Assembly (NCBI GenBank): GCA_007133465.1
Contig: SLMP01000064.1
Coordinates: 1 to 35,024 of the forward strand
DNA from: Nitriliruptoraceae bacterium
GTDB lineage: Bacteria > Actinomycetota > Nitriliruptoria > Nitriliruptorales > Nitriliruptoraceae
DNA: 35,024 nucleotides
Direction of reading: 5' to 3'
Shown here piece after piece: positions 1-35,024 of this stretch (positions within the stretch are counted from its first letter, which is position 1; every line of letters starts with the position of its first letter). The position numbers were made by a program, and so were the translations under genes. The notes under the pieces were generated by a model. The model saw nothing but the letters and a program-made list of their open reading frames with translations. It ran no database searches and had not been told where the DNA came from.

Positions 1-1
1 G

Positions 2-649
2 ACCGTCGGCGGCCGGCGGCCGGCGGGTGCGCCGCCAGGCGGCGACTGGTCGGCCCCCGAGCCACCCGACCGCGGCCGGCCGATCGGGCTCGCACTCGTG
101 CTCATCGGTGTCGGGGTGGTGTGGTTGCTGGCGCTGGCGGGGGTCAGCCTGCCCTGGGAGCTGGTGGTGCCCGCCGCGCTCGTCGTGACCGGTGCGTTGG
201 TGCTGCTGAGCCCCCTGTGGGGTGGTGGCAGCGGGCTCGTCGGGTTCGGGATCGTGCTGGCGATCCTCGCGCTCGTGGTCGCGGTCCCGAGCCCGGCGGC
301 GATCTCGGCCGGTGACCGGACGATCGCGATCACGGACGTCGCGGACCTCGAGGACCGCTACGGGCTCGGAGCGGGCACCATGATCCTCGACCTGCGTGGC
401 CTGGAGCTGCCCCCCGGCACGACCGAGGTGACGGCGGGGGTCAACCTCGGCGAGCTCGTGGTGGTCGTCCCCTCCGACGTCACCGTCACGGGTGAGGGGC
501 GCGTCTTCCTCGGGGAGATCGGGCACTTCGACCGTACGAGCAGCGGGGTCGCGCCTCGGGCGTCCTTCTCCGAGGCGGGCGACGATGCCGACCGGGTCCT
601 GGAGCTCCGCCTGCGCGTCGGGCTCGGGCAGATCGAGGTGCGCCGATGA
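2..649 (+). CDS. LiaF-like/PspC-type membrane protein, 5' end outside window
   Basis: The reading frame is open to the first base of the window, so the true start lies upstream; a GTG at 98 would be an internal start only. The visible part begins with a Gly/Pro/Arg-rich linker, followed by closely spaced hydrophobic segments (around bases 85-210 and 235-290). It ends in a mostly beta-strand domain rich in the pattern VNLGELVVVVPSDV, which resembles the C-terminal domain of LiaF-like cell-wall stress proteins. Proteins of this kind usually carry a PspC domain at the N-terminus, which would lie outside the window; that part is inference. The stop overlaps the next start by four bases (ATGA at 646-649), so the two are translationally coupled. 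The role is probably envelope-stress sensing at the membrane. The fold assignment rests on pattern recognition only. Confidence 0.75.
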   Translation, partial: TVGGRRPAGAPPGGDWSAPEPPDRGRPIGLALVLIGVGVVWLLALAGVSLPWELVVPAALVVTGALVLLSPLWGGGSGLVGFGIVLAILALVVAVPSPAAISAGDRTIAITDVADLEDRYGLGAGTMILDLRGLELPPGTTEVTAGVNLGELVVVVPSDVTVTGEGRVFLGEIGHFDRTSSGVAPRASFSEAGDDADRVLELRLRVGLGQIEVRR

Positions 650-1323
650 CCCGCTCCCAACTGGTGGTCGGGACCGCGCTCATCGCCCTCGGCGCACTGC
701 TGTTCGCGGACCAGGCCGGCGCCATCGACGACGCGTGGGGCCTGGTCCTGCGCTGGTGGCCGCTGCTGTTCGTCGCGAGCGGGCTCGCGCAGCTCGTCAC
801 GCGCCCCCGCAACGTCGTCGGCGGCCTCGTGATGGTCGCCATCGGCGGGCTGCTGCTGCTCTGGACGGTCGGGCCCGTCGCGTCGCTCGCGCTCCTGTGG
901 CCGGCGCTGCTGATCGGTGTGGGCCTGTGGCTGCTGCTCGGGCGGGTCGGGACGGCCCGCCACGGTGCGGGGCCCGGGATGGACGCGTCCGCGGTGTTCG
1001 GTGATCGCCAGGTCACGGCACCCCCCGGGCCGTTCCCGGGCGGGTCCCTCACGACCCTGGTCGGCGACCTCCGTGCCGACCTCCGGGCGACGACCCTGTC
1101 CGGCACCGCGACGCTGCAGGTCACCACCATCCTCGGCGACATCGACCTCGAGGTCCCGCCGAGCTGGCGGGTCGAGGCGAGCGGCCCGGAGCTGCTCGGC
1201 GACGTGGTCCTGCGTTCCGAGGTCGGCCGGGCCCGGCACCCCGACGGGGTGCTGCGCCTCCGGGTGCTCACGCTGTTCGGCGACGTGACGGTCCGGGCGA
1301 CCGCCGGGGCCGCCCGCGGCTGA
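646..1323 (+). CDS. LiaF-like membrane protein (DUF5668-type N-terminus)
   Basis: This protein of 225 residues has about four short hydrophobic segments in the first 105 residues, including WWPLLFVASGLAQLV and LLWPALLIGVGLWLLL, the 'WP..GLW' pattern of LiaI/LiaF-like transmembrane regions. A soluble beta-rich C-terminal domain follows (about residues 115-225), with repeated LxGDLxxD and LGDIDLEVP turns typical of the LiaF C-terminal domain. It starts with ATG inside the stop of the preceding gene and has the same architecture, so the pair probably arose by duplication and works together at the membrane. LiaF proteins in Firmicutes inhibit a stress two-component system, but no sensor kinase is visible here, so that link is only family knowledge. 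The next gene is convergent. Confidence 0.8.
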   Translation: MTRSQLVVGTALIALGALLFADQAGAIDDAWGLVLRWWPLLFVASGLAQLVTRPRNVVGGLVMVAIGGLLLLWTVGPVASLALLWPALLIGVGLWLLLGRVGTARHGAGPGMDASAVFGDRQVTAPPGPFPGGSLTTLVGDLRADLRATTLSGTATLQVTTILGDIDLEVPPSWRVEASGPELLGDVVLRSEVGRARHPDGVLRLRVLTLFGDVTVRATAGAARG

Positions 1324-1379
1324 AGGGTGATCCGGGCGGGTGGCAGCGGGCGAGCGATCACGGCCCGCCGCCTCGGTGG

Positions 1380-3029
1380 TCAGCCCTCCCAGCGGAACCG
1401 CCAGGTCGCGACCACGGCGCCGAGCAGCGCCCAGCCCCCGACGATCGCGAGCTCACGGGTGAGCAGTGCGCCGGTCGAGAAGGCCTCTCGGACCGCGTCC
1501 ACCAGCGGCGCGATCGGCAGCCATCCGGCGATCGCGGTGACCACCTCCGGGAGGACGTCGCCGAGCGGGAAGATCCCCGACAGGAACATCAGCGGCATGA
1601 AGGTCGCCAGCGTGATGGCCGGCACCGCCTCGGCGTTGGGTGCAACGGACCCCACGGCGAGTCCCAGCGCCGCGAAGCAGGCGATGCCGACCCCGAGCAC
1701 GAGGACGAGGGTCGGCCACCCGGTGGCCACCGGCGCGACGCCGTACAGCCACCAGCCGGCGAACAACAGGATCGCCACCGTCAGGGACGCGATCCAGGCG
1801 ACGGACACCAGCCGGCCCGTCAGGTACGCCCACGCCGGCAGCGGCGTGCCGCGCAGGCGCTTCAGCACGCCGCGGTCACGGGCGGCCGCGACCAGCTCCG
1901 GGAGGGCCACGTACGCCGTCAGCGCCACCCCGAACACCGGCATGCCGGTGGTCATCCACTCGGCGAAGGACCGGCCGTCGAACTCCGGGTTGCCGACCAC
2001 CTGCGGCAGGATCACGACGAACAGGGTGGGCAAGGCCAACGCGAAGAACGCGTAGACGGGCTCGCGCCAGACCGAACGGTTCGCGTGCCGGGTCTGGCCC
2101 CAGATCATCCCGAGCGGGCGTGGTGAGCCGTCGGCGGACCACCCGCGCGCGGTCGCGGTGCGGTGTCCCGAGCTCCGGCGGCTGGTCGCGCGGGTCTCGC
2201 GGCCGAGGTGCCGGGATGCGACGACGGCTCCGAGGGCGCCCCACGCCAACAGGGCGGCGAGGCTGCCGAACGCGACCCCTGCGCCACCCACTCCCGGCTG
2301 CAGCGGGACGGCGAGGACCTCGACCGCGTGGCGGAGCGGGAACGTCCATCCGATGGCCTCGAGCCAGCGTGGCAGGTCACCGTCGAACCCGTAGAGGTCG
2401 GAGACGAAGCCGAGCAGGATCACTGCGCCCATCGTGAGGCTCAGCACCGCCTGGCTCGATCCGACGAGGCTCGCGACCGCCAGGCCGAGCGAGGCGAGGA
2501 CACCGATCGTCACGATCAGCCCGAGCAACGCCGCCGGCAGGGTCCGGGGGGTGAGGTCGAGGCCGTAGGCGACGACGCCGACGACCACCATCAGCACCGT
2601 GCCGAGGACGGCGACCCACGCCGCGGCGCCGGCTCGCCCGGCGAGGTAGGCCCAGGCCGGGAGCGGGGTGCCGCGCAGGCGCTTGAGGACACCTTGCTCC
2701 CCGGCGACGGCCACCGAGAACGCCAGCATCACGAACGTGGCCATCGCGACCGCGAAGACCGCCGCCCCCGGCACCAGCCGTTGGATCGCCCCGTCACCGG
2801 CGTCTCCCGGCGCTGCCCCGGCGGCGAGGCCGCTGACGACCAGGAACAGCAGCGGGAAGATCAGCGTGACGAGCAGCGTCGCCGGCGTCCGCCAGGCGTC
2901 GGTGCTCGCGTGGACGACCTCGCCGAGCACCAGTCGCCAGGCCGGCGGGCGGGACACCGGCGCGGTTGGGGGAGGCGCTGCCGGGTCGTGCCGCAGGTCC
3001 GGACGGGAACGCGCGTCGAGGTCAGGCAT
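1380..3029 (-). CDS. ABC-2 type permease, two permease units fused in one chain
   Basis: A 549-residue membrane protein made of two ABC-2 permease units in tandem. Unit 1 spans about residues 30-275 and unit 2 about 305-549. Each has an N-terminal membrane anchor, a large extracytoplasmic stretch and about five further membrane segments. Both carry nearly the same cytoplasmic loop, LKRLRGTPLPAWAYL followed by GR, which shows that one unit is a copy of the other. ABC-2 exporters normally use two separate permease chains, so this polypeptide could supply both. The ATG start at 3029 lies inside the end of the upstream ATPase gene (8-base overlap, ATGCCTGA), so the two are one operon and form one exporter. 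The substrate is unknown; drugs or lipids are typical. Confidence 0.88.
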   Translation of the reverse strand: MPDLDARSRPDLRHDPAAPPPTAPVSRPPAWRLVLGEVVHASTDAWRTPATLLVTLIFPLLFLVVSGLAAGAAPGDAGDGAIQRLVPGAAVFAVAMATFVMLAFSVAVAGEQGVLKRLRGTPLPAWAYLAGRAGAAAWVAVLGTVLMVVVGVVAYGLDLTPRTLPAALLGLIVTIGVLASLGLAVASLVGSSQAVLSLTMGAVILLGFVSDLYGFDGDLPRWLEAIGWTFPLRHAVEVLAVPLQPGVGGAGVAFGSLAALLAWGALGAVVASRHLGRETRATSRRSSGHRTATARGWSADGSPRPLGMIWGQTRHANRSVWREPVYAFFALALPTLFVVILPQVVGNPEFDGRSFAEWMTTGMPVFGVALTAYVALPELVAAARDRGVLKRLRGTPLPAWAYLTGRLVSVAWIASLTVAILLFAGWWLYGVAPVATGWPTLVLVLGVGIACFAALGLAVGSVAPNAEAVPAITLATFMPLMFLSGIFPLGDVLPEVVTAIAGWLPIAPLVDAVREAFSTGALLTRELAIVGGWALLGAVVATWRFRWEG

Positions 3030-3942
3030 CGTCAGGCTCCGTGGTGGCCCCGACGAGCTCCAGGTAGGTCTCCTCGAAGCTGCGGCGCAGCAGCCGTAGC
3101 TGGTCGAACTCGAGGCCCCGCTCCGTCGCCCAGCCGGTGAGGGCCTGCAGGTCGCGGGTCGGCGTGGTGGAGCGCACCTCCACCGCGTCGCCGTCGATGG
3201 TGAGGTCGCCGTCGATCCGAGGCAGCTCGCCGACCACCACGTCGGCGGGCAGCCGGAAGCTGATGACGGCCTGTGCGCCCGCCGCCTGGTCGACGAGCTC
3301 GTCCGGCGTGCCGAGCGCGACGAGTCGTCCGGCCGCGACGACGGCGACGCGGTCCGCGAGCCGGTAGGCCTCCTCCATGTAGTGGGTGGTGAGCAGGACG
3401 GTCTTGCCGACGTCGCACAGGCTCGCCACGACGTCCCACGCCTGTCGGCGGGCGGAGGGGTCGAACCCGGTGGTGGGCTCGTCGAGGAAGAGCAGGTCGG
3501 GGTCGCCGATCAGTCCGAGCGCGAGGTCGACCCGGCGGCGCTGTCCGCCGGACAACGAGCGTGTGCGCTCGTCGGCCTTGCCGCCGAGCCCGACGAGGTC
3601 GATCACCTCCTCGACGTCCCGCGGGCGGCGGTAGAAGCCGGCGTAGTGCCGCAGCAGTTCGCGGGGGCTGAAGCGGTCCTCCATCCCCGCTTCCTGGAGG
3701 ACGATACCGATGCGCTCCCGGTAGGCGCGCCCGCCGGTCTCCGGGTCGAACCCGAGCACCTCGACGTGCCCGCTCGTCCGCTTCCGGTGGCCTTCGAGGA
3801 TCTCCACGGTCGTGGTCTTGCCGGCGCCGTTCGGGCCGACGATGGCGACGACCTCACCTTCCTCGATGGTGAGGTCCAGGCCTCGCACCGCGTGGTTGTC
3901 CCCGTAGCGCTTGTGCAGGTCCCTCACCACGATCGCCGCCAC
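3022..3942 (-). CDS. ABC transporter ATP-binding protein (exporter)
   Basis: The ATPase partner of the downstream fused permease. With the start used here it has about 306 residues. Walker A is GPNGAGKT at about residues 36-43, the signature LSGGQ at about 129-133, and Walker B LLFLDEP at about 149-155, followed by the switch histidine in LLTTHYMEEA. The C-terminal 90 residues resemble the extension of drug-exporter ATPases of the DrrA/CcmA type. The frame is open to 4086, but the added N-terminus is Arg/Pro-rich and unlike the family. Two adjacent GTG codons (3945 and 3942) follow a strong purine-rich AGGAG site, and the second has the better spacing. The N-terminus VAAIVVRDLHKRYG then fits the family. 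Confidence 0.9.
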   Translation of the reverse strand: MAAIVVRDLHKRYGDNHAVRGLDLTIEEGEVVAIVGPNGAGKTTTVEILEGHRKRTSGHVEVLGFDPETGGRAYRERIGIVLQEAGMEDRFSPRELLRHYAGFYRRPRDVEEVIDLVGLGGKADERTRSLSGGQRRRVDLALGLIGDPDLLFLDEPTTGFDPSARRQAWDVVASLCDVGKTVLLTTHYMEEAYRLADRVAVVAAGRLVALGTPDELVDQAAGAQAVISFRLPADVVVGELPRIDGDLTIDGDAVEVRSTTPTRDLQALTGWATERGLEFDQLRLLRRSFEETYLELVGATTEPDDA

Positions 3943-4126
3943 CACCGCTCCTCTCCTCGACGAGCGCACGCGGGCACGAACGTCGGCGCGCGCGGGACGG
4001 CCTTCAAGTCTGGTGACCCGGGGAGGGGACCCGTAGGGGCGTTCGCCCCGTCCGGCCGGGTCACCGGATCGTCGACGTGGTGGCACCGGCCCGGTCTGAC
4101 GCCGGCGTTGCTCGCAGCGGTCGACG

Positions 4127-6193
4127 CTAGTAGTGGAATCCGAGTAGGCGGAGGTGGTACAGGAACGGGGCGAACGCCAGCAGGCCGAGCGCGACGCCGG
4201 AGTAGTAGACCCGCCCGGCGGTCGAACCTTCGCCGTCTCGCCAGAGCCGGATGACGACGAAGGCGAGCCCGGCGGTCAGCACGACGCTGACCAGGGGGAG
4301 CCACAACAGCGCCCGGGTGAACGGGCTGACCCGCAGCAGGCCACCCATGTCGATGACGAAGTGTCCGACGAAGCCGATGAGGAAGGCGACGAGGAGGCCA
4401 CCGGCCAGCCCGCCGAGACGTCGTGCCTGGCGCACGTCGGTCGGCGTCCCGCCGTGGCGGCGACGCAGTCGCCCAGCGATGGCGCCGACCGGCCAGCCGA
4501 CCGCCGCGACGAGGGCCACGGCGAGGAAGGCCAACAGCAGCCCGAGGACGAACCCGGTGGTCTCGTACCAGGCCAGCCGGTCCATGGAGAACAGCTGCGG
4601 GCCGGCCACGTGCAGCCCGGCCACCTCACCGGCGTCGTCGGTGTCGAAGACGAGCGTGGACGTGCCGCCCTCCTCGATGAACACCCCGGATCCGCTCGGT
4701 GTCCACCGCGTGTCCGCCAGCAGCCCGACCGGGGCCATGGCGGTGTCCAGGGTTCCGTCGTCGTTGGCGGTGACCTGCAGCCGGATGCCCATCAGGGTGG
4801 AGACCAGCCGCATGAAGGTGAAGCTGTCGTGGCGGTTCCAGCGGTACTGCCCGGCGAAGGCGTCGACGTCGCTGCCCGCTGCGGCCGGCGCGGCGGCCGG
4901 CTGCGCGGGGACCGGGACGAGCTCGTCGAGGGCGTCGTAGATCAGCGTGTGCGTGACCTCCACACCCGCGCCGTGGTTGAACGCGACGAACAACCCGAGA
5001 TCGGCCTCGGGCAGCAGGTAGAGGTGGGCGCTCGCTCCCACCCAGCTGCCGCCGTGCTGCACGCCCCGCCGCTCACCAGCAAGGTGCTCGAAGAAGCCGT
5101 AGCCGATGCCCGCGATGTCGGGGTGCGGCGCGAACTGGGTGCGGTGCATCGCCGCGACCGTGTCGGGCTCCAGGATGCGGGTGCCGTCGTGCTCGCCGCC
5201 GCCGAGGTGGGCGAGCATGAACGAGGCGATGTCCTCGCCGGTGGTCCACAAGCCGCCGGTCGGCAGCGCGTTGACGTGCATGGGCGGGACCGCGCTGGCG
5301 GTGTCGGCCCCTGGGAGGGCCTCGTGCGGGACGACGTCGTGGGCGTCGGGGACCGGGCGCCCGTAGGTGCTGCGGGACATGCCGAGCGGCTCGAGGATGC
5401 CGGCGGTCACGTAGTCCTCGAACGTCTCGCCGCTGAGGTTCTCCACGAGGTGGCCCGCCAGGGCGATGCCGTAGTTGTCGTACTGGTGCGCGATGCCCGG
5501 GGAACGGATCCGCGGCGGTTGGAACCGCGACAGGCTGTCGGCCAGCGGGTCGGCCTCGCCCGGCCCGGGAGCTGCCGACCCGAGGAGGTAGTACTCGCCG
5601 AAACCCGCGGTATGGGTGAGCAGGTGCGCCGCCGTGACGGGCTCACCGAAGGCGTCGGGGACCTCGAACTCCGTCAGGTGATTGTTGACGTCGGCCTGCA
5701 GGTCGAGGGCGCCCTGCTCGACCTGCTGCATGACCGCGGTGGCGGTCAGCAGCTTGCTGACCGAGCCGATGTCGAACCGGGTCCGCCGAGCGTCGACGGG
5801 CGTCTCCCGGTCCAGGTCGGTGTGGCCGTAGCCCTGCGCGTGGGCGATGGCCCCATCGGCCACGACCACGACGACCCCGCCGGGGATGCCGTGCTGCGCC
5901 ATCGCCGCGGCGACGGACGCGTCCATGCCGGCGACGACCGTTTCGATGTCCCCGGACGCCACGGGTCCCCCCGCCGCCAGGATCGGGGCGATCGCCGCGT
6001 CGCGGCCGGCGCCGGCGACCTGCTCGGGAGCACCAGGCGGGACGGTGAAGCCGGCGACAGCGCTCGACGCGAGGAGCACGACCGCGGCCGATGCCCACAC
6101 GCGGCGGTGGGCATGCTGCCGGGTGGTCGGGCGGGATCCGGGTCGCTGGGGAGCCGCCCCGGGAACCTGGTCGCTCAGATCGCGCAGACGCAT
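4127..6193 (-). CDS. Serine beta-lactamase-like hydrolase with membrane C-terminus
   Basis: About 688 residues. The frame is open to 6256, but the ATG at 6193 has a GGAGG site five bases upstream and opens a plausible N-terminus with a membrane anchor (VWASAAVVLLASSAVAGF), so the shorter form is preferred. The class C beta-lactamase/esterase motifs are complete: SVSK at about residues 144-147 (catalytic Ser and Lys), YDN at about 238-240, and HGG at about 380-382. A linker of about 150 residues resembling the DUF3471-type lipocalin tail follows, then four membrane segments at the C-terminus. The active domain should face outside the cell and act on peptides, peptidoglycan or esters; the substrate cannot be told. 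It stands alone, with a gap of about 180 bases to the ABC genes downstream. Confidence 0.88.
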   Translation of the reverse strand: MRLRDLSDQVPGAAPQRPGSRPTTRQHAHRRVWASAAVVLLASSAVAGFTVPPGAPEQVAGAGRDAAIAPILAAGGPVASGDIETVVAGMDASVAAAMAQHGIPGGVVVVVADGAIAHAQGYGHTDLDRETPVDARRTRFDIGSVSKLLTATAVMQQVEQGALDLQADVNNHLTEFEVPDAFGEPVTAAHLLTHTAGFGEYYLLGSAAPGPGEADPLADSLSRFQPPRIRSPGIAHQYDNYGIALAGHLVENLSGETFEDYVTAGILEPLGMSRSTYGRPVPDAHDVVPHEALPGADTASAVPPMHVNALPTGGLWTTGEDIASFMLAHLGGGEHDGTRILEPDTVAAMHRTQFAPHPDIAGIGYGFFEHLAGERRGVQHGGSWVGASAHLYLLPEADLGLFVAFNHGAGVEVTHTLIYDALDELVPVPAQPAAAPAAAGSDVDAFAGQYRWNRHDSFTFMRLVSTLMGIRLQVTANDDGTLDTAMAPVGLLADTRWTPSGSGVFIEEGGTSTLVFDTDDAGEVAGLHVAGPQLFSMDRLAWYETTGFVLGLLLAFLAVALVAAVGWPVGAIAGRLRRRHGGTPTDVRQARRLGGLAGGLLVAFLIGFVGHFVIDMGGLLRVSPFTRALLWLPLVSVVLTAGLAFVVIRLWRDGEGSTAGRVYYSGVALGLLAFAPFLYHLRLLGFHY

Positions 6194-6256
6194 GCCAACC
6201 TCCGCACCCCCCGTGCGTTTCCGCGGCGGAGACGCCGAGCAGCCAGGGAGGATCAC

Positions 6257-6423
6257 GCTCCCCGCTGGCGGCAGACGCCGGTAGACCCGTCAGCCCACGA
6301 GCGCCGGGACCTTCGATCCCTTCGGTGGACCGGTGACGTGCGGCACGGTGCGAGTCGGGCCATCGCCTCGCGACCGACAGAGCCCGGGACCGTCTCCGTC
6401 TGGACGCCTGGGACGGGGACGTG
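6257..6423. other. Gap between hydrolase and engB, no gene seen
   Basis: No ribosome site, conserved frame or strong hairpin was found. It should contain the promoter of the hydrolase gene on the minus strand. Confidence 0.4.
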
Positions 6424-7011
6424 TCAGGTGCCGGTGAGCCACGTCCGGACGAGGTCGCGGAGACGGTCGAGGTTGACACCCTTGACGGCGCTGACCCACA
6501 CGACCGCCTTGGGATCCACGTCGCACCCGGCCGCGAGGTCTCGCCGCCGCCGCTGCCGCTGCGACGAGCGGACCTTGTCGTGCTTCGTCGCGACCACCGT
6601 GAACGGCACGCCCCGCTCGCGCAGCCACACCAACATCTCCTGGTCCAGCTTCGTCGGGCCCACCTCGCCGTCGATCAGCAGCAGCGTCATGACCAGCGCG
6701 TCACGCTCGACGAGGTAGCGCTCCATCCGCCGTCGCCACGCTGCCCGATCGGTCGCGGACACCTTGGCGTACCCGTAGCCGGGAAGGTCGACGAGCGTTC
6801 CGCCGTCGCGGTGCACGAAGCAGTTGAGCAGCTGGGTCCGGCCCGGGGTCTTGGAGGTCCGGGCGAGGTCCTTCCGCCCCGCCAGGGCGTTGAGCAGCGA
6901 CGACTTGCCCACGTTCGAACGGCCGACGATCGCCACCTCGGCGTCGCTGTGAGGGAGTTGTCCCGGCTCCGCGGCGGAGCGCAGGAACGTGAGCTGCAGG
7001 GGAGCGCTCAC
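6424..7011 (-). CDS. engB: Ribosome-biogenesis GTPase EngB/YsxC
   Basis: A 195-residue TRAFAC-class GTPase, the usual length of the family, which acts in assembly of the large ribosomal subunit. Visible motifs are G1 GRSNVGKSS (residues 30-38), G2 around SKTPGRTQ (53-60), G3 DLPGYGYAKV (75-84), G4 TKHDK and G5 VSAVKG. The GRSNVGKSS and DLPGYGYAKV strings are specific to EngB rather than other GTPases. The GTG start overlaps the stop of the oxidase gene by four bases (GTGA, 7008-7011), so translation is coupled to it. In many bacteria engB lies next to clpX or lon; coupling to an amine oxidase is not a functional link I can explain. Confidence 0.95.
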   Translation of the reverse strand: MSAPLQLTFLRSAAEPGQLPHSDAEVAIVGRSNVGKSSLLNALAGRKDLARTSKTPGRTQLLNCFVHRDGGTLVDLPGYGYAKVSATDRAAWRRRMERYLVERDALVMTLLLIDGEVGPTKLDQEMLVWLRERGVPFTVVATKHDKVRSSQRQRRRRDLAAGCDVDPKAVVWVSAVKGVNLDRLRDLVRTWLTGT

Positions 7012-8159
7012 GTGAGCAGCCGGTCGAGGCCGAACAGGCCCACGTCGTGTCGGGTCGTGTCGTCGACCGCCAGGTCCGCGAGGATCTCACCGACGACGGC
7101 GGCGAACTTGAAGCCATGCCCCGAGCAGGGGGAGGCGACGACCACCTGCGGGTGGTCCGGCAGCCGGTCGACGACGAAGTGCTCGTCGGCGGTGTTGGTG
7201 AACAGGCACGTCGCGAGGGTGAGCACCGGCCCGTCCGCGTCGGGGAAGTACGCCGCGACCGCCTCCCGGAGCAGCGCTTCGTCGTCGGCGTCGGGGGGCT
7301 GACGCAGGTCCTCGGGCGGGCCCTGCTCCTGGCGGTGGTGGTAGCGGCCGAGCTTGAAGCCCGGGATGCCGTACTGCGGGAAGCCGTAGTAGCGGCCGAG
7401 GTCGGTCTCGAGGTTGAAGACCGGGAACGTCGCCGGCGCGAACCGCTCCGGGCGGTGGGGCGCGAACCAGCCGAGCACCTGCCGTTCGGGGACGGCTCGG
7501 CCGGCGAGCGGGGCCACGAGGTCGCCGATCCACGCGCCGGCGCTGACCACCAACCGCTCGGCGTGGTAGCGCCCCCGCTCGGTGGTCACGACGACGCCGT
7601 CACCGTCGGGCTCCCAACCGAGGACGGGCTCGTGCCCGTGGAGTTCGGCGCCGAGCGCCATGGCGGCTTCGGCATGGGCGACCACGCACCGCTCCGGGAG
7701 CAGGAAGCCGCCGTCCGGCTGGTAGCAGGCGAGGACGCCGTCCGGGAGCCGGTAGCCGGGGAAGCGCCGGTGCAACGCGTCCGCGTCGAGGACCTCGTGG
7801 GGGAGGTCGTGCTCCTCGCACGACCGCACCGACCCTTCGAAGACCCAGTTGGCCTCAGCCGCCGCGTCGATGCTGCCGGTCTGGAGCAGCAGCCGCTCGC
7901 CGGCGACGGTCTCGAGCTCGCGCCACAGCACGAACGCGCGGCGCAGGAGCGCGACGTAGGACGGGTCCTCGTAGTAGGCCAGCCGGATGATGCGGGTGAT
8001 CCCGTGCGACGAGCCGAGCGTGTTCGGGATGCCGTACCGGTCGAGTGCCAGTACGCGTTGGCCTCGCCGCGCGAGGTGGTAGGCGGCGGCGCTGCCCATC
8101 GCGCCGACGCCGACGACGATCACGTCGTAGTGGCCGCCCGAGGTGGTCTGGAGTCCCAT
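7008..8159 (-). CDS. FAD-dependent sarcosine/N-methyl-L-tryptophan oxidase family
   Basis: A 383-residue flavoprotein of the monomeric sarcosine oxidase/N-methyltryptophan oxidase family, which demethylates secondary amino acids with release of hydrogen peroxide and formaldehyde. It has a Rossmann motif GVGAMG at residues 17-22 preceded by YDVIVV, the conserved SSHGITRIIRLAYYED stretch (about 50-65), and Cys318 in TCLFTNTADEHFVVD. That cysteine lies where the family attaches FAD covalently. A glycine-rich SGHGFKF follows near the C-terminus. The exact substrate cannot be fixed from sequence. The gene is upstream of engB and overlaps it by four bases. Confidence 0.88.
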   Translation of the reverse strand: MGLQTTSGGHYDVIVVGVGAMGSAAAYHLARRGQRVLALDRYGIPNTLGSSHGITRIIRLAYYEDPSYVALLRRAFVLWRELETVAGERLLLQTGSIDAAAEANWVFEGSVRSCEEHDLPHEVLDADALHRRFPGYRLPDGVLACYQPDGGFLLPERCVVAHAEAAMALGAELHGHEPVLGWEPDGDGVVVTTERGRYHAERLVVSAGAWIGDLVAPLAGRAVPERQVLGWFAPHRPERFAPATFPVFNLETDLGRYYGFPQYGIPGFKLGRYHHRQEQGPPEDLRQPPDADDEALLREAVAAYFPDADGPVLTLATCLFTNTADEHFVVDRLPDHPQVVVASPCSGHGFKFAAVVGEILADLAVDDTTRHDVGLFGLDRLLT

Positions 8160-8184
8160 CCAGCGAGCCTACTTCGCCCCGTGT

Positions 8185-9102
8185 TCACCACAGGGTCGGG
8201 CGCAGCCACGGGGGGTCGACCGGGCGCATGCGCCGGGCCCCGACCACCAGCCAGGCGCCGCTGATCAGGACCACCGCGGCCCCGATCACGGGTTCGCTCG
8301 GGTCGATCTCGCCGCCCGAGGCGACCACGAACGCGTTCATGGACAGCAGCGCGAGGCCGAGCGTGACCGTCTTGATCAGCAGCATCGCGGCGAGCACCGG
8401 GCCCATCGGGTGACCCCGGAGCAGCAGCACGCCCGCGAGCACGAGGAGCGGCAGCACGACGCCGAGGTCGAGGACGTGGACGATGCTCGGGATGTCGTAG
8501 GTGAAGAGGGTGTCCGGGATACCCCCGGGCCACACCGAGACGATGTCGATCAGCCACAGCGTCGCGAACAGCAGGGCGACGACGATCAGGAACCAGGCGG
8601 CGCCTCGTCGCGGCACGTCGACGAACGCCGGCGCGACCGCCGCGGCGTCCAGCCGGAACACCCCGTCCAGGAGCAGGTACAGACCGAGGCCGATCGCCGC
8701 GATGTAGACCAGCAGCGCGTCGTTGTACGGGGCGACGACGTACATCAGGTAGGTGTAGGGCACGTACAGGCACACCGCGAGCCAGACGAGGTGTCCCGCC
8801 AGGGAGCCGCGACGCGCACGGATGCCGCCCCACAGCAGGGCGATCGCCGCCAGCAGCGTGACCAGGTCCTGGCCGCGCAGGGTCTCCGGCAGGGTCGGGC
8901 GCACGCCGTCGGGTGCGGGGTAGGCCCCCTCGACGAACAGCCCGAAGCTCGTCGCGGCGAACAGCACCATCGCCAGCAGCACCGTGAGCAGCAGCGGCGG
9001 CGGGCCGCCGTCGCGTCGGCGCAGGACCCGGCCGGGGGCGGCGGTGTCGGGCGGCGCGGCCGTGCCGGCCGCCGATGTCGGCGCGTCGGTGCTCGCCGTC
9101 AC
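8185..9102 (-). CDS. Eight-helix membrane protein of unknown function
   Basis: About 305 residues with eight clear hydrophobic segments, for example LLLTVLLAMVLFAATSFGLF, WLAVCLYVPYTYLMYVV, LIVVALLFATLWLIDIV and PVIGAAVVLISGAWLVV. I recognise no catalytic motif or family. The open frame runs far upstream, to 10566, but that part is Arg/Pro-rich and antisense to the zinc-ribbon gene. The start is set at the GTG at 9102, which overlaps the TGA of the upstream gene (GTGA, 9099-9102) as expected for coupled translation. Together with the four-helix protein upstream it forms a two-gene membrane operon. Confidence 0.8.
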   Translation of the reverse strand: MTASTDAPTSAAGTAAPPDTAAPGRVLRRRDGGPPPLLLTVLLAMVLFAATSFGLFVEGAYPAPDGVRPTLPETLRGQDLVTLLAAIALLWGGIRARRGSLAGHLVWLAVCLYVPYTYLMYVVAPYNDALLVYIAAIGLGLYLLLDGVFRLDAAAVAPAFVDVPRRGAAWFLIVVALLFATLWLIDIVSVWPGGIPDTLFTYDIPSIVHVLDLGVVLPLLVLAGVLLLRGHPMGPVLAAMLLIKTVTLGLALLSMNAFVVASGGEIDPSEPVIGAAVVLISGAWLVVGARRMRPVDPPWLRPTLW

Positions 9103-9536
9103 GCGCGCTTCCGGCCCCGCACCGCCCGCACCAGCAGCGTGAGCAGCACGACGATCATGGCGACCTGCAGCACCCGCAGGGTGATGCCCCAGACCTCGAA
9201 GCTGGGGTCGCGCTCCGGCGCGATCGCGACGTACATCGCGATCACCATCACCTGCATCGCCGTCGCGGCGGCCCACACGAGCGGCCGGGGCACGAACCAC
9301 AGCACGGCGGCCACCAGGAGGTAGACGATGCCACCGGCGCCGAGGATGCCCAGCTCCCCCTCGTCGGCCCGACCGACCGACAGCACCCCGGCGAAGATCA
9401 GGCCGTAGATCACGGCGTTGAGGGCCGCCAGCGTCGCGGCGGCACGGTGCAGCGAGGGCGCGTGCGCGCCGGCACGGGTGGGAGCGAGCGCTGGCGAGCC
9501 AGCACGACGGGCGGGACCAGGAGCGAGAGCGGACAT
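9099..9536 (-). CDS. Four-helix small membrane protein of unknown function
   Basis: This protein of 145 residues has a Pro/Ala/Arg-rich N-terminus of about 30 residues and four hydrophobic segments: ALNAVIYGLIFAGVLSV, GILGAGGIVYLLVAAVLWFV, WAAATAMQVMVIAMYVAIA and TLRVLQVAMIVVLLTLLV. It ends in a positively charged tail. No motif points to a function. No convincing ribosome binding site precedes the ATG at 9536, so the true start could be a little downstream. It is the first gene of the operon, with the eight-helix protein coupled to its stop. Confidence 0.7.
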   Translation of the reverse strand: MSALAPGPARRAGSPALAPTRAGAHAPSLHRAAATLAALNAVIYGLIFAGVLSVGRADEGELGILGAGGIVYLLVAAVLWFVPRPLVWAAATAMQVMVIAMYVAIAPERDPSFEVWGITLRVLQVAMIVVLLTLLVRAVRGRKRA

Positions 9537-9767
9537 GCGCGTGCCTACCGGGAAGGGGGAGAGCGAAGCGGGCGGCGATCACCGGGACCGGGCGACCACG
9601 GTCCCAGCATGGAGGCGGCCACACCCGCTGCGCAGGGGCCAAGGTCCCGGGGACGTGGACCGCACGCCCGGTCCGAGACCGACGTCCCGCCGTCCCACCC
9701 CCGGCGCCCGTCGGGCGACGAACCTGCCGCCTGGTCCAGGGCGAGGGACGCGGGAGCAGGGGTCGTT

Positions 9768-9773
9768 TACGCT
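9768..9773 (+). promoter_or_regulatory. -10 box of a leaderless promoter
   Basis: TACGCT lies six bases before the GTG at 9780. With the normal distance from -10 to transcription start, the transcript would begin at or within a base of the start codon, which explains why no ribosome binding site is seen there. Confidence 0.55.
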
Positions 9774-9779
9774 GGCCGG

Positions 9780-11315
9780 GTGAGATCGCGGTCGATCGGG
9801 TCCGTCGTCTGTGCGGTCTGCGGGTCGCAGACCGTTCGCGCCGCCACGTTCTGCCCGCGCTGCGGGGGGCTGCTCGTCCCAGCGGACGACGGGGCGCCGA
9901 GGCCACGTGACGAGCGACGGCGCCGGTGGTTGCCCGCTGGCGGCACGCTGCTGCTGGTGGCGCTCCTCGTGTCCGTCGCCGCGGCCGGGATGCCACCCGA
10001 CCGGTCCGGTCACGACGGGCTCGCCGCGGCCGACCCGCGCGACCCCGTGACCGTCGACGCCGCCACCGCGAGCTCGGATCCGGCCACCTCGCCCCCGGCC
10101 ACCGCGACATCGGATCCGGCCACCTCGCCCGCGGCCACCGCGACATCGGATCCGGCCACCTCGCCCCCGGCCACCGCGACGTTGCCGGCCACGTGCGTGG
10201 TCGGGACGGAGACGGCGTGCGCTCGACTGGTGCTCCGCGGCGGCCCCCACGTCGCGGCGATCCGGGTCGGGTTCGGCGCGATCGTCGTCGACGAGCATCT
10301 GACGGCGCGGCGCGTCCGCGTCGACCGCGACGAGGCGACGGTGTGGTGGTCCACGTCACTGCGGTCGGCCGCGGACCGCGGCCGCGACGGCCGGGGCCCG
10401 GTCGCGCTGACGAGGTCTGGCGACCTGGCCTTCGTCGGGACGCGCACCGCCCTCCACACCCTCGAGGTGGAGGAGGGGAACCACCGCTGGAGCGTCGCGC
10501 TGCAGCAGGCAGCCGGGGCGGACGACCCGTGGACGGCCTGGCAGGTGGACGACGCGGTGCTGGCATCGGCGGGGAGCACCCTCGTCGCGCTCGACCCGCA
10601 CGACGGGTCCCTGCGGTGGGCGCGGTCGGTCGCCGCCGCGACCGTCGCCGGGCTGAGCGCGGGCGCCGCGGTCCTCGCGCCGGGACGCCTGGACGTCGTC
10701 GGACCCGATGAGCGCGCGCCGGTGTGGCAGCTGGAGGTGCCGGAGGGGGTGGACCAGGTGGCTGGCGGCGATCTCCGGCCGGTGTCGGGACCGCTGGTGC
10801 TGACCGGCTCGCGATCGCTGGTGGTCGACGTCGCGGGCCAGCGGGTGCTGGCCGACCTCGGCCACCGGGCGGTGGCGACCTCGCTCGCGAACGGACACGC
10901 GGTCGCCGTGGTGTGGGAGGACGACGGGGAGGACGCCGTCATGCTCGGGTGGGAGCCATCCGGCGAGCAGCACCTGCGCCAGCCCGGGCCGCCGGTCCCG
11001 TGCTGCGGGGTGACGCTGCGCCCCCTCTACGACGGCCGGGTGCTGCTCCTGGCGCACGCCGACCCGGGCGAGGTGGTGGGCTGGATCGTGGACCCGACCG
11101 ACGGGCGGATCCTGGAGTGGCTGCGGCGGCCACAGGACGTGGCCTGGCGCCCGGTCACCGTGGCCCGCGGCGTCGCGGTCTGGCGGGACGGTCGGGCGCA
11201 CGTCGGGACGGACGCCGCGACCGGGCTGCCCGTGTGGCGGGCACCGGACGACGCGGCGGTCCTCCTGGACGGGCCCGTGCTGCTCGCGACCCGTGACGGG
11301 CTGGTCCGTCCGTGA
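9780..11315 (+). CDS. Zinc-ribbon, membrane anchor, PQQ-like beta-propeller protein
   Basis: About 511 residues. A zinc ribbon lies at residues 12-30 (CAVC and CPRC pairs), followed by a charged linker and one membrane helix (LLLVALLVSVAAAG). A Ser/Asp/Pro/Ala/Thr linker follows, with three copies of a 12-residue repeat at 10074-10181. The rest is a beta-propeller of the PQQ/quinoprotein type, with WSVAL, LDPHDGSLRW, DPTDGRILEW and ATGLPVWRA blades. The frame is open far upstream, but the GTG at 9780 starts just before the zinc ribbon and sits behind a leaderless -10 box. The topology suggests a cytosolic zinc ribbon and an external propeller. It is coupled by a four-base overlap to a methyltransferase. 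The function is unknown. Confidence 0.8.
   Translation: MRSRSIGSVVCAVCGSQTVRAATFCPRCGGLLVPADDGAPRPRDERRRRWLPAGGTLLLVALLVSVAAAGMPPDRSGHDGLAAADPRDPVTVDAATASSDPATSPPATATSDPATSPAATATSDPATSPPATATLPATCVVGTETACARLVLRGGPHVAAIRVGFGAIVVDEHLTARRVRVDRDEATVWWSTSLRSAADRGRDGRGPVALTRSGDLAFVGTRTALHTLEVEEGNHRWSVALQQAAGADDPWTAWQVDDAVLASAGSTLVALDPHDGSLRWARSVAAATVAGLSAGAAVLAPGRLDVVGPDERAPVWQLEVPEGVDQVAGGDLRPVSGPLVLTGSRSLVVDVAGQRVLADLGHRAVATSLANGHAVAVVWEDDGEDAVMLGWEPSGEQHLRQPGPPVPCCGVTLRPLYDGRVLLLAHADPGEVVGWIVDPTDGRILEWLRRPQDVAWRPVTVARGVAVWRDGRAHVGTDAATGLPVWRAPDDAAVLLDGPVLLATRDGLVRP
10074..10181 (+). repeat. Three tandem 36-bp repeats in the linker
   Basis: Units at 10074-10109, 10110-10145 and 10146-10181 are almost identical and encode the linker SDPATSPPATAT three times. 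They lie between the membrane helix and the propeller of the host protein and keep the frame, so copy number can change linker length without harm. Confidence 0.95.
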
Positions 11316-12085
11316 GCCGCAGCGGCGCGCAGGAGGTCGTCACCCCGGACGGCCCACCGGATATCACCCCGGACGGCTCACCGGACATCACCCCGGACGG
11401 CTCACCGGTCGCGGTCTACCGGGCCCTGCCCGCCGAGCCGGGCTTCACCCCGCTGCTGGAGGTCCTGCGACCCCCGGCGAGGGTGCTCGACCTCGGCTGC
11501 GGAGCCGGGCGGCTGGCGAACCTGCTCGCGGCGCACGGCTTCGCGGTCACCGGCGTGGACGCCTCGCCGGCGATGCTCGTGGGCCTGGCCCGGGAGGTCA
11601 GGACCGTCCTGGCACGGATCGAGGAGGTCCGTCTGCGTGAGCGGTTCGACGTCGTGGTCCTGGCCAGCCAGCTGGTGAACGAGCCCGACGTCCGACGCCG
11701 CCGGGCGCTGCTCGCGACGGCGCAGGCGCACGTCGCCGACGACGGGGCGGTGTTCCTCGAACACCTCGATCCGGACCTGCTCGCCGGCCCGCCGGAGCGG
11801 ACCGCGACGGTGGGGTCGGTCGACGTGCGCTTCCGTGTCCTCGCGGTGCGCGGGCAGGAGATCGACGGCGAGGTGCGCTACGGCCTGGACGGCCGGACGT
11901 GGACCCAGCGCTTCACCTCGCTCTTGCTCGACGACGAGGCGCTCGAGCGCGACCTGGCAGCGGTGGGCCTGGTGAGCCGCCGGCGGCTGTCCCCGACCTG
12001 GCTGCAGGCGGGGGCGGCGTCGTCCGGTCCGGCCACGCCGCCCGAACCGAACGCAGGTACCGACCCCAGGAGCCACCCCTCATGA
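11312..12085 (+). CDS. Class I SAM-dependent methyltransferase
   Basis: This protein of 257 residues has motif I VLDLGCGAGRL at about residues 52-62 and the acidic motif II end GVDASPAML at about 73-81. It also has the motif IV region RFDVVVLASQLVNEP, which identifies a Rossmann-fold methyltransferase of the Methyltransf_25/11 type. The N-terminal 32 residues are low-complexity TPDGSPDI repeats encoded by three 24-bp units. The substrate cannot be told. The GTG start overlaps the stop of the propeller gene (GTGA, 11312-11315), and its stop overlaps the start of the flavoprotein gene (ATGA, 12082-12085). The three genes are therefore one translationally coupled unit. Confidence 0.85.
   Translation: MSRSGAQEVVTPDGPPDITPDGSPDITPDGSPVAVYRALPAEPGFTPLLEVLRPPARVLDLGCGAGRLANLLAAHGFAVTGVDASPAMLVGLAREVRTVLARIEEVRLRERFDVVVLASQLVNEPDVRRRRALLATAQAHVADDGAVFLEHLDPDLLAGPPERTATVGSVDVRFRVLAVRGQEIDGEVRYGLDGRTWTQRFTSLLLDDEALERDLAAVGLVSRRRLSPTWLQAGAASSGPATPPEPNAGTDPRSHPS
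11341..11412 (+). repeat. Three tandem 24-bp repeats at the methyltransferase start
   Basis: Units 11341-11364, 11365-11388 and 11389-11412 differ at a few bases and encode TPDGxPDI-like octapeptides. They lie just after the start codon and before the catalytic domain. Confidence 0.9.
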
Positions 12086-12639
12086 CCACCGTGGTGATCG
12101 TTGGCGACGGGCCGGCCGGCCTCAGCGCCGGGCTGTTCCTCGCCAAGAACGGCGTCGACACGATCGTGTTCGGTCAGGACGCGACGGCGATGCACTACGC
12201 GCACCTGCACAACTACCTCGGCGTCGAGGACCTCGGCGGGAGCGACTTCCAGGTCGTCGCCCGCAGGCAGGCGGCGGCGCACGGCGCCGACCTCAGGGAC
12301 GCCGAGGTGACCGCGATCACGCCAGACGACGACGACGGCGGCTTCCTGGTGCAGGCCGGCGGCGACGAGGTCGCGGCGGAGTACGTGATCCTGGCCGGCG
12401 GCAAGCAGGCGCAGTCCCTCGCCGCGGCGCTCGGTGCGGAGCGTGACGGCGGCCGGGTGCCGATCGACGTCGAGCAGCGCACGGTGGTGGACCGTCTCTA
12501 CGCCGTCGGCCGGGTGGCCCGTCCGGACCGCAGCCAGGCGATCATCTCCGCCGGTGCCGGTGCCGTCGCCGCCCTGGACATCCTCTCGCGGGAGGCCGGC
12601 CGCGACGTGCACGACTGGGACAGCCCGCCGAGCGACTGA
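12082..12639 (+). CDS. Minimal thioredoxin-reductase-like FAD protein
   Basis: A 185-residue protein related to the FAD domain of thioredoxin reductases. It starts with VVIVGDGPAGLSAGLFLAKNG, the dinucleotide-binding loop (GxGxxG), and continues with HNYLGVEDLGG, which corresponds to the N(F/Y)PG region. It ends with RLYAVGRVARPDRSQAIISAGAGAVAA, equivalent to the GD...G.AA FAD-binding end of the family. Normal thioredoxin reductases have about 310 residues; here the NADPH domain and the redox CxxC pair are both absent, and the two FAD halves are joined directly. The ATG overlaps the methyltransferase stop. It may bind FAD or act as a partner subunit. Its electron donor is unknown. Confidence 0.75.
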   Translation: MTTVVIVGDGPAGLSAGLFLAKNGVDTIVFGQDATAMHYAHLHNYLGVEDLGGSDFQVVARRQAAAHGADLRDAEVTAITPDDDDGGFLVQAGGDEVAAEYVILAGGKQAQSLAAALGAERDGGRVPIDVEQRTVVDRLYAVGRVARPDRSQAIISAGAGAVAALDILSREAGRDVHDWDSPPSD

Positions 12640-12676
12640 CGGCTGCGGCGCCGTGCGACTGACGGCTGCGGCGCCG
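12632..12676 (+). repeat. Tandem 23-bp duplication across a stop codon
   Basis: The 22-base string GCGACTGACGGCTGCGGCGC plus CG occurs at 12632-12653 and again at 12655-12676. The first copy carries the TGA stop of the flavoprotein gene. The second lies just downstream, in the intergenic space. Confidence 0.9.
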
Positions 12677-12738
12677 AGCGATCGACGTCGGCCGTGGTGG
12701 GCGACCGACGTGGCTGCGTCGGCGGCGGCGGTTCGCGT

Positions 12739-12744
12739 TACCCT
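12739..12744 (+). promoter_or_regulatory. Likely -10 box
   Basis: TACCCT lies 27 bases before the GTG at 12772. A GGAG ribosome site follows at 12761-12764, seven bases before the start. It is placed in an otherwise non-coding gap between the flavoprotein gene and the next gene. Confidence 0.45.
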
Positions 12745-12771
12745 CCCGGCATCGGCCGAGGGAGCGTTGCG

Positions 12772-13548
12772 GTGGCGGTGCTATTCCTCGACCCGCTCGC
12801 CCTCGGCCTGCTCGTGGGGTTGGTGGTCTACGTGTGGGTCGTCTGGCGGGGCTCGTTCCGCCGCTGGTTCGGCCGCCCTGAGGGCTGGACGGTGTTCGCG
12901 TGGCCGCTGCCGCTCGTCGCCATCGGCGTGCCCCCGCTGGCCGGCGGGACCATGCTCGTGCTCACGGCGCTCGGGTGGCCACCGACGGACGGGCCCGTGC
13001 TCGGCGCGCTGACCTACGGCAGCGCCTACCTCGTGCCCCTGACCCTCGGCACGGTGCTGCCACCTCGGTGGCTGCTGCCGAGGTGGGCGCGGCGGCGGCT
13101 CGCGTCCCTGCCCTCGCCCGACGGCTCGAGCATCCCGGCGCTGCTGACCGAACGAGGGCACGGCAGCCTCGCGCGGTGGGCGTGGTGGGTGGACGCGGTG
13201 CCAGGTCGCGTCCAGGTCGACGCGGCCACGCTGCGGTTCCGTGCGACCGCGCCCGGCGAAGAGCGCGACGGCGGCCCATCGCGGGTCCGCACCTTCCTCG
13301 ACGAGGTGCTCGGGGAGCCGGAGCTCACCCCGAGCGGGGAGGTACGGGTCGTCGTCCCCCGTGGTGGGCGTTGGACCCACGACGACCTCGAGGTGGATCT
13401 GGGAGCCGTCGACGACTGGAAGGTCCGGGCGACCCGGCCGTGGCGCCGCGACGGGCTCGTGGTCCTCGAGGTCGCGGGGCGCCGACCGCTGCACCTGTGG
13501 GTCGCCGACGTGCGGGCCGTCACCCGGGGACTGCCACGCCCCACCTGA
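12772..13548 (+). CDS. Membrane protein of unknown function
   Basis: About 258 residues. Three hydrophobic segments lie in the first 105 residues (LALGLLVGLVVYVWVVW, VFAWPLPLVAIGVPPLAG, LTYGSAYLVPLTLGTVL). A soluble C-terminal half of about 150 residues follows, with no motif I recognise. The frame is open from 12694, but those added residues are Gly/Arg-rich. The GTG at 12772 has a GGAG site at seven bases and a -10 box further up, so it is the better start. It appears to stand alone and converges with a small gene on the other strand. Confidence 0.75.
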   Translation: MAVLFLDPLALGLLVGLVVYVWVVWRGSFRRWFGRPEGWTVFAWPLPLVAIGVPPLAGGTMLVLTALGWPPTDGPVLGALTYGSAYLVPLTLGTVLPPRWLLPRWARRRLASLPSPDGSSIPALLTERGHGSLARWAWWVDAVPGRVQVDAATLRFRATAPGEERDGGPSRVRTFLDEVLGEPELTPSGEVRVVVPRGGRWTHDDLEVDLGAVDDWKVRATRPWRRDGLVVLEVAGRRPLHLWVADVRAVTRGLPRPT

Positions 13549-13570
13549 CGGGGACGCCCGGCGGGGACCG

Positions 13571-13831
13571 TCAGCCGTAGCGAGCCCGCGTCCAGGCCAG
13601 CGCGCCGGGCGCCATGCCCTTGAACTTCGGCACCTCGGAGAGCTCGGCCACCAGCAGCGGCGTGTCGATCGGCAGGTGGTCCTTGAGTGCGTGGTAAACG
13701 GCGGAGCGGTGCTGCTCGCTGTCGACGAAGACGAGCCCCGGCTGCAGCGGGAAGAGCTCGCGCCACGGCCCCTGCGCATCGGGCGGCAGCTCGTGGCCGT
13801 CGAGGTAGGCGAGGTAGAGCACGTCGCTCAC
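13571..13831 (-). CDS. Small protein of unknown function (86 aa)
   Basis: The protein has a balanced composition (Leu, Asp, His, Phe, Tyr) rather than the Arg/Pro/Ala bias of false frames in this DNA, so it is probably real. It reads as a compact alpha/beta domain beginning SDVLYLAYLDGHELPP. No family is recognised. The start is a GTG at 13831 with no clear ribosome site. The next gene upstream is divergent, and about 60 bases separate the two starts. Confidence 0.6.
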   Translation of the reverse strand: MSDVLYLAYLDGHELPPDAQGPWRELFPLQPGLVFVDSEQHRSAVYHALKDHLPIDTPLLVAELSEVPKFKGMAPGALAWTRARYG

Positions 13832-13871
13832 GCTGGTGGCCGGGGGGTGGGGGGCGTACGATGACCGACAC

Positions 13872-13887
13872 TAGCCTCGGTGGGAGG
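13872..13887 (+). promoter_or_regulatory. -10 box and ribosome binding site
   Basis: TAGCCT at 13872-13877 is followed by GGGAGG at 13882-13887, which lies seven bases before the GTG at 13895. This decides that start over the in-frame GTG at 13880, which would fall between the -10 box and the ribosome site. Confidence 0.5.
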
Positions 13888-13894
13888 CTCGCAG

Positions 13895-14182
13895 GTGGGA
13901 ACGCGCACAACGTCCCAGCCGGCTCCGGCGTCCCGACGAGGCCGGCGCCGGATCGTTCGTGTGGTGGCGGCAGTGGTCGTGCTCCTGCTCGCCGTCCTGG
14001 CCATCACGGACGCGGGGTCGTCGCGGGGGTGGATCCAGGGCCTGCTGCTGTGGTCGCTGGTCGCGGCACCGATGGCCCTCGGGATCGTGTTCCTCGCGCG
14101 CTTCCTCGACAGCGCCGGCGGTTTCCTGGGGGGCGACTCCCCGTACGACGGGCACGGGCCCGAGGAGCGGCACCGCCGCTGA
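13895..14182 (+). CDS. Small two-helix membrane protein
   Basis: About 95 residues. A basic N-terminus (RRGRRRIVR) leads into a first hydrophobic segment, VVAAVVVLLLAVLAI, and a second, LLLWSLVAAPMALGIVFLARF. The tail is polar and His/Arg-rich. The start is chosen from the ribosome site upstream. No family or function is recognised. It is followed directly by decayed gene pieces. Confidence 0.6.
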   Translation: MGTRTTSQPAPASRRGRRRIVRVVAAVVVLLLAVLAITDAGSSRGWIQGLLLWSLVAAPMALGIVFLARFLDSAGGFLGGDSPYDGHGPEERHRR

Positions 14183-14310
14183 GGTCGGCGCGGTCGTCCC
14201 GCTCTGGATGCTGGACGACGCTCTGGTCCGCCCGGCACCTCGGGGGCCTCGACCGCGCCCGACGGCAGGGGGAAGCTCACGCCGCGGCCGGCCGGCGACG
14301 TCCGGTGACG

Positions 14311-14481
14311 AAGCCTCCGCCTACAACGGCACGGACCGCGCGGCCGGTCCCGGGGCCGAAGGACCTGGTGTGGCTGGACACCACCAACCACATCGGCCTC
14401 GACGACGTCCCGGCGTACGTCGAGCCGGCGGTCGAGCGGCTCGCTACCTGGTTCGATCAGCACCCGTCGCCGGCGACCTGA
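14311..14481 (+). pseudogene. C-terminal remnant of an alpha/beta hydrolase
   Basis: The last 43 codons of this frame read GPKDLVWLDTTNHIGL followed by a YVEPAVERLATWFDQH tail. This is the C-terminal end of dienelactone-hydrolase-like alpha/beta hydrolases, with the catalytic His in TNHI. The rest of such an enzyme (about 250 residues) is absent: the bases before it do not continue the fold, and an intact small gene ends at 14182. It ends in its natural TGA. It is a truncated remnant, immediately followed by a piece of an ArsR gene. Confidence 0.65.
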
Positions 14482-14487
14482 CGGCTG

Positions 14488-14738
14488 GCGCTGCCCCCAA
14501 GCACCTCAAAGGTGCTCGAGGACGCGGGGCTGGGAAGCCGTTCGCGGCAGGCCCAGACCCGTCCGGTGCATCTGGAGGCCGAGGTGTTCGACCTCATGAC
14601 GAGGTGGATCGAGCGTTCCGGCGGCAGGCGGGGAAGCGCTACCAGCGGCTCGACGAGGTGTTGCGGAGGATGCCGGACGAACCCGCCACGATCGACCCCC
14701 TCAGGGAACAGGAGAACCGAGATGACCACCAGCCGTGA
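14488..14738 (+). pseudogene. Truncated, frameshifted ArsR-family regulator
   Basis: Read across two frames, the region encodes KHLKVLEDAGL, then RPVHLEAEVFDLMTRWIER, then FRRQAGKRYQRLDEVLRRM. This is the second half of an ArsR winged-helix regulator. The first half is missing. An extra G after AAA near 14511 and a missing T in the run near 14618 break the frame, although the two shifts compensate. Its end at 14738 overlaps the ATG of the SRPBCC gene at 14722, the usual ArsR-SRPBCC operon layout, so the intact neighbour has probably lost its regulator. The two indels sit in homopolymer runs, so a sequencing error could explain the shifts but not the missing N-terminus. Confidence 0.7.
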
Positions 14739-15222
14739 GACCCGCATCGACGCAGACCCGGACGTCCCACTCGTCCGCATCGTCCGGCAGTTCGACGCCC
14801 CACCCGAGAAGGTGTTCCGCGCGCACGTCGAGCCGGAACTCCTCGTCCAGTGGCTCGGGCCGCGCGGGCTGGAGATGCGCATCGACCACCACGACTGCCG
14901 CACCGGCGGCTCGTACCGCTACGTCCACGCACGCGGCAGCGAGGAGTACGGTTTCCGTGGCAGCTTCCACGAGGTGCGACCGACGGAGCTCATCGTGCAG
15001 ACCTTCACCTTCGAGGCGTACCCCGACGGGGTCGCCCTGGAGAAGCTGGTCCTCGAGGAGCTCGATGGCGGCCGTACGCGCTTGACGTCCACCTCGTTGG
15101 TCGCTTCCTTCGAGGATCGGGACGCGATGCTCTCCAGCGGGATGGAGGACGGGATCCAGCAGGGCTACGAGCGTCTCGACGAGTTGCTCGCGACCGAGGC
15201 TGGCGCGGACCGCGCCTCGTGA
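14722..15222 (+). CDS. SRPBCC/AHSA1-family protein
   Basis: This protein of 166 residues belongs to the START/Bet v 1-like superfamily, activator-of-Hsp90-homologue type. It starts with the typical VRIVRQFDAPPEKVFRAHVE strand-helix and continues WLGPRGLEMRIDHHDCRTGG and YVHARGSEEYGFRGSFHEV. It ends with a long C-terminal helix, MEDGIQQGYERLDELLA. The family binds hydrophobic ligands in a cavity; the ligand is unknown. The ATG has AGGAG seven bases upstream; the open frame further up is the ArsR remnant. Its stop overlaps the next start (GTGA, 15219-15222). Confidence 0.87.
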   Translation: MTTSRETRIDADPDVPLVRIVRQFDAPPEKVFRAHVEPELLVQWLGPRGLEMRIDHHDCRTGGSYRYVHARGSEEYGFRGSFHEVRPTELIVQTFTFEAYPDGVALEKLVLEELDGGRTRLTSTSLVASFEDRDAMLSSGMEDGIQQGYERLDELLATEAGADRAS

Positions 15223-16049
15223 GGCCCGACGTCGCTGGCCGCGTCATGATCGCCATCGCGATCTTCGGGCTGGTCGTCAGCGTGGTCGGCACGGTCGTCG
15301 GCCGGCAACTCGTCACGGACATGGAGAACGGGGTCGGACAGAGTCTGGCGCTCACCGGCGAGGTGCTCGTGACCGTCGACGACTCGTTCGTCGTCGCCGA
15401 CGAGGCACTCGACACGATCGCGGCAGGGATCGTCGACGCGGAGGTCGCGGTCCGCAGCGTCGGCGGCAGCCTCGCCACCGGGCAGGTCGCCGTCGACGCC
15501 GTCGCGGGCCTCGCCAGCAACGAGATCGCGGGTGCCGTCGACACGATCGAGGGAGCCATGACAGCGGTCGAGCGCGCCGCCGGCACGATCGACGATGCAC
15601 TCGCGGCGCTCGGGTCGTTGCCGTTCGGGCCGACCTACGAGGCGAACCGCCCACTCGGCCGGGCCATCAACCAGGTGACCGCCGCACTGAGCGGGCTGTC
15701 GGACGAGCTGCGCGACCAGGCGGAGCAGATCGAGCGGACGAGCGAGGGCTTCGCCGAAGCGGCCGACGGCATGATCGGGACGGCCGATGCGCTCTCGGAT
15801 CTGGACACGCGGCTGGACGACGCGTCGGCGTTGTTGCGTGCCTACGCCGAGCGGACCGGCGAGGCTCAGGCCCTCGTCGCCGAGCAGCAGGAGGTGCTCG
15901 CTGCCAGTGCGGGACGCTTCCGGGTGACCCTGATCGCGTTCGGGATCGCGTTCGCGCTCGCCCAGTTCGTCCCGTTCTACCTCGGCTGGTCGCTGCTCCG
16001 GGGGGTGTGGCCCATCGCCGCTCCGGTGGTGTCGCCGGAACCGCGCTGA
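15219..16049 (+). CDS. Two-helix membrane protein with long helical ectodomain
   Basis: About 276 residues. It has an N-terminal membrane helix (MIAIAIFGLVVSVVGTVVG) and about 190 residues of mostly helical, Ala/Asp/Glu/Val-rich sequence, with repeated AxxxxxTIxxA patterns that look like coiled coil. A C-terminal helix follows (VTLIAFGIAFALAQFVPFYLGWSLL). The layout resembles the sensor part of chemoreceptor-like proteins but without any signalling domain. The start is the GTG overlapping the SRPBCC stop; an ATG at 15246 is an alternative. The family and function are not recognised. Confidence 0.75.
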   Translation: MRPDVAGRVMIAIAIFGLVVSVVGTVVGRQLVTDMENGVGQSLALTGEVLVTVDDSFVVADEALDTIAAGIVDAEVAVRSVGGSLATGQVAVDAVAGLASNEIAGAVDTIEGAMTAVERAAGTIDDALAALGSLPFGPTYEANRPLGRAINQVTAALSGLSDELRDQAEQIERTSEGFAEAADGMIGTADALSDLDTRLDDASALLRAYAERTGEAQALVAEQQEVLAASAGRFRVTLIAFGIAFALAQFVPFYLGWSLLRGVWPIAAPVVSPEPR

Positions 16050-16065
16050 GGGGTGGCCCGGGGTG

Positions 16066-16255
16066 TCCGCGGGCCGTGGTCGGCCGCCGGGCGAGCTGAT
16101 CCGTGCCGACCTGCGGGGTGACCACCGCGACGTCCGGGTGCGCAGCGTGCTCGCGGTGCTGACGGTCCCTCGTCGACGTCGTCTCGCGAGGTCGCGCCGC
16201 AGTCGAGGAGCTGCCCGAGGCGGGCCGGGCGCTCGGTCTCACCCCCGGAGGGTGA
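16066..16255 (+). pseudogene. Remnant of a YkvA/DUF1232-like gene
   Basis: The translated piece ELIRADLRGDHRDVRVRSVL matches residues of the intact YkvA-like protein at 20742-21122 (LIRAYLRGDYRDVRVRSVL). At the DNA level a 20-base string is identical (16129-16148 and 20916-20935). After this block the frame is lost: the membrane segment and SPVDLIPD motif are replaced by an Arg-rich reading, with a possible SLVDVV in another frame. Start and end are both incomplete. It is a partial copy or a decayed relative. Confidence 0.55.
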
Positions 16256-16321
16256 CGACCGGGCTCACTGCCGGGTGCGAAGATGGAGGGTCGTGGAAAC
16301 CTGGTGCAGGAAGGCGCCTCG

Positions 16322-16633
16322 ATGTTCGTCGCACAGTTCGGCACCGGGCAGGTCTTCTGGTCGTTGCTGTGGTTCTCGCTGTTCTTCCTCTACGTCTACC
16401 TCGCGATCACGATCATCATGGACGTGCTCCGGAGCGGTGACCTGAGCGGCGCGGCCAAGGCCAGCTGGGTCTTCTTCGTCATCATCATGCCCTTCCTCGG
16501 CGTGTTCACCTACCTGGTGGTCCGGGGGACCGCGATGGACGCGAACGGCCGGGTGGAGCACACCAGGGAACAGATCGAGCGCAGCCGGCTGGCGCAGCCG
16601 GGAGGCCACGCCGGGGACGGGAACAGGCCCTGA
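16322..16633 (+). CDS. PLDc_N-type small membrane protein
   Basis: About 103 residues. Two hydrophobic segments, VFWSLLWFSLFFLYVYLAITIIMDVL and SWVFFVIIMPFLGVFTYLVV, flank LRSGDLSGAAKASW. This is the pattern of the phospholipase D N-terminal membrane domain (PLDc_N) that occurs alone in many actinobacteria. A helical polar tail (HTREQIERSRLAQ) follows. The ATG at 16322 has AGGAAGG at 16308-16314, seven bases away; the frame extends further upstream without support. Function is unknown. It lies just before the RDD repeat gene on the same strand. Confidence 0.8.
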   Translation: MFVAQFGTGQVFWSLLWFSLFFLYVYLAITIIMDVLRSGDLSGAAKASWVFFVIIMPFLGVFTYLVVRGTAMDANGRVEHTREQIERSRLAQPGGHAGDGNRP

Positions 16634-16648
16634 GCCGCTCACCGTGGC

Positions 16649-16654
16649 TAGGGT
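16649..16654 (+). promoter_or_regulatory. -10 box of a leaderless promoter
   Basis: TAGGGT lies seven bases before the ATG at 16662, with no ribosome binding site between. Transcription would start at the initiation codon, so the RDD repeat gene probably has its own leaderless promoter. Confidence 0.55.
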
Positions 16655-16661
16655 GCCCGAC

Positions 16662-18149
16662 ATGAGCGACAACGGCGCAGGCGGTGTCCGCGGGCGCCTC
16701 AGTCATCTGGCCGGTTCGCTGAGCAATCGCGTCCTCGAGGAACTCGACCCGGACGCGGTGGTCGATCGGCTCGACGTCGACGGGTTGATCGCCCGGGTCG
16801 ACGTGAACGGGTTGGTCGCCCGGGTCGACGTCGACGGGTTGGTCGCCCGGGTCGACGTGAACGGGTTGGTCGCCCGGGTCGACGTCGACGGGTTGGTCGC
16901 CCGGGTCGACGTCGACGGGTTGATCGGTCGGGTGGACCTCGACGCGTTGCTGGATCGGGTCGAGGTCGATCGTGTGCTGGCGCGGGCGGACGTCGACGCG
17001 CTCGTCGCTCGGCTCGATGTGGACGGCCTCGTCGCCCGCATCGACGTGGAAGCGCTGCTGGCCCGCGCGGATGCGGACGCCCTGCTGGCCCGGGTGGACG
17101 TGAACGGTCTGCTCGACCGTGTCGACGTGGACCGTCTCCTGCGGCGGGTGGACGTGAACGGTCTGCTCGACCGTGTCGACGTGGACCGTCTCCTGCGGCG
17201 GGTGGATGTGAACGGTCTGCTCGACCGTGTCGACGTCGACCCCCTCCTGGAGCGCGCCGATCTCGACGCGTTGCTCGATCGCGTCGAGGTGCAGCGGTTG
17301 TTCGATCGGATCGACCTGGATCGGGTCGTGGGCCGGTTGGACATCGATGCCGTCGTCGCACGGATCGACCTCGAGCGGGCGATCGAGACGGTCGATCTCG
17401 AGGCGCTGGTTCGGCGGGCGGGGATCCCGGAACTGGTGGCCGAGAGCACCGGTCAGGTCGCGGGATCCGCTCTGGACCTGGGTCGTCGCCAGCTCGTCGG
17501 GCTCGACGTGGGTGTCAGCCGGGTCCTCCAGCGGGTGCTGCGTCGTGACCCCGATGCCCTCCCATCGGGCCCGCCCCAGCTCGTCGCCGACCAGGGTGCG
17601 GCGATCGAGCCGCCGGAGCCGGGGGAGGCCAGGGCCAAGGCACGGGCCGAGGTCAGCGGCTTCTACGCCGGTCCGGTGAGTCGTCTCGTCGCCTTCGCGG
17701 GCGACGTCGCGCTGGCGACGTCGGCGTTCACCCTCATCAGCGCAGCTGCCGCCTGGGTGCTGTCGACCCTTTTCGGGGTCGAGGTGGTCACGATGGACCG
17801 TCGTGCCGCTTCGTGGGCGGCGGGGTTCTTCCTCTGGCTGTTCCTCTACTGGTGGGTGTCGTCCGCCGTCGCCGGTCGCACGCCGATCATGACGCTCGCC
17901 GGCCTGCGGATCGTCGCGCGTGATGGCACGCCACTACGTCCGGGCTTCGCGCTGGCACGGACCGTGCTGCTGCCCGTCAGCCTGCTGTTCTTCGGGCTGG
18001 GGGGCCTCTGGATGGTGGTGGATCGAGAGCGGCGTGGGCTCCACGACCTCGTGGCGCGCTCCACGGTCGTCTACGACTGGGGTGGACGGCCGGCGGAGAT
18101 GCCGACGCCGCTGGCGCGTTGGATCGCCGAGCACGGAGCGGGCACATGA
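16662..18149 (+). CDS. RDD-family membrane protein with 25 nine-residue repeats
   Basis: About 495 residues. Residues 28-252 are 25 uninterrupted nine-residue repeats with consensus [VLI]D[VLI][DN]x[LV][LVI]xR, for example VDVNGLVAR, VDVDGLVAR, VDVDRLLRR. A linker follows (about 253-325), then an RDD domain (about 330-480). The RDD domain begins FYAGPVSRLVAFAGDVALA, has hydrophobic segments TLISAAAAWVLSTLF and AGFFLWLFLYWWVSSAVAG, and shows the typical TLAGLRIVARDGTPLRPGFALAR and RRGLHDLVARSTVV end. The ATG at 16662 is preferred over a GTG at 16644 because of the -10 box between them. The repeat region is acidic/basic amphipathic and soluble, probably cytosolic. The function is unknown. Confidence 0.85.
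   Translation: MSDNGAGGVRGRLSHLAGSLSNRVLEELDPDAVVDRLDVDGLIARVDVNGLVARVDVDGLVARVDVNGLVARVDVDGLVARVDVDGLIGRVDLDALLDRVEVDRVLARADVDALVARLDVDGLVARIDVEALLARADADALLARVDVNGLLDRVDVDRLLRRVDVNGLLDRVDVDRLLRRVDVNGLLDRVDVDPLLERADLDALLDRVEVQRLFDRIDLDRVVGRLDIDAVVARIDLERAIETVDLEALVRRAGIPELVAESTGQVAGSALDLGRRQLVGLDVGVSRVLQRVLRRDPDALPSGPPQLVADQGAAIEPPEPGEARAKARAEVSGFYAGPVSRLVAFAGDVALATSAFTLISAAAAWVLSTLFGVEVVTMDRRAASWAAGFFLWLFLYWWVSSAVAGRTPIMTLAGLRIVARDGTPLRPGFALARTVLLPVSLLFFGLGGLWMVVDRERRGLHDLVARSTVVYDWGGRPAEMPTPLARWIAEHGAGT
16743..17417 (+). repeat. 25 tandem 27-bp repeats in the RDD gene
   Basis: Each 27-bp unit encodes nine residues. Units 3-6 (from 16797) and 14-18 (17094-17228) repeat as nearly identical 54-bp pairs, which shows recent growth by two-unit duplications. 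Outer units are more diverged. Eighteen residues equal five alpha-helical turns, so the 54-bp period may reflect a structural unit. Confidence 0.95.
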
Positions 18150-18181
18150 GCTCGTAGCCGCGGCCACCTGAGGAGCAGATC

Positions 18182-19927
18182 ATGGGTCCAGTGGATCTCG
18201 AGGGATCCGGACCGACCAAGGCTGAAGCAGACGCCGGTGGGTCGACCGGTCGTTCGCCCGGGGAGCTCGAGCGTGAGGTCCAGCGTCTGCGAGCGCGGGT
18301 CGCGGCGCTGCAGCAGCAGCCACCTGCGCGTCACCGGGTCCGTCAGATGATCGGGGCGGTCCTGGCCGTGCTCACGGTCGTCTCCGTGATCGCGAGCACG
18401 GTGGCGGTGTGGCAGACCCGCACGGCCTTTGCAACCGATCGGTTCATGACCCTGGTGCAACCGGTGCTTGCATCTCCAGACGTCTACGACGCGATCAGCA
18501 TCCGTCTCACCGACGAGACCCTCGAGGTGCTGGCGCTGGAGGACCGCGTCGAGGCCGCGCTCGGCGAGCTCGGCCAGACGCTCCGCGACGAGCTCGCCCA
18601 GGCGCTCGGGGTGACGGAGGCGCAGCGGGCTCGGATCCAGCTGCTCCCGATCCCGCAGCTGCAGGATCTCGCGGCGCCCATCGCGGGCGGTCTCGAAGCG
18701 CGTGTCGCCGCGCGGATCGACCGGTTCGTGACCTCACCGGAGTTCGAGCGGCTGCTCGTCGAGGGCACCGAGGTCGCGCACACCAAGGCGGTGGCGTTGC
18801 TCCGCGGGGACGAGGCCGCGCTCCCGAACCTCGAGGTGGCAACGGGCGAGGTCCGGCTCAACCTGGTCCCCGTCGTCGGGCGCGTCCTCGAGGACCTCGT
18901 GGACGAGGGGCTCGCCGTGTTGGGCATCGAAGAGATCCCGTTCCTCGACCCCTTCGCTGACCCACAGCTCTCGCTCGACCGGCTGTCGTCAGCCCTCGGG
19001 ACCGAGCTGCCGCCCGACTTCGGTCAGCTGACGGTCATGTCGGAGGCCGAGCTGGAGGAACTGCAGACCGTCGCGCGACGCTTGGATCAGCTCGTGTGGG
19101 TCCTGCTGGTGCTCTCGATCGTGCTGCTGGTGGCGACCCTGGCGGTGGCACCACGACGCCGGCGCATGCTCGCGCAGGTCGGCCTGGGGGCCGCTGCGGG
19201 CACCGCGCTCACCATGCTGCTCGTGCGCAGCACAGAGGACGACATCGTTGACACCGCGGTCACGGTGCCCGGTCGCCGTGCGGTCGCGATGCTCGCCGAG
19301 GCCACGTTCGACTCTCTGCGCAGCGTGATGGTCGTCGTGGTCGTCGTGGCCCTGTTGGTCGCGCTCGTGGCGCACCTCGCCGGACGCCCGGCCTGGCTGA
19401 CCGCGTCGATCGCCAGGGTCCGTCGGGTGACGGCTGCCCGCGCGGCCGACGACCAGGACGCCGACGATCGGCATCGTGATCGATCAGGGTTCTCACCCCT
19501 CGGGGGTGATGGCCTGGCGTCGGTTTCGCAGCACCATCGCGCATCGTGCGGCGCCACGTGTGGAGGGCCGCTCCCGAGAGAGGATGCTGAGATGAATGAT
19601 GCAGGGATGCTGCTCGAGACCCTGGGCGAGATGACCGCCGTGTCGCTCGAGCGGACCGACCTGGACGCCCGGGAACTGATGTTGGTCCGGGTTGCGGCGC
19701 TCGCCGCCGTCGATGCGCCTGCGGCCTCGTACCTGCTGAACCTCGGTGCGGCGGTCGAGGCGGGCCTGACCCTGGAAGACGCGCAGGGCATCCTGATCGC
19801 CATCGCGCCCATCATCGGCACGCCACGGTCCGTCGTGGCGGCGACGAACCTGGCGGACGCACTCGGTTTCGCGCTCCTGGAGATCGAGCTCGCGATCGAG
19901 GAAGCCCTGGAGGAGGACGAGGGCTAA
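18182..19927 (+). CDS. Large membrane protein, open frame continues into a CMD-like domain
   Basis: The frame runs 581 codons without a stop. The first part (about residues 1-430) starts with a polar coiled-coil stretch (GELEREVQRLRARVAALQQQ). It has a membrane helix (about 58-78), then about 240 residues outside (TDRFMTLVQPVLASPDVYDAI onwards). Three more helices follow (LVWVLLVLSIVLLVATLAV, GAAAGTALTMLLV, VVVVVALLVALVAHL). This matches a conserved actinobacterial membrane protein of unknown function. Residues 432-470 are a linker with rare codons for this genome (CGA, TCA, AGA, TGT, GGA) that spans a hairpin. The last 111 residues look like a separate protein starting at 19592. Either the stop has been lost or shifted, or the two are fused. 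GAGGAG lies six bases before the ATG. Confidence 0.75.
   Translation: MGPVDLEGSGPTKAEADAGGSTGRSPGELEREVQRLRARVAALQQQPPARHRVRQMIGAVLAVLTVVSVIASTVAVWQTRTAFATDRFMTLVQPVLASPDVYDAISIRLTDETLEVLALEDRVEAALGELGQTLRDELAQALGVTEAQRARIQLLPIPQLQDLAAPIAGGLEARVAARIDRFVTSPEFERLLVEGTEVAHTKAVALLRGDEAALPNLEVATGEVRLNLVPVVGRVLEDLVDEGLAVLGIEEIPFLDPFADPQLSLDRLSSALGTELPPDFGQLTVMSEAELEELQTVARRLDQLVWVLLVLSIVLLVATLAVAPRRRRMLAQVGLGAAAGTALTMLLVRSTEDDIVDTAVTVPGRRAVAMLAEATFDSLRSVMVVVVVVALLVALVAHLAGRPAWLTASIARVRRVTAARAADDQDADDRHRDRSGFSPLGGDGLASVSQHHRASCGATCGGPLPREDAEMNDAGMLLETLGEMTAVSLERTDLDARELMLVRVAALAAVDAPAASYLLNLGAAVEAGLTLEDAQGILIAIAPIIGTPRSVVAATNLADALGFALLEIELAIEEALEEDEG
19493..19509 (+). terminator. Hairpin between the two parts of the fused frame
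   Basis: TCACCCC and GGGGTGA form a perfect seven-base stem with a three-base loop. There is no T-run, so it would be a weak terminator. Its position between two protein-coding parts fits an intergenic spacer. Confidence 0.4.
19592..19927 (+). CDS. CMD-like small protein, alternative separate start
   Basis: From the ATG at 19592, with GAGAGG at 19578-19583, a 111-residue helical protein is encoded. It reads LGEMTAVSLERTDLDARELMLVRVAALAAVDAPAASYLLNL, then TLEDAQGILIAIAPIIGTPR and an acidic C-terminus. Spacing and helices resemble the carboxymuconolactone decarboxylase/AhpD-like family, but no CxxC or catalytic Cys is present, so any enzyme role is doubtful. It lies in the same frame as the upstream membrane protein. 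A ribosome site and the change in codon use suggest it is a gene of its own. Confidence 0.6.
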   Translation: MNDAGMLLETLGEMTAVSLERTDLDARELMLVRVAALAAVDAPAASYLLNLGAAVEAGLTLEDAQGILIAIAPIIGTPRSVVAATNLADALGFALLEIELAIEEALEEDEG

Positions 19928-19973
19928 CAGCTTCGCGGGAGCCGCCGACGGCGTCGTCGGACCCGGGCACCGC

Positions 19974-20678
19974 TCAGGTCACGCCCTCGGTGTCGGTGTC
20001 GGAGGTGTTCCCCGGCGGTTCGCCCAGACCGAGTTCCCGCTCGAGCGTGGCGACCCGCGCCCGCAGCGCCTCGAGCGCGTCGGAGAGCTCACGCAGGCTC
20101 GGGGGCCGAAGGCCGTCGTGCTCGTCCGCCGGTGCCCGCGACGGCGCGACGGGGATGTCCGCGTCGACCGCTGCCTCGACGCCTGCGAGCAGGTGGCGCC
20201 ACCGGATCTGCTTCTCACCGGCACGGCGGGGGAGCGGTTCGGCGAAGCCGCGGTCCCGCAGCTCCTCGAGGGCCGCGTCCAAGGCCTCGGCATCGGCGAT
20301 CGGTTGCAGCCGCTGGGTCCGGCTGCGCAGCTCCCCGGGGGTCTGCGCCCCACGCAGCATCAGCACGGTGAGCACCGCGAGCGGCGCCACCGACGACAGC
20401 GCGAGCTGCTCGTCCAGGCGGTGCGCGTGCTTCTCCGCGCGCTCACCCGCGCGCAGCACGCGCTTGGCGAGCGCCCGTTCACGCAGCCGGATCAGCGCGG
20501 GCCGCACCACGGACGTGCCGTAGTCGACCACGGGGAAGCGGTTGGTCGCCTGGTTGCAGGCGGTGATGAGCGCGTTCTCCGACAGCGGATACGACTGGGG
20601 GGTGGCGAGCTGCTTCTCGACCAGCACCCCGAGGATGCGCACCTGAGCGGCGGTGAGCGGTTCGGCGAGGACGTCCAT
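19974..20678 (-). CDS. YceH/DUF480-family protein
   Basis: About 234 residues. It begins LTAAQVRILGVLVEKQLATP followed by SYPLSENALITACNQATNR, the hallmark of the DUF480 (YceH) family, which has two winged-helix domains. Next come SVVRPALIRLRERALAKRV and LRGAQTPGELRSRTQRL of the second domain. A C-terminal coiled coil (LSDALEALRARVATLERELG) ends the protein. A role in DNA binding is likely from the fold; the targets are unknown. The frame is open far upstream, but the ATG at 20678 starts the family domain and has a TAGCGT box eight bases upstream. Confidence 0.9.
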   Translation of the reverse strand: MDVLAEPLTAAQVRILGVLVEKQLATPQSYPLSENALITACNQATNRFPVVDYGTSVVRPALIRLRERALAKRVLRAGERAEKHAHRLDEQLALSSVAPLAVLTVLMLRGAQTPGELRSRTQRLQPIADAEALDAALEELRDRGFAEPLPRRAGEKQIRWRHLLAGVEAAVDADIPVAPSRAPADEHDGLRPPSLRELSDALEALRARVATLERELGLGEPPGNTSDTDTEGVT

Positions 20679-20686
20679 GCTCGCGG

Positions 20687-20692
20687 ACGCTA
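20687..20692 (-). promoter_or_regulatory. -10 box of a leaderless promoter
   Basis: On the minus strand TAGCGT lies eight bases before the ATG at 20678, with no ribosome site. It is 20 bases from the plus-strand -10 box of the next gene, so the two promoters are back to back. Confidence 0.5.
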
Positions 20693-20711
20693 GTACGCCT
20701 CGAGGTGGCAG

Positions 20712-20734
20712 TACCCTGCGCAGCGGCAAGGAGG
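20712..20734 (+). promoter_or_regulatory. -10 box and strong ribosome site of the YkvA-like gene
   Basis: TACCCT at 20712-20717 is followed by AAGGAGG at 20728-20734, seven bases before the ATG at 20742. Unlike its divergent neighbour, this gene has a leader. Confidence 0.55.
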
Positions 20735-20741
20735 GTGCACG

Positions 20742-21122
20742 ATGGCCGGCCGATCTCGCGCATGGCGCTACCTCAGCGGGGAACAGGACGTCCGTCGGCT
20801 GGCAGCTGCCGCCACGACGGCGGGCACCGCCACGGGGGAGCCCTCCTACGGCGTCGGCGCCGACCTGCGCGCGACGTGGCGGTTGATCCGCGCGTACCTG
20901 CGAGGCGACTACCGGGACGTCCGGGTGCGCAGCGTCCTGGCGGTCGTGACGGCCTTCGTCTATTTCGTCTCGCCGGTCGACCTCATCCCGGACGTGTTCC
21001 TGCTGCTCGGCCTGACCGACGACCTCGTCGTGGTCTCGTTGCTGTTCACCGTGGTCCGGCAGGAGCTGGCCGGCTTCCGGCTGTGGGAGCGCCAGGCGTT
21101 CGGCTACGCGCACCCGCACTGA
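20742..21122 (+). CDS. YkvA-like protein (DUF1232)
   Basis: This protein of 126 residues contains VTAFVYFVSPVDLIPDVFLLLGLTDDLVV as its core, the DUF1232 signature SPVDLIPD followed by GxxDD. A basic stretch, RAYLRGDYRDVRVRS, precedes it. Two hydrophobic segments suggest membrane association. The family's function is unknown. It has a strong ribosome site. A broken copy of the same region lies at 16066-16255. Confidence 0.88.
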   Translation: MAGRSRAWRYLSGEQDVRRLAAAATTAGTATGEPSYGVGADLRATWRLIRAYLRGDYRDVRVRSVLAVVTAFVYFVSPVDLIPDVFLLLGLTDDLVVVSLLFTVVRQELAGFRLWERQAFGYAHPH

Positions 21123-21132
21123 CGACGTCCGC

Positions 21133-22390
21133 TCAGTCGCCGGGGCGTCGCGAGCCAGGCGGGCAACTCGTCCGTGTGCTCCCCGAGCCCGGGCGGCGGG
21201 TAGCGGTAGGTCGGGGGCTGTCGGAGAGCGTGATCGGGTTGCGGATCGAGGGAACCGCCGCGTCGCCGTCACCCGCCTCGATGACCGGGTGGAGCCCGAC
21301 CGATGCCGCGAACGCCACACCCTCGCGCACGGTGTTGACCGGCCCGCCGGGCAGCCCGTTGGCGCGGAGCAGATCGAACCACTCCGCGGTCGTCCGTGTC
21401 GCGAGCGCCTCGAGCAGCAGCGTCAAGAGGGCTGCACGCTGGGCGGTGCGGTCCTCATTGGTGGCGAACCGCTCGTCCCGCGCGACCCCCAGGAGGCCGA
21501 GCACCTCGCACAGCTCGGCGAACTGCCTGTCGTTGCCCGCGATCACGAGGATCTCCCCGTCGGCCGTCGGCAGCGGCTCGTAGGGGAACAGGCTCGGGTG
21601 GGCGTTGCCCATCCGGAACGGCGTGACGTCGGAGGCGACGACCGCGCTGGTGTGGTTGACCAGCCCGGACAGCGTCGACGACAGCAGGTCGACCTCGATC
21701 CGCTGACCCACGCCGGTCTCGTGCCGGCGGTTGAGGGCGGCGAGTATGCCGACGGTCGCGTGCAGGCCGGCCAGGACGTCGCAGACGGGCATGCCCGCGC
21801 GGTAGGCGGGACCGTCGGGGTCGCCGGTGAGGCTCATCAGCCCGGAGATGCCCTGGACCATCAGGTCGTACCCGGCGAGGCTGGCGGCCTGCTCCGTGGT
21901 CCCGAACCCGGAGATGGACGCGTAGCCGATACCCGGGTTGCCGGCGCGGACCGTGTCGTGGTCGAGGCCGAAGCGCAGCATCCCGCCCGGACGCATGTTC
22001 TCGATCAGGACGTCGGCGCGTGCGGCCAGCTCGTGGGCGAGCGCGAGGTCGTCCTCGTCCGTGAGGGCCAGCACGATCGACCGCTTGTTACGGTTTGATA
22101 CCGAGGTAGTACGTCGAGATGCCGTCCCGGACCGGCGGCATCCAGGTCCGGGTGTCGTCCCCGGACGGGCCCTCGACCTTCACCACCTCCGCACCGAGGT
22201 CGGCGAGCAGCATCGTCGCGTACGGGCCGGCCAGGATGCGCGAGAAGTCCGCGACGAGGATCCCGTCGAGCGGTCCGGCGGGGATGGACCGTTGCGGTCC
22301 GGCGGGGGTGGACCGTTGCGGTCCGGCGGGGGTGGACCGTTGTGGTCCGGCGGGGGTGGACCGTTGTGGTCCGGCGGGAGGAGCAACCAC
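21133..22390 (-). pseudogene. Frameshifted class III (CaiB/BaiF) CoA-transferase
   Basis: Two frames together encode a nearly complete class III CoA-transferase. The first part (22390 to about 22088) has [29 protein letters not shown], the family N-terminus, and stops after YYLGIKP. The second, to 21133, continues DLIENMRPGG-like (LIENMRPGGML), GYASISGFG, AGYDLMVQGISGLMSLTG and ends with NPITLSDSP. One extra A in a run of three near 22090 causes the first shift (GINRNKRS expected). A missing C in a run near 21210 changes the C-terminus (PTYRYPPPGLGEHTDE is read in another frame). The enzyme would move CoA between carboxylic acids. Both lesions are in homopolymers, so a sequencing error is a real alternative to decay. 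Confidence 0.8.
22272..22378 (-). repeat. Four tandem 24-bp repeats at the CoA-transferase N-terminus
   Basis: Units 22272-22295, 22296-22319, 22320-22343 and 22344-22367, plus an 11-base partial unit, encode PAGPQRST octapeptides in front of the first conserved strand. The family has no such extension. Confidence 0.95.
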
Positions 22391-22408
22391 AACGACCTCG
22401 TGACCGTG

Positions 22409-22428
22409 CTGCGGACAGCTGTCCGCAG
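22409..22428. promoter_or_regulatory. Perfect 20-bp palindrome, likely operator
   Basis: CTGCGGACAGCTGTCCGCAG is identical on both strands. It lies 19 bases upstream of the first start codon of the CoA-transferase frame, where a dimeric repressor could block it. The regulator is not identified. Confidence 0.5.
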
Positions 22429-22462
22429 ATGGTGTGTGATGGATCAGCGCACTGCCGGCGGC

Positions 22463-22482
22463 GACGAGGATCCGACCTCGTC
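22463..22482 (-). terminator. Hairpin downstream of the HNH gene
   Basis: GACGAGG and CCTCGTC form a seven-base stem with a six-base loop, 44 bases past the end of the HNH gene. There is no T-run, so terminator function is only possible. Confidence 0.3.
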
Positions 22483-22525
22483 CGCGGACGCGAAGCGCGA
22501 CCCCACGGCGGCCCCCGCGCTCACA

Positions 22526-24040
22526 TCAGGTGGGACCGCGAGGCGGAGGTCGCCCGCGCAGCACCCTGCCGGTGGGGCTGGTCACGGTCACCTCGGCGGT
22601 GGCTGGATCGAGACCGAGTCGCCAGCGCCCCTCGTGCACCAGTCGGTGATGGAAGATGCAGATGAGGACGCCGTTGTCGATGCTGGTCTCCCCACCGTTG
22701 CTGTAGTACCGGACGTGGTGGATCACCGAGCGAGAGGCGGGGACCGAGCAGCCGGGGAACCGGCAGTGGACGTCGCGGACGATGATCGCGCGCCGCGTCG
22801 GTCCGGGCCAGTTGCGGGTCGCCCGGCCGCTGTGCAGGACCTGCGATGGGCCGCGCGTCAGGACGAAGGCCAGGCAGGCGTCGCAACCGAGCCGGGTGAG
22901 CGCCTCTGGTGAGATGACGACGCCGCCCTCCGTGGTCGCAACGGCGCCTGGGATGCCGGCGAACGCCTCGATCGGCGCGTACACGGTGACGTGCGGGCGG
23001 ACGCCACCGTCCTGCGGAGCATCGCCACCGGACAGTGCGCTGTGCGCCGCGGCGATGAGCCCGTCCGCCAGGCGCTGCTCGGGAGAGCGGCGCCGCTCTG
23101 GTGGGGTGTCGGCCGGGTCCGGCTGTGTGAAGGCGCGGAACATGCGGTCGACGAGTTCGCCGTTGAGCGCGTCGAGGGTCGCGTCGATGTCCCACATGCC
23201 GTCCTTGCGGCGCCGGCTCGTGCAGCGGCGGCGAGCGAACGCGCGGTTCTCGTCACGGCGGAGCGCATCCGCATCGGCCAGGTGCTCCCGGCGCCGGATC
23301 TCCCGGCCGAGGCTCTCGGGCGTCTCACGCTCCGCGACGGCGAGCAGTTCCTCGTCGACCTGTTCGGCCGAGCCGAGCCGACCGGAGCGGCTGGCGCGGG
23401 CGATGGCGGCCGCCTGCTCCTCGCCGATACGGCCCTCGGCGAGGGCGGCCGCGGTCTGCGGCAGCGCTTCGAGGCCGCGGGCGAGTTCGGCCCGTCGGCG
23501 TGCTTCCCGCCCAGAGATGCCCAGGCGGTTGCGCAGGTAGGTCGTGCTGTCGCGCTCACCGCGTTCCGCGGGGGCATCCGAGCGAACAGCGGCGGTCGTC
23601 AGCCGGGCGCGCAGGGCCGCGAGGGCACCGTCGACCAGCTTCAGGCGAGCGAAGCAGCGGTCGATGGCGACGGTCTCCGTCGTGACGACGGGTGCGGCGG
23701 CGAGTGACTGGAGTTCCCGCGCGAGCCGCTCGAGCCGGTCGGCGACCTCATCGGCCTCCTGAGCCGGCGGCGCCTCCGGACGTGGGTCCGCAGGGATGCC
23801 GTTCGGTGGAGTGTCGGCTCTCGGGGCACCGGCCGGCGGGGCACCGGTCGGTGGGGTGTCGGTCGGCGGGGTGTCGGTCGGCGTCGACCGCGGCGAGGGT
23901 TGGTCAGCCGCCGCAGGGGCGTGGAGCAGCATCGGCTGGTCGTAGCCGGCGGCCTCCTCCCGGACGATGCTGCGGTGCACGCGATGACGAACGCGCCACC
24001 CTCGGGGTGCGTCGAGCTCGGCAACGGTTGGTTCAGCCAT
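22526..24040 (-). CDS. DUF222 / HNH endonuclease-domain protein
   Basis: About 504 residues from the ATG at 24040. After a Pro/Thr-rich linker with DTPPT repeats (about residues 50-90) comes the helical DUF222 region (about 95-370; FARLKLVDGALAALRARL, STTYLRNRLGISGREARRRA). The C-terminal HNH domain follows: VRDVHCRFPGCSVPASRSVIHHVRYY, then NGVLICIFHHRLVHEG, with the paired Cys, the HH and the final H...H. Such proteins are abundant in actinobacteria and often occur in several copies; their role is unsettled. The start is preferred because a TACGGT box lies seven bases upstream. The longer frame to 24220 includes a duplicated start region. Confidence 0.88.
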   Translation of the reverse strand: MAEPTVAELDAPRGWRVRHRVHRSIVREEAAGYDQPMLLHAPAAADQPSPRSTPTDTPPTDTPPTGAPPAGAPRADTPPNGIPADPRPEAPPAQEADEVADRLERLARELQSLAAAPVVTTETVAIDRCFARLKLVDGALAALRARLTTAAVRSDAPAERGERDSTTYLRNRLGISGREARRRAELARGLEALPQTAAALAEGRIGEEQAAAIARASRSGRLGSAEQVDEELLAVAERETPESLGREIRRREHLADADALRRDENRAFARRRCTSRRRKDGMWDIDATLDALNGELVDRMFRAFTQPDPADTPPERRRSPEQRLADGLIAAAHSALSGGDAPQDGGVRPHVTVYAPIEAFAGIPGAVATTEGGVVISPEALTRLGCDACLAFVLTRGPSQVLHSGRATRNWPGPTRRAIIVRDVHCRFPGCSVPASRSVIHHVRYYSNGGETSIDNGVLICIFHHRLVHEGRWRLGLDPATAEVTVTSPTGRVLRGRPPPRGPT

Positions 24041-24146
24041 GACCGTCACCGTACGGTCGGGGTGTGACATCGAACGTCTGCCGGGGCAGGCGTGCCGGAC
24101 CTCCCACGCGGGGCGGGTCGACGTCGGCGACGGTTCGTTCCACCAT
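24033..24146 (-). CDS. Short upstream ORF from a duplicated gene start (37 aa)
   Basis: A second leaderless start, ATG at 24146, lies behind its own TAGGGT box. It encodes MVERTVADVDPPR, a near copy of the HNH N-terminus MAEPTVAELDAPR. It then leaves the homologous frame and stops at 24033, overlapping the HNH start. It could act as a leader peptide or be a silent by-product of the duplication. Confidence 0.35.
   Translation of the reverse strand: MVERTVADVDPPRVGGPARLPRQTFDVTPRPYGDGHG
24048..24053 (-). promoter_or_regulatory. -10 box of the HNH gene (leaderless)
   Basis: TACGGT on the minus strand ends seven bases before the ATG at 24040. There is no ribosome site. Confidence 0.55.
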
Positions 24147-24153
24147 GCCTTTG

Positions 24154-24159
24154 ACCCTA
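24154..24159 (-). promoter_or_regulatory. -10 box of the duplicated upstream start
   Basis: TAGGGT on the minus strand, seven bases before the ATG at 24146. It is the counterpart of TACGGT at the HNH gene in the other duplicate. Confidence 0.45.
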
Positions 24160-24220
24160 CGGTCGGGGTGTGACATCCAGCTGCGGTCGCGGCCGCCGTA
24201 GTGAGCATCTCGGAGTCCAC

Positions 24221-24469
24221 ATGTGCCGGAACATCCAGCAGCTGCGCGGCGCCGTGCCGTCCGCCACCGACGAGGAGGTGCGGGACGCCGCCTTGCAGTT
24301 CGTCCGCAAGGTCAGCGGGTTCCGCAGCCCGTCGCGCGCGAACCAGGCGGTCTTCGACCGCGCCGTCGACGAGGTCGCTGCGGCGACGAGGCAGCTGCTC
24401 GACGACCTGGTCGTCCCGTCGTCCGCGAAGCCGATCGTGCCGCTGCAGCGGAAGCGGGCCGAACGGTGA
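24221..24469 (+). CDS. DUF2277-family small protein
   Basis: An 82-residue protein starting MCRNIQQLRGAVPSATDEEV and continuing ALQFVRKVSGFRSPSRANQA and FDRAVDEVAAATRQLLDDL. This is the complete, highly conserved DUF2277 family, whose function is unknown. The frame is open from 24170, but the family always begins MCRNI, which fixes the ATG at 24221. It is divergent from the HNH gene. Confidence 0.92.
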   Translation: MCRNIQQLRGAVPSATDEEVRDAALQFVRKVSGFRSPSRANQAVFDRAVDEVAAATRQLLDDLVVPSSAKPIVPLQRKRAER

Positions 24470-24715
24470 CGGTCGTGCCCGCCCTGTCGGTGGGCCGGGG
24501 CGGGGACGACCCGGACCGGTGGGCGGAGCGGATCGAGGCCGGCCGGGCCGCGCCGGACCACCTCGCCGCCACCTCGACGCCCGTGCTCGTGCTCGGTGGC
24601 TGGGTGGCTGGGTGGCTGGGCGCGACGCTTGGCGCGACGCTTGGCGCGACGCTTGGCGCGACGCTTGGCGCGACGCCGGACCGACCGGCTGGTCGCGTCA
24701 GGTCAGGTCAGGTCC
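24470..24715 (+). repeat. Repeat-rich gap: 8-, 12- and 5-bp tandem repeats
   Basis: After the DUF2277 stop a GTG overlaps it (24466), and its frame reads about 45 plausible codons (DPDRWAERIEAGRAAPDHLA) before meeting repeats; no known family is recognised. Then come three 8-bp GGTGGCTG units (24595-24618), four and a part 12-bp GGCGCGACGCTT units (24619-24677) and a TCAGG repeat (about 24698-24712). The last overlaps the stop of the convergent permease gene. Confidence 0.75.
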
Positions 24716-26352
24716 AGGTCACGCCGCCGGAACGCCAGGAACCCGACCGCCGCGATGCCCGCCGCGAGCAGGGTCAGCACCAGGACGGGCGCGAACCGGA
24801 AGCCCTCGAGTGGCATCGCCGCCGCGGGCGCGAAGGGCGACAGGTCCAGCACCGCCTCCGGGAGGTCGAGCAGCGGCCCGAAGGTGCCCGCGATCAGCCC
24901 GAAGGCGACGAGCGCCCACGCGGCGGGCACCGCACGCGGCAGCACCCCGAACAGCAGCGTCGCCATCGCGAGCACGACCCACACCGCCGGCACCTGGTTG
25001 AGGTGGGCGACCGTCAGTTCCCACAGGTGGCGGACGTCGCCGGTGACGAGTGCGGCGCCGACCCCGGAGAAGAACCCGGCGACCGCCATCATCACGACCA
25101 CGGCGCCCGCGATGACCGCCAGGTTGCTGCCGAGCCAGGTCCAACGCCCGACGGGCGTGGCGAGGACCGGTTCCAGCCGGCCGCCCGTCTCCTCGGAACG
25201 CAACCCCTGCACGGCGGTGACGGCGAAGGCCGCGACCAGGTACGCCATGAAGACCGCCATGTAGGCGAGGTAGCCGGCGAGGAGCTGGTCACCGCCGCCG
25301 AAGAGCTCGGCGTACACGTCGGGCAGCTCGCCGAAGGCGTCCAGCATCGCGTCGGCGTACGCGCCGAAGGCCAGGCCACCGATCGCGAGCGAGATGCCCC
25401 AGCCGAGGATGCCGGACCGCTGGAGCCGCAGGGCGAGCCCGAGCGGGGTGCCGAGCGACTCGGTGCCCTCGGCGGACCCCGGCCGGGTCGCGAGCCAGCT
25501 GGCGCCCAGGTCGCGACGCTCGGAGAGGACGAAGCCGGTCGCGGTGGTGACCACCGCGAAGCCGAGCGACAGCGCGAGCGGCCACCACCGGTCCAACACG
25601 AACGGGGCCGTCTGCTGCGGCCAGGCGAGCGGGGAGGTCCACGACAGCCCCGTCCCGCCCTGCGCGCCCATGTCTCCGCCGGCGCGCAGCAGGTAGGCGA
25701 GCCCGAGTGCCCCGCCAGCCATCCCGGCGGCGGCACGGGCGTACTGGCTGAGCTGGACGGTGATGGTCGTGACGCCGGCGAACGCGAGCCCCGTCGCGGC
25801 GATCGCAGCGGCGAACACCAGCGAGCCCTGCACCGCGAAGCCGGCGTACCCGACCAGCATCACGAAGACGAGCAGCCCGCCGACGACGTTGGTGATCACA
25901 GCCACGAGCACCGTCGCGGTCAACGGTGCGGAGCGCCCGACCCGGTCGGCACGGACCAGCTCCGCCCGCCCGGTCTGCTCCTCCAGCCGGGTGTGGCGCA
26001 CGACGAGCAGGATGCTCATCAGCGCCGCGAGCAGCGCGAAGTACAGCCCGTAGCCGTTGGCGACGAACCGCTCGAAGGTGGGGTCGTCGAACCCGTAGCC
26101 GGGCCCGATCATCAGCCGGCCGACGGGGTCGTTGAACAGCTGGGCGGCGCCGCGCAGGTCCTCCTCGGTGCCGGCGAAGTTCGGCAGGGCAGCGGCGAGG
26201 TAGAGGACGAACAGCCCGAGCCCGCCCGTCCACGCGGGCAGCTTGATGCGGTCGCGACGCAGCAGGAAGCGGACGAGGGTCCCGACCCCCGTGAACCGGG
26301 AGCCGCTCGTGGCCGTGGCCGTCGCCGCCCGCTCGACGGTGGCGGTGGTCAT
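24703..26352 (-). CDS. Drug-export ABC permease (tetronasin-type)
   Basis: This protein of 549 residues has about twelve membrane segments in two halves, each starting with a cytosolic basic stretch ([35 protein letters not shown]). The family is the large ABC-2 exporter permeases seen with actinobacterial antibiotic resistance, such as the tetronasin system. Conserved features include [19 protein letters not shown] and [19 protein letters not shown], which is duplicated between halves as in that family. It overlaps the ATPase stop by four bases (ATGA, 26349-26352). A TetR regulator heads the operon, so the operon is probably induced by a toxic compound, identity unknown. Confidence 0.9.
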
Positions 26353-27272
26353 CGTCCCGCCCCGTTCCGGGGGTTGGTCCGCGCGGCGAGCTCGTCGCCG
26401 TAATGACGCATCAGCAGCTGCTCGAGGGTCGGGGGGTGGGCGACCAGCGAGCGGACCCCGAGCGGCGCGAGCGCGCGGACGGTCTCGTCCACCCGGTCGC
26501 CATCGACCTCGAAGCGGACCTGGCCGTCGATGTGCTCGAACGCGTGCACGCCCGGCAGGTCGGTGAGGGCGTCGGCGGACTGCGTCGTCTCCGCCGTGAT
26601 GGTGATGCGGTGCAGGTGGCGCAACTCGGCCAACGAGCCCGACTCCACGATCCTGCCGTGGCGGATGATCGAGATCCGGTCGGCCAGCACCTCGACCTGC
26701 GCGAGGATGTGGCTCGACAGCAGCACGGTGCGTCCGGCCTCCCGTACCTCGCGGATGCAGTCCTGGAACACGGCCTCCATCAGGGGGTCGAGGCCGGCGG
26801 TCGGCTCATCGAGGAGCAGCAGCTCCACGTCGGATGCCAGCGCGGAGATCAGCGCGACCTTCTGGCGGTTGCCCTTCGAGTAGGTGCGGCCCTTCTTGGT
26901 CGGGTCGAGGTCGAAGCGCTCACACAGCTCGTCCCGGCGTCGCTGATCGAACCCGCCGCGCAGGCGCGCGAACAGGTCGATCGCCTCCCCGCCGGTGAGG
27001 TTGGGCCACAGCTCGACGTCGCCAGGCACGTAGGCGAGTCGCCGGTGCAGGTCGACCGCATCTCGCCACGGGTCGCCGTCGAACAGCCGGACATCGCCGG
27101 CGTCCGCGCGCAGCAGGCCGAGCAGGACCCGGATCGTGGTCGACTTGCCCGCACCGTTGGGGCCAAGGAACCCGTGCACCTCGCCGGCCGCGACACCGAG
27201 GTCGAGCCCGTCGAGCGCGACCGTCTTGCCGAACGTCTTCACCAGCCCGGAGGTGGCGATCACATCAGTCAT
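26349..27272 (-). CDS. Drug-export ABC ATPase (tetronasin-type)
   Basis: A 307-residue ATPase. Walker A is GPNGAGKST at about residues 38-46. The signature loop reads YSKGNRQKV instead of LSGGQ, a variant usual in this exporter group. Walker B is [13 protein letters not shown], and the H-loop is [11 protein letters not shown]. The C-terminal 90 residues carry the extra domain of this family. It lies between the TetR gene (8-base overlap, ATGACTGA at 27265-27272) and the permease (4-base overlap), so all three are one coupled operon. It powers export by the permease downstream. Confidence 0.92.
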
Positions 27273-27957
27273 CGTCGTCGTCCTTGGGGTGCTCCGTCGC
27301 CGCCGGAGCGAGGTCGTCGAGGGAGTGCGCCACGGCGGCGCGCGCCTGGCTCCCGGTCTCGGACGCGAGCCAGCGGCTCATCGCGGCGTGGACGTCGAAG
27401 GTCACCAGGCCGAGCCGTGGCGCGCTCGCGGGATCGTCGAGCGAGGCACCGGTCCGACGCTCGACCTGCTCACGCAGGGTCGCCGCACCGAGGTGCATGA
27501 CGGTCATCATCGTCGCGCCCTCACGGGTGTGCCGCGATCCTGCGGGGAACACCTCCGGCGCCGCGGCGCTCAGGAACCGTTCGGTGCCGGCGGTCATCGC
27601 GTCGAACAGCGTCGCCGCCGCAGATCCGCCCTCCAGCAGCAACCGGATGAGGTAGCGGACGAACAGCGGGCCGGCGGCGTACAGGGCCGGAGCGACGTCC
27701 GGGTTCGCGACCTCGCGCTCTGCGTGCGCGACGAGCTCGAGCTGCCGCTCGACGCGGTCGAATGCGGCCTGGTCACAGGCTTCGCGGAGGCGTTCCTTCG
27801 TGCCGAAGTGGTGCTGCACGAGCCCCGTCGACACACCGGCTGCCTCGGCGATGCTCTTGATCGTGGCGGCGCGGAACCCGTGCTCGGCGAACTGCGCCAT
27901 CGCGGCGTCGCGGATCCGGGCGCGAGCCGTCAGGTCCTCCACGGGCCGCTGGTCCAT
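27265..27957 (-). CDS. TetR-family repressor of the ABC exporter operon
   Basis: About 230 residues. The helix-turn-helix region [45 protein letters not shown] is typical of TetR, at about residues 10-55; the rest is a helical ligand-binding domain. It ends in an acidic tail (KDDDDD) that overlaps the ATPase start. The frame is open to 28251, but the upstream part is low-complexity. The ATG at 27957 is preferred, although its ribosome site is weak. A GTG at 28008 overlaps a TAGCGT -10 box and is unlikely. It presumably represses its own operon until a drug binds. The operator is not identified. Confidence 0.88.
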
Positions 27958-28006
27958 CCCGAGAGCGATACCCACGAACGGTTTCCGATATGCCTGTATG
28001 GTCTCC

Positions 28007-28012
28007 ACGCTA
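28007..28012 (-). promoter_or_regulatory. Possible -10 box of the TetR/ABC operon
   Basis: TAGCGT on the minus strand, about 50 bases before the ATG at 27957. The leader between holds direct CATA repeats (CATACAGGCATA), which could be part of a TetR site. Confidence 0.35.
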
Positions 28013-28043
28013 GCTGCCGGCACGGCAGGGTCAAGAGGCCGAA

Positions 28044-28165
28044 GGGCGGCCGACGAGTTCCGGTCCGTCAACGCGCAGATCGAAGCCGTCGTCGTCGAGG
28101 CGGCCCGGCGAGCGCGACGCCTCCCGCGCGCCCGGTCCCGCACGTCCACCGACGATGCCGAGTGA
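28044..28165 (+). pseudogene. Possible remnant of a ribbon-helix-helix (Arc-like) protein
   Basis: The frame ending at 28165 reads DEFRSVNAQIEAVVVEAARR, the 'SVNAQIExxxxEA' helix of Arc-like ribbon-helix-helix DNA-binding domains. No start or first half is present, and the sequence before it is the TetR promoter region. The call is tentative, because a short match can arise by chance. Confidence 0.35.
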
Positions 28166-28267
28166 CGCCCGATCGGCGCGTCCTCGGCCCGCACCGACCA
28201 GGTGCCTGCGGCGAGGTGACCCGAAGGACGCCCTGTTCGGGCCTTGCTCACGCGCCGTCGGACGGGT

Positions 28268-28273
28268 TAGCGT
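28268..28273 (+). promoter_or_regulatory. Possible -10 box of the HdeD-like gene
   Basis: TAGCGT preceded by a TTGCTC about 18 bases upstream. It lies about 115 bases before the GTG start, so the transcript would have a long leader. Confidence 0.3.
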
Positions 28274-28387
28274 GGTCCGGCGTCCGTGCCTCCCGCGCCA
28301 CGGACGTTCCCCTGCCAGCAGACTCCCCGGCACGGAGGAACTCGTCGCGACGGTCCCCGTCGCGTGCGGGCTCGGAAGGCACCATCT

Positions 28388-28960
28388 GTGAACGCCCCCA
28401 CCTCGTCGAGCACCGTGCAGTTCGAACGGCGTCGGACCGTCTGGGACATCGTCTTCGGGCTGCTCTCCGTCGTCGCCGGTGTGATCGCCCTCGGCCACGT
28501 CGCGATCGCGAGCCTCGTCTCCGTGCTGTTCCTCGGCTGGATGCTGATCTTCGGTGGCCTGGTCCTGATCGCGGCCGCCATCCTCCTCTGGAAGGAGGCG
28601 AACCACCGCTGGGACCTCGCCGCGGGGGCACTGTTCCTGATCATCGGGTTCGCGTTCGTCCGCAACCCCGGCGTCGGGCTGTTGACGCTCACGCTCGTGG
28701 CCGGCTCACTGCTCCTGGTCGGCGGCGTCGTGCGGATCGTCGCAGCGTTCCAGCCGGGTGCGCCCCGTGTCATCCTGCTGCTCAACGGTGGGGTGACGCT
28801 GCTGCTCGGCCTCATGGTGCTGAACCGCTGGCCCGTGTCGGCGCTGTGGTTCCTCGGCACGATCCTGGGCATCCAGTTGATCCTCGACGGCATCACCACG
28901 GCGCTCGTCGGTCGTGTTCGGGTCGTCGACGCCCCCGAGCGGACGAACGAGTCCGTCTGA
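28388..28960 (+). CDS. HdeD-family membrane protein (DUF308)
   Basis: About 190 residues with six membrane segments in three hairpins, each with the short-loop pattern of DUF308: LLSVVAGVIALGHVAIASL, MLIFGGLVLIAAAILLW, AGALFLIIGFAFVRNPGVGLL, LTLVAGSLLLVGGVVRI, LLLNGGVTLLLGLMVLNRWP and FLGTILGIQLILDGI. HdeD is an acid-stress membrane protein in enteric bacteria, but its biochemical role is unknown. The GTG at 28388 has GGAAGG eight bases upstream. The frame extends to 28286 without support. Confidence 0.87.
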   Translation: MNAPTSSSTVQFERRRTVWDIVFGLLSVVAGVIALGHVAIASLVSVLFLGWMLIFGGLVLIAAAILLWKEANHRWDLAAGALFLIIGFAFVRNPGVGLLTLTLVAGSLLLVGGVVRIVAAFQPGAPRVILLLNGGVTLLLGLMVLNRWPVSALWFLGTILGIQLILDGITTALVGRVRVVDAPERTNESV

Positions 28961-29000
28961 CCGCTGGTCGCGATCACCCTGACCGCTGGTCGCGATCACC
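28957..29000 (+). repeat. Tandem 22-bp duplication across a stop codon
   Basis: The unit beginning CTGACCGCTGGTCGCGATCA occurs at 28957-28978 and 28979-29000. The first copy contains the TGA stop of the HdeD-like gene, as in the repeat at 12632-12676. Confidence 0.95.
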
Positions 29001-29060
29001 CGAGCGGCGGTGGGAAGCAGCCGCCGCGCGTGAGCGGGCGTCGTCGTCGATCACGGCACC

Positions 29061-29436
29061 GTGGTGGGGGAGGGCCAGCGGGTGATGCAGCTGACCCCAC
29101 CCGGGTCGGGCTGCTCGATCGTGATCGGCGAGGGTGTCGTCCCGCCGATGCCGCCCGGGTCGCTCGCGGGGCTGCGACTGGTGGTCCCGGACGTGAGGGC
29201 GGCGCACGACGAGCTCGTGGCGCGGGCGTCGAGGCCAGCGTCGTGCAGCCCTCGGACCCAACCCCGGCCGGGGCGCCGAGTGGGACAACGTCGGGTTCGT
29301 GTGCTTCCGCGACCTCGACGGCAAGGCCTGGGCGGTGCAGCAGGTCTCCTACGACGCTGAAACCGCGTGTCCGCGCTCTCGCGCTGGTCAGCGGCCGCAG
29401 ACAGGACCGTGGCTCGACAGGGGAGCAGACGCTTGA
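29061..29436 (+). pseudogene. Truncated, frameshifted VOC/glyoxalase-family gene
   Basis: Three frames in succession read RVMQLTPPGSGCSIVIGEGV and LRLVVPDVRAAHDELVAR, then GVEASVVQPSDPTPAG, then EWDNVGFVCFRDLDGKAWAV. Joined, they are the second half of a bleomycin-resistance/glyoxalase-like VOC protein. The first 35 or so residues are absent, and shifts near 29226 and 29277 break the frame. The last frame runs on into the region just before the FabD promoter. Confidence 0.7.
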
Positions 29437-29459
29437 CAACCACCTGACAAGGGTGTCAA
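29433..29459. promoter_or_regulatory. Inverted repeat upstream of FabD, possible operator
   Basis: TGACA-AGGG-TGTCA (29445-29458) lies inside a larger pair TTGACA (29433) and TGTCAA (to 29459). TTGACAA is also repeated 11 bases apart, about one helical turn. The TTGACA could double as a -35 box. Confidence 0.4.
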
Positions 29460-29478
29460 CTTCTCCAGTGTTCGATAC

Positions 29479-29492
29479 TGACGTCAGCGTCA
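29479..29492. promoter_or_regulatory. TGACG-N4-CGTCA repeat upstream of FabD
   Basis: TGACGTCAGCGTCA, flanked by GATA and GATC, lies 20 bases before the FabD start. Its left part also forms the ten-base palindrome CTGACGTCAG. The shape resembles sites of regulators of fatty-acid and branched-chain metabolism, which is an inference from form only. It could overlap the -10 region (GATACT). Confidence 0.45.
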
Positions 29493-29512
29493 GATCACAG
29501 CTGGAGCTCCCC

Positions 29513-30442
29513 ATGGGTACCGCGTTCGTCTTCCCCGGCCAGGGGTCCCACCGTCCCGGCGCGGGCCGTGCGTGGGCCGGCGGCCCTGCGGCCCAGCTCC
29601 TGGGCGAGGTCGGTCACGCCATCGGCCGTGACGTCGCGGTCCTGCTCGACGACCCCGGCACCGGGGCCCGGACGGCCGACGCCCAGCCGGCGATCTTCGC
29701 CGCGTCGCTGGTCGCCTGGCGCGCCCTCGACATGGCCGGCGTGCGCCCCGACGTCGTGGCGGGTCACAGCCTCGGAGAGATCTCCGCCGCCGTGGCCTCC
29801 GGTGCGCTCAGCATCCACGACGGGTCCCGCGTCGTCGCCGCCCGAGGGGAGGCGATGGCGCACGCGTGTGCCCGCCGACCAGGAGGCATGGCGGCTGTGC
29901 TCAAGTGCGGGCGCGACGCCGTGCGCCTCCTCGTCGAGGACGACGCCGAGCTGGTCGTCGCCAACGACAACGCACCGGGCCAGGTGGTCGTCGCCGGTAC
30001 GCGCTCCGCGATCGAACGGCTCCGCGACCGCGTCCGCAGCGCCGGCGGCCGGGCGCTGCCCCTGGACGTCGAGGGAGCGTTCCACTCCCCGGCGATGGAG
30101 CCGGCCGTGGGGCCGCTGCAGGCGGCGCTCGCCGCCGCCGCGTGGCGTCCGGTCGCCGTGCCGCTCGTGACCGCGACCAGCGGCGAGATCCTCGAGGACC
30201 CCGACAGCATCGCGACCGCGATCGCCGCCGGCATGCTCGCGCCCGTCCACTGGCGAGCGGTCCAGCAGCGGCTGGTCGCCCTCGGCATCCGTGACCTGGT
30301 CGAGGTCGGCCCGGGCGGGGTGCTCGCCGGCCTCGCCACGCGCACCGCGCCGGACCTGCGGGTGCACAGCGTGGCCACCCCCGCCGACGTGACGTCGGTC
30401 GCCGCCTCGCTCGCCGCTGCCGTCGTCGGGGCGATGCGCTGA
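29513..30442 (+). CDS. fabD: Malonyl-CoA:ACP transacylase
   Basis: A 309-residue acyltransferase that loads malonyl groups onto acyl carrier protein for fatty-acid synthesis. It has FPGQGSHRPG at residues 7-16, the catalytic serine in GHSLGE (Ser86), Arg111 in ARGEAM, and the catalytic histidine in GAFHSP (His191). NDNAPGQVVVAG (151-162) and VEVGPGGVLAGL near the end are family-typical. The ATG at 29513 has GGAG eight bases upstream, and the longer open frame is the VOC remnant. FabD normally sits with acpP, fabF or fabH; here it stands alone, followed by a piece of fabI. It could be an extra copy serving a special pathway. Confidence 0.9.
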   Translation: MGTAFVFPGQGSHRPGAGRAWAGGPAAQLLGEVGHAIGRDVAVLLDDPGTGARTADAQPAIFAASLVAWRALDMAGVRPDVVAGHSLGEISAAVASGALSIHDGSRVVAARGEAMAHACARRPGGMAAVLKCGRDAVRLLVEDDAELVVANDNAPGQVVVAGTRSAIERLRDRVRSAGGRALPLDVEGAFHSPAMEPAVGPLQAALAAAAWRPVAVPLVTATSGEILEDPDSIATAIAAGMLAPVHWRAVQQRLVALGIRDLVEVGPGGVLAGLATRTAPDLRVHSVATPADVTSVAASLAAAVVGAMR

Positions 30443-30467
30443 ACGACCCGCGTCCGCAACCCGCCCC

Positions 30468-30560
30468 GTCCGATGGGACCTCCGCGACCCCGAACCGGTC
30501 GCCCGCGCCGTGTGCGCGCTGTTCTCGGACTGGGCCGTGGGGGTCACGGGCGAGATCGTC
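30468..30560 (+). pseudogene. C-terminal remnant of an enoyl-ACP reductase (FabI)
   Basis: The frame reads WDLRDPEPVARAVCALFSDW and then VGVTGEIV, matching the C-terminal part of actinobacterial FabI (WDVxDPxPVARAVCALLSDW..xTTGEI). It breaks off before the final VDGG stretch and is joined directly to a piece of another gene. Downstream of fabD, it suggests a former fatty-acid gene pair. Confidence 0.6.
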
Positions 30561-30790
30561 CGCCGATCTGGTGCAGCGGGAGGTTCGCACCGGCGAGCGA
30601 GACGGCGGGGCCACCCGCATCGTCGTGGCCCGCCGTACCGACGCCGACCACGCCGGACGGCATCGCGTTCGTGCGGCACGTCGCCACCGGGTGGGCGCGT
30701 GCCGCGGTGGCCGACGGGGACGACGCGTCGGCGGCCAACGACGCGGCCGAGAACACCGTGGTCTTCGACACGGTCGAGCCCGAGGCGTGA
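30561..30790 (+). pseudogene. SRPBCC-family gene with internal deletion
   Basis: Part A reads DLVQREVRTGERDGGATRIVV (30564 to about 30640), the N-terminus of an SRPBCC/AHSA1 protein. Part B, in another frame, reads TPDGIAFVRHVATGWARAAV to its stop at 30790, the C-terminus of the same kind of protein. The middle, roughly 70 to 100 residues, is gone. Part B ends in the GTGA shared with the ArsR gene, the usual coupling of the two genes. Confidence 0.6.
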
Positions 30791-31167
30791 CCTCGTCGGC
30801 CTTCGCCGCGCTGGGTGACCCGACGCGGCGCCGGATCCTCGAGCTGCTCGCGGACGGCGAGCAAGCCGTCGGCACGCTGGTGGCGGCGCTCGCGAGCGAG
30901 CGGGTGATCGCGCAACCGGCGGTCTCGCAGCACCTGCGGGTGCTGCTCGCCGCCGGGCTCGTGACCGCCCGCGCCGACGGCACCCGGCGGTTGTACGCGC
31001 TCGATCCCGCGGCGCTTCAGGACGCCGCGGGCTGGCTGTCCGACCTCGCCGGGCGGCCGCGACCGTTCGTGCAACCGTTGGACGCGCTGGCGACCGAGGT
31101 TGCCCGAGGCCGCCGGACGGTGCGGCGGTCGGTACGGCCCGATGACGCGGGTGCCGCGGTCAGCTGA
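30787..31167 (+). CDS. ArsR-family transcriptional regulator
   Basis: About 126 residues. FAALGDPTRRRILELLADGE opens the winged helix, AQPAVSQHLRVLLAAGLVTAR is the recognition helix, and ADGTRRLYALDP is the wing. No metal-binding cysteines are present, so it is probably of the type that controls SRPBCC genes rather than metal export. The GTG start overlaps the stop of the SRPBCC remnant, so its presumed target gene next door is broken. A C-terminal Arg-rich tail (RGRRTVRRS) is unusual. Confidence 0.85.
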   Translation: MTSSAFAALGDPTRRRILELLADGEQAVGTLVAALASERVIAQPAVSQHLRVLLAAGLVTARADGTRRLYALDPAALQDAAGWLSDLAGRPRPFVQPLDALATEVARGRRTVRRSVRPDDAGAAVS

Positions 31168-31230
31168 TTGCGGCCTCCGCCGGGCCGGCTGCTCACCACC
31201 GCGTGGTCAGGGGTGGCCGAGCCGCAGGCA

Positions 31231-31452
31231 TCAGGTCTCGAGTTCCTTCCGGCGGCGGCGGTACTCGTCCTCGTCGATCTCCCCGCGTGCGAAGCGCTCG
31301 TCGAGGATGTGGCGGGCAGCCCCAGGACCACCGCGTCCCTGCGCCCCGTTGCGCGGGGCGAGCCGGGCGACCACCCACACGACGAGCCCGATCACGATCA
31401 CCCAGGTGAGGACCATCCAGATCCAGCCCTGGCCGCTGCCCCACCACATCAT
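31231..31452 (-). CDS. Small SHOCT-domain membrane protein
   Basis: This protein of 73 residues has one membrane helix (WIWMVLTWVIVIGLVVWVVARL), a short linker, and a C-terminal SHOCT motif (ILDERFARGEIDEDEYRRRRKEL), the 'short C-terminal domain' found on many small membrane proteins. Two ATG codons in a row (31452 and 31449) follow GGAG at six bases. The upstream extension of the frame is not supported. The function is unknown. It is convergent with the ArsR gene and divergent from the BlaI gene. Confidence 0.85.
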   Translation of the reverse strand: MMWWGSGQGWIWMVLTWVIVIGLVVWVVARLAPRNGAQGRGGPGAARHILDERFARGEIDEDEYRRRRKELET

Positions 31453-31628
31453 GGCGAGCTCCTCACGTCGTCGGCTGGTGACCGCAGGCGTCGACTCGCT
31501 GCAGGCGCCAGCACTCAGGGTGCGGCGGCGACCGCCACCTCGCAACGCAGGTCCCCGGTCGTTCGCCCGGGGGACGCGAACTCGTCGGTGCCGAGGCGGG
31601 GCGGTGGGAGGAGCCGCGACGTCTCGAC
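31453..31628. other. Gap upstream of the SHOCT and BlaI genes
   Basis: No gene was seen in this stretch. It carries the upstream region of the minus-strand SHOCT gene and leads into the BlaI operator. Confidence 0.4.
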
Positions 31629-31651
31629 GTACGACGCCGTCGTCGTACACT
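31629..31651 (+). promoter_or_regulatory. BlaI-type operator overlapping a -10 box
   Basis: GTACGACGCCGTCGTCGTAC (31629-31648) has perfect eight-base inverted arms around CCGT. TACACT at 31646-31651, a good -10 box, overlaps the right arm. It lies about 70 bases before the blaI-like start. TACGAC/GTCGTA-type arms are in keeping with BlaI/MecI family sites, so autoregulation is likely. Confidence 0.6.
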
Positions 31652-31718
31652 GACGGTCTCGCGAAGCGTGGTCGGGGGGCTAGGGCAGCACGGACGCAGC
31701 GCGAGGACGGGAGGTCGG

Positions 31719-32129
31719 ATGACGACGGGGGATGGCCGATCCGCCGAGGGTCTGCTCGGCCCGCTCGAGTACGACGTGGTCAGGGCGCTGTGGGCCGAGG
31801 GCGCCGCCGGCGTCCCGGCCGTGCTCGACCGGGTCAACGCCGGACGCGGGGCCGGGAAGCCGCCGCTCGCCTACACCACGGTCATGACGGTGCTCACGCG
31901 GTTGCACGACAAGGGGCTGCTGGAGCGCGAGCGCCGCGGTCGCGGGTACGAGTACCGGCCGCGGTTCACCGAGGGAGAGCTGGTCGAGCACCTCAGTCGC
32001 CAGGCGGTCGGTGACCTCCTCGCGCGCTATGGAGACGTGGCACTGGCGCAGTTCGCCGCTGCGATCGACGCCGCGGACCCCGCGCTGTTGCGCAGGATCC
32101 GCGAGCTCGCGGGGACCGATGATGCGTGA
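31719..32129 (+). CDS. BlaI/MecI/CopY-family repressor
   Basis: This protein of 136 residues has the winged helix LGPLEYDVVRALWAEGAAGV, with YTTVMTVLTRLHDKGLLERERRGRGYEY as recognition helix and wing, which is the BlaI/MecI signature. The C-terminal helices (HLSRQAVGDLLARYGDVALAQF) form the dimer domain that is cut by the partner protease in known systems. GGGAGG lies four bases before the ATG. It is coupled to an M56-like peptidase, as in BlaI/BlaR-type pairs, but no beta-lactamase is next to it, and the target genes may lie elsewhere. Confidence 0.92.
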   Translation: MTTGDGRSAEGLLGPLEYDVVRALWAEGAAGVPAVLDRVNAGRGAGKPPLAYTTVMTVLTRLHDKGLLERERRGRGYEYRPRFTEGELVEHLSRQAVGDLLARYGDVALAQFAAAIDAADPALLRRIRELAGTDDA

Positions 32130-32177
32130 CTCGCGGGGGCCGATGATGCGTGACTCGCGGGGACCCATGATGCGTGA
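32106..32177 (+). repeat. Three tandem 24-bp repeats at the blaI stop and M56 start
   Basis: Units 32106-32129, 32130-32153 and 32154-32177 each contain ATGATGCGTGA. The first holds the blaI-like stop; all three offer an in-frame start for the peptidase gene. Each adds GPMMRDSR to its N-terminus. Confidence 0.95.
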
Positions 32178-32913
32178 CCGGTGGGCTTGGGTGAGCTTCG
32201 CGATCGGCCTGACGCTCATCTGTGCGATCGGTGTCGCGTCAGGGCACCACCACGCCGCTGCTGGTCTGCTCGTCGCGCTGCTGCTCGGTGGCGTGCTGAC
32301 GGCGCTGGTGATGCGTGCGTGCCGGCATCGCCGGCTCGTCGCCGGCCTACGGCAACGCTCGGAGCCGACCGTGCTCGCCGGTCTGCCCGTGCGAGCGGGC
32401 GACCTCGGGGACGCCGCCTTCGTCGCCGGCCTCGGCCGTCCGACGATCTTCTGCGATCGTCGGCTGCCCGACCAGTTGTCTCCCGCGCAGCTCCGGGCGG
32501 TGCTGCTCCACGAGCACGCGCACCAGCGCGCCCTCGATCCCGCCCGGTTGCTGGTCATCGACCTCGTGACGCCGCTGCTGCGGCGGGTGCCGCTCGGCCG
32601 TCGTTGGCTGGCGATCGCGATCGCCCGTCGTGAGATCGCCGCCGATCGGCAGGCGATCGCGCAGGGCGCCACACCGTCGGACCTCGCTGCCGCCCTCCTC
32701 GTCCTCCCGCCGCTGACCCACGAGCACGTCGCGGGCTTCACCCCGGCGGTCGAGCTCCGGCTCCGTGCGCTGCTCGGCGACCTCGACGACCTCCCAGCCC
32801 CAGCGTCGGTCCGTCGGGGAGCGATGCTCCTGGCGGGCTCGACGCTCGGTGCAGGTGTGTGCGCCTGGTTGCTCCACCCGTTCCTGGCGAACGCGTTCGT
32901 GCTGCTCTGCTGA
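32119..32913 (+). CDS. M56-family (BlaR1-like) membrane metallopeptidase
   Basis: About 264 residues from the first ATG, or 247 from the last of three repeated start regions. Two membrane helices (WVSFAIGLTLICAIGVASG, AAAGLLVALLLGGVLTALVM) are followed by the zinc site LLHEHAHQRALDP (HExxH). ARREIAADRQAIAQG supplies the third ligand region, and one more helix (GAMLLAGSTLGAGVCAWLL) ends it. There is no penicillin-binding sensor domain, so it is a short M56 protease that probably cleaves the BlaI-like repressor in response to another signal. It overlaps the blaI-like stop by 11 bases. Confidence 0.87.
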   Translation: MMRDSRGPMMRDSRGPMMRDRWAWVSFAIGLTLICAIGVASGHHHAAAGLLVALLLGGVLTALVMRACRHRRLVAGLRQRSEPTVLAGLPVRAGDLGDAAFVAGLGRPTIFCDRRLPDQLSPAQLRAVLLHEHAHQRALDPARLLVIDLVTPLLRRVPLGRRWLAIAIARREIAADRQAIAQGATPSDLAAALLVLPPLTHEHVAGFTPAVELRLRALLGDLDDLPAPASVRRGAMLLAGSTLGAGVCAWLLHPFLANAFVLLC

Positions 32914-32936
32914 GGCCATGCGGCCCTGCGCGTCGT

Positions 32937-32976
32937 CGGCCAGCCGGAGGGTTGCCTCGCCCGGCGGGGCTGGCCG
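32937..32976 (+). terminator. Possible terminator after the M56 gene
   Basis: CGGCCAGCC (32937-32945) and GGCTGGCCG (32968-32976) form a nine-base stem with a 22-base loop, 24 bases past the stop. There is no T-run. Confidence 0.3.
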
Positions 32977-33017
32977 GTGGCGGTGACGAACGACGGTGAC
33001 CCGCGCGCGCCAACTAC

Positions 33018-33023
33018 TACGGT
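33018..33023 (+). promoter_or_regulatory. Possible -10 box of the DUF305 gene
   Basis: A TACGGT box, preceded by ACTAC, lies about 105 bases before the GTG at 33127. The remaining gap (32914-33126) shows no gene. Confidence 0.35.
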
Positions 33024-33126
33024 AACGTCGGAGTTCGGTCGTGCGGCCCGCTGCGGTGCCCGAACCACGGCACGCCCGACCGCAGGCCGGACGACCGCTC
33101 ACGACCCACCGTCAAGGAGCACACCC

Positions 33127-33795
33127 GTGCGTAGCACCCGAACACGACTCCAGCTCGCCGCGACGGCCGTCGCGCTCAGCGTCGTGCTCGTCGCTTGCGG
33201 GCAGGGCGATCCCGCGGTCGACGCCCCCGACGGCGAAGCCACCGACGCTCAGACGGACGTCACCGAGGAGCAGCCGCCCGAGGAGGCCGCTGACGAGCAG
33301 GTGGTAGACGCCGCGGAGGGCGACGCCAACGAGGCGGACATCGCGTTCGTCCAGGGCATGGTCCCGCACCACGAGGGTGCGATCGAGATGTCGGAGCTCG
33401 TCGAGGGCCGCACGGACCGGCAGGAGCTGATCGATCTCGCGGACGAGATCATCGCGGTGCAGGACGCCGAGATCTCGATGCTCCGCGGCATGCTCGACCG
33501 CATGGGCGCCGACGAGATGGCCATGGACGAGATGGGCGACATGGACCACGGCGACATGGGGATGATGGACGACGCCGCGATGGAGGAGCTGCGCGAGCTC
33601 GAAGGGGACCGATTCGACCGGCGGTTCATGGAGGCGATGATCGTCCACCACGAGGGCGCGATCGACATGGCTGAGCGGGTCCTCGCCGAAGGTCAGGACA
33701 CCGAGGTCGCCGGGCTCGCCGAGGCCGTGGTCGCGGCCCAGGAAGCCGAGATCGAGCAGATGCGCACGTGGCTCGACGAGTGGGATCTGGCCTGA
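33127..33795 (+). CDS. DUF305-family lipoprotein
   Basis: About 222 residues. It has a lipoprotein signal with lipobox LVAC (Cys24), an acidic spacer (about 30-75), and two DUF305 helical repeats, each with the hallmark HHEGAI: MVPHHEGAIEMSELV and MIVHHEGAIDMAERV. A Met/Asp/His-rich loop (EMGDMDHGDMGMMDD) lies between, which could bind metal such as copper. DUF305 has a ferritin-like four-helix fold and is often found beside copper genes; its activity is not settled. GGAG lies eight bases before the GTG. The frame further up is low-complexity. Confidence 0.9.
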   Translation: MRSTRTRLQLAATAVALSVVLVACGQGDPAVDAPDGEATDAQTDVTEEQPPEEAADEQVVDAAEGDANEADIAFVQGMVPHHEGAIEMSELVEGRTDRQELIDLADEIIAVQDAEISMLRGMLDRMGADEMAMDEMGDMDHGDMGMMDDAAMEELRELEGDRFDRRFMEAMIVHHEGAIDMAERVLAEGQDTEVAGLAEAVVAAQEAEIEQMRTWLDEWDLA

Positions 33796-33903
33796 CCGCC
33801 GCCCGTCAGCGGTCTTGACGAGAAGTTGATGCTGCACCACGCCCGTCCTTGACCGTCCCGCGGCACCGTCGACTCGACGCCGACCCTGCCGCGAGGAGCA
33901 CCC

Positions 33904-34165
33904 GTGACGGTCACGGCCACCGAGCCTGTCCACGCTGCCACCCCGACGGTTGCCGTACGGGTGCGGACGGCGTTGCTGGCGTGCCCCGGGGCCGGCGTTG
34001 ACCGCCTTCGCGATTTGTCGACGCGGTCCGACGCGCTTCCTCGGCGCGGTCTCGACGCGCTTCCTCGGACCGGCGATCGGCAGCGCCACCAGCCCGGATG
34101 CCGGCACGCCCGCAGCCGAGCAGGTCGAGGTCGACCACCACGGCCACGACGTCGGAGGAGCGTGA
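33904..34165 (+). pseudogene. Possible decayed small gene
   Basis: A GTG at 33904 with GAGGAG five bases upstream opens a plausible start (MTVTATEPVHAATPTVAVRV). After about 30 codons the frame turns Arg-rich. Another frame then carries a plausible end, EQVEVDHHGHDVGGA, to a stop at 34165. A 15-base string GACGCGCTTCCTCGG occurs twice between them (34028 and 34052 region). The family is unknown. The rest of the 430-base gap holds nothing recognisable except the CGGAG site of the next gene. Confidence 0.35.
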
Positions 34166-34226
34166 CCGAGGCCACGTCGGGGCGCCCTGACCACGTCGTT
34201 TCGAACCCGCAGACCCGGAGCCTGAG

Positions 34227-34502
34227 ATGCTTGAACCGACCACCGCGGCGGTGCAGCTCACCTATGTGACCGCACCCGCCTGCCACTACTGCGACGACGG
34301 CCGCACCGTGCTGGCAGCTATCGCCGAGCGGATCCCGCTGGACGTACGCGAGGTGCCCCTCGACAGCGACGAGGGTCGCCGGCTGCTCACGACGCACCGG
34401 TTCGCGTTCCCGCCTGCGGTCATCGTCGACGGTCGGCTCGTCGCGCACGGACGGCTGTCCGCACGCAGGTTGGCCCGTCTGCTCACGCGCGAGGTGAGGT
34501 GA
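34227..34502 (+). CDS. Glutaredoxin-like thiol protein (CHYC)
   Basis: This protein of 91 residues has a thioredoxin fold: strand VQLTYVTAPACHYCDD with the redox pair Cys-His-Tyr-Cys at about residues 19-22. PLDVREVPLDSDEGRRLL follows, and cis-proline FPPAVIVDGRLVAHGRL. It is probably cytosolic, without a signal peptide. Its stop overlaps the next start by one base (TGATG), and the next gene is a CcdA-like electron carrier, so the pair may move reducing power across the membrane. It has CGGAG before the ATG. Confidence 0.8.
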   Translation: MLEPTTAAVQLTYVTAPACHYCDDGRTVLAAIAERIPLDVREVPLDSDEGRRLLTTHRFAFPPAVIVDGRLVAHGRLSARRLARLLTREVR

Positions 34503-35024
34503 TGGAAGGCGTCTTCCTCGGCGGGTCGCTCGCGGCTGCCTTCCTGGCCGGTTCGATCGCGTTGTTCGCACCGTGCTGCATCACGGTGCTGTTCCCCACC
34601 TACCTCGCTGCGGCGGTGCGCAACGCCCGGTGGCGGTTGGTGACCCTGACGCTGGTGTTCGCTGCCGGGGTGGCCACGGTGCTGGTGCCGGTCACGCTCG
34701 GCGTGAGCCTGCTCACGCGCAGCCTGATGCGCTACCACAGCGCCGTCTACCTGACCGGTGCCGCGCTGATGCTGGTGATGGCGCTCGTGGTCGCGGCCGG
34801 CAAGACCTGGTCACTGCCGCTGCTGCGCCGGTCCCCGGACGTTTCGCGCACCGATTCGGGTGGCGTCTACGCGCTCGGGGTGTTCTCGGGAGCGGCATCG
34901 GCGTGCTGTGCACCGGTGCTGGCCGGGGTCTTGACGTTGACCGCGGTCGCCCCGTCGACGGCGATCAGCGTCGGCATCGGCCTCGCCTACGTCGCGGGGA
35001 TGGTCTCACCACTGCTGCTGTTGA
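34502..35024 (+). CDS. CcdA/DsbD-like membrane thiol carrier, 3' end outside window
   Basis: The first 174 codons are visible. Hydrophobic segments are LAAAFLAGSIALFAPCCITVLFPTYL, LVTLTLVFAAGVATVLVPVTLG, LTGAALMLVMALVVAAG and VYALGVFSGAASACCAPVLAGVL. There are two Cys pairs, FAPCC in the first helix and ACCAP in a later one, each followed or preceded by proline as in CcdA/DsbD. The family passes electrons from cytosolic thioredoxin to external thiols. It is coupled to the CxxC protein just upstream, which may be its partner, and lies near a DUF305 lipoprotein, which hints at metal or thiol homeostasis outside the cell. Confidence 0.85.
   Translation, partial: MEGVFLGGSLAAAFLAGSIALFAPCCITVLFPTYLAAAVRNARWRLVTLTLVFAAGVATVLVPVTLGVSLLTRSLMRYHSAVYLTGAALMLVMALVVAAGKTWSLPLLRRSPDVSRTDSGGVYALGVFSGAASACCAPVLAGVLTLTAVAPSTAISVGIGLAYVAGMVSPLLLL

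Follow-up and report, generated by a model that had tools for sequence, protein, structure and literature searches.

A gene of a Nitriliruptoraceae bacterium (Actinomycetota) encodes a membrane protein in which a long array of nine-residue repeats precedes an RDD domain, and the question is what such an array is and what it does next to this domain. The open reading frame runs from an ATG at position 16662 of the window (the whole 35,024-nt stretch of contig SLMP01000064.1 that was analysed) to a stop codon at 18147-18149 and encodes 495 amino acids; an in-frame GTG lies upstream of the ATG, at 16644. The parts of the gene are listed in Table 1.

Table 1. Parts of the repeat-RDD gene, in window coordinates
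Feature	Coordinates	Strand	Basis or remark
Whole gene: repeat domain, cap, linker and RDD membrane domain	16662..18149	+	ORF, 495 aa
N-terminal leader, residues 1-27	16662..16742	+	Hydropathy: no stretch of transmembrane strength
25 nine-residue units in unbroken phase, residues 28-252	16743..17417	+	Consensus [VLI]-D-[VLI]-[DN]-x-L-[LVI]-x-R; 7-residue helix and 2-residue turn predicted for each
Units 3-6: two identical 54-bp blocks, recent tandem duplication	16797..16904	+	DNA identity
Units 14-18: two identical 54-bp blocks and a unit one base off, second recent duplication	17094..17228	+	DNA comparison, TRF
Conserved C-terminal cap, residues 253-300	17418..17561	+	Common to fused and split homologues
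Pro/Ala/Glu-rich linker, residues 301-334	17562..17663	+	
RDD domain (PF06271), residues 335-465	17664..18056	+	Pfam match

As originally predicted, the array consists of 25 consecutive nine-residue units with no break of phase. The motif [VLI]D[VLI][DN]x[LV][LVI]xR, proposed for all of them, fits exactly in only 16; the other nine hold the phase and deviate by one to a few changes each (A at position 1; E for D at 2; P or A at 3; E or Q at 4; A at 6; F at 7; T at 9). Among 5000 shuffled versions of the array, none had more than two motif matches and none had two in one phase, against the 16 matches observed. The cap opens with a 26th, diverged unit, AGIPELVAE (residues 253-261), and continues as STG-x-x-A-x-x-x-LD-x-x-RRQ-x-VGLD...RxxxRxxRRD. 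Two long antisense ORFs (220 and 248 aa) span the array on the minus strand at 16699-17449; antisense matches occur in homologues too, and the absence of stop codons from the repeat most likely accounts for these ORFs. No noncoding RNA or tRNA was found in the window.

The RDD domain that had been recognized in the C-terminal half was confirmed by a match to PF06271 (E 1e-15; 58.7 bits, with a cut-off of 24.1). R341, D348 and D462 are invariant in 16 of the 16 aligned relatives of the subgroup and supply the one Arg and two Asp that define RDD domains. Kyte-Doolittle hydropathy, the sole basis for these segments, delineates three hydrophobic stretches (residues 341-378, 385-405 and 427-455), which fits the approximately three transmembrane segments expected of RDD proteins, and the first conserved Asp, D348, lies within the first of them, also as expected of the family. 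No other RDD gene was found in the draft genome (89% complete).

RDD proteins are known from bacteria, archaea and eukaryotes, with disagreement about their role. The RDD protein of Halobacillus andaensis is described as a Na+(Li+,K+)/H+ antiporter (PMC5996927), and SppI of Bacillus subtilis inhibits the protease SppA, its deletion leaving salt and alkaline resistance unchanged (PMC7568657), whereas an analysis published in eLife terms the role of RDD unknown and proposes a conserved site within the membrane that faces the cytoplasm (PMC12419801). With the former two proteins, the present one shares the significant Pfam match, the invariant R341, D348 and D462 and the three hydrophobic segments; however, the papers on them (PMC5996927; PMC7568657) describe no such repeat, and neither antiport nor SppA inhibition is transferable to it. 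By analogy with what is on record or proposed for relatives, cation/H+ antiport, protease control and lipid-linked ligand binding are candidate roles of the module. Fusion of RDD to another domain is also known from VanZ-RDD proteins (PMC12419801), but VanZ is a membrane-embedded Lipocone domain, whereas the partner here is a soluble-looking repeat array.

With the whole protein as query, homologues were found in the same family, in the same class and throughout the phylum Actinomycetota, two named ones coming from the Acidimicrobiia MAGs MO_207.B6 and MO_197.B6. The only genome-wide scan reaching beyond Actinomycetota used exact peptide patterns of this protein and returned just two Acidimicrobiia. 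Every homologue keeps a single nine-residue phase, with 4 to 21 recognized units, so that the present protein, with 25, has the most. The cap, in which an E-S-T-G-like motif is followed by LDxxRRQxVGLD, joins the last unit directly in most homologues, with 8-35 residues intervening in several split forms (see below). No match to the repeat protein was found in phages, plasmids or viral contigs, and a phage or plasmid origin was rejected for this reason.

A profile search across Actinomycetota had been suggested along with the original prediction. We ran a profile of the repeats and cap only, without the RDD domain, over 397 Actinomycetota genomes; it matched 26 of them, at 27 loci encoding proteins with 4 to 25 units. 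At all 27 loci, as well as at L004 and L005, an RDD domain is either fused to the array or encoded directly downstream on the same strand. Most of the matched genomes were already known from an earlier query that contained the RDD domain, and the six missed by that query (G184, G332, G333, G354, G360 and G393) follow the same rule. Because RDD is fused or adjacent at every matched locus, the repeat with its cap is, judging from the genomes searched, a dedicated partner of one RDD subgroup across Actinomycetota. The RDD half of the protein is ordinary; the repeat half appears to be an undescribed, widespread partner repeat of RDD proteins.

Fused array-RDD proteins are encoded by many Acidimicrobiia and a few other lineages. 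In the split form, the array protein stops shortly past the cap and the RDD gene comes next on the same strand; 13 of the 18 split pairs overlap by exactly 4 nt (ATGA or GTGA), two others may overlap by 8 bases, and the stop/start overlap falls at the place that the linker occupies in the fused protein. On the RDD tree, the fused or split label requires four changes (bootstrap range 3-5), with supported branches forcing only one. The split repeat proteins of L067, L071, L072, L076 and L077 carry an Ala-rich, partly hydrophobic N-terminal region of roughly 80-150 residues that is absent from the fused protein described here; one of them has a sub-threshold match to the Senescence domain.

In 20 homologous regions, together with L004 and L005, no neighbour other than the RDD gene is conserved, and inference of function from the neighbourhood was therefore rejected. 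Molybdopterin oxidoreductase-like (formate dehydrogenase-like) or FdhD-like genes, judged by eye, lie near four loci from three families (L064, L066, L072 and L073), too few to build on, and this could be chance. In the window, the product of the gene directly upstream (16283-16630) is a small membrane protein bearing a PLDc_N domain (phospholipase D-nuclease N-terminal); this gene is not conserved beside homologues. The next gene downstream (18182-19924) codes for a membrane protein. Relatives of its N-terminal part lie near the repeat-RDD loci L059, L063 and L070, where distance and orientation vary; the C-terminus of the protein shows a sub-threshold match to carboxymuconolactone decarboxylase and may be a separate fused module, beginning near MNDAGM.

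Neither of the two outcomes that had been named in advance as speaking against the original prediction, a match of the repeats to a named family or their absence from all relatives, was observed: in Pfam and NCBIfam, nothing scored above threshold for the array, alone or via the split homologues, and the repeat is not described in the open-access literature searched. The suggestion that a D-x-[DN]-G core binds a divalent cation in the manner of RTX repeats was not supported. The core is largely specific to this protein: it is found in 10 of the 25 units, and among the 279 units of 26 homologues Gly occupies position 5 in just 15, the position being dominated by Ala, Arg and Glu. There is no Pfam match to RTX at E<=1, the array consensus does not conform to GGxGxDxUx, neither the GGxGxD motif nor a secretion context was seen, and EF-hand_7 scored 19 bits, below its gathering score of 30. 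RTX or EF-hand calcium binding is considered unlikely, as the motif is not conserved and no match is significant. The likeness to RTX nonapeptides extends to the nine-residue length and the abundance of Asp; RTX repeats, however, are Gly-rich, type I-secreted and Ca2+-binding (PMC3034196), whereas the array here lacks the Gly-rich motif and the secretion context.

The pairs of units that had been read as 54-bp blocks are indeed such blocks: units 3-4 and 5-6, and likewise 14-15 and 16-17, are identical in DNA, as also reported by TRF, and unit 18 differs by one base from units 14 and 16. Two recent in-frame duplications have thus occurred within the array of this gene copy. Other near-perfect short tandem repeats in the window, at 10062-10180, 11340-11408, 22270-22378, 24615-24676, 28957-29001 and 32106-32178 (periods 36, 24, 24, 12, 22 and 24, respectively), indicate that the genome seems rich in young tandem duplications. 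The array could be a functionless by-product of DNA slippage, to which the two 54-bp duplications and the range of 4-25 units among proteins would conform. Against this, the phase, the hydrophobic positions, D2 and R9 are kept in the 279 homologous units phylum-wide, the repeat is strictly paired with RDD, and three species of the same genus have equal numbers of recognized units, with differences between their repeat blocks falling mostly at third codon positions (27 of 46, 43 of 77 and 42 of 68). Because of this third-position bias, the array is judged to be under protein-level constraint, and we regard the slippage explanation as very improbable.

For the shape of the array, the original prediction had offered an extended amphipathic helix or a solenoid, and only the latter gained support. 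A single long continuous helix would draw on the coincidence of 18 residues with five helical turns. Such a helix is not amphipathic, because its hydrophobic face is rotated by 180 degrees with every nine residues: the hydrophobic moment at 100 degrees per residue is only 0.06-0.09, whether computed over 18, 36 or all residues, with hydrophobic positions all round the helix. Given, in addition, the prolines within units and the break at every unit in the AlphaFold2 (AF2) models, a continuous helix is hardly credible. Taken as a short helix, each unit is amphipathic through the hydrophobic positions 1, 3, 6 and 7 (moment 0.65 for residues 3-10 of the unit). In the 279 homologous units, Pro occurs at positions 2-5 only; the pattern by which units are recognized bars Pro at positions 1, 6 and 7, and the free tests are positions 5, 8 and 9, with 5, 0 and 0 prolines. 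From the sequences, this placement fits a helix that begins at position 3, with Asp 2 as its N-cap.

The structure prediction that had been proposed gave a mixed outcome, with short helices at moderate confidence for units 11-25 and the cap, and strands in units 1-7 from the single sequence. With a four-row alignment from the window and L004/L005 and a query of units 11-25 plus the cap, which does not contain units 1-7, AF2 returned a 7-residue helix followed by a 2-residue turn in nearly every unit, with pLDDT of 72-82 in the better part; overall, mean pLDDT was 58.4 and pTM 0.45, with the cap below 50 and poor packing. The single-sequence model of the whole protein (pLDDT 49.8, too poor to use) has strands in units 1-7, with pLDDT up to about 71, and agrees with the helix-turn pattern in the second half. 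These strands, together with a hydrophobic moment that is also high at 160 degrees (0.55) and the weak EF-hand_7 match noted above, are what a beta-solenoid with nine residues per strand or turn, RTX-like or other and possibly metal-stabilized, would call for. However, the four-row model is helical throughout the units it covers, Pro is tolerated at positions 2-5 only, Gly at position 5 is not conserved, and the array is rich in Ala, Leu, Arg and Glu, so that a beta-solenoid is improbable.

The preferred fold, a solenoid-like stack of short helices, would resemble alpha-solenoids (ARM/HEAT, TPR, PPR, ankyrin) in its tandem helical units, which are predicted to pack side by side into an elongated body, though with a geometry of low confidence. 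The units of alpha-solenoids comprise about 31-42 residues and two or three helices (PMC11514114); one 7-residue helix per nine residues, as predicted for the array, would be shorter than any alpha-solenoid unit known to us. From ARM/HEAT, TPR and PPR, with their helical hairpins of about 30-40 residues, the array further differs in its period of 9 with one predicted helix per unit, and it matches nothing in Pfam or, by sequence or Foldseek, in PDB. The short helices of mesothelin are stacked too, but as irregular ARM/HEAT (PMC10035497). Foldseek of the AF2 model found no PDB match at E<=10, only meaningless viral matches, a negative weakened by the low confidence of the model, and sequence search of PDB gave nothing above noise. 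The only PDB sequence match of the repeat profile, 9e5c chain 0q (9e5c_0q; E 0.004), is a strongly biased low-complexity repeat protein that bears the name LIM zinc-binding domain-containing. Its EATEVAEAVEALNATETV-like repeats have what looks like a period of 18 (2 x 9), but this match probably reflects composition.

On which side of the membrane would the array lie? Residues 1-330 contain no hydrophobic stretch of transmembrane strength (maximum KD19 0.99), none precedes residue 341, and no signal peptide was seen by inspection. Hydropathy and inspection of the N-terminus thus place the array most probably in the cytoplasm, at the inner face of the membrane. Alternatively, it might lie in the membrane itself, its short amphipathic unit helices inserted into the inner leaflet beside RDD to sense or shape the membrane, in analogy to the 11-residue repeats of apolipoproteins or synucleins. 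The amphipathicity of the unit helix (moment 0.65), the tethering of the array to a membrane protein and the hydrophobic N-terminal stretches of some split homologues, along with the weak Senescence match, would agree with this. The arrays, however, are net negative in every homologue, at about -1 per unit; Trp, Tyr and Cys are absent from the 2403 pooled array residues, among which Phe occurs twice and Lys six times, the opposite of helices that usually bind anionic membranes. A membrane-lying array thus appears unlikely. The continuous amphipathic helix that apolipoprotein- and synuclein-type repeats form over many repeats is not seen here (moment of 0.06-0.09 at 100 degrees).

We consider it reasonably probable that the array is a length-variable cytoplasmic rod of short helices, the dedicated partner of an RDD subgroup, that positions, scaffolds or regulates the RDD module. 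In the predicted unit, Asp at position 2 would start the 7-residue helix as its N-cap and Arg at position 9 would close it; with the aliphatic residues at positions 1, 3, 6 and 7 as packing contacts, the short helices would form a solenoid-like rod in the cytoplasm, next to the inner face of the membrane. Such a rod could act as a scaffold of adjustable length, which would hold the RDD module in place, regulate it or bring partner proteins to it, and in-frame duplication, by altering the number of units, would set its length without breaking the fold. Scaffolding is the role assumed by default for repeat arrays and is suggested here by analogy. More tentatively, the array might represent an undescribed repeat fold in which every nine-residue unit holds one 7-residue helix and which is an obligate cytoplasmic partner of RDD across Actinomycetota, with its length tuned by the number of units.

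A partner domain that is either fused to RDD or translationally coupled with it, and that is a soluble-looking protein, provides a handle on the disputed role of the RDD family. Should the predicted fold be correct, a unit of nine residues would be unusually small among alpha-helical solenoids and would interest both the design of repeat proteins and the study of how arrays grow by in-frame duplication.

Follow-up and report, generated by a model that had tools for sequence, protein, structure and literature searches.

The duplicated start region of a DUF222-HNH gene

The window, meaning the whole stretch of 35,024 nucleotides analysed here, is one entire contig of a 2.77 Mb draft genome of a Nitriliruptoraceae bacterium. 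Its minus strand carries a gene whose predicted product is a DUF222/HNH nuclease-like protein. The DUF222 domain (PF02720) is matched at 105.5 bits against a curated cut-off of 24.4. The C-terminal HNH match lies slightly below its own cut-off (19.9 against 21.4 bits, E 8e-4), and residues C426, C431, H441, H442, N456, C461, H464 and H465 are invariant in seven aligned sequences, in keeping with a C-terminal HNH domain. The HNH frame stays open as far as a GTG at 24220 (22526-24220 in the window), so automatic annotation may call the start too early. A DUF2277 gene lies divergently beside the HNH gene. Their link is not conserved, with a DUF2277 match at only one of the fetched related loci (L105). 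The window also contains a long array of 27-bp units within a 501-aa ORF (16752-17291), and short tandem arrays flank the HNH and DUF2277 genes at 22270-22378 (24 bp) and 24591-24676 (8 and 12 bp). The features of the start region are as follows.

22526 to 24040, minus strand: DUF222-HNH gene, 504 aa, read from the inner, predicted leaderless ATG; HNH/zinc-type residues conserved with six homologues (Pfam, alignment)
23960 to 24070, minus strand: inner tandem unit of about 111 nt with promoter, ATG and the first ~27 HNH codons (gapped alignment)
24071 to 24176, minus strand: outer tandem unit of 106 nt with promoter, ATG and degraded codons (alignment)
24033 to 24146, minus strand: predicted leaderless outer ORF of 37 codons plus TGA, translated as MVERTVADVDPPRVGG...GHG and stop (sequence)
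24033 to 24040, minus strand: ATGGCTGA, in which the HNH start codon overlaps the outer-ORF stop (sequence)
24046 to 24050, minus strand: Shine-Dalgarno-like GGTGA, which stands 5 nt ahead of the inner ATG and could be used on the outer transcript only (sequence)
24048 to 24069, minus strand: inner putative promoter of PafBC/RecA-NDp type, TGTCACACCCCGACCGTACGGT, with the -26 element at 24064-24069 and the -10 TACGGT at 24048-24053 (motif as in PMC8151990)
24154 to 24175, minus strand: outer putative promoter of the same type, TGTCACACCCCGACCGTAGGGT, with the -26 TGTCAC at 24170-24175 and the -10 TAGGGT at 24154-24159 (motif from the same source)

An earlier note had described a 106-bp tandem duplication at this place, which the alignments bear out. 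The two copies (24003-24093 and 24109-24199, minus strand) are spaced by 106 and are 76% identical over 91 nt without gaps. The outer copy reads ATGTCACACCCCGACCG-TAGGGT-CAAAGGC-ATGG and the inner copy ATGTCACACCCCGACCG-TACGGT-GACGGTC-ATGG, so that both have the form ATGTCACACCCCGACCGTA(G or C)GGT, then seven bases, then ATG. The -10 box, the gap, the ATG and the early codons are indeed present twice, as the note had said, with the gap itself identical at just 3 of 7 positions. Identity reaches 22/23 in the promoter block, 30/39 in codons 1-13 and 19/36 in the preceding 36 bases. The difference between the promoter block and the 46 positions downstream (33/46) is modestly significant (p 0.025). 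The note had also asked that the copies resemble each other beyond chance. In a gapped local alignment they score 102, while none of 3000 dinucleotide shuffles exceeds the maximum of 67. The window is rich in tandem arrays, and 50 of 4887 other adjacent segment pairs score at least 102; we take these to be mostly the arrays.

Weak homology to the inner codons, with small gaps, continues across the remainder of the 106-nt interval (an equally good fit arises in 7 of 5000 shuffles and at 15 of 4998 42-mers of the window). Gapped alignment gives unit lengths of about 111 nt for the inner and 106 nt for the outer unit. Because homology fills the rest of the interval, the simplest history is one tandem duplication of the promoter and about 27 codons, followed by shortening of the outer unit to 106 nt. 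The repeat is thus best read as an old local tandem duplication. We rejected an assembly artefact, since copies only 76% alike cannot be a duplicated contig piece. No second genome of the same genus was present among 60 relatives. The 37-codon ORF of the outer copy overlaps the inner start as previously described, running from 24146 to 24033, with its stop overlapping the HNH start in ATGGCTGA. The tail of this ORF does not keep the frame of the duplicated codons, and we saw no relative of the ORF. The GGTGA before the inner ATG is presumably an anti-SD match.

PafBC-type sites at the HNH gene and elsewhere in the genome

The earlier note had recognized a -10 box in each copy and overlooked TGTCACAC, which lies upstream of the -10 and is repeated perfectly. 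The repeat of the -10 stands, yet the box is not a bare one. Each block has the full layout TGTCAC-N10-TAnnnT of a PafBC/RecA-NDp-type promoter, with a TGTCR core, a TAnnnT -10 and 11 nt from TGTCR to TA. In mycobacteria, PMC8151990 gives the motif variants TGTCGG/TGTCAG/TGTCAC-N10-TA-N3-T, and a consensus beginning tTGTCRgtg appears in PMC5656591. PafBC is turned on by single-stranded DNA, and PafB engages the -26 motif together with sigma-A polymerase (PMC11804915). ClgR/ClpR has also been proposed as acting on the PafBC-type motif in mycobacteria (PMC5656591). The proposal of two promoters in series is supported, and both look like the PafBC (DNA-damage) type. The ATG sits 7 nt past the -10 in each copy, and relatives share this layout. 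The proposed leaderless starts likewise gain support, because homologues also place their ATG 6-8 nt past the -10. No LexA box (CGAAC-N4-GTTCG, at most 1 mismatch) was found within 453 nt upstream of the HNH gene.

The strict form of the site, TGTCACAC-N8-TANNNT, occurs six times in the genome against none for the reversed pattern, and two of the six are the repeat itself. The looser form, TGTCR-N11-TANNNT, occurs 20 times against 5 in the control. Eight of the 20 are the repeat pair and sites upstream of recA, uvrA, rmuC, an SbcD-like phosphoesterase gene, a second DUF222 gene and an HNH_3 gene; the other 12 are not tied to repair or HNH genes. The motif hence precedes known regulon genes (recA, uvrA, rmuC and the SbcD-like gene) in the same genome. 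The strict site at the HNH_3 gene (~340 aa, not DUF222) lies 62 nt before a possible start (L008, G000:C140:17621-17642). Two further strict sites stand ahead of unknown short ORFs (L007, G000:C104:334-355, and L009, G000:C165:287-308), and at L007 an ATG follows 6 nt past the -10.

The genome's own recA is preceded by a LexA box and then, closer to the start, by a PafBC-type site. This order is described for mycobacterial recA P2/P1 in PMC5656591. Among relatives, 30 recA loci were fetched and 2 dropped for matches beginning behind an intein. The remaining 28 upstream regions, one with just 71 nt, contain a PafBC-type site in 17 cases and a LexA box in 27. The sixth position of the site is C in 16 of 18 recA sites. 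The genome's own recA (L019, G000:C110, from 8749) contains an intein, and recA matches are split in many relatives too. Elsewhere on the same contig, four exact LexA boxes fall within 116 bp (G000:C110:23028-23143).

The assembly (88.7% complete) yielded no WYL (PafB/PafC) gene. The absence of pafBC probably reflects an assembly gap rather than loss, because WYL genes are present in every other genome searched (60 of 61), pafA is likewise absent, and the contig ends (at 10517) after dop and a Pup-like ORF, the latter read from its translation. Dop is the sole Pup-ligase-family gene in the assembly. In one relative (G007), a few kb separate pafA from PafB and PafC genes that adjoin each other.

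Upstream regions of the DUF222 family

For a view of the family, we hand-picked 88 upstream regions of DUF222 homologues whose alignment started near enough to the N-terminus; other matches were left unused, many of the 88 come from shared genomes, and three have less than 70 nt upstream. The search covered PafBC-type sites with a spacing of 10-12 and LexA boxes with at most 1 mismatch. PafBC-type sites were found in 19 regions and LexA boxes in 50, with both in 7, either in 62 and neither in 26. The last group includes a paralogue on contig C118 of the present genome and three regions with less than 70 nt upstream. Reversed sequences of the same 88 regions gave 1 PafBC-type site and no LexA box, and 54 kb of gene bodies gave 0 PafBC-type and 6 LexA-like sites. 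An in-frame open ATG lies 6-8 nt past the -10 at 7 of 20 sites, compared to 0.7% at random positions. The search pattern left two bases of the site open at positions 6 and 7; they read CA, and each is kept in 18 of 19 DUF222 sites. L025, the best homologue, shows the same promoter-to-ATG arrangement, its TGTCC differing from the pattern by one base. The -10 TAGGGT of the outer copy recurs at another DUF222 site of the same class (L067).

A search of genome contigs with the single protein found no relative. The alignment of seven homologues recovered 80 loci in named genomes, of which 75 were used and 5 dropped for having little upstream sequence. The nearest of these named loci come from Nitriliruptoraceae MAGs, in line with a probable placement in the class Nitriliruptoria. 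The site is present at 11 of 20 actinobacterial loci, some of them shared with the set of 88, against 2 of 55 others, where the reversed sequence also gave 2. One of the sites (L202) belongs to the isolate Phytoactinopolyspora limicola, with the ATG 7 nt past the -10. The DUF222-HNH gene is a member of a family in which links to DNA-damage control elements are widespread.

Doubling within the family is unusual. Among the 19 DUF222 loci with a site, the window gene alone has two. Near copies (at most 6 mismatches, within 500 nt) were absent for the genome's other 18 looser sites, and related loci had no near copies of their PafBC-type sites at up to 4 mismatches.

Probable origin and possible use of the paired promoters

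We consider it likely that a damage-inducible HNH gene acquired two serial leaderless promoters of the PafBC type through an old tandem duplication. The ancestor would have been a DUF222-HNH gene with a single leaderless promoter of this type, RecA-independent and inducible by DNA damage. A local duplication of ~106-111 bp would have taken in the promoter, the start codon and ~27 codons. Since then the two promoters would have diverged hardly at all, whereas the copied codons changed and the outer copy became shorter by a net ~5 nt. Upon DNA damage, PafBC on single-stranded DNA might let housekeeping RNA polymerase fire both promoters. The inner transcript would begin at or beside the HNH ATG and be translated without a leader. 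The outer transcript would begin at the 37-codon ORF. Because the stop of this ORF overlaps the HNH start, HNH protein could still be made from it, either by re-initiation or coupling at ATGGCTGA or from the upstream GGTGA. Overall, damage might induce the HNH nuclease-like protein more strongly or in a more graded way.

The inner promoter could instead work alone, with the outer copy decaying as the leftover of a neutral tandem duplication and playing no present role. The outer codons are frame-shifted and diverged, its -10 differs by one base (TAGGGT), the doubled arrangement recurs at no related locus and the statistic for promoter constraint is modest. We regard this as somewhat unlikely, as the outer promoter matches the inner one at 22 of 23 positions and keeps all consensus positions, and TAGGGT is also present at the DUF222 site of L067. 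A decidedly less probable reading treats the 37-codon ORF as a regulatory leader peptide whose translation, coupled through ATGGCTGA, sets the amount of HNH protein. It is consistent with the predicted leaderless ATG, with the stop overlapping the following start and with differences in codons 1-13 distributed 2, 2 and 5 over the codon positions. However, these differences are too few to demonstrate coding constraint, and the tail of the ORF is frame-shifted relative to the duplicated codons.

The repeated block might also serve a regulator other than PafBC, as PafB and PafC were not found in this assembly. This is very unlikely given that spacing and bases fit the PafBC motif, that the motif stands before recA both here and in relatives, and that one relative has adjacent PafB and PafC genes. 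We give little credence to the view that the outer copy is no duplicated promoter and instead remains from a second, neighboring DUF222 gene lost by deletion. In its favor, genomes contain several DUF222 copies, and a start with 13 codons that match in frame is present in the outer copy. Yet homology spans the whole 106-nt interval and stops at the start of the inner promoter, as tandem duplication predicts, and no homologue in the alignment of seven has this N-terminus. A tandem duplication that produced two serial PafBC-type promoters remains our preferred reading.

Mycobacterial systems come closest to this arrangement. PafBC-dependent (RecA-NDp, P1) promoters share TGTCAC-N10-TAnnnT and the kind of genes served (recA, uvrA and other repair genes). 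Here, however, a tandem pair 106 bp apart serves one gene, each ATG lies 7 nt past its -10, and the pair is known from sequence alone. The dual recA promoter likewise sets a pair of damage-responsive promoters one behind the other ahead of a single gene. In that case their kinds differ (LexA-controlled P2 and PafBC-controlled P1), whereas here both look PafBC-type and no LexA box (at most 1 mismatch) occurs in the 453 nt upstream.

We take the 13E12 proteins to be members of DUF222. The 13E12 HNH proteins belong to the LexA regulon of Mycobacterium tuberculosis and have been proposed to play a role similar to mismatch repair (PMC4181829), and five putative HNH endonucleases are listed among RecA-dependent genes (PMC8151990). 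According to both sources, the M. tuberculosis genes are also HNH endonuclease-domain genes under DNA-damage control. Control there is by LexA, while the gene studied here, from the class Nitriliruptoria, appears to be under control of PafBC type. The doubling is what is unusual; the promoter type and the damage control of HNH genes are already known. Neither tandem PafBC promoters nor DUF222 genes controlled by PafBC came up in our search of open-licence papers. The widespread, poorly understood and nuclease-like DUF222-HNH proteins appear wired to the DNA-damage response via LexA, PafBC or both. Such wiring is apparent in Nitriliruptoria and other Actinomycetota, with one member having two serial PafBC-type promoters. 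A near-identical pair 106 bp apart offers natural material for how such promoters add up, and turns a bare repeat into a testable statement on damage control of DUF222-HNH.

A broader proposal is that damage-induced DUF222-HNH genes of this lineage acquired PafBC elements in tandem on repeated occasions, with spacings of 106 bp here and 64 bp at C118, and that these were selected to raise or grade HNH induction, with a short leaderless ORF handing ribosomes to the HNH start. We hold this as an unlikely, speculative extension. Two cases in one genome, noticed after the fact, are no more than suggestive. At C118, the third DUF222 gene of the genome (L002, G000:C118:5416-5437 and 5480-5501, minus strand) is associated with two identical 25-nt copies of ATGTCGCACCCCCCTGGCAACATCG, 64 bp apart, within a repeat unit identical at 47 of 64 positions. 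The copies retain TGTCGC, and their function is less clear because a poor CAACAT stands in place of the -10. Searched with at most 3 mismatches, the element has just two occurrences in this genome, and two of the 60 relatives contain it once. A dispersed repeat was therefore rejected, and the C118 element is local.
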